A stretch of DNA of 39,469 nt from Solirubrobacterales bacterium (GTDB taxonomy: Bacteria; Actinomycetota; Thermoleophilia; Solirubrobacterales; Solirubrobacteraceae), in assembly GCA_025963905.1 (NCBI GenBank), contig JAOPZW010000037.1, forward strand, positions 1-39,469. The letters run 5' to 3'. Below the pieces are notes generated by a model that saw only the letters and a list, made by a program, of their open reading frames with translations, did no database searches and was not told the origin of the DNA. Positions 1 to 39,469 of the stretch are shown here, one piece after another (positions within the stretch are counted from its first letter, which is position 1; each line of letters starts with the position of its first letter). The position numbers were made by a program, and so were the translations under genes.

Positions 1-557
1 CGCGGACGAGCCGGGCGTCGCGCGGCCGGTGCCTCGGGCATCGCGGGGACCGCCGGCGTGGCGGGCGCGACGGGCGCCGGCGGGATGGCCGGCTGCGGGA
101 TGGCGGCAGGCTGCGGGATGGCAGGCGGTTGACCGCCTTGCGCGCCTCCACTCGCCGGCGCCCCGGGATCACCACCTCCGCCGCCCCCGTCCTGTTGGCC
201 CTGGTCGCCCGAGCCCGGGGTCGCCTGACCGCCCGGCTGATCGCCCGGCTGATCGCCCTGGCCACCGCCCCCGCCTCCGTTGTCCTGGCCGTCGCCGCCA
301 TGCCTGCCCGCCTGCCCGTCCTGGCCGTCGCCGTTGTCCTGGCCCGCCTGCCCGTCCTGAGCGGCCCGGCCGCCATGCGCGGGTACGGCAGCCAGGGCTC
401 CCCGCGCCGACGCGCCGCCCGGCCCGGACCGGTCCGCCGCGTCAGCCGATGCGCCCGCTTTCAGCGCGACGGCGACGGCGACGGCGACGATCAGCGCCGC
501 GGCAGCGAGGAGCCGGCGGCTCCGCAGACCAGAGCAATGAGCCAGCAGCGCGAGCAT
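1..557 (-). CDS. Low-complexity Gly/Gln/Asp/Pro-rich secreted protein, C-terminus cut by window edge
   Basis: This frame was read directly on the minus strand. It opens with ATG at 557-555 (MLALLAHCSGLRSRR), followed by a hydrophobic stretch (LLAAAALIVAVAVAVAL) that looks like a signal peptide or N-terminal anchor. The body is compositionally extreme: runs such as GQDNGDGQDGQAG and GDQPGDQPGGQ, then short Gly runs, then a Pro/Ala tail with repeated AIPQPA units. The frame stays open to base 1, so the C-terminus is missing. No catalytic motif is visible. The composition resembles flexible wall-spanning or linker regions of exported proteins. It lies about 70 bases downstream of the NarL-type regulator on the same strand. 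An AAGGAG sits too far upstream (about 25 bases) to be a clear ribosome site, so the start is uncertain. Function unknown. Confidence 0.5.
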   Translation of the reverse strand, partial: MLALLAHCSGLRSRRLLAAAALIVAVAVAVALKAGASADAADRSGPGGASARGALAAVPAHGGRAAQDGQAGQDNGDGQDGQAGRHGGDGQDNGGGGGGQGDQPGDQPGGQATPGSGDQGQQDGGGGGGDPGAPASGGAQGGQPPAIPQPAAIPQPAIPPAPVAPATPAVPAMPEAPAARRPARP

Positions 558-628
558 GACTGCCCGATGATGCGACCGGATGCTCCTTGTTCCAGCCGTC
601 CCGAGGGACAGCCGGCTGCAGGGCGACG

Positions 629-1456
629 CTACTCCGCCGCGACGGGACCGGCGGTGGCCAACCCGCTCGCGAAGGCGTACACCACCAGCTGTGCCCGGTC
701 GCGCGCACCGAGCTTGCGCCGCGCGCGGCTCACGTGCGTCTTGGCGGTCGCCGGGGTGACCACCAGGCGCTCGGCGATCTCGGCGTTGCTCAGGCCGGCC
801 GCCACGAGCCCCATCACCTCCCGTTCGCGTGGCGTGAGCTCGGACAGCTCGGCCGGCGCGCGCCCGGGACTCGCACCCTGGGACAGGCACCGGGCGATGA
901 GCCGCCGGGTCACGTCCGGGTCGAGCACCGCGCCACCATCGGCGACCACGCGCACCGCGCGCAGGAGCTCCAGCTCCTCGCTGTCCTTGACGAGAACCCC
1001 GGTGGCTCCCGCCTCGAGCGCGGCGAGCATGCTCTCGTCGCCGGCGCTGTCGACCAGCAGCACGACACCCATCGATCCGGAGGGCGACTCAGCCAGGATC
1101 CGCCGGGTCGCCTCGAACCCGTCGAGACCGGGCAGCGCGACGTCGATCACCACGACGTCCGGGCGCAGCCTCCGCACGAGGGCCACGAGCTCGTCGCCGC
1201 TCGCGGCCTCGCCGGTGACGGCGATGTCGCGCTGATCTTCGAACAGCCGCCGGAGCCCGGCGCGTATCAGCCGCTGGCCGTCGGCGATGACGGCGCTGAT
1301 CGGCGCGGCCCGGCGGGCTGCGAGGTCGTCAGCGGCCATGAACTCGGCGGGCTCGACGAGGTGCAACCGGCCCACCGCCCCCAGGGGCGGCGGCGTCGCC
1401 GGGTCGGGCCACGGGGGCATCGTCGACGGGGTCATGGAAGCAGCAGGTTCGATCAT
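629..1456 (-). CDS. NarL/FixJ-type response regulator with atypical receiver
   Basis: The protein has 275 residues. After about 50 low-complexity residues comes a receiver domain (roughly 53-170) with the phospho-acceptor position at Asp105 (VVVIDVALPG) and the conserved Lys157 (VLVKDS). A LuxR-type helix-turn-helix follows (about 203-270: ELTPREREVMGLVAAGLSNAEIAERL). The family binds DNA as a phosphorylation-controlled dimer. The acidic pair that binds Mg is reduced: the usual DDH reads DGQ at 59-61. The Thr at the end of strand 4 is replaced by Val. Phosphorylation may therefore be weak or absent. No cognate kinase is adjacent; the upstream same-strand gene is the acyltransferase. The ATG at 1456 has GGTGGAG just before it; a later ATG at 1339 would remove the N-terminal extension but lacks a ribosome site. 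Confidence 0.85.
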   Translation of the reverse strand: MIEPAASMTPSTMPPWPDPATPPPLGAVGRLHLVEPAEFMAADDLAARRAAPISAVIADGQRLIRAGLRRLFEDQRDIAVTGEAASGDELVALVRRLRPDVVVIDVALPGLDGFEATRRILAESPSGSMGVVLLVDSAGDESMLAALEAGATGVLVKDSEELELLRAVRVVADGGAVLDPDVTRRLIARCLSQGASPGRAPAELSELTPREREVMGLVAAGLSNAEIAERLVVTPATAKTHVSRARRKLGARDRAQLVVYAFASGLATAGPVAAE

Positions 1457-1516
1457 CGCTCCACCGTTGTACGCCGGCGGCGTTGCAGCGACATTGCCGT
1501 TGCCGGGCCGATCGGA

Positions 1517-2839
1517 TCAGCGGCCGCCCACCGCTGCGCTGGTCTCCGCGAGCAGCACGTCGCGGTAGATGCCCGCGAAGGCCTTCGCGGCATCGTGGTC
1601 GAACTGCGCATGGCGGTAGCGCAGGGCGACGTGCAGCCTCCCCTCGAGCGTCAGGACGCCGAACGAGGCCCCCAGCGGCATCCGGCCGGGCGGCGACAAC
1701 CACAGCCCGCGCACCTCCCCGGCATCCCCGAGCGGCGGCAGGCCGTCGACGACCCCGAGGTTGGAGAGCGACGCCGTGTCGACGACGACATCGCCGGTGA
1801 GCGCGATCAGGTTCTGCAAGCGGCGCTTGGCCCCGACGGTCAGCGTGGCCGGACCGGCGAGGAGGTCCACCACCATGCCGCCCAGGCCGTCGCGCTTGAT
1901 CGTCGCGGTGCGCCGGCGGGTGGCCTCGATGGCTTCCGGAAGGGTCTCGTGCTCGTGCGCCGCCAGCGAGACGGTCACGTAGGACGCGAGGTTGGCGACG
2001 ACATCGGTGCGCCAGTCGCATGGCCGCAGGTTCATCGGGACCGAGATCGAGACCCGCCCCGCGGGGACGCCGTGCTCGTGGTTCCAGCGTGTGATCGCCA
2101 TCGCGAGCGCCGCCACGAGCAGATCGTTGACCGTCGCGTCCGGCGGGCGCTGATCCACGATCGTCGCGGTCTCGTCCCGCAAGAAGGAGAGCAGCTCGAA
2201 CCCGTAGGCGGCGCGCTCGTCGCCGCCGTCACGCGCGAGCCGCGCGACCGGCACCGCCTGGGTCAGCGCGTGGCGGGCGAGCGCGCGAGCCCGCACCATG
2301 CGCTCAGCCGCGGACGCGGCGCCGGCGAGCTCCCGGACGTCGCGGACGGCGAGCGGATCGACGGGCGGGTCGGGGTCCTCCTCGTGAGCGTAGGCGTGCA
2401 GGATCGACCGCATCAGCCTGGCCGCACCCATCCCGTCGACCGCCGCATGGTTGATGTTGAGGACGAGCGCATCGCCATCCGGCACATGCGCGAGGAGCAC
2501 CGCGAACGGGGGCGCGACGTCCAGCGAGGGGCTGAAGGCGAAGTGGCGCTCGCGCGCCTGGTCGAGCATCGCCTCGTCGTCGCACGCCGCGATGTGCAGG
2601 GGCACCTCGCTCAGATCGTCGAGGATCTCCCACCGGTGGCTGCGATCGGTCCTGCGCGACTCGGCCAGCCGCGCACGAGCGATCGGATGGTGCTGGACGG
2701 CGCCTGCCAGCGCCGCGGCGAGACGATCGGGATCCAGCCGGCCGGTCACGCGGGCTTCCACGTGGACGACCCAGGGCTCCTCGCGGCGGTCGAGGGCGAG
2801 GTACAGCTCGTCCAGCAGATTCAACGGCGTGTTCTGCAC
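1517..2839 (-). CDS. Condensation/WS-DGAT-like acyltransferase
   Basis: The protein has 440 residues with the fold signature of the CoA-dependent acyltransferase superfamily (condensation domains, PapA-type and wax ester synthase/diacylglycerol acyltransferases). The active-site motif HxxxDG is present as HAAVDG at 131-136; the first His of the classical HHxxxDG is Asn130. A second conserved block, VPMNLRP followed by VVANLASYVTVSL, matches the region after the second half-domain begins. SNLGVVDGLPPLG near 345-360 is typical of standalone family members. Such enzymes move acyl groups from a thioester donor to an alcohol or amine acceptor; the substrate cannot be read from sequence. The start is GTG with GGAGA about 10 bases upstream. 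It may be cotranscribed with the response regulator downstream (60-base gap). A lipase lies upstream, giving a lipid-related neighbourhood. Confidence 0.75.
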   Translation of the reverse strand: MQNTPLNLLDELYLALDRREEPWVVHVEARVTGRLDPDRLAAALAGAVQHHPIARARLAESRRTDRSHRWEILDDLSEVPLHIAACDDEAMLDQARERHFAFSPSLDVAPPFAVLLAHVPDGDALVLNINHAAVDGMGAARLMRSILHAYAHEEDPDPPVDPLAVRDVRELAGAASAAERMVRARALARHALTQAVPVARLARDGGDERAAYGFELLSFLRDETATIVDQRPPDATVNDLLVAALAMAITRWNHEHGVPAGRVSISVPMNLRPCDWRTDVVANLASYVTVSLAAHEHETLPEAIEATRRRTATIKRDGLGGMVVDLLAGPATLTVGAKRRLQNLIALTGDVVVDTASLSNLGVVDGLPPLGDAGEVRGLWLSPPGRMPLGASFGVLTLEGRLHVALRYRHAQFDHDAAKAFAGIYRDVLLAETSAAVGGR

Positions 2840-2955
2840 GGGAGGTCTCCGCGGTGGTGTCCGGATCCATGCTCCCGAGCCCCATCACGCTTGTCGTCGT
2901 CCCAACGGCACGTTCCCACTGCGCCTGCGGGCCCGGCCCCGCGGCTGCGCGCTGC

Positions 2956-3810
2956 TCAGCAGACCGGTCTGAACCCCGGCCGGGCGGGCCCGTTGACCGC
3001 GAGCGCGTTCTCGACCCACTGCAGCGCGACCGGATCCGTCGGGACGTTGAGGTGATCGACGCCGTCGTCCGGACAGCGATCCTGGAGCGTGACGTTGGTG
3101 ACGCGCGCGCGGGGACCTCGAAGGAAGGCCGACTCGTACGGGGTGACGACCGCGTCGAAGCGCGTCTGGATGACGGTGTAGTCGACGGGCGGAGGCGCCT
3201 CGACTCCAGCGTTGAGCCCAGCGAGGAACGTCGAGCCCCACGCGAGCTGCTGGCCACATGCGGTGCAGCCGGTGAGCTGGCCGACCAGCGCCATCAGGTT
3301 CGTCGTCCCGTGGTTGGACGGCGACAGCGCGACGAGGTCGCTGACCTTGCGGGCTCCACCGAGGCGCTTGATGTAGTAGCGCGGCATCATGCCCCCTTCC
3401 GAATGGCCGACGATGGCCACGCGATGGGCGCCCGTCCGGGCCAGGATGCGGTCCACGTCCCGCGCAAGCTGGTGGGCCGATCGCGCGATGTCGCCGGTGC
3501 CCGCGTTGCCGTAGTCGATGGTGAAGACGCAATAGCCGAGCCGGGCGAGGGCGGGCGCCATCGTGCTCCACGACGTCGCGGCGAACGTGCCCGGCACGAG
3601 CATCACCGGGTCGGGGTGCTGGGCCGGCGGCCTGCAACGCGCCGAGTTCACGACCGTGGCCGGCGGCGGCGCCACCACCTTGGGCGGCGCCGGCCGCTGG
3701 ACGGTCACGCCCGGCCCGTGGCGGTGCCCGGGGCGAAGCGTACGAGCGGCGTAGGCCAACCCGGCGCTCACGACCACCACCGCGACGAGGAAGAGCGCCA
3801 GGTGCTTCAC
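2956..3810 (-). CDS. Secreted triacylglycerol lipase/esterase
   Basis: From a GTG start the protein has 284 residues. It begins KHLALFLVAVVVVSAGLAYA, a clear signal peptide, then a Pro-rich linker to about residue 60. The alpha/beta hydrolase domain starts at VMLVPGTFA (oxyanion region); the nucleophile is Ser137 in GHSEGG, and a late DHLNVPTD carries the likely catalytic His. Paired Cys residues (TGCTACGQQ, and CPDDG with the C-terminal Cys) suggest disulfides, fitting export. This arrangement matches actinobacterial secreted lipases of the EstA/LipA type. The GTG overlaps the stop codon of the upstream regulator in a GTGA junction. A longer reading frame extends upstream to 3954 but lies inside the regulator gene, so the GTG at 3810 is preferred. 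Confidence 0.85.
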   Translation of the reverse strand: MKHLALFLVAVVVVSAGLAYAARTLRPGHRHGPGVTVQRPAPPKVVAPPPATVVNSARCRPPAQHPDPVMLVPGTFAATSWSTMAPALARLGYCVFTIDYGNAGTGDIARSAHQLARDVDRILARTGAHRVAIVGHSEGGMMPRYYIKRLGGARKVSDLVALSPSNHGTTNLMALVGQLTGCTACGQQLAWGSTFLAGLNAGVEAPPPVDYTVIQTRFDAVVTPYESAFLRGPRARVTNVTLQDRCPDDGVDHLNVPTDPVALQWVENALAVNGPARPGFRPVC

Positions 3811-4640
3811 CGCACGATCCTCAGGGTGGCGCGCAGCTGGCCCAGCCGGCTGGCGGCGAGCGCGCGTCGCGGGTCGTCGAAGGGCAGGTCCGCGAGGAAG
3901 CGCTTGAGACCGGGCCGGTCGTCGCGACCCGAGCTGCTCTCCAGCCACGCCCACAGGGCTTCCCGGTCCTCGGTGGCGATCACCGCCCGGCGGACCCAGG
4001 CGTCGAGCTCCTCGCGCAGCTCGACGACGCCGGGCGCCTCGGAGCGCGGCAGCAGGGGGCCCGGGTATTGCTCCGCGGCGCGCCGCGGATCGCCGGCGCG
4101 CAGATGGGCCTGAACGGTCAGGAAGTCGGCATCGATCGACAGCGTGAGCCCGTCACGGCCGGCGTTCAGCCACGGTCCCATCAGCTTGCGCAGGCGGAAG
4201 AGCTCGGTGCGGACGGTCCCGGGCCTGCCGCGCTCGCCGTACAGCGCGAGCGCCAGCTCCTCCGTGGTCATCGCCGTCCGGCGCGCCCCGAGCAGGACCA
4301 CGATCTCCGTGTGACGTCGGGTCAACGGGAGGTCCCGGCCGCTGAGTCGCAGCAGGCCGCGGTCGATGTCGAGGCTCTCCAGGACCGGTGGCGTCGCATG
4401 CCCGGCGGCCGCGGGGACGGCCTGCAGCGGGCGCGTGGCCGGGGCGGCGGTCGCCACGCGGGCGCGGACGGCCGCCAGTCGCCGGCTCCAGGCGTCGAGC
4501 TGGGCTTCCAGCGCCAGCAGCTCGTGGTCGGGCGCGGCCGACGCCGCGCCGGCGGCGTGGGCGACGACGTCGCGCAGCTCGGCCCGCGCCCGCGCCCCGC
4601 GCGCGGCCAGGGTCGCCGGCGACGTAATGGTCGTGGTCAT
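3807..4640 (-). CDS. Winged-helix transcriptional regulator
   Basis: The protein has 277 residues from ATG 4640, which has GGGAGGA about 12 bases upstream. An N-terminal helical region (to about 75) is followed by a winged-helix DNA-binding segment: LTRRHTEIVVLLGARRTAMTTEELALAL then VRTELFRLRKLMGPWL. This segment resembles the output domain of actinobacterial GAF-domain regulators, but no GAF domain is present here, so the signal-sensing part is missing or replaced. The C-terminal 90 residues are helical and match that family's tail. Its last codon overlaps the start of the secreted lipase gene, indicating translational coupling and possibly a regulatory link. It is divergent from pyruvate kinase, sharing a 208-base intergenic region. 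A longer frame to 4889 would intrude into the pyk gene and is rejected. Confidence 0.7.
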   Translation of the reverse strand: MTTTITSPATLAARGARARAELRDVVAHAAGAASAAPDHELLALEAQLDAWSRRLAAVRARVATAAPATRPLQAVPAAAGHATPPVLESLDIDRGLLRLSGRDLPLTRRHTEIVVLLGARRTAMTTEELALALYGERGRPGTVRTELFRLRKLMGPWLNAGRDGLTLSIDADFLTVQAHLRAGDPRRAAEQYPGPLLPRSEAPGVVELREELDAWVRRAVIATEDREALWAWLESSSGRDDRPGLKRFLADLPFDDPRRALAASRLGQLRATLRIVR

Positions 4641-4820
4641 GGTGCGTATCGGTCCTCCCTCGACTGTCGCCGACTGTGCCAGCGACCAGAGGGCCTCGCA
4701 TCGGGGAACCCGCGCGGCCCGGTCCCCGGTCGTGGTCCCTAGTGGCCCTTCCGGCGGTGCCCCGCGGGCGCGTCCGGCACCGGCGGGACAGGTCCGCTCC
4801 GCCCTGCGGGACAGCGCCGG

Positions 4821-4837
4821 GCCGGGAAGATCCCGGC
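4821..4837 (+). promoter_or_regulatory. Small hairpin in the pyruvate kinase leader
   Basis: A perfect 7-bp stem (GCCGGGA / TCCCGGC) with an AGA loop ends 11 bases before the GTG start of pyruvate kinase. It covers the only purine-rich stretch that could act as a ribosome site (GGGAAG). It could modulate translation or be chance in GC-rich DNA. Confidence 0.25.
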
Positions 4838-4848
4838 ACGCTGGCGGC

Positions 4849-6270
4849 GTGCCCGACCTGCGCCGCCGGAAGACCAAGATCGTGGCCACGCTGGGACCGG
4901 CGACCGACCCGCCCGGGATCCTCGACGCCCTCGTGTCGGCGGGACTCGACTGCGCCCGCCTGAACTGCTCGCACGGAACGACCGAAGACCTGATCCGCCG
5001 GGCGGAGGCGGTCCGCGCGGCGGCGCAGCGCGCCGGACGGCCGGTCGGGCTGCTCTTCGACCTTCAAGGGCCCAAGCTGCGCCTCTCGAAGGGCACGTCC
5101 GAGCGACGCGTCGTCGTCGGCGAGGCGATCACGTTCAGCTCGAGTGGACGGCCCGACGCGCCCGGCCACGCCGGCGTCGACTTCGCCGGCTTCGCCCGTC
5201 TGGTGACCGAACGCTCCGAGATCGTGATCGGCGACGGGGTGCCCCGCTTCGCCGTCGAGCGCACCGACGAGGACGAGGTCCTGGCACGAGCCGTCTCGGC
5301 CGGTCCGATCGCGCCGCGCAAGGGCATCAGCGTGGTGCACGCTCGGCCGGAGCTGCCGGCGGTCACGGACAAGGACGTATCCGACCTCGACGCCGCCATG
5401 GCCGCCCGGGCCGACTTCGTCGCGCTCTCGTTCGTCCGGTCGGCGGCCGACATCGAGGAGCTCCGCGATCGCCTGCGCGCGGGCGGGTCGCGGGCCCGGA
5501 TCGTGGCCAAGATCGAGACCGTCGACGGGTACGAGGCCCTCGACCAGATCGTCGACGCGGCCGACGGGATCATGGTCGCCCGCGGCGACTTCGGGGTCAC
5601 GGCCGGACTGGCACGCGTGCCCCTGATGCAGAAGGACACGATCTCCCGGGCCACCCAGGCGGGCAAGTTCGTCATCACGGCCACCCAGATGCTCGAGTCG
5701 ATGATCGATGCGCCGGAGCCCACGCGCGCCGAGGTCGCCGACGTGGCCAACGCCGTGATCGACGGCACCTCGGCCGTCATGCTGTCCGCGGAGACCGGGA
5801 TCGGGAGGCACCCGGTCGAGGCGGTGCGCGTGATGTCGCTGGTCGCCGCGGCTGCCGAGGAGAGCCCCGTCATCCATGGCCGCGCCCGGGTCGCGCTCCA
5901 CGGCGACATCACGTCCCGCGCGGTGATGCACGCGGCCGTCATGCTGGCCGACGAGCTCGAAGCCCGCGTCCTCGTGGTGCCGACGGAGACCGGTGGCGCG
6001 GTCCGCGCCTGTGCGAAGTTCCGCCCGGACACCCGGATCGTGGCCCTCGCCCACGATCCGGTCGTCGCCGACCAGCTCACGCTCGAGTGGGGCGTCCAGC
6101 CCCTCGCGGTCGATGTCGGCGGCTCGCCCAAGGAGCTGATCGAGCAGGCGCTCGTCATCACCGGTGAGCTCGGCTCGCTGGCGAGCGGAGACCGGGTCGT
6201 CCTCACCGCCGGGCCGCGGACGTTCTCCTCGGGCGGAACGAACGCGATCGTCGTGCGCGAGCTTCCGTGA
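4849..6270 (+). CDS. pyk: Pyruvate kinase
   Basis: Converts phosphoenolpyruvate and ADP to pyruvate and ATP, the last step of glycolysis, in the cytoplasm. From the GTG start the protein has 473 residues, normal for bacterial enzymes. Visible features are RKTKIVATLGPAT at the N-terminus; the substrate-binding Arg37, Asn39 and Ser41 (RLNCSHG); FDLQGPKLR; the signature IVAKIE with Lys221 and Glu223; RGD at 245-247; and ITATQMLESM with Thr279. The B-domain lid lies around 80-165. The C-terminal allosteric domain covers about 340-473. The loop after RGD reads FGVTAG instead of the common LGVEIP, so effector or metal details may differ. The start is placed by homology to the KTKIV segment; upstream in-frame sequence is not conserved-looking. 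Divergent from the regulator at 4640. Confidence 0.95.
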   Translation: MPDLRRRKTKIVATLGPATDPPGILDALVSAGLDCARLNCSHGTTEDLIRRAEAVRAAAQRAGRPVGLLFDLQGPKLRLSKGTSERRVVVGEAITFSSSGRPDAPGHAGVDFAGFARLVTERSEIVIGDGVPRFAVERTDEDEVLARAVSAGPIAPRKGISVVHARPELPAVTDKDVSDLDAAMAARADFVALSFVRSAADIEELRDRLRAGGSRARIVAKIETVDGYEALDQIVDAADGIMVARGDFGVTAGLARVPLMQKDTISRATQAGKFVITATQMLESMIDAPEPTRAEVADVANAVIDGTSAVMLSAETGIGRHPVEAVRVMSLVAAAAEESPVIHGRARVALHGDITSRAVMHAAVMLADELEARVLVVPTETGGAVRACAKFRPDTRIVALAHDPVVADQLTLEWGVQPLAVDVGGSPKELIEQALVITGELGSLASGDRVVLTAGPRTFSSGGTNAIVVRELP

Positions 6271-6303
6271 CAAGCGCCGGCGCGTCCCTTGCGCCAGGCA
6301 GGA

Positions 6304-6319
6304 CCGTCCCCGGGGACGG
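6304..6319. promoter_or_regulatory. 16-bp perfect palindrome upstream of small secreted protein gene
   Basis: CCGTCCCC followed directly by GGGGACGG forms a perfect palindrome between pyruvate kinase (stop at 6270) and the small secreted protein (start 6385). It could be an operator for a dimeric regulator or part of a weak terminator. No T-tract follows. Confidence 0.25.
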
Positions 6320-6384
6320 CCATCACGAGGCGCTGCGGCGACCACGCTAGGTGGGACAACGAGTCCCTCGAAGGGAGACAGAAG

Positions 6385-6750
6385 ATGGTGCCCATCAGCA
6401 AGCGCGCGGCAGGCGTCGGCGCCGCCGTGGCCATGATCGCTACGGCCGGTCCGGTCGCCGTGGCCGGCGCTGCGACCGTCCCCGTCAGGCCGCCGGCGAT
6501 CGTCGCGAGCGTGAACACCCAGAACCCGTACGGCGCGACCTGGAAGGCCGGGATCGACCAGGCGAGCGCCCCCTTCCAGGCCGGGGCCCAGGCGGCGATC
6601 GGCGGCTGGAACGCCGGGGCCGATGCGGCCGTCGGCGGCTGGAACGCCGGATTGACCGCCCTCGGAGCCCCGTTCCAGCTCGCGGTGTCGACGGCTGGCC
6701 CGTTCGGCCTCCACGGAGCGGTGGTGGCGCCGCTGACCACGACCCCGTAA
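6385..6750 (+). CDS. Small secreted protein of the Gly/Pro-motif family
   Basis: The protein has 121 residues. Start ATG is preceded by AAGGGAG at 6371-6377. An N-terminal signal peptide (KRAAGVGAAVAMIATAGPVAVAGAA) gives a mature protein of about 90 residues. The mature part has two near-identical GGWNAG units separated by ADAAV (about 78-93) and ends with GPFGLHG, a motif echoed in the proteins at 16503-16868 and 18080-18430. It is Ala/Gly-rich with no Cys and no recognised domain. It is identical in length to the 16503-16868 product and has a similar N-terminus (RAAGV.AAV against RSAGVAAAL), so the two are probably distant paralogues. A perfect palindrome follows as a terminator, so it appears to be a separate transcription unit. 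Function unknown; probably envelope or extracellular. Confidence 0.7.
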   Translation: MVPISKRAAGVGAAVAMIATAGPVAVAGAATVPVRPPAIVASVNTQNPYGATWKAGIDQASAPFQAGAQAAIGGWNAGADAAVGGWNAGLTALGAPFQLAVSTAGPFGLHGAVVAPLTTTP

Positions 6751-6762
6751 CCGGCGGATCGA

Positions 6763-6790
6763 AGCCGCCGGCGGCGCGCCGCCGGCGGCT
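6763..6790. terminator. Perfect 28-base palindrome, probable terminator
   Basis: AGCCGCCGGCGGC-GC-GCCGCCGGCGGCT is a perfect inverted repeat starting 12 bases after the stop codon of the small secreted protein. The stem is all G/C except the outermost pair. There is no T-run after it, which is usual for terminators in very GC-rich actinobacteria. Confidence 0.6.
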
Positions 6791-6903
6791 GCCTCGTCCG
6801 CTTGCCGGGAACCCGAGCCCGGCCTACGGACCTTCCGGCCGGTCGACGCTGGCTCGCCGGCCAGCACCCCTGACCCTCTCGAAGCCGGAGGCTGTGCCCG
6901 GAC

Positions 6904-7824
6904 ATGAGCGATCCATTCGATGACGCCTGCGAGGTCCCGGTTGCCGGCGGCACCCTGATGGTCGCGCGAGCCGGGCGGCCCGTGGAGGAGGCCGACGGCG
7001 TCGTGCTCGCCGTCCACGGCATCTCGGCTTCGCATCGGGCGTGGGCCTCGGTCGCGCGTGAGCTCGCCGCGACGACGACGGCCTGCCTCCTCGTGCCGGA
7101 CCTGCGCGGGCGGGGCGGGAGCGCGGGGCTCCCGCAGCCGTACGGGATCGCCGCCCACGTCGCCGATCTCCTGGCGGTCCTCGACTTCTTCGGCGTGGAC
7201 TCGGCGGTGCTCGCCGGTCACTCCATGGGTGCATACGTCGCGGCGCGCCTGGCGGCCGAGCACCCCGAGCGCGTGTCCTCGCTCGTCCTCGTCGACGGCG
7301 GCCTCCCGATCGCGCTCCCCCCCAACGAGGACCCCGAGGAGCTCCTCGGCGCGATCCTCGGCTCGTCGCTCGCCCGGCTCGGTGTGACGTTCGCCAAGCA
7401 GGACGACTACCTGATGATGTGGCGCTTGCATCCCGCGTTCGCGGGGCCGTGGGACGACGACATCGAGGCCTACCTCACCTATGACCTGGTCGGCGCCGGC
7501 GACGCCAAGCGCCCGGACGCGGTTCGCAGCATCACGTCGGGGACCGCGGTGCGGACCGACGGGAGGGAGATGCTGCTCGACGACGCGACGCGGACGGCGC
7601 TGATGGACGTGCAGGCGCCGGTGCGCCTCCTGCTCGCTCCGCGCGGACTGCTCGACGGCGATCCGCTGCTGCCGCGAGACGTGGTCGACGAGTTCGTCGC
7701 GGACCACCCGCAGACCCGAGTCGAAGAGGTCGACGACACCAATCACTACAGCGTGCTCCTGGGTCCGGGGCGCGGCGCCGGGAGGGTGACGAGCGCGATC
7801 GCCGCCGCGCTCGCCGAGGCATGA
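6904..7824 (+). CDS. Alpha/beta hydrolase
   Basis: The protein has 306 residues, with GGAGG about 13 bases before the ATG. The fold is shown by LAVHGIS (oxyanion loop, about 39-45), PDLRGRGGS, the nucleophile elbow GHSMG at about 104-108, [12 protein letters not shown] with a possible acid, and NHYSVLL carrying the catalytic His near the C-terminus. No signal peptide is present, so it is cytoplasmic. Its ATGA stop/start overlap with the CoA-transferase gene indicates cotranslation. It may cleave an ester, lactone or thioester linked to CoA-transferase metabolism, but the substrate cannot be assigned. The family also contains dehalogenases, epoxide hydrolases and C-C hydrolases. Confidence 0.85.
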
Positions 7825-9464
7825 GGGCCGCGGTGCGAAGCGACAAGCTGATGACGCCCCAGGCCGCTGTGGCACTGGTCGCCGACGGCGACACGCTCGC
7901 AACGGGCGGCTTCGTCGGTTGCGGCGTGCCCGAGGAGCTGCTCGTCGCCCTCGAGGAGCGCTTCGTCGAGCGGGGCGGGCCTCGTGATCTCACCCTCGTC
8001 TATGCCGCAGGGCAGGGAGACGGCGGGAGCCGCGGCCTCAACCACCTCGCCCACGCAGGGCTCGTGCGGCGCGTGGTCGGCGGCCACTGGGGCCTGACGC
8101 CCGCGATGGGCCGCCTGGCCCTGGAGGGCCGGATCGAGGCGTACTGCCTGCCCCAGGGCGTGATCTCCCACCTGTACCGCGAGACCGCGGCCGGGCGCCC
8201 GGGCCTCCTCACCAAGGTCGGACTGGGCACGTTCGTGGATCCTCGGCTGGAGGGCGGCCGGCTCAACGAGCGGACGACGCAGGACATCGTGCGCGTGCTG
8301 GAGCTCGACGACGAGGAGTACCTCTTCTATCCGCGCATGCCCGTCGACGTCGCGTTCCTCCGCGGGACGACCACCGACAGCGCCGGCAACATCACGATGG
8401 AGCGCGAGGCGGTCACGCTCGAGGCGCTGTCGATCGCCCAGGCGGCGCGGAACTCCGGCGGCGTGGTCATCGTGCAGGTCGAGCAGACCGTCGCGCACCA
8501 CACGCTCTCCCCGCGCGAGGTCCAGATCCCCGGGATCCTGGTCGACGCGGTGGTGGTCGCAACCCCGGCGAACCACCCCCAGACCTTCGCCGAGCGTTAC
8601 AACCCGGCGTACACGGGCGAGGCGACCGCGGGCGCCGACGTGCTGCGCAGGCTGCCGCTGGACGCGCGCAAGGTCATCGCCCGCCGCGCCGTGTTCGAGC
8701 TGCAGCCGGGCGGGGTGGTGAATCTCGGCATCGGCATGCCGGAGGGCATCGTCCCGGTGGCACAGGAGGCCGGGGTGCTGTCCCTGATCACGCCCACCGT
8801 CGAGGCCGGCGGGATCGGCGGCCTGCCCGCGGGCGGCGGGAGCTTCGGCGCCGCGGCGAACGTCGAGGCGATCGTCGACCAGCCCTATCAGTTCGACTTC
8901 TACGACGGCGGGGGCCTGGACCAGGCGTTCCTCGGCCTCGCCGAGGTCGACGGCGAAGGGAACGTGAACGTCAGCCGGTTCGGCTCGCGGTTCCCCGGCG
9001 CCGGCGGGTTCATCAACATCAGCCAGAGCGCGCGCGCGGTGTGCTTCATGGGCACGTTCGCCGCGGGCGCGGAGCTCGAGGTCGGCGAGGGGCGGCTCCG
9101 CGTCATCCGGCCCGGGACGTCCAAGTTCGTCCCCCGCGTGGGGCACGTCACGTTCAGCGGTGCGCAGGCCCGCACCCGGGGGCAAGAGGTCCTCTACATC
9201 ACCGAGCGGTGCGTCCTGCGCCTGGGCCCGGCGGGCCTGGAGCTCGCCGAGATCGCGCCGGGGCTCGACCTCGAGGCCGATGTCCTTGCCCACATGGGCT
9301 TCCGCCCCAGCCTGGCCCCTGACCTTCGCGAGATGGACGAAGCCCTCTTCCGCGAGGCGCCGTTGATCTTCGCACCGGCAGCGATACCAACCACGAGTCG
9401 TCCTCGACCACGCGCTCGCCACCGGCGCCGGCCGAGCAACGACCTCGACCGCAGCATCTCCTGA
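7821..9464 (+). CDS. Fused-subunit acyl-CoA:carboxylate CoA-transferase (YdiF/propionate CoA-transferase type)
   Basis: The protein has 547 residues and combines the two CoA-transferase halves in one chain. The N-terminal half has [19 protein letters not shown] and [13 protein letters not shown]. The second half begins at about residue 282 with [11 protein letters not shown] and [10 protein letters not shown]. The catalytic glutamate is likely Glu328 in [11 protein letters not shown], the position used in type I enzymes to form the glutamyl-CoA intermediate. These enzymes move CoA between short-chain acyl-CoAs and carboxylates such as acetate or propionate. It overlaps the hydrolase by 4 bases, and an ABC exporter pair begins 20 bases downstream. 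The last 25 or so residues (Arg/Pro-rich) look unlike the family's usual end and may be an unconserved tail. Confidence 0.88.
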
Positions 9465-9484
9465 CCCGCGACCAAGGAGCCGAG

Positions 9485-10486
9485 ATGAGCGACCCCCCGA
9501 TGATCACAGCCGAAGCGCTGGTGAAGTCGTTCGGCTCGACGGTGGCCCTGGCCGGCGTCGACCTCGAGGTCGAACGCGGCACGGTGCTCGGCCTCCTCGG
9601 CCGGAACGGCGCGGGCAAGACGACCCTCGTGCGCATCCTGGCGACCCTGCTGGCCCCCGACGTCGGAAGCGCCCGGATCGCCGGCGCCGACGTCCTGCGC
9701 GACCCCCAGACCGTCCGCTCGCGCATCGGGCTCGCGGGCCAGTACGCCGCGGTGGACGAGATGCTCACCGGCCGCGAGAACCTCGAGCTCGTCGGCCGTC
9801 TCTACGGCCTGCGCCGGCACGAGGCGGAGACGCGGGCGAGCGAGGTCCTCGAGCGCCTGAACCTCACGGCCGCCGCCGATCGCCTGGTGCTCACCTACTC
9901 GGGCGGAATGCGGCGCCGGCTCGACCTCGGCGCGAGCCTGGTCGGCCGCCCGCTGGTCCTCATCATGGACGAGCCCACGACCGGTCTGGACCCCGGCACG
10001 CGCATCGAGCTGTGGAAGTTCATCGGCGAGCTCGTGCGCGAGGGGACGACCCTCCTGCTGACCACCCAGTATCTGGAGGAGGCCGACCGACTGGCCGACC
10101 GCGTCGCCGTCATCGAGCGCGGCCGCATGATCGCCGAGGGCTCGCCGGGCGAGCTCAAGCAGCGCGTCGGCGGTGATGTGCTCGAGGTGCGATCGGCGAG
10201 CTTCGGCGACCTGGACCGGCTCGTCCACGTCCTGTCGGGACTCGGCTCGGGGCCGCCCGTGGCCGATGTGCGCGAGCAGCGCGTGACGCTGCCGACCGCC
10301 GACCGGGTGGCAACGCTGCTGGCCGCCGCACGGCGCATCGACGAGTCGGGGCTCCAGATCGACGACATCAGCCTGCGCCGCCCGTCGCTGGACGATGTCT
10401 TCCTCGCGCTCACGAGCTCTCGTGAGCCGCACGGATCCGCGCCGCCGACCAAAGGGCCTGTGACGTCCGAGCGGGTGGTCGTATGA
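9485..10486 (+). CDS. DrrA-type ABC transporter ATPase
   Basis: The protein has 333 residues with AAGGAG at 9475-9480. It has Walker A GRNGAGKTT (about 39-47), Q-loop AGQYAAVDEMLTGREN, ABC signature YSGGMRRRLDLGASL, Walker B LVLIMDEPTTGLDPGTR, and a switch region where the usual His is Gln (LLTTQYLEEAD), as is typical of daunorubicin-resistance (DrrA) exporters. The C-terminal 80 residues are the DUF4162-like extension of that family. It pairs with the membrane protein encoded by the next gene, with which it overlaps by 4 bases. Together they would form an ABC-2 exporter for a hydrophobic compound, drug or lipid; the substrate is unknown. The 20-base gap after the CoA-transferase suggests one transcript. 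Confidence 0.92.
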   Translation: MSDPPMITAEALVKSFGSTVALAGVDLEVERGTVLGLLGRNGAGKTTLVRILATLLAPDVGSARIAGADVLRDPQTVRSRIGLAGQYAAVDEMLTGRENLELVGRLYGLRRHEAETRASEVLERLNLTAAADRLVLTYSGGMRRRLDLGASLVGRPLVLIMDEPTTGLDPGTRIELWKFIGELVREGTTLLLTTQYLEEADRLADRVAVIERGRMIAEGSPGELKQRVGGDVLEVRSASFGDLDRLVHVLSGLGSGPPVADVREQRVTLPTADRVATLLAAARRIDESGLQIDDISLRRPSLDDVFLALTSSREPHGSAPPTKGPVTSERVVV

Positions 10487-11310
10487 GCGCCGTGCCGCTC
10501 AACCGGGCGCCCGCCGTGGCCGCGCCGGGAACCGTCCGCGCACATGGCCCGGGCGCCTTCGTGCGCGACACATGGCTCATGACGCGGCGCCATCTGCTCA
10601 TCACCCGCCGCACGCCGCAGCTCCTCGTGCTCTCGGCGGTCATGCCGATCATGTTCGTGTTGCTGTTCCGCTACGTGTTCGGCGGCTCGATCCGGGTGCC
10701 CGGCTACCCCAGCTACGTCGACTACCTGATCCCCGGGATCCTCGTGCAGACCGTCATCTTCGGCGCCTCGTCGACCGCCGTCGGGATGGCCGACGACATG
10801 TCGAAGGGGATCACCGACCGCTTCCGCTCGCTGCCGACGCAGCGCGGCGCCATCCTGGCGAGCCGCACGATCGCCGACGTCATCCGCCTCACGTATACGG
10901 TGGCGCTGCTGATCGGTGTCGGCCTCCTCGTCGGGTTCCGGATGCACACCGGTGTCCTCGAGGTGGCCGCCGGCCTCGGGATCGCGATCTTCTTCGGCTA
11001 CGCGTGCTCGTGGCTGTTCGCGCTCCTCGCCCTCGCGGTGCGCCACACGGAGACCGCGCAGCTCGCCGCCTTCCTCCTGACGTTCCCGTTCGTCTTCGCC
11101 GCGTCGACGTTCACGTCGACGGCGACGATGCCCCCGTGGCTGCGGACGTTCGCCGACGGCCAGCCGGTGACCAAGGTCGTCAACGCCCTACGGGCGCTGA
11201 TGGAGGGCACGGGCTCGGCGGCACGCCCGGCGCTGTACGCGCTCGCCTGGTCGGTGGGCATCCTCATCGTCGCCGCGAGCCTCGCGACGTGGCGCTTCCG
11301 GAAGATCTAG
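10483..11310 (+). CDS. DrrB-type ABC-2 membrane subunit
   Basis: The protein has 275 residues and six predicted membrane helices, starting near LLVLSAVMPIMFVLLFRYVFG. The PGYPSYVDYLIPGILVQTVIFGASSTAVGMADDMSKGITDRFRSLP segment region is the conserved core of DrrB/ABC-2 exporters. A short cytoplasmic N-terminus with Arg-rich residues (RRHLLITRRTPQ) precedes the first helix. The start overlaps the ATPase stop (ATGA), which implies stoichiometric synthesis. The stop codon TAG lies inside the left end of a 168-bp inverted repeat, so the message would end in a large hairpin. Role: export together with the preceding ATPase. Confidence 0.9.
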   Translation: MSAVPLNRAPAVAAPGTVRAHGPGAFVRDTWLMTRRHLLITRRTPQLLVLSAVMPIMFVLLFRYVFGGSIRVPGYPSYVDYLIPGILVQTVIFGASSTAVGMADDMSKGITDRFRSLPTQRGAILASRTIADVIRLTYTVALLIGVGLLVGFRMHTGVLEVAAGLGIAIFFGYACSWLFALLALAVRHTETAQLAAFLLTFPFVFAASTFTSTATMPPWLRTFADGQPVTKVVNALRALMEGTGSAARPALYALAWSVGILIVAASLATWRFRKI

Positions 11311-11474
11311 TGGTCCTTCTCGTGACGTTCGCCAGGAAATGCCGGGATGCCGGCGCCGTCAGGCAAGGACGCAGCGAGCGAGCAATGGCAGCGCCATTGC
11401 CGCGAGTGAGGACACAGCCTGGCGGTGATCGGCGCCCGGCATTTCCGGCGAAACGTTGCGAGAAGGGCCACTAG
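11307..11474. repeat. 168-bp imperfect inverted repeat between convergent genes
   Basis: The outer arms start with CTAGTGG.CCTTCTCG on both sides (left 11307, right ending 11474). They continue in alignment through ACGTT.CGCC.GGAAATGCCGGG, about 38 positions with three mismatches and two single-base bulges. A further CAGGC/GCCTG pairs internally. At the centre, GCAATGGC-AGC-GCCATTGC (11382-11400) is a perfect 8-bp hairpin. Between arms and centre lie similar but directly oriented AGGACGCAG and AGGACACAG segments that do not pair. The left arm contains the stop codon of the DrrB gene. It may be a bidirectional terminator, a miniature mobile element remnant, or a structured RNA. Confidence 0.7.
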
Positions 11475-11499
11475 CCCGCTAGGTCGTCTTCCGGCCTCG

Positions 11500-11531
11500 G
11501 GCCTCGGCCTCGGTCACTCGCGGCCGAGGCC
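11500..11531. terminator. Hairpin after the hydrolase gene
   Basis: GGCCTCGGCC and GGCCGAGGCC form a perfect 10-bp stem around a 12-base loop, 12 bases beyond the stop codon of the minus-strand hydrolase. No T-tract is present on either strand. Probable terminator for the minus-strand gene. Confidence 0.45.
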
Positions 11532-11543
11532 GGCCACTCCGAC

Positions 11544-12449
11544 TCAGGACGCGGCGCTCCAGGCGCTGGTGCCCGGAGCCGAACGCGGAGGGCGCCGGGA
11601 GGCGCTCAGCGTGTGGCGCTTCAGGAACGTTGCGATGTGCCGGTCCGCGCGCGGCTCGTCGGTCATGAAGAGATGGCCGGCGCCCGGCCACACCTTCAGC
11701 TCCGCACCCGGAATGGCCTGCGCCAGCAGGCGCCCGTTGGAGGGAGGGATGACGACGTCGTCCTCACCGTGGACGACCAGCGTCGGGGCCGCTATCTCGT
11801 GCAACCGGCCCACGGTGTTGTGCCCCGCGGCGGCGCCCACCTGGTGGATGTAGCCCAGGGCGTCGGTGGTGTCGAGGACGCGGCGGGCGATGTCCTCGGC
11901 GATGCGGTCGCCGTGCAGGCGACGCGTCTCCTCGGCGTAGTTGTAGGGAACGGCGGCCCATTCGGCCTCCTCGGAACCCATGGCGCCGGCCCGGACGAAG
12001 AAGCCGAGCGGCTCGGGACGGGCCAGGATGGTGCCGGGTCCGCCCGCCGTCGTGGCGCCGAGGACGAGCGCCTCCACGCGGTCCGGGTACATCAGGGCAA
12101 CCTCCTGGGCCACCATTCCACCCAGCGACATGCCGTATATGTGCGCGCGCTCCACGTCGGCCGCGTCGAGCACGGCGATCGCGTCAGCGGCCATCTGCGA
12201 GACGGTGTACGGCCAGGGCGAGTGTCCGCTGCGACCCATGTCGCGCTGGTCGAACGTGAGGACGCGGAACGACTGAGCCAGGACGGGCACCGTTCGCCAC
12301 CACGTGGCAAGCGTCATGGCCTGCCCATTGATGAGCAGGGCCGGCATCCCGGCTCCCGTGCTCTCGTAGTAGAGCTCGAAGGCACCGCGGCTGGCGTAGG
12401 GCAAGTCAGGCCGTCCTTTTCTGGTCGATGCCGGATTGCGGCACGACAA
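11544..12449 (-). CDS. Alpha/beta hydrolase, enol-lactonase-like
   Basis: The protein has up to 301 residues. Visible motifs are PALLINGQAM (oxyanion loop), FDQRDMGRSG, nucleophile GMSLGG (about 108-113), HGEDDVVIPP with the acid Asp, and GAGHLFMTDEP with the catalytic His. This combination is typical of 3-oxoadipate enol-lactonase-like and related hydrolases, with no signal peptide. The first in-frame start is TTG at 12449; a second TTG at 12404 has AAAAGGACGG just upstream and begins right before the conserved part (LPYASRGAFELYYES), so the shorter form (286 residues) may be the real one. The gene is convergent with the exporter pair and divergent from the LuxR-type regulator. The Ser/Arg/Pro-rich C-terminal 20 residues look unconserved. 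Confidence 0.82.
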   Translation of the reverse strand: MSCRNPASTRKGRPDLPYASRGAFELYYESTGAGMPALLINGQAMTLATWWRTVPVLAQSFRVLTFDQRDMGRSGHSPWPYTVSQMAADAIAVLDAADVERAHIYGMSLGGMVAQEVALMYPDRVEALVLGATTAGGPGTILARPEPLGFFVRAGAMGSEEAEWAAVPYNYAEETRRLHGDRIAEDIARRVLDTTDALGYIHQVGAAAGHNTVGRLHEIAAPTLVVHGEDDVVIPPSNGRLLAQAIPGAELKVWPGAGHLFMTDEPRADRHIATFLKRHTLSASRRPPRSAPGTSAWSAAS

Positions 12450-12602
12450 AGCGTGCTGCCTACCGGTCCTCAGGACATTTGGCCGTTGTGCCAGCGTCGA
12501 CTAGCCGCACGACCTCCCGGCCCCCCGCGACGTACCGCGCTGGGTGCAGTCGGACCGCCGATCTGCGCCAGACCGCGCAGCACGAAAGTGGCCCCTGGGC
12601 CG

Positions 12603-14105
12603 ATGACGAACGGCCGGATGTCCGCCAGCATCCAGGCCATGGCCGATGCAGCTCACCGTCCGACCTCGATGACCGATCCCGGCCCGCGTGGCGCGGCCGC
12701 CCGGGTGGTGAGCCTGCGCCAGGAGCATCACGTCCAGCCCGACGCGATCGAGCTCAAGGCCGTCGCCGATGTGGTCGCGGCCGCGGGCGACGAGGTCGCC
12801 GACAGGGCACGAGCCGCGCTGGATCCCGTGCTGGGCCATGACGCGCTGGTCCTCGTGACGCCTCGGTCTCCCACGTTCCCGGTCCAGATCGCCGCCTCCC
12901 GCGGGTTGCGCGAGCGGCTGGCCGGCGTCGCGTGGGACACGCTGATCGGAGAGCCGCACGGGACCGTGCCGCAGGACGGCGCCGTCCGCCTGACCATGCC
13001 CGACGTGGTCGGAGGGCTGCGCACGGTCGGCTGGCTGGCCTGCTCGGCCGGCTCGACGGTGGCGCTGGTGCTCGGGTCGCACGGCCCCTTCGCGGTCCAG
13101 CCGTCGCAGGAGCGCGCCGCCGTCCTGGTGGCCATGCTCGTCGCCGCCCGCGAGCGCCAGATCGGTGAAGATCCCTCGGCCGGGACGCTGGCGTTCTCGC
13201 GTGCCATCAGCCAGGAGCGCGAACGAGTCCGGTGGGAGCTTCAGAGCCGCCACACCGCGACGTTGAGCACGCTGCTGCAGGGCCTGCGCCGGGCGATCCG
13301 TCCGACGGATGCGACGTCCGGCGCGCGACGCACGGTCGAGCCGGCGATCGCCGAAGCCATCGACGTCGCGTCACGGGCGCTCCTGGACATCCAGGCCACC
13401 GCCAGGCGCGACGACTCGTCCCTCTACGTCCCGCTGGCAACGGAGTTCGCCGAGGCCCAGGCCGAGGCCCGCAGCATCGCGCGGCCTTCGGGCCTCCGGC
13501 TCATCGCCGGGCTGCGCTCCCCCGAGGACGCGCGGGTGCCGTGGGCGATCGCGCAAGCCGCACGCGCGGCGACGCGCGTCGCCGCGCTCCAGGCCACCCT
13601 CCAGATCGGCGCCGACAAGCTCCGCATCCAGTGGGAGCTCACCGAGGACACGCTCACCATCAGCATCTGCGACAACGGCGCCGGCGACGTGAACCCCGGC
13701 GGCGCCGTGCTCCCGGAGCTGGCGCTGATGCGCCGGCGCGTCGCCGCGCTGCGCGGCGACGTCGAGCTCGACGTGGCCCCTGGATGGGGCACCGCGCTGG
13801 TCTGCCGCCTGCCGCTGCACGATCTCGCCCCCGCGCCGGAGTCGCCCGCGGCCCAGCGCATCTCGGAGCTGCGCGCCCGGGAGCGCGAGGTCCTCGAGCT
13901 CATGGTCACGGGCCTGCGCAACCGGGACATCGCGGACCGCCTGTTCATCACCGTGCGGACGGTCAAGTTCCACGTCTCCAACATCCTCCACAAGCTCGAG
14001 GTGCACTCCCGCACCGAGGCGATCGCGCTTGCGCACTCAGCAGGCATCTCGACGGTCGCGGCAACGCCGGCCGAAGCGCCCGACGGCGCCGAAGCCGACT
14101 CCTAG
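12603..14105 (+). CDS. LuxR-type regulator fused to a degenerate histidine-kinase-like core
   Basis: The protein has about 500 residues. The N-terminal 180 residues resemble a GAF-like sensory region (DALVLVTPRSPTFPVQIAASRGLRERL). Residues 203-230 (SQERERVRWELQSRHTATL) align with the dimerisation helix of NarX/DesK-type kinases, but the phospho-accepting His is Gln214. An ATPase-like region follows: DNGAGD at 357-362 and GWGTALVCRLPL near 394-405. The helix expected to carry the N-box (AQAARAATRVAALQA) lacks the canonical Asn and His. A full LuxR helix-turn-helix ends the chain (about 421-485: LRAREREVLELMVTGLRNRDIADRLFI). The protein may thus bind DNA directly in response to a ligand rather than by phosphotransfer. 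ATG codons at 12603, 12618 and 12639 are all possible; no clear ribosome site decides. A reductase gene follows after 33 bases. Confidence 0.78.
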   Translation: MTNGRMSASIQAMADAAHRPTSMTDPGPRGAAARVVSLRQEHHVQPDAIELKAVADVVAAAGDEVADRARAALDPVLGHDALVLVTPRSPTFPVQIAASRGLRERLAGVAWDTLIGEPHGTVPQDGAVRLTMPDVVGGLRTVGWLACSAGSTVALVLGSHGPFAVQPSQERAAVLVAMLVAARERQIGEDPSAGTLAFSRAISQERERVRWELQSRHTATLSTLLQGLRRAIRPTDATSGARRTVEPAIAEAIDVASRALLDIQATARRDDSSLYVPLATEFAEAQAEARSIARPSGLRLIAGLRSPEDARVPWAIAQAARAATRVAALQATLQIGADKLRIQWELTEDTLTISICDNGAGDVNPGGAVLPELALMRRRVAALRGDVELDVAPGWGTALVCRLPLHDLAPAPESPAAQRISELRAREREVLELMVTGLRNRDIADRLFITVRTVKFHVSNILHKLEVHSRTEAIALAHSAGISTVAATPAEAPDGAEADS

Positions 14106-14138
14106 TACCGACAGCGAGTACAGAAAGGGACACCGCCG

Positions 14139-15017
14139 ATGAATCTCATCGTCACCGGCGCTTCCGGCCAGCTTGGGCGCCTCGTCGCGCTGGAGCTGCT
14201 CGATCGCGCCTCCGCGGACAAGATCATCCTGATCACCCGCCGCCCGCACGCGCTGACTGATCTCGCCGAGCGTGGCGCCGAAGTCCGGTACGGGGACTTC
14301 GACGACCCCCAGTCGCTGCCCGAGGCCTTCGCGGGAGGGGAGCGGATGCTCCTCATCAGCACCAACAACATCGGCGGGCGCACCCATCAGCACCGTGCGG
14401 CGCTCGAGGCGGCGGCCGGTGCCGGCCTCCGGCACGTCGTCTACACGTCGCTCACCAATCCGGTGCCCGACCACCCGACCGGCGACGTCGCGCGTGAGCA
14501 TCACGAGACGGAAGAGCTGCTGATGTCCAGCGGCATGGCGTGGACGATCCTCCGCTACGGCGCGTATGCCGACCTGCAGGTTCCGCTGGGCGCGATCGCC
14601 GTCGACTACGGCAAGCTGGTGACCAACGCGGGCGACGGGCGCATCGTCCCGATCTCGCGCCAGGACTGCGCCGAGGCGGCGGTCGCCGTGCTCACGTCCG
14701 ACGGGCACGAGGGCAACATCTACGACGTCACCGGTCCGGAGGCGCTCTCTCAATCCGACATCGCCGGACTGTTCAGCGAGATCAGCGGGCGTCCCGTCGA
14801 GGTGATCCCCATCGGCGACCGGCGCCTCACCTGGGCGTTGACCCGCCTGGGGACCCCGAAGGCGGTCGCGCGTGCGATCGTCAACCTCGGGGTCGCGACG
14901 CGGGAGAACTACTTCGACGTGATCGATCCCGCGTTCGAGAACCTGACCGGGCGCAATGCACGCCCGCTTCGCGACGTGCTGATCGCCCATCGCGGCGAGC
15001 TGCTGAACGCGGACTGA
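14139..15017 (+). CDS. NmrA-family NAD(P)H-dependent reductase (quinone-reductase-like)
   Basis: The protein has 292 residues, with GAAAGGGA about 11 bases before the ATG. The N-terminal Rossmann motif is GASGQLG (7-13), followed by RRPHAL in the region that selects NADP. DFDDPQSLPEAFAGGERMLLIS and HVVYTSLTNP match QOR2/YtfG-type NmrA proteins, which reduce quinones or act as redox sensors. The catalytic Tyr/Lys of classical short-chain dehydrogenases is not in its usual place, as expected for this family. It lies between the regulator and the PHA-synthase-like genes on the same strand; only 5 bases separate it from the next gene, so it is probably part of one operon. Its link to polymer metabolism, for example NADPH or redox balance, is inference. 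Confidence 0.88.
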   Translation: MNLIVTGASGQLGRLVALELLDRASADKIILITRRPHALTDLAERGAEVRYGDFDDPQSLPEAFAGGERMLLISTNNIGGRTHQHRAALEAAAGAGLRHVVYTSLTNPVPDHPTGDVAREHHETEELLMSSGMAWTILRYGAYADLQVPLGAIAVDYGKLVTNAGDGRIVPISRQDCAEAAVAVLTSDGHEGNIYDVTGPEALSQSDIAGLFSEISGRPVEVIPIGDRRLTWALTRLGTPKAVARAIVNLGVATRENYFDVIDPAFENLTGRNARPLRDVLIAHRGELLNAD

Positions 15018-15022
15018 CGAGC

Positions 15023-15391
15023 ATGGCGACCCAGTTCACCAACGGCGCCTGGCCGGCGCCCGACAGCGTCCGCCGGGCGATGGCCGACGCCGAGGGCCGG
15101 ATGGCCGCAGGCATGGAGCAGCTCGTCGCGGGCCAGGGCTTCTCGCAACTGCTCGCCTTGGCCGCGGAGAACGCCGTGGCGCTCACGACCGTCAACGCGG
15201 ATCTGTGGGATCTCACCCTGCGGAACCTCCGGCTGGCCGGACGTGCCGACATCCACCGCCTCGAGCGCCACCTGAACGGCATCGACGACAAGCTGGAGGC
15301 CCTCGTCCAGCAGGTCGAGGCCCTCGGCGACGCCCAGGAGGAGATCCAGGCCCTCCGCCACCCCCGGCTCACGGCCGGGGATGCCGCGTGA
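15023..15391 (+). CDS. Small helical protein, candidate PHA synthase partner (PhaE/PhaR- or phasin-like)
   Basis: The protein has 122 residues, with no signal peptide and no Cys. It is predicted to be almost entirely helical. The C-terminal third (HRLERHLNGIDDKLEALVQQVEAL) has a heptad pattern typical of coiled coils and resembles the end of PhaE/PhaR subunits and phasins, which bind the synthase or the polymer granule. It is much shorter than usual PhaE (about 40 kDa) or PhaR (about 22 kDa). The stop codon overlaps the GTG start of the PHA-synthase-like gene (GTGA), so the two are coupled. The assignment rests on position and helix pattern rather than a diagnostic motif. Confidence 0.6.
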   Translation: MATQFTNGAWPAPDSVRRAMADAEGRMAAGMEQLVAGQGFSQLLALAAENAVALTTVNADLWDLTLRNLRLAGRADIHRLERHLNGIDDKLEALVQQVEALGDAQEEIQALRHPRLTAGDAA

Positions 15392-16458
15392 CCGGGCCGC
15401 CCGGCGCGCGGCTGGCGTCGGCGGCCGTCGAGACCGCGAACATCCTGCTCACGACCGGCGATGCGCGCATCGCGGTCACGCCGAAGGACGTCGTCTGGGC
15501 GCACCGCAAGACCACGCTGTACCGCTACCGCTCCGGCGACCGCCGCCACGCGGTACCGGTCCTGCTCGTCTTCGCGCTGATCAACCGGCCGCACATCTTC
15601 GATCTGCGGCCCGGGCACTCGTTCATCGAGTACCTCCTGGCCGAGGGCTTCGACGTCTATCTCCTGGACTGGGGCCAGCCAGGCCCCGAAGACCGCGACA
15701 CCGGGCTCGAGTACTACGTGTGCGACGCGCTCCCGTGGGCGATGCGCGAGGTCAGGCGCTCGTCCGGCGTCGACGAGGTCACCCTCGTGGGCTGGTGCAT
15801 CGGCGGAACGCTGTGCGCCATGCACGCGGCGCTCGAGGGCCCGCGCAGCCCGGCGCGCAACCTGGTGCTCCTGACGACCCCGATCGACACCAGTGAGTCG
15901 CTGTACAGCAAGTGGGTCGGACCCGACCACTTCGATGTCGAGCACGTCACCGACGGATGGCCCGCGGTGCCCGGCGTCACGATCGACATCGCGAACAAGC
16001 TGATGAAGCCGGTGACGAATCTGTGGACCAGCTATCGCCGGCTCGCGGAGTCCGTGTACGACGGAACGGCCGACCGCGAGGGCTACCAGTCGATGGCGAA
16101 GTGGATCGCCGACAACCCGGCGTTCCCGGCGCGCGCGTTCCGCGAATGGGTCACCTGGCTGTACAAGGAGAACCGGCTGGTCCGCGGCCGCCTGAGGCTG
16201 CGGGGCCGTCGCGTCGACCTCGCGCGCATCGAGCAGCCGCTGCTCGTCGTCACCGCGCGCGCCGACCACATCGCGCCGCCGAGCAACTCCCAACCGCTCC
16301 TGGACCTCACCGGCAGCTCCGACGTCGAGCACTTCGATCGACCGGGCGGCCACATCGGCCTCATGGCGGGCTCCAGGGCACGCCGGGAGATCTGGCCCGA
16401 TGTGGCCGCCTGGCTCGCGACGCGGTCGGCTCCCGCGGCCCCGCTCCCGGCAGCCTGA
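15388..16458 (+). CDS. phaC: Poly(3-hydroxyalkanoate) synthase-like protein (PhaC)
   Basis: The protein has 356 residues from GTG. It has the alpha/beta hydrolase fold with the PHA-synthase version of the lipase box, GWCIGG, placing Cys137 as nucleophile. Asp293 (TARADHIAPP) and His322 (GGHIGLM) complete the triad. VYLLDWGQPGPEDRD is characteristic of PhaC. The enzyme polymerises hydroxyacyl-CoA into polyester and releases CoA. The length matches class III/IV synthase catalytic subunits (about 40 kDa), which need a second subunit, so the preceding small helical protein is the natural partner. No ketothiolase or acetoacetyl-CoA reductase of classical type is nearby. A strong hairpin directly follows the stop. 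Confidence 0.88.
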   Translation: MTGPPGARLASAAVETANILLTTGDARIAVTPKDVVWAHRKTTLYRYRSGDRRHAVPVLLVFALINRPHIFDLRPGHSFIEYLLAEGFDVYLLDWGQPGPEDRDTGLEYYVCDALPWAMREVRRSSGVDEVTLVGWCIGGTLCAMHAALEGPRSPARNLVLLTTPIDTSESLYSKWVGPDHFDVEHVTDGWPAVPGVTIDIANKLMKPVTNLWTSYRRLAESVYDGTADREGYQSMAKWIADNPAFPARAFREWVTWLYKENRLVRGRLRLRGRRVDLARIEQPLLVVTARADHIAPPSNSQPLLDLTGSSDVEHFDRPGGHIGLMAGSRARREIWPDVAAWLATRSAPAAPLPAA

Positions 16459-16487
16459 AGCAGCGTCGCCCCGGGCGGCGCTGCTTC
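16457..16487. terminator. Bidirectional terminator hairpin
   Basis: A 14-bp stem (GAAGCAGCGTCGCC / GGCGGCGCTGCTTC, one T-G pair) with a 3-base CCG loop begins within the stop codon of the PHA-synthase-like gene. It lies between two convergent genes and can end both transcripts. Confidence 0.7.
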
Positions 16488-16502
16488 AGCGGTCCGTCCG
16501 GG

Positions 16503-16868
16503 TCAGTGGCCCGGATTCAGGACGCCGTGCGGTCCCAGGGGACCGCTCGGGCTGAGGTTCCACGCCGCACACCCGGTCGGCAGGTTGTTGGCGTTGCCGG
16601 TCGGTCCGTACGCGCCGAGCGGTCCGAGCGGACCGGTCGGGCCGAAGTTCAGGAATCCCGGGATCGTCGGGCACAGGTCGTTGGGGATCGTCAGGCTGCC
16701 GGGGCTCGTCAGGGCCGCCGGCAGGGCCGGCATGGCGGGCATGGCCGGCATGGCGGGCATGGCCGGCATGGCGGGCGCCTGGGCGCCCGCGCCGGCGACA
16801 GGCGCGGCGACGGCCAGCGCGGCAAGGGCGGCAGCCACGCCGGCGGAGCGCTGTCTCAGGGACAACAT
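16503..16868 (-). CDS. Small secreted protein with GPxGPxG motifs
   Basis: The protein has 121 residues. ATG at 16868 has AAAGGAG 9 bases upstream; the earlier ATG at 16877 is too close to that site. The signal peptide is RQRSAGVAAALAALAVAAPVAGAGAQ. Then comes an expanded MPA tripeptide repeat (six or so copies, encoded by an 18-bp DNA repeat), followed by a domain where two Cys (LCPTIPG and TGCAAW) flank GPTGPLGPLGAYGPTG. It ends SGPLGPHGVLNPGH. The Cys-GlyPro-Cys arrangement recurs in the protein at 18080-18430. No enzyme motif is present. Probably an exported envelope or extracellular protein. It converges on the PHA-synthase-like gene and is divergent from the collagen-like protein at 17151. 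Confidence 0.75.
   Translation of the reverse strand: MLSLRQRSAGVAAALAALAVAAPVAGAGAQAPAMPAMPAMPAMPAMPALPAALTSPGSLTIPNDLCPTIPGFLNFGPTGPLGPLGAYGPTGNANNLPTGCAAWNLSPSGPLGPHGVLNPGH
16727..16776 (-). repeat. 18-bp tandem repeat, 2.8 copies
   Basis: On the plus strand the unit is CCGGCATGGCGGGCATGG, present twice in full and once in part. It encodes the alternating Met-Pro-Ala tripeptides of the secreted protein. Such in-frame repeats change copy number easily and may vary between strains. Confidence 0.75.
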
Positions 16869-17150
16869 GTGGTCCATCTCCTTTGTGGTCGAGCGGCGGC
16901 TCCGCCCGGGGTTCCACCAAACGATGGACGCCGGCGGCGCCCGGGACCACCCGCCGTCGGGACCGTCCGTCCTGGACCTCGCGCCGGTGTGGTCGGCGCG
17001 TCCGGGGACCGGTGACCGGGCGCTCTCTGGCAAGAGGGGCAGTTCCGGGGCGCGCCACCGGGGGGCAGGGTGTCGCGTGCCGCCCGGGCTCCGCTTTGCC
17101 CGGGCGCGATGCATCCCATCCGATCCGCCCGGTCCGTCGAAAGGATCCTC

Positions 17151-17891
17151 ATGCACCGCAGGTTCATCGCCCATGTCAAGCACAACGTCGTGGGCTACAT
17201 CGCGCTCTTCGCCGCCCTGGGAGGCACGTCCTATGCGGCGGTCAGCCTCACCCCCGGCAGCGTCACCAACCGCGCACTCGCTCGCGGCGCCGTCACCCAC
17301 ACCAAGCTCGCGGCGAACAGCGTCGACGGAGCGAACATCGTCAACGGTACCGTCACCAAGGCCGACCTCGCCGCGGGAACGCTCGCCGACCTGGCGAACG
17401 GCTCCAAGGGAGCGGCCGGGGGCAAGGCGGGTCGCGACGCGACGGGTCCGGCCGGTCCGGTCGGGCCGGCGGGTCGCGCCGGCGCCGACGGCAGCGCTTC
17501 GATCATCGCGCGCGCGCGCGCGACCGCGTCGGTCACGGCACCGCACGGAGCCACGACGAGCGTTCCCGTCGACAGCGGGACGTGGAACCAGGACCCCGGT
17601 GACGTCGACCTGGTGACCGGCAGCGTGACGATCAAGACGCCTTCGGCCTGCACCGGGTCGTTCGGCAACTCCCTCATCCTCCAGGTCGACGGCGCTCCCG
17701 CGACCTTCGCCGTGGCGCCGACGGCGCCGCCGTCCGGCACCGTGTCGATGCCGATCGCCGTCATGGCGGTCATGGAGCCCTCGAGCTCCACGACGCATCA
17801 CCTCACGGCGTCGCTCGCCAATTCGTGCACCAAGGCCGGCGAGGACTTCGGGATCAGCGACCTCAAGGTCGACATCGTGAAGTTCCACTGA
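17151..17891 (+). CDS. Secreted protein with collagen-like segment
   Basis: The protein has 246 residues from ATG 17151, with AAAGGA 6 bases upstream. The N-terminus HVKHNVVGYIALFAALGGTSYA is a distinctive membrane-targeting segment that I associate with exported proteins of Solirubrobacterales relatives. Next come SVTNRALARGAV, THTKLAANSV and VNGTVTKADLA, short repeated units of a beta-solenoid-like type. A Gly-X-Y stretch (GPAGPVGPAGRAGADG) follows near residues 128-145. The C-terminal 100 residues are Ser/Thr/Val-rich with two Cys (SACTGSFG and NSCTKAG) and look like a beta-sandwich. No catalytic motif. Likely a surface or matrix protein. A longer frame starting at 17070 lacks support. Confidence 0.8.
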   Translation: MHRRFIAHVKHNVVGYIALFAALGGTSYAAVSLTPGSVTNRALARGAVTHTKLAANSVDGANIVNGTVTKADLAAGTLADLANGSKGAAGGKAGRDATGPAGPVGPAGRAGADGSASIIARARATASVTAPHGATTSVPVDSGTWNQDPGDVDLVTGSVTIKTPSACTGSFGNSLILQVDGAPATFAVAPTAPPSGTVSMPIAVMAVMEPSSSTTHHLTASLANSCTKAGEDFGISDLKVDIVKFH

Positions 17892-18079
17892 GGATCCTGC
17901 CACAGGGTCAGTCGAGATCGGCTCGCAGACCAGGTCCGGCGGCGGTCTCCACAGCGGACGATCTGATCATGAAGTGCACGACCGACAACCCTCGGGGCGG
18001 CGCAGAGCACGAGTGCGCGCGGAGATCGAATGTTCGGCGGCAGCCCCGACCGCCGTGCACCAGGAGGTTCGTCACCCCC

Positions 18080-18430
18080 ATGTTCATCGCAAAGCGTCTC
18101 ACCGCTATGGCGGCCGTCATCGGCGTCGTGGCGGTAGGCGCTCCAGTCGCCGCCGCAAGCGCCGCCGGACCGCTGGCGGGGCTCGGCCAGCTCACGCCCG
18201 GTGGCGGCAACTCGGCCGACGTCTGCCTCAACGGCGTCGTCGACCCCGGCCCGCTCGGCCCAAGCGGTCCCTACGGCGTCGACGGGCCGTGGGGGGCCAA
18301 CGGTCCGATGCACAGCTCCCCCAACCCCCTAGGAAACGTCGCCGGCTGCGGTGGAGGACTCGCCTTCGTGCTACGAGGCGGGACGGTCGCCTCGTACGTC
18401 CAGGCGAACCTCGCGTCCGTCGGGCGGTGA
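18080..18430 (+). CDS. Small secreted protein with GPxGPxG motifs
   Basis: The protein has 116 residues; CAGGAGG at 18061-18067 lies 12 bases before the ATG. The signal peptide is AKRLTAMAAVIGVVAVGAPVAAASAA. The mature part has two Cys (DVCLNG and AGCGGG) enclosing GPLGPSGPYGVDGPWGANGP, the same layout as the product of 16503-16868. The C-terminal 25 residues (FVLRGGTVASYVQANLASV) differ. No known domain. With its two relatives it suggests a family of small exported Gly/Pro proteins, possibly with a disulfide-closed loop. A 12-bp terminator hairpin lies 55 bases downstream. Confidence 0.72.
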   Translation: MFIAKRLTAMAAVIGVVAVGAPVAAASAAGPLAGLGQLTPGGGNSADVCLNGVVDPGPLGPSGPYGVDGPWGANGPMHSSPNPLGNVAGCGGGLAFVLRGGTVASYVQANLASVGR

Positions 18431-18485
18431 TGGTCGGCAGCGCTCGCCCGGTCCGCCCCCCTGAGCGAGCCTGACCGACGCCGGC

Positions 18486-18512
18486 GCACGGCGGGCCTCT
18501 GGCCCGCCGTGC
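18486..18512. terminator. Terminator hairpin
   Basis: GCACGGCGGGCC-TCT-GGCCCGCCGTGC is a perfect 12-bp stem with a 3-base loop, 55 bases after the stop of the small secreted protein. The rest of 18431-18630 shows no supported gene. Confidence 0.65.
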
Positions 18513-18630
18513 GGCTGGTGCCGTCGCCTGGTGGCGCTTGCCAGCCTGGACTGGCCGACGGACCAGCTGGCAAGTGCCCCGGCGGCGGCGAACATGGGAG
18601 CTCCCACCCGACCTGGATTGAGGACCATCG

Positions 18631-18828
18631 ATGGACCGTCACCCCTCCTCCGCCACGTCTGTCGAGGTCGACCTCGACTCGACGCGCAGCCGGCTCCTGC
18701 TCGCCCGCGAGCAGTGCGCCTCGCAGTCCACGACCGAGCACCTTCGCTCGATCGGAGCGATGCCCTCGTGGCTGACGGGGCCTCAGCAGACCGCGCCTCA
18801 GCCTGGCGCCGAGCAGCCGGATCGCTGA
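18631..18828 (+). CDS. Hypothetical small protein
   Basis: A 65-residue frame starts at ATG with GAGGA about 7 bases upstream and ends one base before the stop of the convergent gene. The product is hydrophilic with a helical stretch (DLDSTRSRLLLAREQC) and a Pro/Gln-rich tail. No domain or signal peptide is visible. The ribosome site is the main support; it may be spurious. Confidence 0.35.
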   Translation: MDRHPSSATSVEVDLDSTRSRLLLAREQCASQSTTEHLRSIGAMPSWLTGPQQTAPQPGAEQPDR

Positions 18829-18829
18829 C

Positions 18830-19075
18830 TCACGCTGCCCGGCGAGACCGCTCGTCGTGGATCCGCCGGAGCGCCGCGTACAGGTAGGGATGACGAAACG
18901 CGTTGAGGGCGTGGTCCGGCTCGACGCGGAACTCGAAGGACGCGCCGGCCCGGGACGGGTGGACGACCACCGCCACCGAGTCGTCCGACGCCCTCCACAG
19001 GAGCTGCACCTCGAGCCCCTCGGCCACCCGGTAGGCCAGCTCGCGGCGGGGCTCCTCGCTCTGCTTCCGAGTCAT
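18830..19075 (-). CDS. Small conserved-type hypothetical protein
   Basis: The protein has 81 residues from ATG 19075. The sequence ELAYRVAEGLEVQLLWRASDDSVAVVVHPSRAG and the later FRVEPDHALNAFRHPYLYAAL match a pattern I know from short actinobacterial proteins of unknown role, with an ELAYR beginning, a strand-rich middle and a HPYxYA ending. No signal peptide or catalytic residues are visible. An in-frame ATG at 19102 is possible, but no clear ribosome site precedes either. Confidence 0.65.
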   Translation of the reverse strand: MTRKQSEEPRRELAYRVAEGLEVQLLWRASDDSVAVVVHPSRAGASFEFRVEPDHALNAFRHPYLYAALRRIHDERSRRAA

Positions 19076-19154
19076 CGGAAGGCAACGTAGGAGCCCGGCC
19101 ATCCGGTCGCATCCGCGTCGTCCCCAGTCCGGGCGACCGGTCGCTCGCGGCTCG

Positions 19155-19598
19155 TCAGTCCGATCTGCGGTCGCCCGGGACTCCGGGCACGACGCCCGTG
19201 CGCGCGGCGTGCGGGTCGCCCTTGGCCTGCGGCGGGTCCTCGTGGCTGTCGAGGTGGGCGGGGTCGTGCTCGGAGGTGTCCAACGGCTCCGAGCGCCAGC
19301 CGAGGCGGCCGAGCTCCTCGGCGACCGTCGGGTCCAACTGCCCCTCACCGCCGGTCTGCGCCAGCACCATCGGCGGGCGCCCGCGCTTGACGCGCAGCTC
19401 GTTGATCAGCTCCTCTGCGCGCTTCCAGCTCAAGGCGACGTGCTCACCGGCGCGCGCGTCGGGCGGGAACCACCGGCGCTCGGTGAGCCCCCGGTAGAGC
19501 TCGCGGCAGAACTTCTCGTCGGCCAGGCGATCCCCGAGGCGGTCGAGGTCGTGCAGGAGCAGCTGCTCCAGCTCCTCGGGCGTGCGTTGCTCGGTCAT
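19155..19598 (-). CDS. Hypothetical protein
   Basis: The protein has 147 residues. The N-terminal 90 are charged and helical (EELEQLLLHDLDRLGDRLADEKFCRELYRGLTERRW), followed by VALSWKRAEELINELRVKRGRPPM, which could be a small folded or nucleic-acid-binding unit. The C-terminal 50 residues are acidic and His/Asp-rich (SEHDPAHLDSHEDPP) and probably disordered. No known domain is recognised. It lies 45 bases downstream of the histidine kinase gene on the same strand and could be at the end of that transcript. Confidence 0.6.
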   Translation of the reverse strand: MTEQRTPEELEQLLLHDLDRLGDRLADEKFCRELYRGLTERRWFPPDARAGEHVALSWKRAEELINELRVKRGRPPMVLAQTGGEGQLDPTVAEELGRLGWRSEPLDTSEHDPAHLDSHEDPPQAKGDPHAARTGVVPGVPGDRRSD

Positions 19599-19643
19599 GG
19601 CGCCGCGCTACCCACCGCGATGCCCCGGCATGCCGGGGCACCA

Positions 19644-21071
19644 TCAGCGGCCGTTGATGCGGAGCTCCAGGATGAACCGCGCACCGCCCTGCGGGGAGTC
19701 CTCCGCCCAGACGCCGCCGCCGTGCGCCACGGCGATCACCTTGACGATCGACAGGCCGAGACCCGCCCCGCCGCCGTCGCGTGCGCGGCTGGCGTCGAGG
19801 CGCGCGAAGCGGTCGAAGATACGGCCGCGCGCGCCGGCCGGGATGCCCGGGCCGTCGTCGTCGACGATGAGGCGCACGCGCTCGCCGCGGGCCTCGGCGC
19901 TCAGCCGCGCCAGCCCTCCGGGCTCGACGTGGGCGATGGCGTTGCTGAGCAGGTTGCGCAGCGCCTGCGCCATGCGATCGGGGTCGGCGTCCAGCACGAT
20001 GGGCGGGATCGCGCCGAGCTCCAGCCGCCGGTCGGCGACCGTCGGGCGCATGCTGTCCGCGATGCCGCGCAGGAACTCGGGGAGGTCGATCGGCTCCGGG
20101 CGCAGGAAGCCGTCCTCACCGGCGTGGGTCAGGAGCAGCAGATCCTCGACCAGCCGCGCCATCCGGTCGATCTCGGTGCGCACGACGCCCTCGACGTGGC
20201 GGATCTCCTGGCGGCTGGGGTGGTCGCTCATCGCCAGGACCTCGAGCTGTCCGCGCGCGATCGTCAACGGCGTGCGCAGCTCGTGTGAGGCATCGGCCAC
20301 GAACGCGTTCTGCCGGGCGAACGCGCCCTCGAGGCGCTCGAGCATCTGATCGAAGGAGTGCGCGAGCACGCGGACCTCGTCGTGCGGGCCGCCGAGCTCC
20401 ATGCGCGGGGTGAGGTCCCCCGCGTCCACGCGCGCCGCCACCCGCGCCATGCGGCGCAACGGCGCGGAGATGCGCGATGCCACGAGGAGGCCCCCGCCCA
20501 GCGCGGCGAGCATGCCGAGCGCGCCGGCGAGCAGGAAGGCGTTCTTGACCGTGCTCTCGGCACGCTCGGCGGGACCGGTCGGCTCGGCGACGCCGAAGCG
20601 CGCGGTCCCGCCCGCGGTGGGCACGTCGGTCACGAGCAGGCGGACCGGGCCGACGCCGGGAAGCACCCGCTTGCTGAGGCCGGCGGGCGCGCCGAGCACC
20701 GCGCGCGCGTCCTCGGCCTCCTCGTGGAGCTGGGCGGGTGAATCGTCGGAGTCGGCGGCGGTGTTCAGCAGCTCCGGCTCGTTGGTGATCGGCGTGCCCC
20801 CCGGCGGCGTGACGAACAGCACGTGCCTGGTCGCCCGCAGCCCCTGGCGCGCGATGTAGTCGCGCGCGGCGCGCTCGATCTGGGCCGACGACCGCGCGGG
20901 GACGGCTGCTCGCATCGCGGCCATATCCTCGTGGAGGCCGTGATCGGTGCTGTCGCCCAGCCGCGTGGCGGTGCCGCGGTAGACCGCGAGGAACCCCGCA
21001 CCGAGGCAGACCGCGACGACGCCGGCGACCAGCAGCGTGATGCGCAGTCGCAGGCCGGCGAGCGAGCTCAC
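19644..21071 (-). CDS. Sensor histidine kinase (OmpR-partner type)
   Basis: The protein has 475 residues. The first membrane helix is at about 8-32 and the second at about 177-200, with a 140-residue periplasmic-side sensor between them. HAMP follows at about 200-250, then the phospho-accepting His263 in ADASHELRTPLT, the N-box Asn373 (LRNLLSNAIAH), DDDGPGI (G1), FDRFARLD (F-box) and GAGLGLSIVK (G2). All catalytic motifs are intact. It autophosphorylates and passes phosphate to the response regulator encoded just upstream, with which it overlaps by 4 bases (GTGA). Position at the end of the ApbE/ferric-reductase/NuoF operon suggests that it senses the redox or envelope state served by those proteins. 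Confidence 0.93.
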   Translation of the reverse strand: MSSLAGLRLRITLLVAGVVAVCLGAGFLAVYRGTATRLGDSTDHGLHEDMAAMRAAVPARSSAQIERAARDYIARQGLRATRHVLFVTPPGGTPITNEPELLNTAADSDDSPAQLHEEAEDARAVLGAPAGLSKRVLPGVGPVRLLVTDVPTAGGTARFGVAEPTGPAERAESTVKNAFLLAGALGMLAALGGGLLVASRISAPLRRMARVAARVDAGDLTPRMELGGPHDEVRVLAHSFDQMLERLEGAFARQNAFVADASHELRTPLTIARGQLEVLAMSDHPSRQEIRHVEGVVRTEIDRMARLVEDLLLLTHAGEDGFLRPEPIDLPEFLRGIADSMRPTVADRRLELGAIPPIVLDADPDRMAQALRNLLSNAIAHVEPGGLARLSAEARGERVRLIVDDDGPGIPAGARGRIFDRFARLDASRARDGGGAGLGLSIVKVIAVAHGGGVWAEDSPQGGARFILELRINGR

Positions 21072-21739
21072 CGAACGGTGAACCGGTAGCCCGCCGACCG
21101 GATGGTGTCGATCGGAACCGGCCGGTCCGGGCGCCCGAGCTTCCTGCGCAGGTACCCGACGTACACCTCTACGACGTTGGTCTGCGGCTCGAAGTCATAG
21201 CCCCAGACGCCGCTGAGCAGCTGCTCGCGCGAGAGCACCTGGTTGGGGTGGCGCATGAAGTGCACCAGCAGCTCGAACTCCTTGGCGGACAGGCGCACCG
21301 ACTCGTCGTCGCGGTGGACCTCGCGCGACAGGAGGTCGACGTCGATCCCCCCCGCGCTCAGGCGCGTGGCTTCCGGCTGCGACGGCCGCCGGAGATGGGC
21401 GCGCACGCGGGCGAGCAGCTCGTCGACCGAGAACGGCTTGGTCACGTAGTCGGTCGCTCCGGCGTCCAGCGCCTCGACCTTCGCGCCGACCTCTCCCAGC
21501 GCGGTCAGCATGATCACCGGCAGGTCAGGCTTGGCCGCCCGGATGCCCCGGAGCACCTCGACGCCCTCCCGGCCGGGGAGGAGGCGGTCGAGCACCACGA
21601 GGTCGACGTCGCTGGTCAGCGCGCGGCGCTCGCCCTCCAGGCCGTCGCAGGACACGTCGACCTGATGGCCTTCGGCGCGCAACGCCTTGCGCACGAACTC
21701 GACGATGCCCGACTCGTCTTCGATCAGCAGGATGCGCAC
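21068..21739 (-). CDS. OmpR-family response regulator
   Basis: The protein has 223 residues from GTG. The receiver domain has acidic residues Glu7/Asp8, phospho-acceptor Asp51 (LVVLDRLLPG), Thr79 and Lys101 (YVTKPF). The winged-helix output domain occupies about 125-223 (LSAKEFELLVHFMRHPNQVLSREQLL and VEVYVGYLRRKL). It is the partner of the downstream histidine kinase. It begins 43 bases after the ferredoxin gene on the same strand, so it is probably cotranscribed with the redox genes. The 11-bp-phased hexamers at 25387-25414, upstream of the operon, are the expected type of binding site for this family. Confidence 0.93.
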   Translation of the reverse strand: MRILLIEDESGIVEFVRKALRAEGHQVDVSCDGLEGERRALTSDVDLVVLDRLLPGREGVEVLRGIRAAKPDLPVIMLTALGEVGAKVEALDAGATDYVTKPFSVDELLARVRAHLRRPSQPEATRLSAGGIDVDLLSREVHRDDESVRLSAKEFELLVHFMRHPNQVLSREQLLSGVWGYDFEPQTNVVEVYVGYLRRKLGRPDRPVPIDTIRSAGYRFTVR

Positions 21740-21782
21740 GCGGGAATCGTAGGCCGATGGTCCCGACGAGACCGCGCTGCGC

Positions 21783-22013
21783 TCAGCCGGCCCGCGCCTG
21801 GCGCAACGCCAGCGCCAGCGCCGGGCAGGCCTTGACGGCGCGCAGCGCGTGCTCGCGCAGGCTCGCCGGGACCTGGGGGTCGATCATCGGGTAGCCCCAG
21901 TCGTCGAGGACGATGCGCTCGGGCAGCAACTCGGCGCACAGCCCATGTCCCGTGCAGGCGATCGGATCGAGCACGAGCTCCTCGCCCGGGGGCGCGGTCG
22001 GCCGGCGGGTCAC
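21783..22013 (-). CDS. Small ferredoxin
   Basis: The protein has 76 residues. The Fe-S ligands are Cys20 and Cys26 (CTGHGLC) and Cys63 followed by Pro (ACPALAL). This C-x5-C...CP pattern with three Cys is that of actinobacterial [3Fe-4S]-type single-cluster ferredoxins, one-electron carriers in the cytoplasm. The GTG start overlaps the stop of the NuoF-like gene (GTGA), so it is coupled to that flavoprotein and is likely its electron acceptor or donor. Confidence 0.88.
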   Translation of the reverse strand: MTRRPTAPPGEELVLDPIACTGHGLCAELLPERIVLDDWGYPMIDPQVPASLREHALRAVKACPALALALRQARAG

Positions 22014-23254
22014 GCGGCCGCCCTCGCACGGCTCGGGCCGGGAAGGACCAGCGTCGCGGGGGCGGCGCACCCGGAGCACGCCCCGTGGTGCGCGTGCTCC
22101 TCGAGCTCGGTGCGGAACAGCCGGGTCGCGCTGGCCAGCATCCGGGCCACGCCGTCGGGATGGGCGCAGGCGCCGCGGCCGCTGACCATCTCCGTCCAGC
22201 GGACGAGCCGCTCGCCGTCCCCGGGCACGGTCCGCGCGGTCGCGAAGCGGTCCAGCACCCCGGCCAGCGATCCGAGGCCGTGCACGCAGGGGCCGCACTG
22301 GCCGGCGGACTCGCCGGCCATGTACCCGGCCAGGCGGGCCGTCTCGGCCACCGGGCACGCCGAGGCGCCGAGCACCACGATGACCCCGGCGCCGACGGCG
22401 GCGCCGTGGCGGCGCAGGTCAGCATCGTCGAGCGTCATGCCCGCTCCGTCCTCGTCGACCCACGCGCCGAAGTACCCGCCCACGAGCAGGGCGCGCGCCG
22501 GCTCGGTCAGGCCACCCGCGAGGCGCGACAGATCGGCCAGCGGCATGCCGGACGCGACCTCGTAGACGCCCGGCGCCTGGACCGCGCCGGAGATCGTCAC
22601 CAGCGTCGTTCCGGGCCGGTCGCTCGTGCCGCGCTCGCGGAACCACTCCGCGCCGTGCCGGGCGATGAGGCCGATGTGGGCGAGCGTCTCGACGTTCTGC
22701 ACCAGGGTGGGACGCTTGCGATAGCCCTGCTGCGCGGGGCGCGGCGGGGTCACGCGCGGGCGCGGGGCGCGGCCCTCCAGGTGCGCGATCACCGCGGTCT
22801 CCTCGCCGGCGACGTATCCCGGGGCGCTCTCCAGCACGGTCACGCGGGGCTCCCGGCGGGAGCCGGCGGCGCGCTCGGCCAGCGCGGCGGCGACGACCGC
22901 GTTGGCCTGGGGCGAAGCGCAGAACAGCACCTCGTGGGCGCCCACGGCCCGGGCGGCGGCCAGAGCGCCGTCGAGCACGAGGTGGGGCGTGCGGCGCAGC
23001 AGCGAGCGGTCCTTGGCGCTCATCGGCTCGCCCTCGGTCCCGTTGACGATGACCACCGGGCGGCGGCCCTCGGCGACGGCGGCCAGCTTGATCCCGGCGG
23101 GGAAGCCGGCGCCGCCGCGGCCACGCAGCCCCGCGCGGGTGACCTCGCGGACGAGCTCGGACGTGACGTCGGGCATCGGGCCGTGCACGGCCAGATGCCG
23201 GCCCAGGCCGACGGGGTTGCGGCCCGCGAGGCCGGCGAGGAGGCGATCGCTCAT
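22010..23254 (-). CDS. NuoF-like FMN/Fe-S NADH-oxidising subunit
   Basis: The protein has 414 residues. The FMN/NADH-binding core of the 51-kDa complex I subunit is evident: RGRGGAGFPAGIK (44-56), NGTEGEPMSAKDR (71-83), YVAGEETAVI, RPTLVQNVET and a SLBB-like region (ISGAVQAPGVYEV). The Fe-S region reads ESAGQCGPC (315-323): two of the three clustered Cys are present but the first is Ala317; Cys363 (GACAHPDG) is the distant ligand. Extra Cys are at 300 and in a C-terminal CSGC. It probably oxidises NADH and passes electrons to the adjacent ferredoxin or membrane haem protein rather than being part of complex I, since no other nuo genes are here. ATG 23254 overlaps the stop of the membrane protein gene. 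Confidence 0.88.
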   Translation of the reverse strand: MSDRLLAGLAGRNPVGLGRHLAVHGPMPDVTSELVREVTRAGLRGRGGAGFPAGIKLAAVAEGRRPVVIVNGTEGEPMSAKDRSLLRRTPHLVLDGALAAARAVGAHEVLFCASPQANAVVAAALAERAAGSRREPRVTVLESAPGYVAGEETAVIAHLEGRAPRPRVTPPRPAQQGYRKRPTLVQNVETLAHIGLIARHGAEWFRERGTSDRPGTTLVTISGAVQAPGVYEVASGMPLADLSRLAGGLTEPARALLVGGYFGAWVDEDGAGMTLDDADLRRHGAAVGAGVIVVLGASACPVAETARLAGYMAGESAGQCGPCVHGLGSLAGVLDRFATARTVPGDGERLVRWTEMVSGRGACAHPDGVARMLASATRLFRTELEEHAHHGACSGCAAPATLVLPGPSRARAAA

Positions 23255-23934
23255 CGATGACTCCGCGCGGTCGTGGCGGCCTTCGCGCCGAGGATGCTCG
23301 GCGGCGTCCCCGCCTTGGCGGCCCAGCCGCCTGCCAGTGGCCCCGACGGCAGCCAGATCGCGAGCGCGATGACGCCGGCGGCCACGGTCGCGGCCGCGCC
23401 GGCGCGCACGCGGATCGCCGTTCCGCGGTCGGCCAACCGCACGCCCACCGCGACGATGACGACCGCCGTGCAGCCCAGGCTCAGCCACGTCAGCCAGCCG
23501 GGGCGCACGTCGCTGCCGGTGCCCAGGCCGTGGACCAGCGCCACCGGCCAGCAGGCGTAGGCCAGCCAGTGCACCGCGCGCCAGGCGCGCAGGCCGAGCC
23601 GCGCGCGCAGCAGGCTCGTGACGATCAGGGCGATCAGGAGGTCGAGCGCCAGCGCGCCGAGCCCGAGCCACACGGGGCGATACGTCCCGCCGAAGGGGAC
23701 GAACGCATCGACCAGGCGGATCGGGGCGTAGCCGTCGAGCACCGTCGTCCCGACGTGCACGGCCAGCAGGACGCACACCAGCAGGGATGTCGTCCGGTGC
23801 CAGCCGTCGACGGCGAAGCGCGGCACCAGCCGCGACGCGTAGCGCTGCACGTTGACCACGCCCAGCGTGAGCGACAGCGTGAGCAGGACGAGCGCCGCTG
23901 CGCCGGTGCCGCGTGTGAGGTACCAGAGCGCCAT
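23251..23934 (-). CDS. Ferric-reductase-like transmembrane haem protein
   Basis: The protein has 227 residues with about six membrane helices. Two pairs of His, His46/His60 (GWHRTTSLLVCVLLAVH) and His122/His135 (VHWLAYACWPVALVH), are spaced to bind two stacked haems, as in the ferric reductase/MsrQ/NOX transmembrane superfamily. There is no cytoplasmic flavin domain, so electrons must come from a separate protein, here plausibly the NuoF-like subunit and ferredoxin. The ATG shares one base with the stop of the apbE gene (TGATG). An upstream extension to 24024 lies within apbE and is rejected. Likely role: moving electrons across the membrane to an external flavin or acceptor. Confidence 0.88.
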   Translation of the reverse strand: MALWYLTRGTGAAALVLLTLSLTLGVVNVQRYASRLVPRFAVDGWHRTTSLLVCVLLAVHVGTTVLDGYAPIRLVDAFVPFGGTYRPVWLGLGALALDLLIALIVTSLLRARLGLRAWRAVHWLAYACWPVALVHGLGTGSDVRPGWLTWLSLGCTAVVIVAVGVRLADRGTAIRVRAGAAATVAAGVIALAIWLPSGPLAGGWAAKAGTPPSILGAKAATTARSHR

Positions 23935-24851
23935 CAGGCCGTCACCGCCACCGGAGCCCAGCCGCACGTCCCGACGACCGCGCCGTCGTGGCGAACCAGC
24001 CGGGCGGGGAGGCCCCTGCGCCACAGCCAGGCGGGGGCGGTGGCGCCCAGCACGATCGCCGCGGTGCTCGCGGTGTTGGCCTCCACGCAGCTCGCGGCAG
24101 CGACGCTGACCGTTCGCCAGATCACCGGGACGGGAGCTCCCGTGCGCGGATCGAGGATGTGATGGACCTCGCGCCCGCCCCGGCGCCAGCGGCGCTGCGT
24201 CGTGCTGGAGGTCGCCAGGCCGCCGCCCCGGAGCGCCACCGTGGTGGCGACGTCGCCGTCGCGGTGGCCGTCGGCGATGCCGACCGGCCAGCCCTCGGCC
24301 GGAACCGGTCCGGCGACCGCCAGGTCGCCGCCGAGGCTGACGAGGACGCCGTGCGGCGCGATCGCGAAGGCGGCCGCGGTGGCGGCGCGGTCGGCGGCGA
24401 GCGCCTTGGCCGTGGCGCCGAGATCCAGGCGCACGCCGGCCGGGACGGCGATGGTGCCCGCCTCGCGGTCGACGCGCACCGTGCGCCAGCCCGCCGCGGG
24501 GACGAAGGTGCGCGCCGTCGCGTCGGCCGGCAGCGCGGCGAAGTCGCGGTCGTAGCCGGCGCGGATCACGGCCGCGCCGATCGTCGGGTCAACGCGCCCT
24601 TCGGAGCTGCGGGCCGCGTCCAGCGCGACCTCGATGGCCTCCAGCAGCAGCGGGCTCACCGGCACCGGCGCGCCGGCGGCGGCGTGGACGCGCGCGATCT
24701 CGGCATCCTCGCGAAAGCGACTGCAGGCGAGGTCGATCGCCGCCAGCTCCTGCTCGACGGCGTGCCGCGCGGCCGGGAGCGCGTCATGCTCGGTCACGAC
24801 GACCTGCGCGGTCGTCCCGAGCGCCCCCCACGTCGCGACCGCCGGGCTCAC
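23934..24851 (-). CDS. apbE: ApbE-family FAD:protein FMN transferase
   Basis: The protein has 305 residues. The family attaches FMN to Thr or Ser of extracytoplasmic redox proteins. Conserved segments are ACSRFREDAEIARVHA, VDPTIGAAVIRAGYDRDF, LDLGATAKALAADRA, VSLGGDLAVAG, and HHILDPRTGAPV with the C-terminal metal-site region. No signal peptide is obvious, so the location is uncertain; many ApbE proteins work outside the membrane. GTG overlaps the stop of the upstream gene (GTGA), and its own stop touches the ferric-reductase-like gene. A flavinylated substrate with a classical FMN-binding domain is not encoded in the window, which makes the upstream anchored protein of interest. Confidence 0.9.
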   Translation of the reverse strand: MSPAVATWGALGTTAQVVVTEHDALPAARHAVEQELAAIDLACSRFREDAEIARVHAAAGAPVPVSPLLLEAIEVALDAARSSEGRVDPTIGAAVIRAGYDRDFAALPADATARTFVPAAGWRTVRVDREAGTIAVPAGVRLDLGATAKALAADRAATAAAFAIAPHGVLVSLGGDLAVAGPVPAEGWPVGIADGHRDGDVATTVALRGGGLATSSTTQRRWRRGGREVHHILDPRTGAPVPVIWRTVSVAAASCVEANTASTAAIVLGATAPAWLWRRGLPARLVRHDGAVVGTCGWAPVAVTA

Positions 24852-25354
24852 GAGCCGCCCGAGGTGACGACGGGTGCCTGCTGCGTCGGAGCGGGTGCGG
24901 CCGCGACCGGGGCCGGGGCGGCGGTGACCTGCGTGCTGGTTGCCTGCGACGCCGAGGTCCCGGAGGACGACGTCCCGGCCGAGCCGGAGCTCGAGCTGCC
25001 GGCGGCTGGCGCGGCGGGGGTCGACGAGGCCGGGGTCGACGAGGCGGCGGCCGACGAGGCCGCGGTGTGGTGGCGCTTGTGGTGCACCACGGTCTTGTGG
25101 GCGCTCGCCGTCGAGCCGGTCGTGCTCGCCGTGGAGCCGGTCGTGCTCGCCGTGGTGGCGGTCGTAGCCGTGGCCGCGGTGCTGGTCGCGCCCGGCGCCG
25201 AGGCCTGAGCCGCCAGGGTCGCAAAGCCGGCGGCCATGACCGCCGAGCCGCCGGCCACCAACCGATTGATCCGCGACACGCGCCGCACCGCGGCGTCGCG
25301 GGTCTGCGCGGCGGCGGATCCGCGTGTGGGATCAGGTTGCGTATGCAAGCTCAT
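24848..25354 (-). CDS. Membrane-anchored Ser/Thr/Ala-rich protein, first gene of redox operon
   Basis: The protein has 168 residues. A cytoplasmic Arg-rich start (RDAAVRRVSRINR) precedes one hydrophobic helix (VAGGSAVMAAGFATLAAQA, about 33-51); the rest is a Thr/Ser/Ala-rich stretch, with two SSTP-type repeats, a basic HKTVVHHKRHH patch and a Pro/Ala/Gln tail. It is probably an extended exported tail. Just after the helix is APGATSTAAT, which resembles part of the GAT-containing flavinylation motif used by ApbE, though the preceding acidic or Ser position is not canonical. It begins the seven-gene operon and overlaps apbE by 4 bases. It may be the external flavin carrier or a scaffold; this is inference. 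No ribosome site is evident before the ATG. Confidence 0.75.
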   Translation of the reverse strand: MSLHTQPDPTRGSAAAQTRDAAVRRVSRINRLVAGGSAVMAAGFATLAAQASAPGATSTAATATTATTASTTGSTASTTGSTASAHKTVVHHKRHHTAASSAAASSTPASSTPAAPAAGSSSSGSAGTSSSGTSASQATSTQVTAAPAPVAAAPAPTQQAPVVTSGGS

Positions 25355-25386
25355 GGCGCCAGGATGGGACCGCCGACTGATGCCCG

Positions 25387-25431
25387 GGTAAGCGGAGCCT
25401 GAGAGGTTCCTTAGCCTGACCCGGGGTTAAG
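25387..25431. promoter_or_regulatory. Phased direct repeats, candidate OmpR-type operator
   Basis: Three hexamers, GGTAAG (25387), CCTGAG (25398) and CCTTAG (25409), are spaced exactly 11 bp apart; on the operon strand they read CTAAGG, CTCAGG, CTTACC. A further GTTAAG lies at 25426-25431, out of phase. One-turn spacing of direct half-sites is what OmpR/PhoB-family dimers bind. The site is 33-60 bp upstream of the redox operon start and also precedes the divergent gene at 25472. Confidence 0.5.
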
Positions 25432-25471
25432 CGACGCCGTAACTTCCTCGCGGCGATCTCGTTCAGGCGGC

Positions 25472-26086
25472 ATGGCCATTCGACCGCTCATCGCAGCCGC
25501 CACCGCCTCCCTCGCCGTCACGGGCGCCGCCGCGCCGGCCGCGGGCGCCGCCACGTACCGGAGCTTCGGCCTGACCAGCTCGGCTCCGGCCGGGGGCGTC
25601 GCCGGCTCCACCACGTCCTTCCGGGCGCGCGTCGTCCTGCCCACGTCGTGGAAGCGCCTGTCCGCGCCGGCGGGCGCGCTGCGGTTCCGGGAGGGTCACG
25701 GCAACTGCTTCTTCACGGTGACGCTCTCGCTGCGCACCCGTGTGGGCGCCTCCGGCTCCCCCGCCGACCACGTGGCGGCCGACCTGGGCGTCCCGGCCCC
25801 GGCGTACCTGCTCGACGGCGGCGAGCGCCCGCCGGGCGCCTGGCGCGTCACGCGCGACGCGACGGCGAACCCGCGCATCACGCTCCACGGCGAGTACGCG
25901 CGCGTCGCCCACGCCGACGCCGGGCTGATCGCCGGCGGCCAGTCGGCGTGGGCCGAGATCATCGCCTCGGCGTCCTCCCGGCCCGGCGACCAGTGCCACA
26001 GCGGCACCTACCGCGACACGCTCGGCCCCGCGCTGGGCGATGCGTTCGCGACGGCGCGGACGATGGCATACGTGCGCCGGGCCTGA
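25472..26086 (+). CDS. Secreted hypothetical protein
   Basis: The protein has 204 residues. The signal peptide is RPLIAAATASLAVTGAAAPAAGAA. The mature part is strand-rich with two Cys (GNCFFTVTLSLRTRV and GDQCHSGTYRDTLG), which may form a disulfide. No known domain is recognised. It is divergent from the redox operon, sharing the 117-base intergenic region with the phased repeats, so it could be under the same regulator. A hairpin overlaps its stop codon. Confidence 0.75.
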   Translation: MAIRPLIAAATASLAVTGAAAPAAGAATYRSFGLTSSAPAGGVAGSTTSFRARVVLPTSWKRLSAPAGALRFREGHGNCFFTVTLSLRTRVGASGSPADHVAADLGVPAPAYLLDGGERPPGAWRVTRDATANPRITLHGEYARVAHADAGLIAGGQSAWAEIIASASSRPGDQCHSGTYRDTLGPALGDAFATARTMAYVRRA

Positions 26087-26127
26087 GCGCCGCGACCATG
26101 CGCGCTGTGTGAGTTCTCCGGCGCTCA
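26084..26127. terminator. Hairpin between convergent genes
   Basis: TGAGCGCCG and CGGCGCTCA form a perfect 9-bp stem around a 26-base loop. The left arm begins in the stop codon of the secreted protein; the right arm overlaps the stop of the oxidase gene. It may terminate both. Confidence 0.4.
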
Positions 26128-27546
26128 CCGCGCCAGATGCAGCCCGACCGCCCGCGGAGCCGCGCAGATGACGCGGGTCGCCAGGTCGGGGCGCCTGCCC
26201 TCCTCCTCGAGGCGCTCCTTGCGCAGCCAGGCGGCGCGCACGAGGGTCCCGGCCGCCCACGCCAGCGGCTCGGGCGGCACCCGCAGCGCATCGCGGTCGA
26301 CGAGCGGCAGGCGGCTGTCGGCGTCGCGCGCGTCGAGCGCGAGCGACGCCAGGACGCGGCCGGCCAGGTGGCAGGGGCCCACGCCGTTGCCCGTGAAGCC
26401 GAAGGCGTAGTGCACCGGCCCGTCGGGCAGCGAGCCGATCTGCGGGAGATGGCCCGGAGAGACGTCGATCGGGCCGCCCCAGGCGTGGGTGACCCGCCGC
26501 CCGGCGAGCGCGGGAAAGGTGCGCAGCAGGTGCTCGCGGGTCTGGGCGGCGACGTGCCGGTCGACCTCGACGCGCCCGCCCAGCCGCGCGCCCCATGCCA
26601 GCTGCCCGCCCCCCCAGCCGAACGCGATGCGGCCGTCGGGCGTGGTGCGCGTGTAGTGCACGAAGGTCCGCCCGTCGGTGATCGCCTCGCCCCCGGTCCA
26701 GCCGACGTCCTCCAGGACGTCGGGCACCGGCTCGGTCAGCACGATGTGCGACGAGGTGACCGACAGGCGCGCGCGCAGCGGGCGCACCCCGCGGGCGGCT
26801 GCGTTGACCGCGAGCACCGCCGCCGTAGCCCGCACCCGACCGCCGGCGGTCTCGGCGACCACCGACCGCGGGCCCTCGACGCGCAGGCGGCGCACCCGCG
26901 AGCCCTCGAACACGAGCGCGCCGCGCTCGGCCACCCGGCGGCGCAGCCCGAGGGCCAGGCGCGCGGGCTGGACCGTCGCGTCGTCGGCGACGAGCACGCC
27001 GCCGCGCAGGACCGGCGACGCGCAGCGCGCGGCGACCTCCGACGGCGCGAGCGCGCGCAGGCGCTCGGCCTCTCCCAACCGCTGCGCCTGCGCCACCGCG
27101 TCGCGGCCGACCTCGTCCTGGGCGGGAGCGGCCGACGCGATGAGCGTGCCGGCCCGGTGGAACCACGCGTCGACGCCCTCTTCCCGGCACCAGTCGCCGA
27201 TCGCCTCGACGCTGGCCGACGAGGCGCGGCACAGCGCCAGCGCGCCGGCGTCCCCCAGCCGCTCGCACAGCGCGGGCAGGTCGCCCCACAGCGTCTGGCA
27301 GAACCCGCCGTTGCGGCCGCTCGGCCCGTGCCCGCAGACGTCGGCCTCGAGCACGGCCACGGTCGCCTGAGGCGCCCGCTGGAGCACCTGCCATGCCGTC
27401 CACAGGCCGGCGTAGCCGCCGCCGATCACCACCACGTCGGCGGAGATGTCAGCCGACAGCGGCGCGAACGGCTCGACGGGGCCCGCCTCCTCCAGCCACC
27501 AGCCATGGCGTGTGTGGCGCATCGCGCCGGCAGCCAGATCGAGCAC
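26125..27546 (-). CDS. FAD-dependent amine/amino-acid oxidoreductase (DAO family, PuuB-like)
   Basis: The protein has 473 residues from GTG 27546, which has AGGA 6 bases upstream; ATG 27522 (465 residues) is the alternative. The FAD-binding Rossmann motif is VVVIGGGYAGLWTAW, followed by VLEADVCGHGPSGRNGGFC, typical of the DAO/glycine-oxidase superfamily and of gamma-glutamylputrescine oxidase. The C-terminal FAD segment is HYAFGFTGNGVGPCHLAGRV. Such enzymes oxidise primary or secondary amines using oxygen. It is the last gene of the potADBC operon, directly after potC, which suggests that it oxidises the imported polyamine or a derivative. The substrate is inferred from context only. Confidence 0.85.
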   Translation of the reverse strand: MLDLAAGAMRHTRHGWWLEEAGPVEPFAPLSADISADVVVIGGGYAGLWTAWQVLQRAPQATVAVLEADVCGHGPSGRNGGFCQTLWGDLPALCERLGDAGALALCRASSASVEAIGDWCREEGVDAWFHRAGTLIASAAPAQDEVGRDAVAQAQRLGEAERLRALAPSEVAARCASPVLRGGVLVADDATVQPARLALGLRRRVAERGALVFEGSRVRRLRVEGPRSVVAETAGGRVRATAAVLAVNAAARGVRPLRARLSVTSSHIVLTEPVPDVLEDVGWTGGEAITDGRTFVHYTRTTPDGRIAFGWGGGQLAWGARLGGRVEVDRHVAAQTREHLLRTFPALAGRRVTHAWGGPIDVSPGHLPQIGSLPDGPVHYAFGFTGNGVGPCHLAGRVLASLALDARDADSRLPLVDRDALRVPPEPLAWAAGTLVRAAWLRKERLEEEGRRPDLATRVICAAPRAVGLHLAR

Positions 27547-27554
27547 TTGTGGTC

Positions 27555-28406
27555 CTACGCGTTCGCCGTCGCGCCGGACAGCGGCGGGGCGATCGCGCTC
27601 AGCGCCCGGGCCTCCCGGCGGCCCCGCGCGCGCTGGGCGATCAGGTTCAGGCCGAGCAGGGCGAGCACGACGAACAGCAGCCCCGAGGCGAGCACGTTGA
27701 CCTCGGCCGGCACGCCCTGGCGCGTCGCGCCGTAGATGAACAGGGGAAACGTCTGCGTCTGGCCGGCGTTGAAGCTCGTGATGACGTAGTCGTCCACCGA
27801 CAGCGCGGCGGCGAGCAGCGCGGCCGCGGCGACGCCCGGCGCGATCAGCGGGAGCGTCACCTTGCGGAAGGTCGTCAGCTCGTTGGCCCCCAGGTCCATG
27901 GCGGCCTCCTCGATGTGCTGGTCCATCCCCTCGAGGCGTGCCTTGACGGTGACCACGACGTAGGACACGTTGAACATCACGTGGGCGATCACGATCGTCA
28001 CGAACCCCGTCGTGATGTTCATCGTGAGGAACAGGCCCAGGAGCGCGGCGCCCAGGACCACCTCGGGCGTGGCCAGCGGCAGGAAGATGAAGAAGTCCGT
28101 CGCGGTGCGCCCGCGGAACGAGTAGCGCACCAGGGCCAATGCGATGAACGTCCCCAGTGCCGTCGCGATCGCCGTCGAGATCCCCGCGATCAGCAGCGAG
28201 TTCTTGAACGCGGTCGCAAGGTCGGGGTTCTGGAACGGGTGCGCCCAGTGGCGCAGCGTGAAGCCCTGCCATGTGAAGTTGAAGCGCCCCTTGTTGTCGT
28301 TGAACGAGAACAGGACGACGATGAAGATCGGGATGAACAGGTACAGGAGCGCCAGCCCGGCCCACAGCCCGAGCAGCCGCCCACGCCAGGCGTCCCAGCG
28401 CGTCAT
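27555..28406 (-). CDS. potC: Polyamine-type ABC transporter permease (PotC-like)
   Basis: The protein has 283 residues and six membrane helices. The coupling loop reads EEAAMDLGANELTTFRKVTLPLIAPGV, the EAA motif that contacts the ATPase. LLYLFIPIFIVVLFSFNDNKG at the N-terminus and FLPLATPEVVLGAALL are typical of PotC. It forms the membrane channel with PotB for import of spermidine or putrescine. The ATG overlaps the potB stop (ATGA). Confidence 0.9.
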   Translation of the reverse strand: MTRWDAWRGRLLGLWAGLALLYLFIPIFIVVLFSFNDNKGRFNFTWQGFTLRHWAHPFQNPDLATAFKNSLLIAGISTAIATALGTFIALALVRYSFRGRTATDFFIFLPLATPEVVLGAALLGLFLTMNITTGFVTIVIAHVMFNVSYVVVTVKARLEGMDQHIEEAAMDLGANELTTFRKVTLPLIAPGVAAAALLAAALSVDDYVITSFNAGQTQTFPLFIYGATRQGVPAEVNVLASGLLFVVLALLGLNLIAQRARGRREARALSAIAPPLSGATANA

Positions 28407-29275
28407 ACGGCGGCCTCGGTCAGCGACCGCGTGCCCAGCAGGCGCGCGTAGACGAGGATCCCGACGAGGATGACGGCCATGAGCACGAACGAGAGCGCCG
28501 CGGCGGTCGGATAGTCGAGGAGGTCCAGGTACCGCGACTGGATGACGTTGCCGATCATGTACTGGTTGGGCGTGCCCAGCAGCGCGGCGTTGATGAAGTC
28601 GCCCACTGCGGGGATGAACGTCAGCAGCGACCCGGCGAAGATCCCCGGCAGCGCGAGCGGCAGGGTGACCTTGCGAAACGCCGTCGTCCGGCTGGCGTAG
28701 AGGTCGGTCGCCGCCTCGATCAGGCGCCGGTCGATCTTCTCCAGCGACACGTACAGCGGCAATGCCATGAACGGCAGGAAGTTGTAGGTGATGCCGGCGA
28801 TCACCGCCGTCCGCGTGGCCAGCAGCCGCCCGCCGGCCGAGACCAGCCCGACGTCGCGCAGCCGGTGCACGACCCAGCCGTTGTCGGACAGGATCAGCTG
28901 CCACGACACGGTGCGCACGAGGTAGCTCGTGAAGAACGGCAGCACGATGAGCAGCAGCAGCACGTTCTTCCAGCGCGCGGACTTGAACGCCACGAAGTAC
29001 GCCAGCGGGAAGGCGATGACGAAGTCCAGGATCGTCGCGGTCGCCGCGTAGCCGAGCGAGCGCAGGAACTGCTGGTGGTAGTTGGACAGCGCGTCGCTGT
29101 AGGTGGAGAAGTGCCACGAGAACGAGTAGCCCAGCTCGGGGTCGCCGGACTGCAGCGACACGTTGAGCTGGTTGAGCACCGGTATGAGGAAGAAGACGAC
29201 GAGCCACAGCAGCCCCGGTCCGATGAGCAGGTAGGGCCACAGCGCCCGTCGCCGGCGCAGCGACAGACGCAGCAC
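28403..29275 (-). CDS. potB: Polyamine-type ABC transporter permease (PotB-like)
   Basis: The protein has 290 residues with six membrane helices. The EAA loop is IEAATDLYASRTTAFRKVTLPLALPGI. LPFFTSYLVRTVSWQLIL and the periplasmic segments match PotB. GTG start lies 3 bases after the potD stop. Forms a heterodimer with PotC. Confidence 0.9.
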   Translation of the reverse strand: MLRLSLRRRRALWPYLLIGPGLLWLVVFFLIPVLNQLNVSLQSGDPELGYSFSWHFSTYSDALSNYHQQFLRSLGYAATATILDFVIAFPLAYFVAFKSARWKNVLLLLIVLPFFTSYLVRTVSWQLILSDNGWVVHRLRDVGLVSAGGRLLATRTAVIAGITYNFLPFMALPLYVSLEKIDRRLIEAATDLYASRTTAFRKVTLPLALPGIFAGSLLTFIPAVGDFINAALLGTPNQYMIGNVIQSRYLDLLDYPTAAALSFVLMAVILVGILVYARLLGTRSLTEAAV

Positions 29276-29278
29276 GCG

Positions 29279-30490
29279 TCAGGCCCCGGTGATCTGCGCC
29301 ATGCGGGCCTCCATCTGGCGCTCGTCGGACGGCGACAGCGACGGATACGCGTGCAGCTTCTGGCGCACGGCGTCCGACGGGAAGATGAGCTGGTTGTTCG
29401 CGGTCTTCGGGTCGGTCTTGAGGAGGATCTCCTTGACGCCCTTCACCGGCGAGATGTAGTTGACGAACACGGCGATCTTCGCCGCCACGGCGGGGTCGTA
29501 GACGTAGTTCATCATCGTCTCGGCGGCGTACGGATGGGCGACCTTCGCCGGCATCATCATGTTGTCGGTGAAGAGCATGCCGCCCTCGTCGGGGTAGACG
29601 AACTCGAGGTCCGGGTTGTCGGCCTGGAGCTGGACGAGATCGCCCGAGTAGGCCATCGCGATCCAGAGGTTGCCCTTCGTGAGGTCGGTCGTGTAGTCAT
29701 TGCCGGTGAAGCGGCGGATCTGGCCGGCCTTCTGCGCCGCCTCGATCTTGTCGAGCGCCTTCATGATCTGATCGAGCGTCGCCGTGGTCGGGTTGACGCC
29801 CTGGCTGAGCATCGCGATCCCGCCCGCGTCGTAGGGCTCCTTGAGGAACGAGACGCGGCCCTTGAACGCCGGATCGAAGAAGTCGTTGACCGAGTGCAGC
29901 TTGCGCCCGGTCTTCTTCGGGTTGTAGCCGATGCCCACCGCGCCGGACTGCCAGGGCAGGCTGAACGAGCGGTCCTTGTCGTAGATGGGGTGTGCGAGCG
30001 TGGGCTCGAGGTTCTTGATGTTGGGGACGTTCTTCTTGTCGATCGCCGTGACGTAGCCGTCGCGCACCCAGCGAGCGGCCATGTAATCCGTCAGCACCAC
30101 GATGTCGCGACCGATCGGCTGCCCCGCCGAGAGCTGCTGGCGGACCTTGCCGAAGAACTCGAAGTTGTCGTTGATCTCCTCGACGTAGTGCACCGTCCCG
30201 CCGTACTTGGTCTGGAAGGACTTGAGCACCTTCTTGTCGATGTACAGCGGCCAGTTGGAGAAGTTGAGCTGATCGATCGCGACCTTCGGGTGGTTGACTG
30301 CCGCGGCCTTCGCCGTCGTGGCCGCGCCCTTGGTCTTCTCGCCCTTGACGCCGCCGCAGGCGGCCAGCAGCATCGGCAGGCTCGTCAGGCCGATGCCCGC
30401 CGTGCCGGCTCGACTCAGGAGCTGGCGCCTCGAGACGCGGTCCCCTTCCAGCAGGCGCTCGACCGCGCGCTCGATCTCCTCATCCGGCAT
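29279..30490 (-). CDS. potD: Polyamine-type substrate-binding lipoprotein (PotD-like)
   Basis: The protein has 403 residues from ATG 30490, which has AGGAGG 6 bases upstream; the earlier in-frame ATG at 30505 has no such site. The N-terminus has a cytoplasmic helix, an Arg-rich SRRQLLSRAG signal start resembling a Tat signal, and a lipobox LLAAC with Cys45. The mature domain is a type 2 periplasmic-binding fold: NFSNWPLYIDKKVLKSFQ, YMAARWVRDGYV, LPWQSGAVGIGYN. It captures polyamine (or a related cation) and delivers it to PotBC. It overlaps potA by 11 bases. Confidence 0.92.
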   Translation of the reverse strand: MPDEEIERAVERLLEGDRVSRRQLLSRAGTAGIGLTSLPMLLAACGGVKGEKTKGAATTAKAAAVNHPKVAIDQLNFSNWPLYIDKKVLKSFQTKYGGTVHYVEEINDNFEFFGKVRQQLSAGQPIGRDIVVLTDYMAARWVRDGYVTAIDKKNVPNIKNLEPTLAHPIYDKDRSFSLPWQSGAVGIGYNPKKTGRKLHSVNDFFDPAFKGRVSFLKEPYDAGGIAMLSQGVNPTTATLDQIMKALDKIEAAQKAGQIRRFTGNDYTTDLTKGNLWIAMAYSGDLVQLQADNPDLEFVYPDEGGMLFTDNMMMPAKVAHPYAAETMMNYVYDPAVAAKIAVFVNYISPVKGVKEILLKTDPKTANNQLIFPSDAVRQKLHAYPSLSPSDERQMEARMAQITGA

Positions 30491-31661
30491 GTGCTTCCTC
30501 CTCATCGGCTACGACAAATGTGTGGCTCGGCTCCCAGGCCAGCAGCACTTCGCGCCCGGCGCCCAGGCCCTCCGGCTGGGCGCCGTCGACGTTCTGGACG
30601 ATCACGGTGAGCTCCTCGCCGCCGTGGGCGGTGACGACGTACTGCAGCGAGACGCCGAGGAACGCCACCACGGACACGACGCCGCGCACGACGTTGGCGC
30701 CGTCGCGGGGCGCGGTCCCGGACGGCAGGAGCGCCACCTTCTCCGGGCGCACCCCGACCTTCACCCGGCCGTCGCGGGCGTGCGCGGCCGACAGGCGGTC
30801 GGCGGGCAGGCGGATCGGCGCGCCGTCGTGCGTCTCGATCTCGGCGAGCGCGGCGTCGGTCCGGCGCACACGGGCCTCGATGAGGTTCGACACGCCGAGG
30901 AAGTTCGCGACGAACTCGGTGCGCGGGCGCTCGTAGAGCTCGGAGGCGCTGCCGGCCTGCTCGATGCGCCCCCGGTTCATGACCGCGATCCGGTCGGCCA
31001 TCGTCATGGCCTCCTCCTGATCGTGGGTCACGTGGACGAAGGTGATCCCGATGTCACGCTGGATGCGCTTGAGCTCCAGCTGCAGCTGCTTGCGCAGCCG
31101 CAGGTCCAGCGCCCCGAGCGGCTCGTCGAGCAGCAGCGCGCGCGGCCGGTTGACGAGCGCGCGCGCCAGCGCGACGCGCTGCTGCTGCCCGCCGGAGAGC
31201 TGGCTCGGCTTGCGCCGGCCGAGCCCGTGCAGCTCCACGAGCTCCAGCGTCTCGCCCACGCGGCTCCGGATCTCGGCCTTCTTGACGCCGCGGCGCTCGA
31301 GCCCGAACGCGACGTTGCGCTCGACGGTGAGGTGCGGGAACAGGGCGTAGGACTGGAAGACCGTGTTGACGTCCCGGCGATAGGGCGGCAGGTCGGTGAC
31401 GTCGTCGCCGCCGAGGAAGACGCGGCCCGACGTGGGATCCTCGAAGCCGCCGATCATCCGCAGCGTCGTGGTCTTGCCGCAGCCCGACGGGCCGAGCATC
31501 GCGTAGAAGGCGCCCCGCTCGATGGAGAGGCTCAGCCGGTCGACGGCGACGGTCTCCGGAAAGCGCTTGGTCACGTCCTCCAAGCGGATGTCGGGCGCTG
31601 CGGCGCCGTCGCCGCGATCGATCCCGGCGGGCGCCGGGTCGGCGGAGCGCAGGTCGGTCAT
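30480..31661 (-). CDS. potA: Polyamine-type ABC transporter ATPase (PotA-like)
   Basis: The protein has 393 residues from ATG 31661. Walker A GPSGCGKTT, Q-loop FQSYALFPHL, signature LSGGQQQRVALARAL, Walker B ALLLDEPLGALD and H-loop HVTHDQEEA are all intact. The C-terminal 130 residues form the TOBE regulatory domain (VGVRPEKVALLP). A frame continuing upstream to 32015 has no coding character. The gene starts the operon; the 150-base gap upstream should hold the promoter, but no confident -10/-35 pair is visible. Confidence 0.92.
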   Translation of the reverse strand: MTDLRSADPAPAGIDRGDGAAAPDIRLEDVTKRFPETVAVDRLSLSIERGAFYAMLGPSGCGKTTTLRMIGGFEDPTSGRVFLGGDDVTDLPPYRRDVNTVFQSYALFPHLTVERNVAFGLERRGVKKAEIRSRVGETLELVELHGLGRRKPSQLSGGQQQRVALARALVNRPRALLLDEPLGALDLRLRKQLQLELKRIQRDIGITFVHVTHDQEEAMTMADRIAVMNRGRIEQAGSASELYERPRTEFVANFLGVSNLIEARVRRTDAALAEIETHDGAPIRLPADRLSAAHARDGRVKVGVRPEKVALLPSGTAPRDGANVVRGVVSVVAFLGVSLQYVVTAHGGEELTVIVQNVDGAQPEGLGAGREVLLAWEPSHTFVVADEEEAHAG

Positions 31662-31818
31662 CAGGGCCCACCTAGGGTTGCTGCGTTGTCCATGGCGGCG
31701 CACTTTTGCGGGTCGTGGCGCCGGGCGCAATCGCCAATCGGTCGCTCTAACCCACGGTTCATAGTCCAGAGTGCAGTGCCGGAGGGCGCCGGGTAGCTCC
31801 GCGATGGGACCGCCGAGC

Positions 31819-31995
31819 ATGACCAGCGACACGAAGCGCCCGCGCGTCGTGCTGCCGCCCGAGCTCGACCTGGCACAGCTGCGCCGCCGCCTCCTGGAGG
31901 CGGTCGCCCTCGTCGCGGCGCTCGTGCTGGTCGCCTTGCTCGCTGCCGGCCTCGGCCAGGTCCGCGAGCACCTGGCTCGGGCCGCCCCTGGCTGA
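31819..31995 (+). CDS. Short single-helix membrane protein, possible truncated flippase-like gene
   Basis: The protein has 58 residues from ATG 31819 (ATG 31804 also possible). It is a basic N-terminus, one hydrophobic helix (LLEAVALVAALVLVALLAA) and GLGQVREHLARAAPG. This resembles, from memory, the opening of flippase-like (lysylphosphatidylglycerol-synthase transmembrane) proteins of related bacteria, where the next residues would be Trp and further helices. Here a TGA sits where TGG (Trp) would be expected, and the following in-frame sequence is not hydrophobic. It could be a gene remnant or a genuine small membrane protein. Confidence 0.45.
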   Translation: MTSDTKRPRVVLPPELDLAQLRRRLLEAVALVAALVLVALLAAGLGQVREHLARAAPG

Positions 31996-32062
31996 CGCAC
32001 TGAACGTCCGCTCACCGGCGCCGTGATTCGCGCTCGCCGAGCGTCGTGCCGATGGACGTCCC

Positions 32063-32779
32063 GTGCGCGATCCGGTCCGGGTCATCGTCGTCGTGGTCGT
32101 GCTGGTCGTCGTCGCCGGGGCGCTGAGGTCGGCGAGCTCGCACAGCGCCGCGCCGTCCTCCCGCCCTCGGTCCCCGGTCGCGGGGGCCGACTACCGTCTC
32201 GACGCCGCGACCGCCCAGCGCGTGGGCGCGCGCTTCCTCTCCCCCGAAGCTCGCCGGGCGACGTTCCGCTTCGACGGCGTCGCGCCGCTCGACCAGCAGG
32301 TCTTCCTGTCGGCTGTCGCCGCCGCCCGCCCGGAGGCACGGCGGCTGATCGGGCTCGTCGACGGACTCGTCTCGGTCAGCGTGGGGCCGACCGGTCCGGC
32401 GGCGCTGGGAGTGACGGCGGCCTACGACGGCGCGTATGCGATGAGGATCGACCTGGCCACCGTGACCGCGCGGCTCGGGCAGGCCGGCGTCGACCGCGTC
32501 GTCCTGCACGAGCTCGGGCACGTCGTCGACTTCGCGCTCCTGCCCGACGACCTGACGACCGCGCTCGATGCCGGCATCCCTCGGGGCTGGGGCTGTCAGG
32601 ACGGGAAGCTCGGAAGCTGCGCGTCGCGCGAGGAGCGCTTCGCCGAGAGCTTCGCGAAGTGGGCCACCGGCGACATCGGGGTCAACATCGACGCCGGCTA
32701 CAAGGTCCCGCCGCCCGGTCCCACGCTCGACGCGTGGGGAGCGCCGCTCGCGCCCTTCGGCCTCCCCGGCGGCGCCTGA
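32063..32779 (+). CDS. Exported zinc metallopeptidase candidate
   Basis: The protein has 238 residues from GTG. A strongly hydrophobic N-terminus (RVIVVVVVLVVVAGALRS) is an anchor or signal peptide, followed by a Ser/Pro-rich linker. The HExxH motif is HELGHVVDF (His149, Glu150, His153), and REERFAESFAKWATGD further on supplies a likely third ligand Glu195, as in gluzincins. Two Cys (GCQDGKLGSC) may form a disulfide. The role is probably wall or extracellular proteolysis, substrate unknown. The flanking genes are not obviously related. Confidence 0.72.
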   Translation: MRDPVRVIVVVVVLVVVAGALRSASSHSAAPSSRPRSPVAGADYRLDAATAQRVGARFLSPEARRATFRFDGVAPLDQQVFLSAVAAARPEARRLIGLVDGLVSVSVGPTGPAALGVTAAYDGAYAMRIDLATVTARLGQAGVDRVVLHELGHVVDFALLPDDLTTALDAGIPRGWGCQDGKLGSCASREERFAESFAKWATGDIGVNIDAGYKVPPPGPTLDAWGAPLAPFGLPGGA

Positions 32780-32899
32780 TCGCGCGTTCTGGACGCTTGG
32801 TCGATGCAAAGCCGCGTCGCACGGCACCTGGTCCGGACCCGTGGATAGAGTGCCGCCGCCGGGGAGGACGTCTGGTTCCGTCGTCGAGAGGTTGCGAAC

Positions 32900-35101
32900 A
32901 TGGGGTCCGCCCTTGCCGTGCCGGCTGTCGCCGTCCGCCGCGTCGCGCTCGTCCTGGCCGTCGGGCTGCTGGTGTTCCTGGCGCTCGCCGCCGCCGCGAT
33001 GGCGGGTCCGCGCGCCCTGTACGTGACGAACGCAGAGCACGCGACGGCGAGCGTGTCGTCGTTCCCGGTGGCCCTCGGCACCGGAGCCCTCGGGACCGAG
33101 ACCACGACGACGGGCGACGCGAGCGGGTCGAACTCGACGGCGTCGGCGATGTCGCCGGACGGCAAGTACCTCTATACCGCCAACGCCGGCGCGGACAGGA
33201 TCGATGTATTCAGCGTCGACCACACCGACGGGACGCTGTCGGCCTCGAGCCACACGGCACAGGTGCCCGGGATGGCGAGCATGTTCGCGCTCGCTGTCTC
33301 GCCGGACGGCCAGTACCTCTATGCCGTCGGCAACGACGGCCAGCACAATCCCGGCAGCAAGACGATGACGGCCGTCCAGGGCTTCAGCGTGGATGCGGTG
33401 GGTGGGTCGCTGACCCCCGATGGTGGGCTGGTCACCGACGGCGTAAGCCGCCCCTACGCGAATCCTGAGAACGGCCTGGCGATCGCCATCGCCCCCGACG
33501 GCAAGAACGTCTTCACCGCCACGTTCGCGGGCAACGAGATCTCCAACTTCCCGGTCGACGTCACGAACGGCCAGCTCGGCTCGCCGGCGAACGCCGACAA
33601 CGGATCGTCGGGCTCGAGTGGCCCGCTGAGCCTGAGCGTGTCGCCGAAGAACGACGCGCTGTACGTCGCCGACGACGGGAACGGCACGTCCGGCACCGAT
33701 GTCTCGGTCTATCCGCTCAGCGGCGGCGTGCTCGGCGCGCGCACCGACGTGCCCTCCGGCGGACTGAACCCGGGAGCGGTCGCGGTATCACCCGATGGCG
33801 CATGGCTCTACGTGACCAACGAGGGCGACGGCACCAGCGCGAATCCGGCGAGTGTCGCAAGCTTCGCGATCGACTCCGGCGGTGGCCTCACGTCGCCGCC
33901 GGCTATCGCGTCCGATCCGGGCGCCGGCTTTCCGCAGTCGATCGCGGTCGCGCCCGACGGTGGACACCTCTACGTGGGCAACATCACCAGCTCCCTGACC
34001 GGCAACGTCGAGACCTACAGCGCCGGCGCCGGCGGCTCCCTCACGCCGCTCGGCAACGGCGCCACCGATACGCTCCCGTACCTCGACGCGCTCGTGATCT
34101 CGCCCGACCAGGCGCCGACCGCCGCCCTCGCCGCGCCGGCGTCGCCCACGGCAGAGACGCCGATCACCCTGGACGCATCGAGCTCAAGCGACCCAGACGG
34201 GACGGTCGCCCGATACGACTGGAACTTCGGGGACGGCACGACGGCCACCGACGCGGGGCCGCATCCGGCCCACACCTACCACCAGACCGGCTCGGTCACG
34301 GCGACGGTGACGGTCACGGACAACGAGGGCTGCTCCACCACCCTCGTCCACACCGGCCAGACCGTCTCCTGCAACGGCTCGACGAGCGCCGTGACGTCGC
34401 GGATGTTCACGCTCACCAAGCCCGCGGGACCCACCTGCGCCGGCGACTCCGCGTCCACGGCGAACAACACGGCCGTCGACGTTCCGCTGACCTGCACCGG
34501 AGCCACGGCGCTGACCTATTCGGCGAGCGGCGCCGGTCCGAAGAAGGGCACCGCGACCGTGAGCGGCAGCACGCTGCACTACACCCCGGACCTCGGCGCA
34601 GTCGGGACGGACACGTTGACGGTCGTCGCGACCGACGCCTACGACCAGCCCGCCACCGAGACCGTCACGGTGGCGATCGGAGCGCCTGCCGCCGGAGCGT
34701 CGGGCGGGGCCGGACCGGGCGCGGGCGGACCGGCCGTCGACCACCACTACGACCTCGCCCACACGGTTCGCCTCATCGTCTCCCACGGCCTCGTGCGATT
34801 GGCCCTGCACACACGCCGGCTGGCGATCCCGCTGCAGAACGACAACCCCGTATCGACCACGGGTACCGCGACGGCGGTCGTACCCGGCTCGGCCAAGGCG
34901 CTCGCGACCAACGCGATCTCCGTGTCCGGTGCGACCACCAGGACGCTCTACCTCGAGCTGAGCCTCGACGCGCTGAAGCGCCTGCACGCAAGGCACGTCT
35001 ACGCCATGAACATCGTGCTCGATGTCACCGACGCGGCCGGGGACCATGCGGTGGTGACCGGGCACTACCTGCTCGCCGGGCCTCGGCGCCATCATCGCTA
35101 G
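32900..35101 (+). CDS. Secreted beta-propeller protein with PKD and Ig-like domains
   Basis: The protein has 733 residues. The signal peptide is at about 10-36. Residues 37-400 contain repeated blades with SPDGKYLYTANAG, SPDGQYLYAVGND, APDGKNVFTATFAG, SPDGAWLYVTNEG and APDGGHLYVGNI, the pattern of 6-phosphogluconolactonase-like (YVTN) propellers. A PKD domain follows at about 403-480 (ASSSSDPDGTVARYDWNFGDGT, HTYHQTGSVTATVTVTDNEG), then an Ig-like domain (ALTYSASGAGPKKGTATV, DTLTVVATDAYDQPATETVTV) and a Gly-rich linker, with a beta-rich end. There is no LPxTG sortase motif. Probably a surface or adhesive protein; enzyme activity is not evident. Confidence 0.88.
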   Translation: MGSALAVPAVAVRRVALVLAVGLLVFLALAAAAMAGPRALYVTNAEHATASVSSFPVALGTGALGTETTTTGDASGSNSTASAMSPDGKYLYTANAGADRIDVFSVDHTDGTLSASSHTAQVPGMASMFALAVSPDGQYLYAVGNDGQHNPGSKTMTAVQGFSVDAVGGSLTPDGGLVTDGVSRPYANPENGLAIAIAPDGKNVFTATFAGNEISNFPVDVTNGQLGSPANADNGSSGSSGPLSLSVSPKNDALYVADDGNGTSGTDVSVYPLSGGVLGARTDVPSGGLNPGAVAVSPDGAWLYVTNEGDGTSANPASVASFAIDSGGGLTSPPAIASDPGAGFPQSIAVAPDGGHLYVGNITSSLTGNVETYSAGAGGSLTPLGNGATDTLPYLDALVISPDQAPTAALAAPASPTAETPITLDASSSSDPDGTVARYDWNFGDGTTATDAGPHPAHTYHQTGSVTATVTVTDNEGCSTTLVHTGQTVSCNGSTSAVTSRMFTLTKPAGPTCAGDSASTANNTAVDVPLTCTGATALTYSASGAGPKKGTATVSGSTLHYTPDLGAVGTDTLTVVATDAYDQPATETVTVAIGAPAAGASGGAGPGAGGPAVDHHYDLAHTVRLIVSHGLVRLALHTRRLAIPLQNDNPVSTTGTATAVVPGSAKALATNAISVSGATTRTLYLELSLDALKRLHARHVYAMNIVLDVTDAAGDHAVVTGHYLLAGPRRHHR

Positions 35102-35121
35102 CGCGCCGGCGAGTGGTCCTC

Positions 35122-35559
35122 CTACAGCGCGAGCGCTCGCGCGAGGGCGGCCGCGACATCGGACTCGATGACGTCGCTGGGCTCCCAGGGGCCGAGCCGG
35201 GGCGTGCCGAGCGCGGTCCGCTCGACGCGGGCGTACTCGTAGGCCTGGGCGATGCCGCCGAGGACCACCAGGACGATCGCCGCCACCGGCTCGCCCTCGA
35301 TCTCCAGGTCGGCGTGCAGCGCGACGGCGGCCCGGCGGGCGCCGAGCGCGTGCGGCAGCTCGGCCAGTCCGGGGTCGCGGAGCACGCGCAGCGCATGCGT
35401 GTCGGCGCGGGCCAGCGGAAGGACGCGGACCTCGGTGCGCTCCGTCACCAGCAGCGGCTCGAGGATCCACCAGCGATCGTCGGCGTGGGCCCGGGCCTCG
35501 TCTTCGACCGCAGCGCGGGCGACCGCGGTGAAGCGCTCGAAGGAACCGGCGTCGGGCAT
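35122..35559 (-). CDS. Hypothetical protein
   Basis: The protein has 145 residues from ATG 35559; an in-frame ATG at 35592 would add 11 residues. It has no signal peptide or Cys. FTAVARAAVEDEARAHADDRWWILEPLLVTE and VALHADLEIEGEPVAAIVLVVLGG suggest an alpha/beta fold. No known family is recognised. It converges on the propeller gene with a 20-base gap and is divergent from the gal genes. Confidence 0.6.
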   Translation of the reverse strand: MPDAGSFERFTAVARAAVEDEARAHADDRWWILEPLLVTERTEVRVLPLARADTHALRVLRDPGLAELPHALGARRAAVALHADLEIEGEPVAAIVLVVLGGIAQAYEYARVERTALGTPRLGPWEPSDVIESDVAAALARALAL

Positions 35560-35717
35560 GGGACGCAAGCCTACGCGGGACTGGGAACCCATCTCGGTAG
35601 GTCGCGGCCGCAGGGCACCGTTCCGCGGCGACAGTCGTCATCCACAGCCCGGCACCCTGCGCCCACGCCCTTCACCGAGATGGACTCCAACCCACGCCCA
35701 CCGGGTATCTCCGCGGG

Positions 35718-35885
35718 GTGACCGATCCCGCCGAGCCCGCCGTCGAGCCCGGTCCCGACCCCGAGCGTCCGGGCACCGAGCGCGCCGGCGAGCCCGAACG
35801 GGTGGGGCCGGTCGCCCTGCAGCGTTATCGCAAGGCCGACGGACGACAGCTCGTCCTGTACCGGCTGTCCCCCGACCGATCGTGA
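35718..35885 (+). CDS. 55-residue leader ORF coupled to galT
   Basis: This frame was read directly from the sequence. From GTG 35718 it encodes an acidic, Pro/Glu-rich start (TDPAEPAVEPGPDPERPGT) and a folded-looking end (VALQRYRKADGRQLVLYRLSPDRS). The stop overlaps the galT GTG start (GTGA). Codon third positions are G/C-rich as in real genes. It may be a conserved small protein or a translated leader that controls galT expression. No ribosome site is certain. Confidence 0.5.
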   Translation: MTDPAEPAVEPGPDPERPGTERAGEPERVGPVALQRYRKADGRQLVLYRLSPDRS

Positions 35886-36793
35886 CGACCACGCGCTTCA
35901 ACGAGCTGCGCGGCGAGGACGTCCTCTACGCGATCCACCGCCAGGACCGGACGTTCCTGCCCAGCGAGGCCGACTGCCCGCTCTGCCCGACCCTGCCGGG
36001 TCGCCCGGAGACCGAGATCCCCTTCAGCCGGTTCGAGCTCGCCGTCTTCGAAAACCGCTTCCCGGCGATGGAGTCCCCCGAAGGAGCGTGCGAGGTCGTG
36101 GTCTACACCGACGACCATCACGGCTCGTTCAACCGCCTGGCGCCCGAGCGCGCGGAGGCGCTCATGTGGGTCTGGCGCCATCGGTACGCCGAGCTCTCCG
36201 CGCGGCCCGACGTGGACTACGTGCTCATCTTCGAGAACCGCGGGGTGGAGGTGGGCGTGACGCTCCACCACCCCCACGGCCAGATCTACGCGTTTCCCTT
36301 CGTGCCGCCGGTGCCCCTGCGCGAGCGCGAGGCGGACGCCCGGCTGGGGGGCTGTGCCGTGTGCGCGCTCTGCGCGCGCGAGCGTCAGGACGGATCTCGC
36401 CTCGTGGTCGAGGACGAGACGGTGGCCGCCTACGTCCCCTTCGCCGCCCGCTGGCCCTACGAGGTCCACGTCGTCCTGCGCGAGCACCGCCCGAGCCTGA
36501 CCGCGTGCACGCCCGCGGAGCTGCGCTCGCTGGCCGGCATCCTCCAGGCGGTCACCCGTGGCTATGACGCGCTGTTCGACCGCCCGTTCCCGTACATCAT
36601 GTGCCTGCATCAGGCGCCGACGGACGGCGGCACAGACGGGCACCTGCACGTCGAGTTCTATCCCCCGCTGCGCGCCGCCGACAAGCTGAAGTACCCCGCC
36701 GGATCCGAGCAGGGCGCAGGCACCTTCGTCCAGGACACGCTGCCCGAGGAGTCGGCGGCCGCGCTGCGTGAGGCGGTGCGGCGTGCCGCGTGA
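35882..36793 (+). CDS. galT: Galactose-1-phosphate uridylyltransferase
   Basis: The protein has 303 residues from GTG. It exchanges galactose-1-phosphate with UDP-glucose in the Leloir pathway. The active site HPHGQ is at 130-134 with nucleophile His132, preceded by Asn119 (FENRG). Zinc ligands start with Cys32/Cys35 (DCPLCP). A second HLHVEFYPP segment near 258-266 belongs to the C-terminal half. It is coupled at both ends: GTGA with the leader ORF, and an 11-base overlap with galK. Confidence 0.93.
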   Translation: MTTTRFNELRGEDVLYAIHRQDRTFLPSEADCPLCPTLPGRPETEIPFSRFELAVFENRFPAMESPEGACEVVVYTDDHHGSFNRLAPERAEALMWVWRHRYAELSARPDVDYVLIFENRGVEVGVTLHHPHGQIYAFPFVPPVPLREREADARLGGCAVCALCARERQDGSRLVVEDETVAAYVPFAARWPYEVHVVLREHRPSLTACTPAELRSLAGILQAVTRGYDALFDRPFPYIMCLHQAPTDGGTDGHLHVEFYPPLRAADKLKYPAGSEQGAGTFVQDTLPEESAAALREAVRRAA

Positions 36794-37841
36794 AGGAGCG
36801 GCCTCCCGCACGCGCGTCGTCGCGTTCGGCCCCGGGCGGGTGAACCTCATCGGCGAGCACACCGACTATGCCGGCGGGCTCAGCCTGCCGTTCGCGATCG
36901 AGGAGGGCGTCACGGTGACCGCGACCGCGATCGCGGGCGGCGACGTCGAGGCTCATGCGGTGGACCTCGGCGAGGAGGACAGCTTCCCGCTGGCCGATCC
37001 GGGCCGCGATGCCGCGGGCTGGCGCGCGTTCGTCCGCGGCACCGCCGCGGAGCTGACCGCGTCCGGCCACGAGCTGCGCCCCGCCCGCCTGGAGATCACC
37101 GGCACGGTGCCGGAGGGCTCCGGGTTGTCGTCGTCGGCGGCCCTCGAGGTCGCATTGGCACTGGCCCTCCTCGCGCTGGCGGGCGAGGACGAGCCCGACC
37201 GCGTGGCGCTGGCGCGCCTGTGCTCCCGCGTCGAGAACGACTGGGTGGGCGCCAACACCGGCCTGCTGGACCAGCTCGCGGCGCTGCTGGGCGAGCAGGG
37301 CCACGCGCTCCGGATCGACTTCCGCTCACTGCGGGTCACGCACGTGCCGCTGGAGATCGGCGACTGGCGGCTCGTGACGGTCGATTCGGGCGAGGCCCAT
37401 ACTCACGCGGGCTCGGGCTACAACGCCCGCCGGCGCGAGTGCGAGGAGGCGGCCCGCCGGCTCGGCCTCGACAGCCTGCGTGACGCGCAGGAGGCGGATC
37501 TGGCGCGCCTGCCCGTCCCCCTGGACCGCCGCGTGCGCCATGTGCTGGGAGAGAACGCACGCGTCGATGCGACGGTCGACGCGCTGCGCGAGGGCGACCT
37601 CGCGCGGGTCGGTCGCCTGCTCGACGGCTCCCACACCAGCATGCGCGATCTGTACGACGCCTCGACCGCCGCGGTCGAGCGCACCGTCGCCGCGCTGAAG
37701 GACGTGGGCGCGGCCGGCGCGCGGATGGTCGGAGGCGGGTTCGGCGGCCACGTACTGGCGCTGTTCGGGCCCGGCGACCGCCCGCCGCACGGCGCGCGAC
37801 CGGTCTCCCCCGGCCCGGGCGCCCGGATCGTCGAGCGCTGA
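36783..37841 (+). CDS. galK: Galactokinase
   Basis: The protein has 352 residues from GTG 36783, overlapping galT by 11 bases. It phosphorylates galactose with ATP. The galactokinase signature GRVNLIGEHTDYAGG is at 18-32; the GHMP ATP loop is PEGSGLSSSAALEV; the third GHMP motif is MVGGGFGGHVLALF. Gal epimerase and mutarotase are not in the window. It ends 14 bases from the convergent membrane protein gene. Confidence 0.93.
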   Translation: MPREGAASRTRVVAFGPGRVNLIGEHTDYAGGLSLPFAIEEGVTVTATAIAGGDVEAHAVDLGEEDSFPLADPGRDAAGWRAFVRGTAAELTASGHELRPARLEITGTVPEGSGLSSSAALEVALALALLALAGEDEPDRVALARLCSRVENDWVGANTGLLDQLAALLGEQGHALRIDFRSLRVTHVPLEIGDWRLVTVDSGEAHTHAGSGYNARRRECEEAARRLGLDSLRDAQEADLARLPVPLDRRVRHVLGENARVDATVDALREGDLARVGRLLDGSHTSMRDLYDASTAAVERTVAALKDVGAAGARMVGGGFGGHVLALFGPGDRPPHGARPVSPGPGARIVER

Positions 37842-37855
37842 CGCGGCCGGTCGGC

Positions 37856-38200
37856 TCAGCTCGGTGCGCGGCGCAGGCGGCCCGAGCCCCGTCCGCGGCG
37901 CTCGGGCGGATCGGGCATGACCGGCCGCTGCAGCGCCCACACGATCATGAAGACGCCGAAGACCAGCATGCCCAGGCCGGTCCACAGGTCGACGTTGATG
38001 CCCGCTGCCTTGTGCTTGATCGCTGACGTCCCGACGATCCCGGTCACCACCAGGACCGCCCCGTAGAGGAGGAACAGGCCGCCGATGATCCGGCGGATGT
38101 CGAAGCGGTTGGCGATGATCGCGGCCTTGGCCTCGTCCTCGTCGCTGAGGTCGCCGGCTCCCGGCGACGCCGGACCGTGGGATGGCTGCTGTTCGGCCAT
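37856..38200 (-). CDS. Small two-helix membrane protein, symporter-linked
   Basis: The protein has 114 residues. An acidic N-terminal tail is followed by two hydrophobic helices (IIGGLFLLYGAVLVVTGIVG and WTGLGMLVFGVFMIVWAL), with a basic, Pro/Arg-rich C-terminus. It starts 13 bases after the symporter gene stop and is surely cotranscribed. It may be an accessory or stabilising subunit. The family is not assigned. Confidence 0.75.
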   Translation of the reverse strand: MAEQQPSHGPASPGAGDLSDEDEAKAAIIANRFDIRRIIGGLFLLYGAVLVVTGIVGTSAIKHKAAGINVDLWTGLGMLVFGVFMIVWALQRPVMPDPPERRGRGSGRLRRAPS

Positions 38201-38213
38201 GCGCTCGTCTCCC

Positions 38214-39469
38214 CTAGATGAAGATGATGTTCAGGATGACCACGAGAGCGATCGCGCCCCCGCCGAGCACCCACGTCGAGCGGTACCAGGCATCGTCGCC
38301 CGCGAGCTCGTCCGTCGTCTCGCCCTCGCGCGGCGGCAGGCCCCAGACGAGGCCGCGCAGCTCGTCCTCGGGCTTCGGCCGCGTGAAGAGCGACACGCCG
38401 ACCGTGACAACCGCGTCGGCCAGGAAGGCGATGATCGCCCCCCAGAAGCTCGCCGCCAGCTGCGACCCGAGATGGATCGTGCCGGTCGAGTACAGCTCGT
38501 GCGTCCCGAACGCGCCGGCGAAGCCGGCCACCAGCCCCCAGAAGCCCGCCCACGGGGTGGAGCGCTTCCAGAACATCGCGATGATGAATGTGGCGAACAG
38601 CGGCGCGTTGAAGTACGAGAACAGCAGCTGGACGTAGTTCATGATGTTCGAGTAGCCCTTGGCGATGAACGCCGTGGCCACCGACACCACCAGGCCGCCG
38701 AAGGTCGCGATGCGCCCCACGCGCAGGTAGTAGCTCTCGTCGCGCTCCTTGCGGACGTAGGACTGCCACAGGTCGTACGTGACGACTGTGTTGAACGAGG
38801 TGACGTTCGCCGCGACGCCGGCCATGAACGCCGCCAGCAGGCCGGTCACCGCCAGGCCCAGCATCCCCTCGGGGAAGTAGCGCCCGATCAGCAGCGGGAT
38901 CGCGTTGTTGTACTGGAGGTTCGGGTCCTTGCTGCCCAGGCCCTTGACGCTGGCGAGCGCCACGAGCCCCGGGATGATCGTGAGCGCCGGGATGAAGATC
39001 TTCGGGTAGGCGCCGATCAGCGGCGTGCGGCGCGCCGCCGACAGGTTCTTGGCCGACAGCGCGCGCTGGACCTCGGCGAAGTTCGTCGTCCAGTATCCGA
39101 AGGAGAGCACGAAGCCCAGGCCGAAGACGATCGCGATCCAGTTCGCCTGGATGGGGTTGGTCACGTGACCGATCCCGAGGCCCTGCCAGGCGTGGAGCCC
39201 GCCCTCGCCGAGCTTGGTGTGCCGGACCTTGTTCTCCAGGCCGCTCCAGCCGCCCATGTCGTGCAACGCCACGAGCATCAGGGGGAACAGGCTCGCCACG
39301 ATGATGAAGAACTGCAGGACCTCGTTGTAGATCGCCGAGGTCAGGCCGCCGAGCGTGATGTAGGCCAGGACGATGAGCGCGGCGACGACGATCGCCACGC
39401 TGATCGACCAGCCGAGCATGAGGTGGACGATGAGCGCGAGCGCGTAGAGGTTGACGCCGGCGATGAGGA
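38214..39469 (-). CDS. Sodium:solute symporter (SSS family), N-terminus beyond window
   Basis: The frame is open to the window edge, so the N-terminal helices are missing; the sequence continues in frame upstream of the first visible ATG (39419) with NLYALALIVHL. The remaining 418 residues contain the SSS-family helix ITLGGLTSAIYNEVLQFF and many further helices, with GYWTTNFAEVQRALSAKN and AAFMAGVAANVTSFNTVVTYDLWQ as the conserved core. The family imports sugars, amino acids or other solutes with sodium; the WTTNFAEVQRALSAK region is SglT-like. Next to galT-galK, sugar (galactose) uptake is plausible but not proved. Confidence 0.88.
   Translation of the reverse strand, partial: LIAGVNLYALALIVHLMLGWSISVAIVVAALIVLAYITLGGLTSAIYNEVLQFFIIVASLFPLMLVALHDMGGWSGLENKVRHTKLGEGGLHAWQGLGIGHVTNPIQANWIAIVFGLGFVLSFGYWTTNFAEVQRALSAKNLSAARRTPLIGAYPKIFIPALTIIPGLVALASVKGLGSKDPNLQYNNAIPLLIGRYFPEGMLGLAVTGLLAAFMAGVAANVTSFNTVVTYDLWQSYVRKERDESYYLRVGRIATFGGLVVSVATAFIAKGYSNIMNYVQLLFSYFNAPLFATFIIAMFWKRSTPWAGFWGLVAGFAGAFGTHELYSTGTIHLGSQLAASFWGAIIAFLADAVVTVGVSLFTRPKPEDELRGLVWGLPPREGETTDELAGDDAWYRSTWVLGGGAIALVVILNIIFI

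Follow-up and report, generated by a model that had tools for sequence, protein, structure and literature searches.

The closest described systems to the locus studied here are the MsrQ-like flavinylation clusters, 31 of which were reported by Meheust et al. (2021, eLife) to carry a NuoF-like PF10589 protein (PMC8238504). A gene for an FMN-binding domain is typical of these clusters but not universal, and about 4% of genomes in the same work were left with apbE but no recognised substrate (PMC8238504). ApbE, whose catalytic triad is named in PMC12052999, needs no more than a seven-residue motif at a protein terminus, and the Asp of this motif was nearly dispensable in one tested substrate, the K. 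pneumoniae fumarate reductase, in which Asp-to-Ala had a minor effect (PMC12052999). We analysed a window of 39,469 nucleotides from a Solirubrobacterales bacterium (contig JAOPZW010000037.1) that holds a real seven-gene redox cluster of this already known general type. What is new is its first gene, which encodes a low-complexity protein (the tail) and is a candidate for the flavin carrier.

All seven genes lie on the minus strand, in the order tail protein, ApbE-like protein, ferric-reductase-like haem protein, NuoF-like protein, ferredoxin, response regulator and histidine kinase. Five junctions overlap, by 4, 1, 4, 4 and 4 bases in the direction from tail to kinase, and the ferredoxin/regulator junction is a 43-base gap (21740-21782). 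Both the single-strand order and the junctions (five of six overlapping by 1-4 bases, the sixth a 43-base gap) had been given by a sequence-only reading of this DNA, and both agree exactly with our ORF coordinates and Pfam assignments.

The redox proteins of the cluster have the features expected from their names. The haem protein (23251-23934, minus strand; 227 aa) is MsrQ-like and matches Ferric_reduct PF01794 above the cut-off (1.1e-7), with His46/His60 and His122/His135 as two predicted b-haem sites; these four His columns are invariant in 11 homologues, which upholds the earlier description of a two-haem, ferric-reductase-like protein. The NuoF-like protein (22010-23254, minus strand; 414 aa) contains the FMN/NADH domain (Complex1_51K), SLBB and NADH_4Fe-4S (PF10589, 3.8e-17), and its fold has a TM-score of 0.8-0.87 to complex I and HydB. 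Its SAGQCGPC stretch (residues 316-323; 22286-22309, minus strand) is an N3-type cluster site in which Cys320, Cys323 and Cys363 are kept and the first Cys is replaced by Ala, Ser or Thr. This Cys is lost in the NuoF-like orthologues, whereas two complex-I-type loci retain ESCG, and so the ESAGQC motif singled out by the earlier reading is genuine and characteristic of the subfamily. The small ferredoxin (21783-22013, minus strand; 76 aa, Fer4_15; PDB relatives 4id8 and 8amp) has the CxxHxxC..CP arrangement Cys20-x2-His23-x2-Cys26...Cys63-Pro. With three Cys, the CP and a non-Cys second position, it is by sequence of the [3Fe-4S] type.

A neighbourhood survey of NuoF homologues recovered the core of tail, ApbE, haem protein, NuoF-like protein and ferredoxin at 30 loci across Actinomycetota, mostly as tightly overlapping gene arrays. 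The haem protein was present in 30/30 of these ApbE-bearing loci and the ferredoxin in 28/30, both exceptions lying at contig ends, and therefore the gene order is not a product of chance. Two-component genes, which in the window comprise an OmpR-type regulator (21068-21739, minus strand; Response_reg and Trans_reg_C) and a sensor kinase (19644-21071, minus strand; HAMP, HisKA and HATPase_c), were nearby in 23 of the 30. The cluster had been said to possess its own two-component system; such genes are indeed recurring neighbours, but their co-directional placement is not fixed, given that they lie on the opposite strand in about nine of those 23 loci, and the exact seven-gene, co-directional order of the window varies among the 30. 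We considered that the NuoF-like protein, ferredoxin and haem protein could act together as an NADH oxidase or quinone reductase, cytosolic or membrane-bound, that delivers electrons to menaquinone, with the tail and ApbE peripheral, given that NuoF-like genes of the same subfamily occur with a ferredoxin or haem protein and no detected ApbE or tail (e.g., the Streptomyces-like loci L240, L242 and L244-L246). The tight arrays and the constancy of the haem protein argue against this, as does a tail gene in 29/30 ApbE-bearing loci (the remaining locus is a contig end), and we consider it very improbable.

The substrate of the ApbE was sought among known classes. FMN_bind (PF04205) genes were absent from the window contig; the window genome has three on other contigs, one of which has a separate ApbE and a ferric-reductase gene as neighbours. 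Among 61 related genomes of the same order, ApbE occurred in 33, FMN_bind in 5, and DUF2271 and DUF3570 in none. An extra C-terminal domain (...SAVTLG...) on some haem proteins (L031, L037, L039, L040 and L123), checked as FMN_bind-like, had no Pfam match, and the window haem protein lacks this domain. The window ApbE might thus serve FMN_bind proteins encoded elsewhere in its genome, in which case the locus would be an ordinary MsrQ-like flavinylation cluster and the tail an unmodified spacer or assembly factor. Wall-spanning low-complexity proteins are common in actinobacteria, which would suit such a role. However, in most cluster-bearing relatives the whole genome is devoid of FMN_bind, DUF2271 and DUF3570 genes, and neither the conservation of the tail's last four residues alone, with the rest varying freely, nor their covariation with the ApbE subtype (described below) is expected of a mere spacer. 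We regard this explanation as unlikely. The low-complexity protein is instead the likely ApbE substrate in the window cluster, judging from these sequence comparisons. The sequence-only reading had noted the low complexity of this protein and did not ask what the ApbE modifies; with no FMN_bind gene in the window and the tail as likely substrate, the picture changes from the one it drew.

The tail gene (24848-25354, minus strand; 168 aa) lies upstream of the ApbE gene, and its stop overlaps the ApbE start; in relatives the stop overlaps or abuts it. The protein, which matches nothing in Pfam or NCBIfam, consists of a basic N-terminus, one membrane anchor (residues 32-51; 25202-25261, minus strand) and a low-complexity A/S/T/P tail of about 117 residues that ends in PVVTSGGS, a plan that relatives share. 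Given that the basic residues precede the anchor, the tail is predicted to lie outside. We found no prior description of such tails in the literature searched, and they apparently represent a widespread class of flexible, membrane-anchored tails that has gone undescribed. With conservation limited to about four residues, the class is invisible to domain searches.

The conserved residues are at the very C-terminus. Among 66 tail candidates, picked blind to their ending, 50 end in [S/T]-x-x-S compared to 3.6 expected from composition (P=4e-61, calculated with genome relatedness ignored). In a control set of 127 tail-like genes away from ApbE, which includes tails of the same clusters lying further from ApbE, 10 match the motif, of which about three represent true background. 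Roughly 15 loci lack this ending; in some of them a few further residues follow the motif, and they include a tail family that ends in PSGx3C[Y/D/S]. A further 20 NuoF-like loci included 7 with ApbE, with four [S/T]GGS tails and three of the PSG variant. In 11 clusters of ApbE with FMN_bind there were no tails (0/11) and no [S/T]xxS endings (0/11). A tail ending in VTRVS with no nearby apbE (L035) had been considered as a case of co-loss; TRxS tails are common and ApbE is found elsewhere in that genome, and it was therefore excluded from the evidence.

The consensus of the tail ends, [S/T]-[S/G/R]-[G/A]-S, is similar to the known ApbE motif [S/T]GA[S/T]. Compared to the full site, D-x-x-[S/T]-G-A-[S/T], the window's VVTSGGS lacks the Asp and has Gly in place of Ala, and it keeps the core [S/T]-G-x-[S/T]; the motif Gly is absent from the tails of many relatives. 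The last residue, Ser168 (SGGS codons at 24851-24862, minus strand), is probably the site where the neighbouring ApbE attaches flavin. The window ApbE, by family match a FAD:protein FMN transferase (23934-24851, minus strand; 305 aa; PF02424, 5.7e-54; best PDB relative 1vrm, 2.2e-24), keeps the Ser and His of the catalytic triad, but where the V. cholerae enzyme has its catalytic Asp285 it has Asn259 (24075-24077, minus strand). At this position, 76 ApbE proteins of the group have Glu (49), Asn (18) or Asp (9). The tail motif varies together with the ApbE subtype (Fisher P=2e-5, again with the relatedness of genomes ignored): tails containing Gly accompany 15 of 17 Asn-type enzymes and 10 of 39 of the Glu type, whose tails are of the TRAS/TSQS kind.

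That the catalytic Asp is replaced in 67 of the 76 enzymes, more commonly by Glu, and that the motif Gly is frequently substituted in Glu-type clusters could also mean that this ApbE-like protein has changed function, attaching something else or only binding flavin, with [S/T]xxS as the site of another modification or a docking motif. Yet the group retains the catalytic Ser and His, the DPxTG loop, DLGxxAK and GGD, and the clusters are electron-transfer clusters with a two-haem protein; a change of function therefore seems to us quite improbable. The window ApbE has no signal peptide in its sequence and the tail is presumably outside, and thus flavinylation would need to come before export. 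Asn259, the missing signal peptide and the missing first Asp of the motif are cautions on the flavinylation reading.

We consider it rather probable that the locus belongs to the MsrQ-like flavinylation clusters, takes in electrons from NADH through its NuoF-like protein, and has an anchored, disordered tail, flavinylated at its C-terminal Ser, in place of the folded FMN_bind protein. The gene order and its recurrence, the conserved terminus of the tail, the lack of any other recognised ApbE substrate in most relatives and the conserved haem ligands are seen in the sequences; the flavinylation, the electron path, the acceptor and the regulation are inferred. Electrons from NADH would enter the FMN and Fe-S centres of the NuoF-like protein, pass to the [3Fe-4S] ferredoxin and then cross the membrane through the two b-haems. 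The adjacent ApbE would place FMN on Ser168 (TSGGS), and this FMN at the tip of the tail, a tethered, swinging carrier, would accept electrons from the b-haems and hand them to an acceptor on the outside, be it Fe(III), quinones or some other compound. With the flavin on the last residue, electrons from NADH could therefore exit the cell by way of this mobile arm, and the two-component system probably tunes expression of the cluster. The complete NADH-to-envelope chain proposed earlier fits the domains, the haem ligands and the recurrent gene order; its completeness goes beyond these, with an ApbE short of one catalytic residue, and the chain is of a known kind, given that NuoF-containing MsrQ-like clusters are already published (PMC8238504).

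The tails offer a concrete candidate class of ApbE substrates for actinobacteria. If this is true, covalent flavin in nature requires no folded pocket, a swinging-arm design exists for carrying electrons away from the membrane, and bioconjugation gains naturally occurring C-terminal flavin tags together with the ApbE enzymes that match them. We would give somewhat better than even chances to the broader proposal of phylum-wide covalent flavoproteins without a folded flavin domain, in which membrane-anchored, disordered tethers bearing FMN on a C-terminal Ser, co-evolving with Asp-less ApbE enzymes and fed by two-haem proteins as swinging arms, would explain many orphan apbE genes in Actinomycetota.

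The Ndh2/PplA system relies on Ndh2, quinone and PplA, whose FMN domains are folded, and, to our knowledge, has neither a NuoF-like nor a b-haem protein, unlike the window cluster. The two share the NADH-to-envelope-flavin logic and a monoderm envelope (2018 work, cited in PMC8238504). The NuoF-containing MsrQ-like clusters are closer, being mostly actinobacterial and combining ApbE, a PF01794 two-haem protein and a PF10589 NADH input (PMC8238504); the window cluster differs in its added ferredoxin and two-component genes and in having, in place of an FMN_bind gene, an anchored disordered protein with a flavinylation-like C-terminal motif. DUF2271 and DUF3570 (PMC8238504), Flavodoxin_4 and FMN_red (PMC11334425) are likewise apbE neighbours with an [S/T]GA[S/T]-like site, which in FMN_red lies on an unstructured C-terminal extension (PMC11334425). 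These have a folded domain, whereas the whole extracytoplasmic part of the window tail is low-complexity and the proposed site is its last residue. The tail also resembles the engineered flavin-tag, a short terminal peptide of down to seven residues that is labelled by ApbE (PMC12052999); unlike that artificial tag, it is a natural case, with a variant motif and a variant ApbE.

All seven genes of the operon proposed by the sequence-only reading (19644-25354) were confirmed on the minus strand, as were their junctions, with overlaps of 4, 1, 4, 4 and 4 bases and a single 43-base gap. Pfam matches were obtained for ApbE, Ferric_reduct, three NuoF domains, a single-cluster ferredoxin, an OmpR regulator and a HAMP kinase, and the first, low-complexity protein (the tail) had no match in the Pfam search. 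The genome also carries a second copy, apparently divided between two contigs: C180 has the first half of ApbE and a tail ending ...PPVSGGS, and C104 has the second half of ApbE, the haem protein, NuoF and ferredoxin. Small secreted low-complexity proteins lie side by side at window positions 16503-18430, with GPLGPxGxYG-type repeats (e.g., 17945-18430, plus strand, no Pfam match) and a PAMPAMPAM repeat.

Orthologues of the NuoF-like protein were found at ~44 to 61% identity, both in a search of 61 genomes of relatives and in a scan of named genomes. The haem protein was present in all 30 loci with both the NuoF-like protein and ApbE, and the ferredoxin in 28, the remaining two being interrupted by contig ends. 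Given this recurrence, the five-gene core withstood the refuting test named by the sequence-only reading, namely homologous loci in which the genes are not found together. The two-component system, included in the proposed operon, is a frequent neighbor (23/30 loci) of variable orientation and movable position. In three loci (L036:4176-4955, L038:4594-5322 and L035:10120-10923), the two-component genes are separated from the tail by an additional multi-helix, cytochrome-b-like membrane protein with paired His. Counted as matches with E < 1e-99, the NuoF-like subfamily occurs in about 1/10 of the Actinomycetota genomes sampled, and it is present in some Streptomyces- and mycobacterium-like genomes where ApbE was not detected.

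In family orthologues with a complete gene, ApbE is preceded by a protein rich in A/S/T/P/Q whose sequence varies freely (in L039, the tail gene precedes the haem-protein gene instead). These complete tails end in SGGS or SGAS, with TRVS in L035 only, and those of more distant orthologues end in TGGS or SGGS. All ApbE loci from related genomes and a phylum-wide sample (L121-L227) were classed by neighbors, and the upstream low-complexity candidate was chosen by position and composition alone. Candidates were found in 66 of the 73 loci with ApbE and the haem protein and without FMN_bind; 50 of the 66 end in S, and in every one of these position -4 is S or T, compared to 3.6 expected from composition. 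Read from the C-terminus, the consensus is S (50/66), G or A, S/G/R, and T or S. Such a tail was present in 0/11 FMN_bind-containing ApbE loci. In six more loci the tail occupies a different position or its gene was missed by the coding filter, and in about eight the motif falls a few residues short of the C-terminus (e.g., VTGASGAIP, KTSGSR and STGGSAPPP). Among 20 NuoF-like loci fetched later, the seven with ApbE had the [S/T]GGS ending (4/7) or the PSG kind (3/7), and three others, with ApbE not detected, had tails ending in TGGS or SRGS. Exceptions include one actinobacterial lineage with Cys...PSG-x3-Cys-[Y/D/S] instead of [S/T]-x-[G/A]-S (L235, L236, L237, L193, L197 and L206), perhaps a disulfide-closed variant. 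Clusters L138, L139 and L127 seemingly encode a pair of tails that do not share the same ending (e.g., TSGAS and TRAS).

Of the 58 motif-matching proteins, 48 have a clear membrane segment preceded by a basic stretch, and most of the tails span 50 to 130 residues. Two or three have lipoprotein-like N-termini on sequence inspection, which likewise puts the tail outside. A second anchored low-complexity protein, possibly metal binding, often lies upstream of the tail gene (L127, L133, L136, L141, L180 and L182) and has a very acidic C-terminus (e.g., ...EHEHEGHDD or ...REDDGEDD). In L121, L172 and L174, the protein before ApbE is lipoprotein-like with a folded-looking part and ends in SRHS, SGQS or SDAS.

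The established ApbE motif is D-x-x-[S/T]-G-A-[S/T]; seven residues are enough for labelling, termini are the best sites, and one substrate that was tested hardly needed the motif Asp (PMC12052999). ApbE substrates are still unidentified in part (PMC8238504). Across the 61 genomes of the organism's order, ApbE occurs in 33, compared to FMN_bind in 5 and DUF2271 and DUF3570 in none; thus, most of these ApbE proteins are orphans in the sense of PMC8238504. Tail motif and ApbE subtype co-vary: Gly-bearing tails accompany 15/17 Asn-type ApbE proteins (the window's type) versus 10/39 of the Glu type. P values for all of these comparisons take no account of phylogeny and are inflated by genome relatedness. 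In the ApbE group, with TM1553 as the alignment reference, the Ser and His of the catalytic Asp-Ser-His triad are kept, and at the Asp position 49 proteins have Glu, 18 have Asn and 9 have Asp. Given this frequent replacement, the predicted flavin-transferase activity is not assured. The window's ApbE lacks a signal peptide, given that it begins within the stop of the tail gene and its reading frame offers no start codon farther upstream. A C-terminal tail site could be modified while export of the chain is still incomplete.

The modeled NuoF-like protein (pLDDT 85) matches the folds of complex I and HydB (TM-score 0.8-0.87). Its subfamily has lost the first N3 Cys and kept Cys320, 323 and 363, and thus the N3-type site may hold three irons or draw on a different ligand. 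The small ferredoxin has a CxxHxxC...CP pattern, known from ferredoxins of the [3Fe-4S] kind, with relatives 4id8 and 8amp. The haem protein has four invariant His arranged as two pairs. Haem proteins of L031, L037, L039, L040 and L123 carry an extra C-terminal domain of ~120 residues, absent from the window's copy, that contains a conserved GGxxMxxSxVTLG-like stretch but matches nothing in Pfam. Judging from these parts, electrons would pass from NADH to FMN and the Fe-S of the NuoF-like protein, then to the ferredoxin, the two haems of the membrane protein and, last, a flavin on the tail.

The terminal tail class was not described in the main texts of the articles searched; an earlier mention in supplementary files is possible. 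The NADH-to-envelope chain put forward by the sequence-only reading is partly supported and is already known in kind, given that 31 MsrQ-like clusters bearing NuoF have been reported (Meheust et al. 2021, PMC8238504). The novelty lies in the proposed disordered, flavin-bearing tail.
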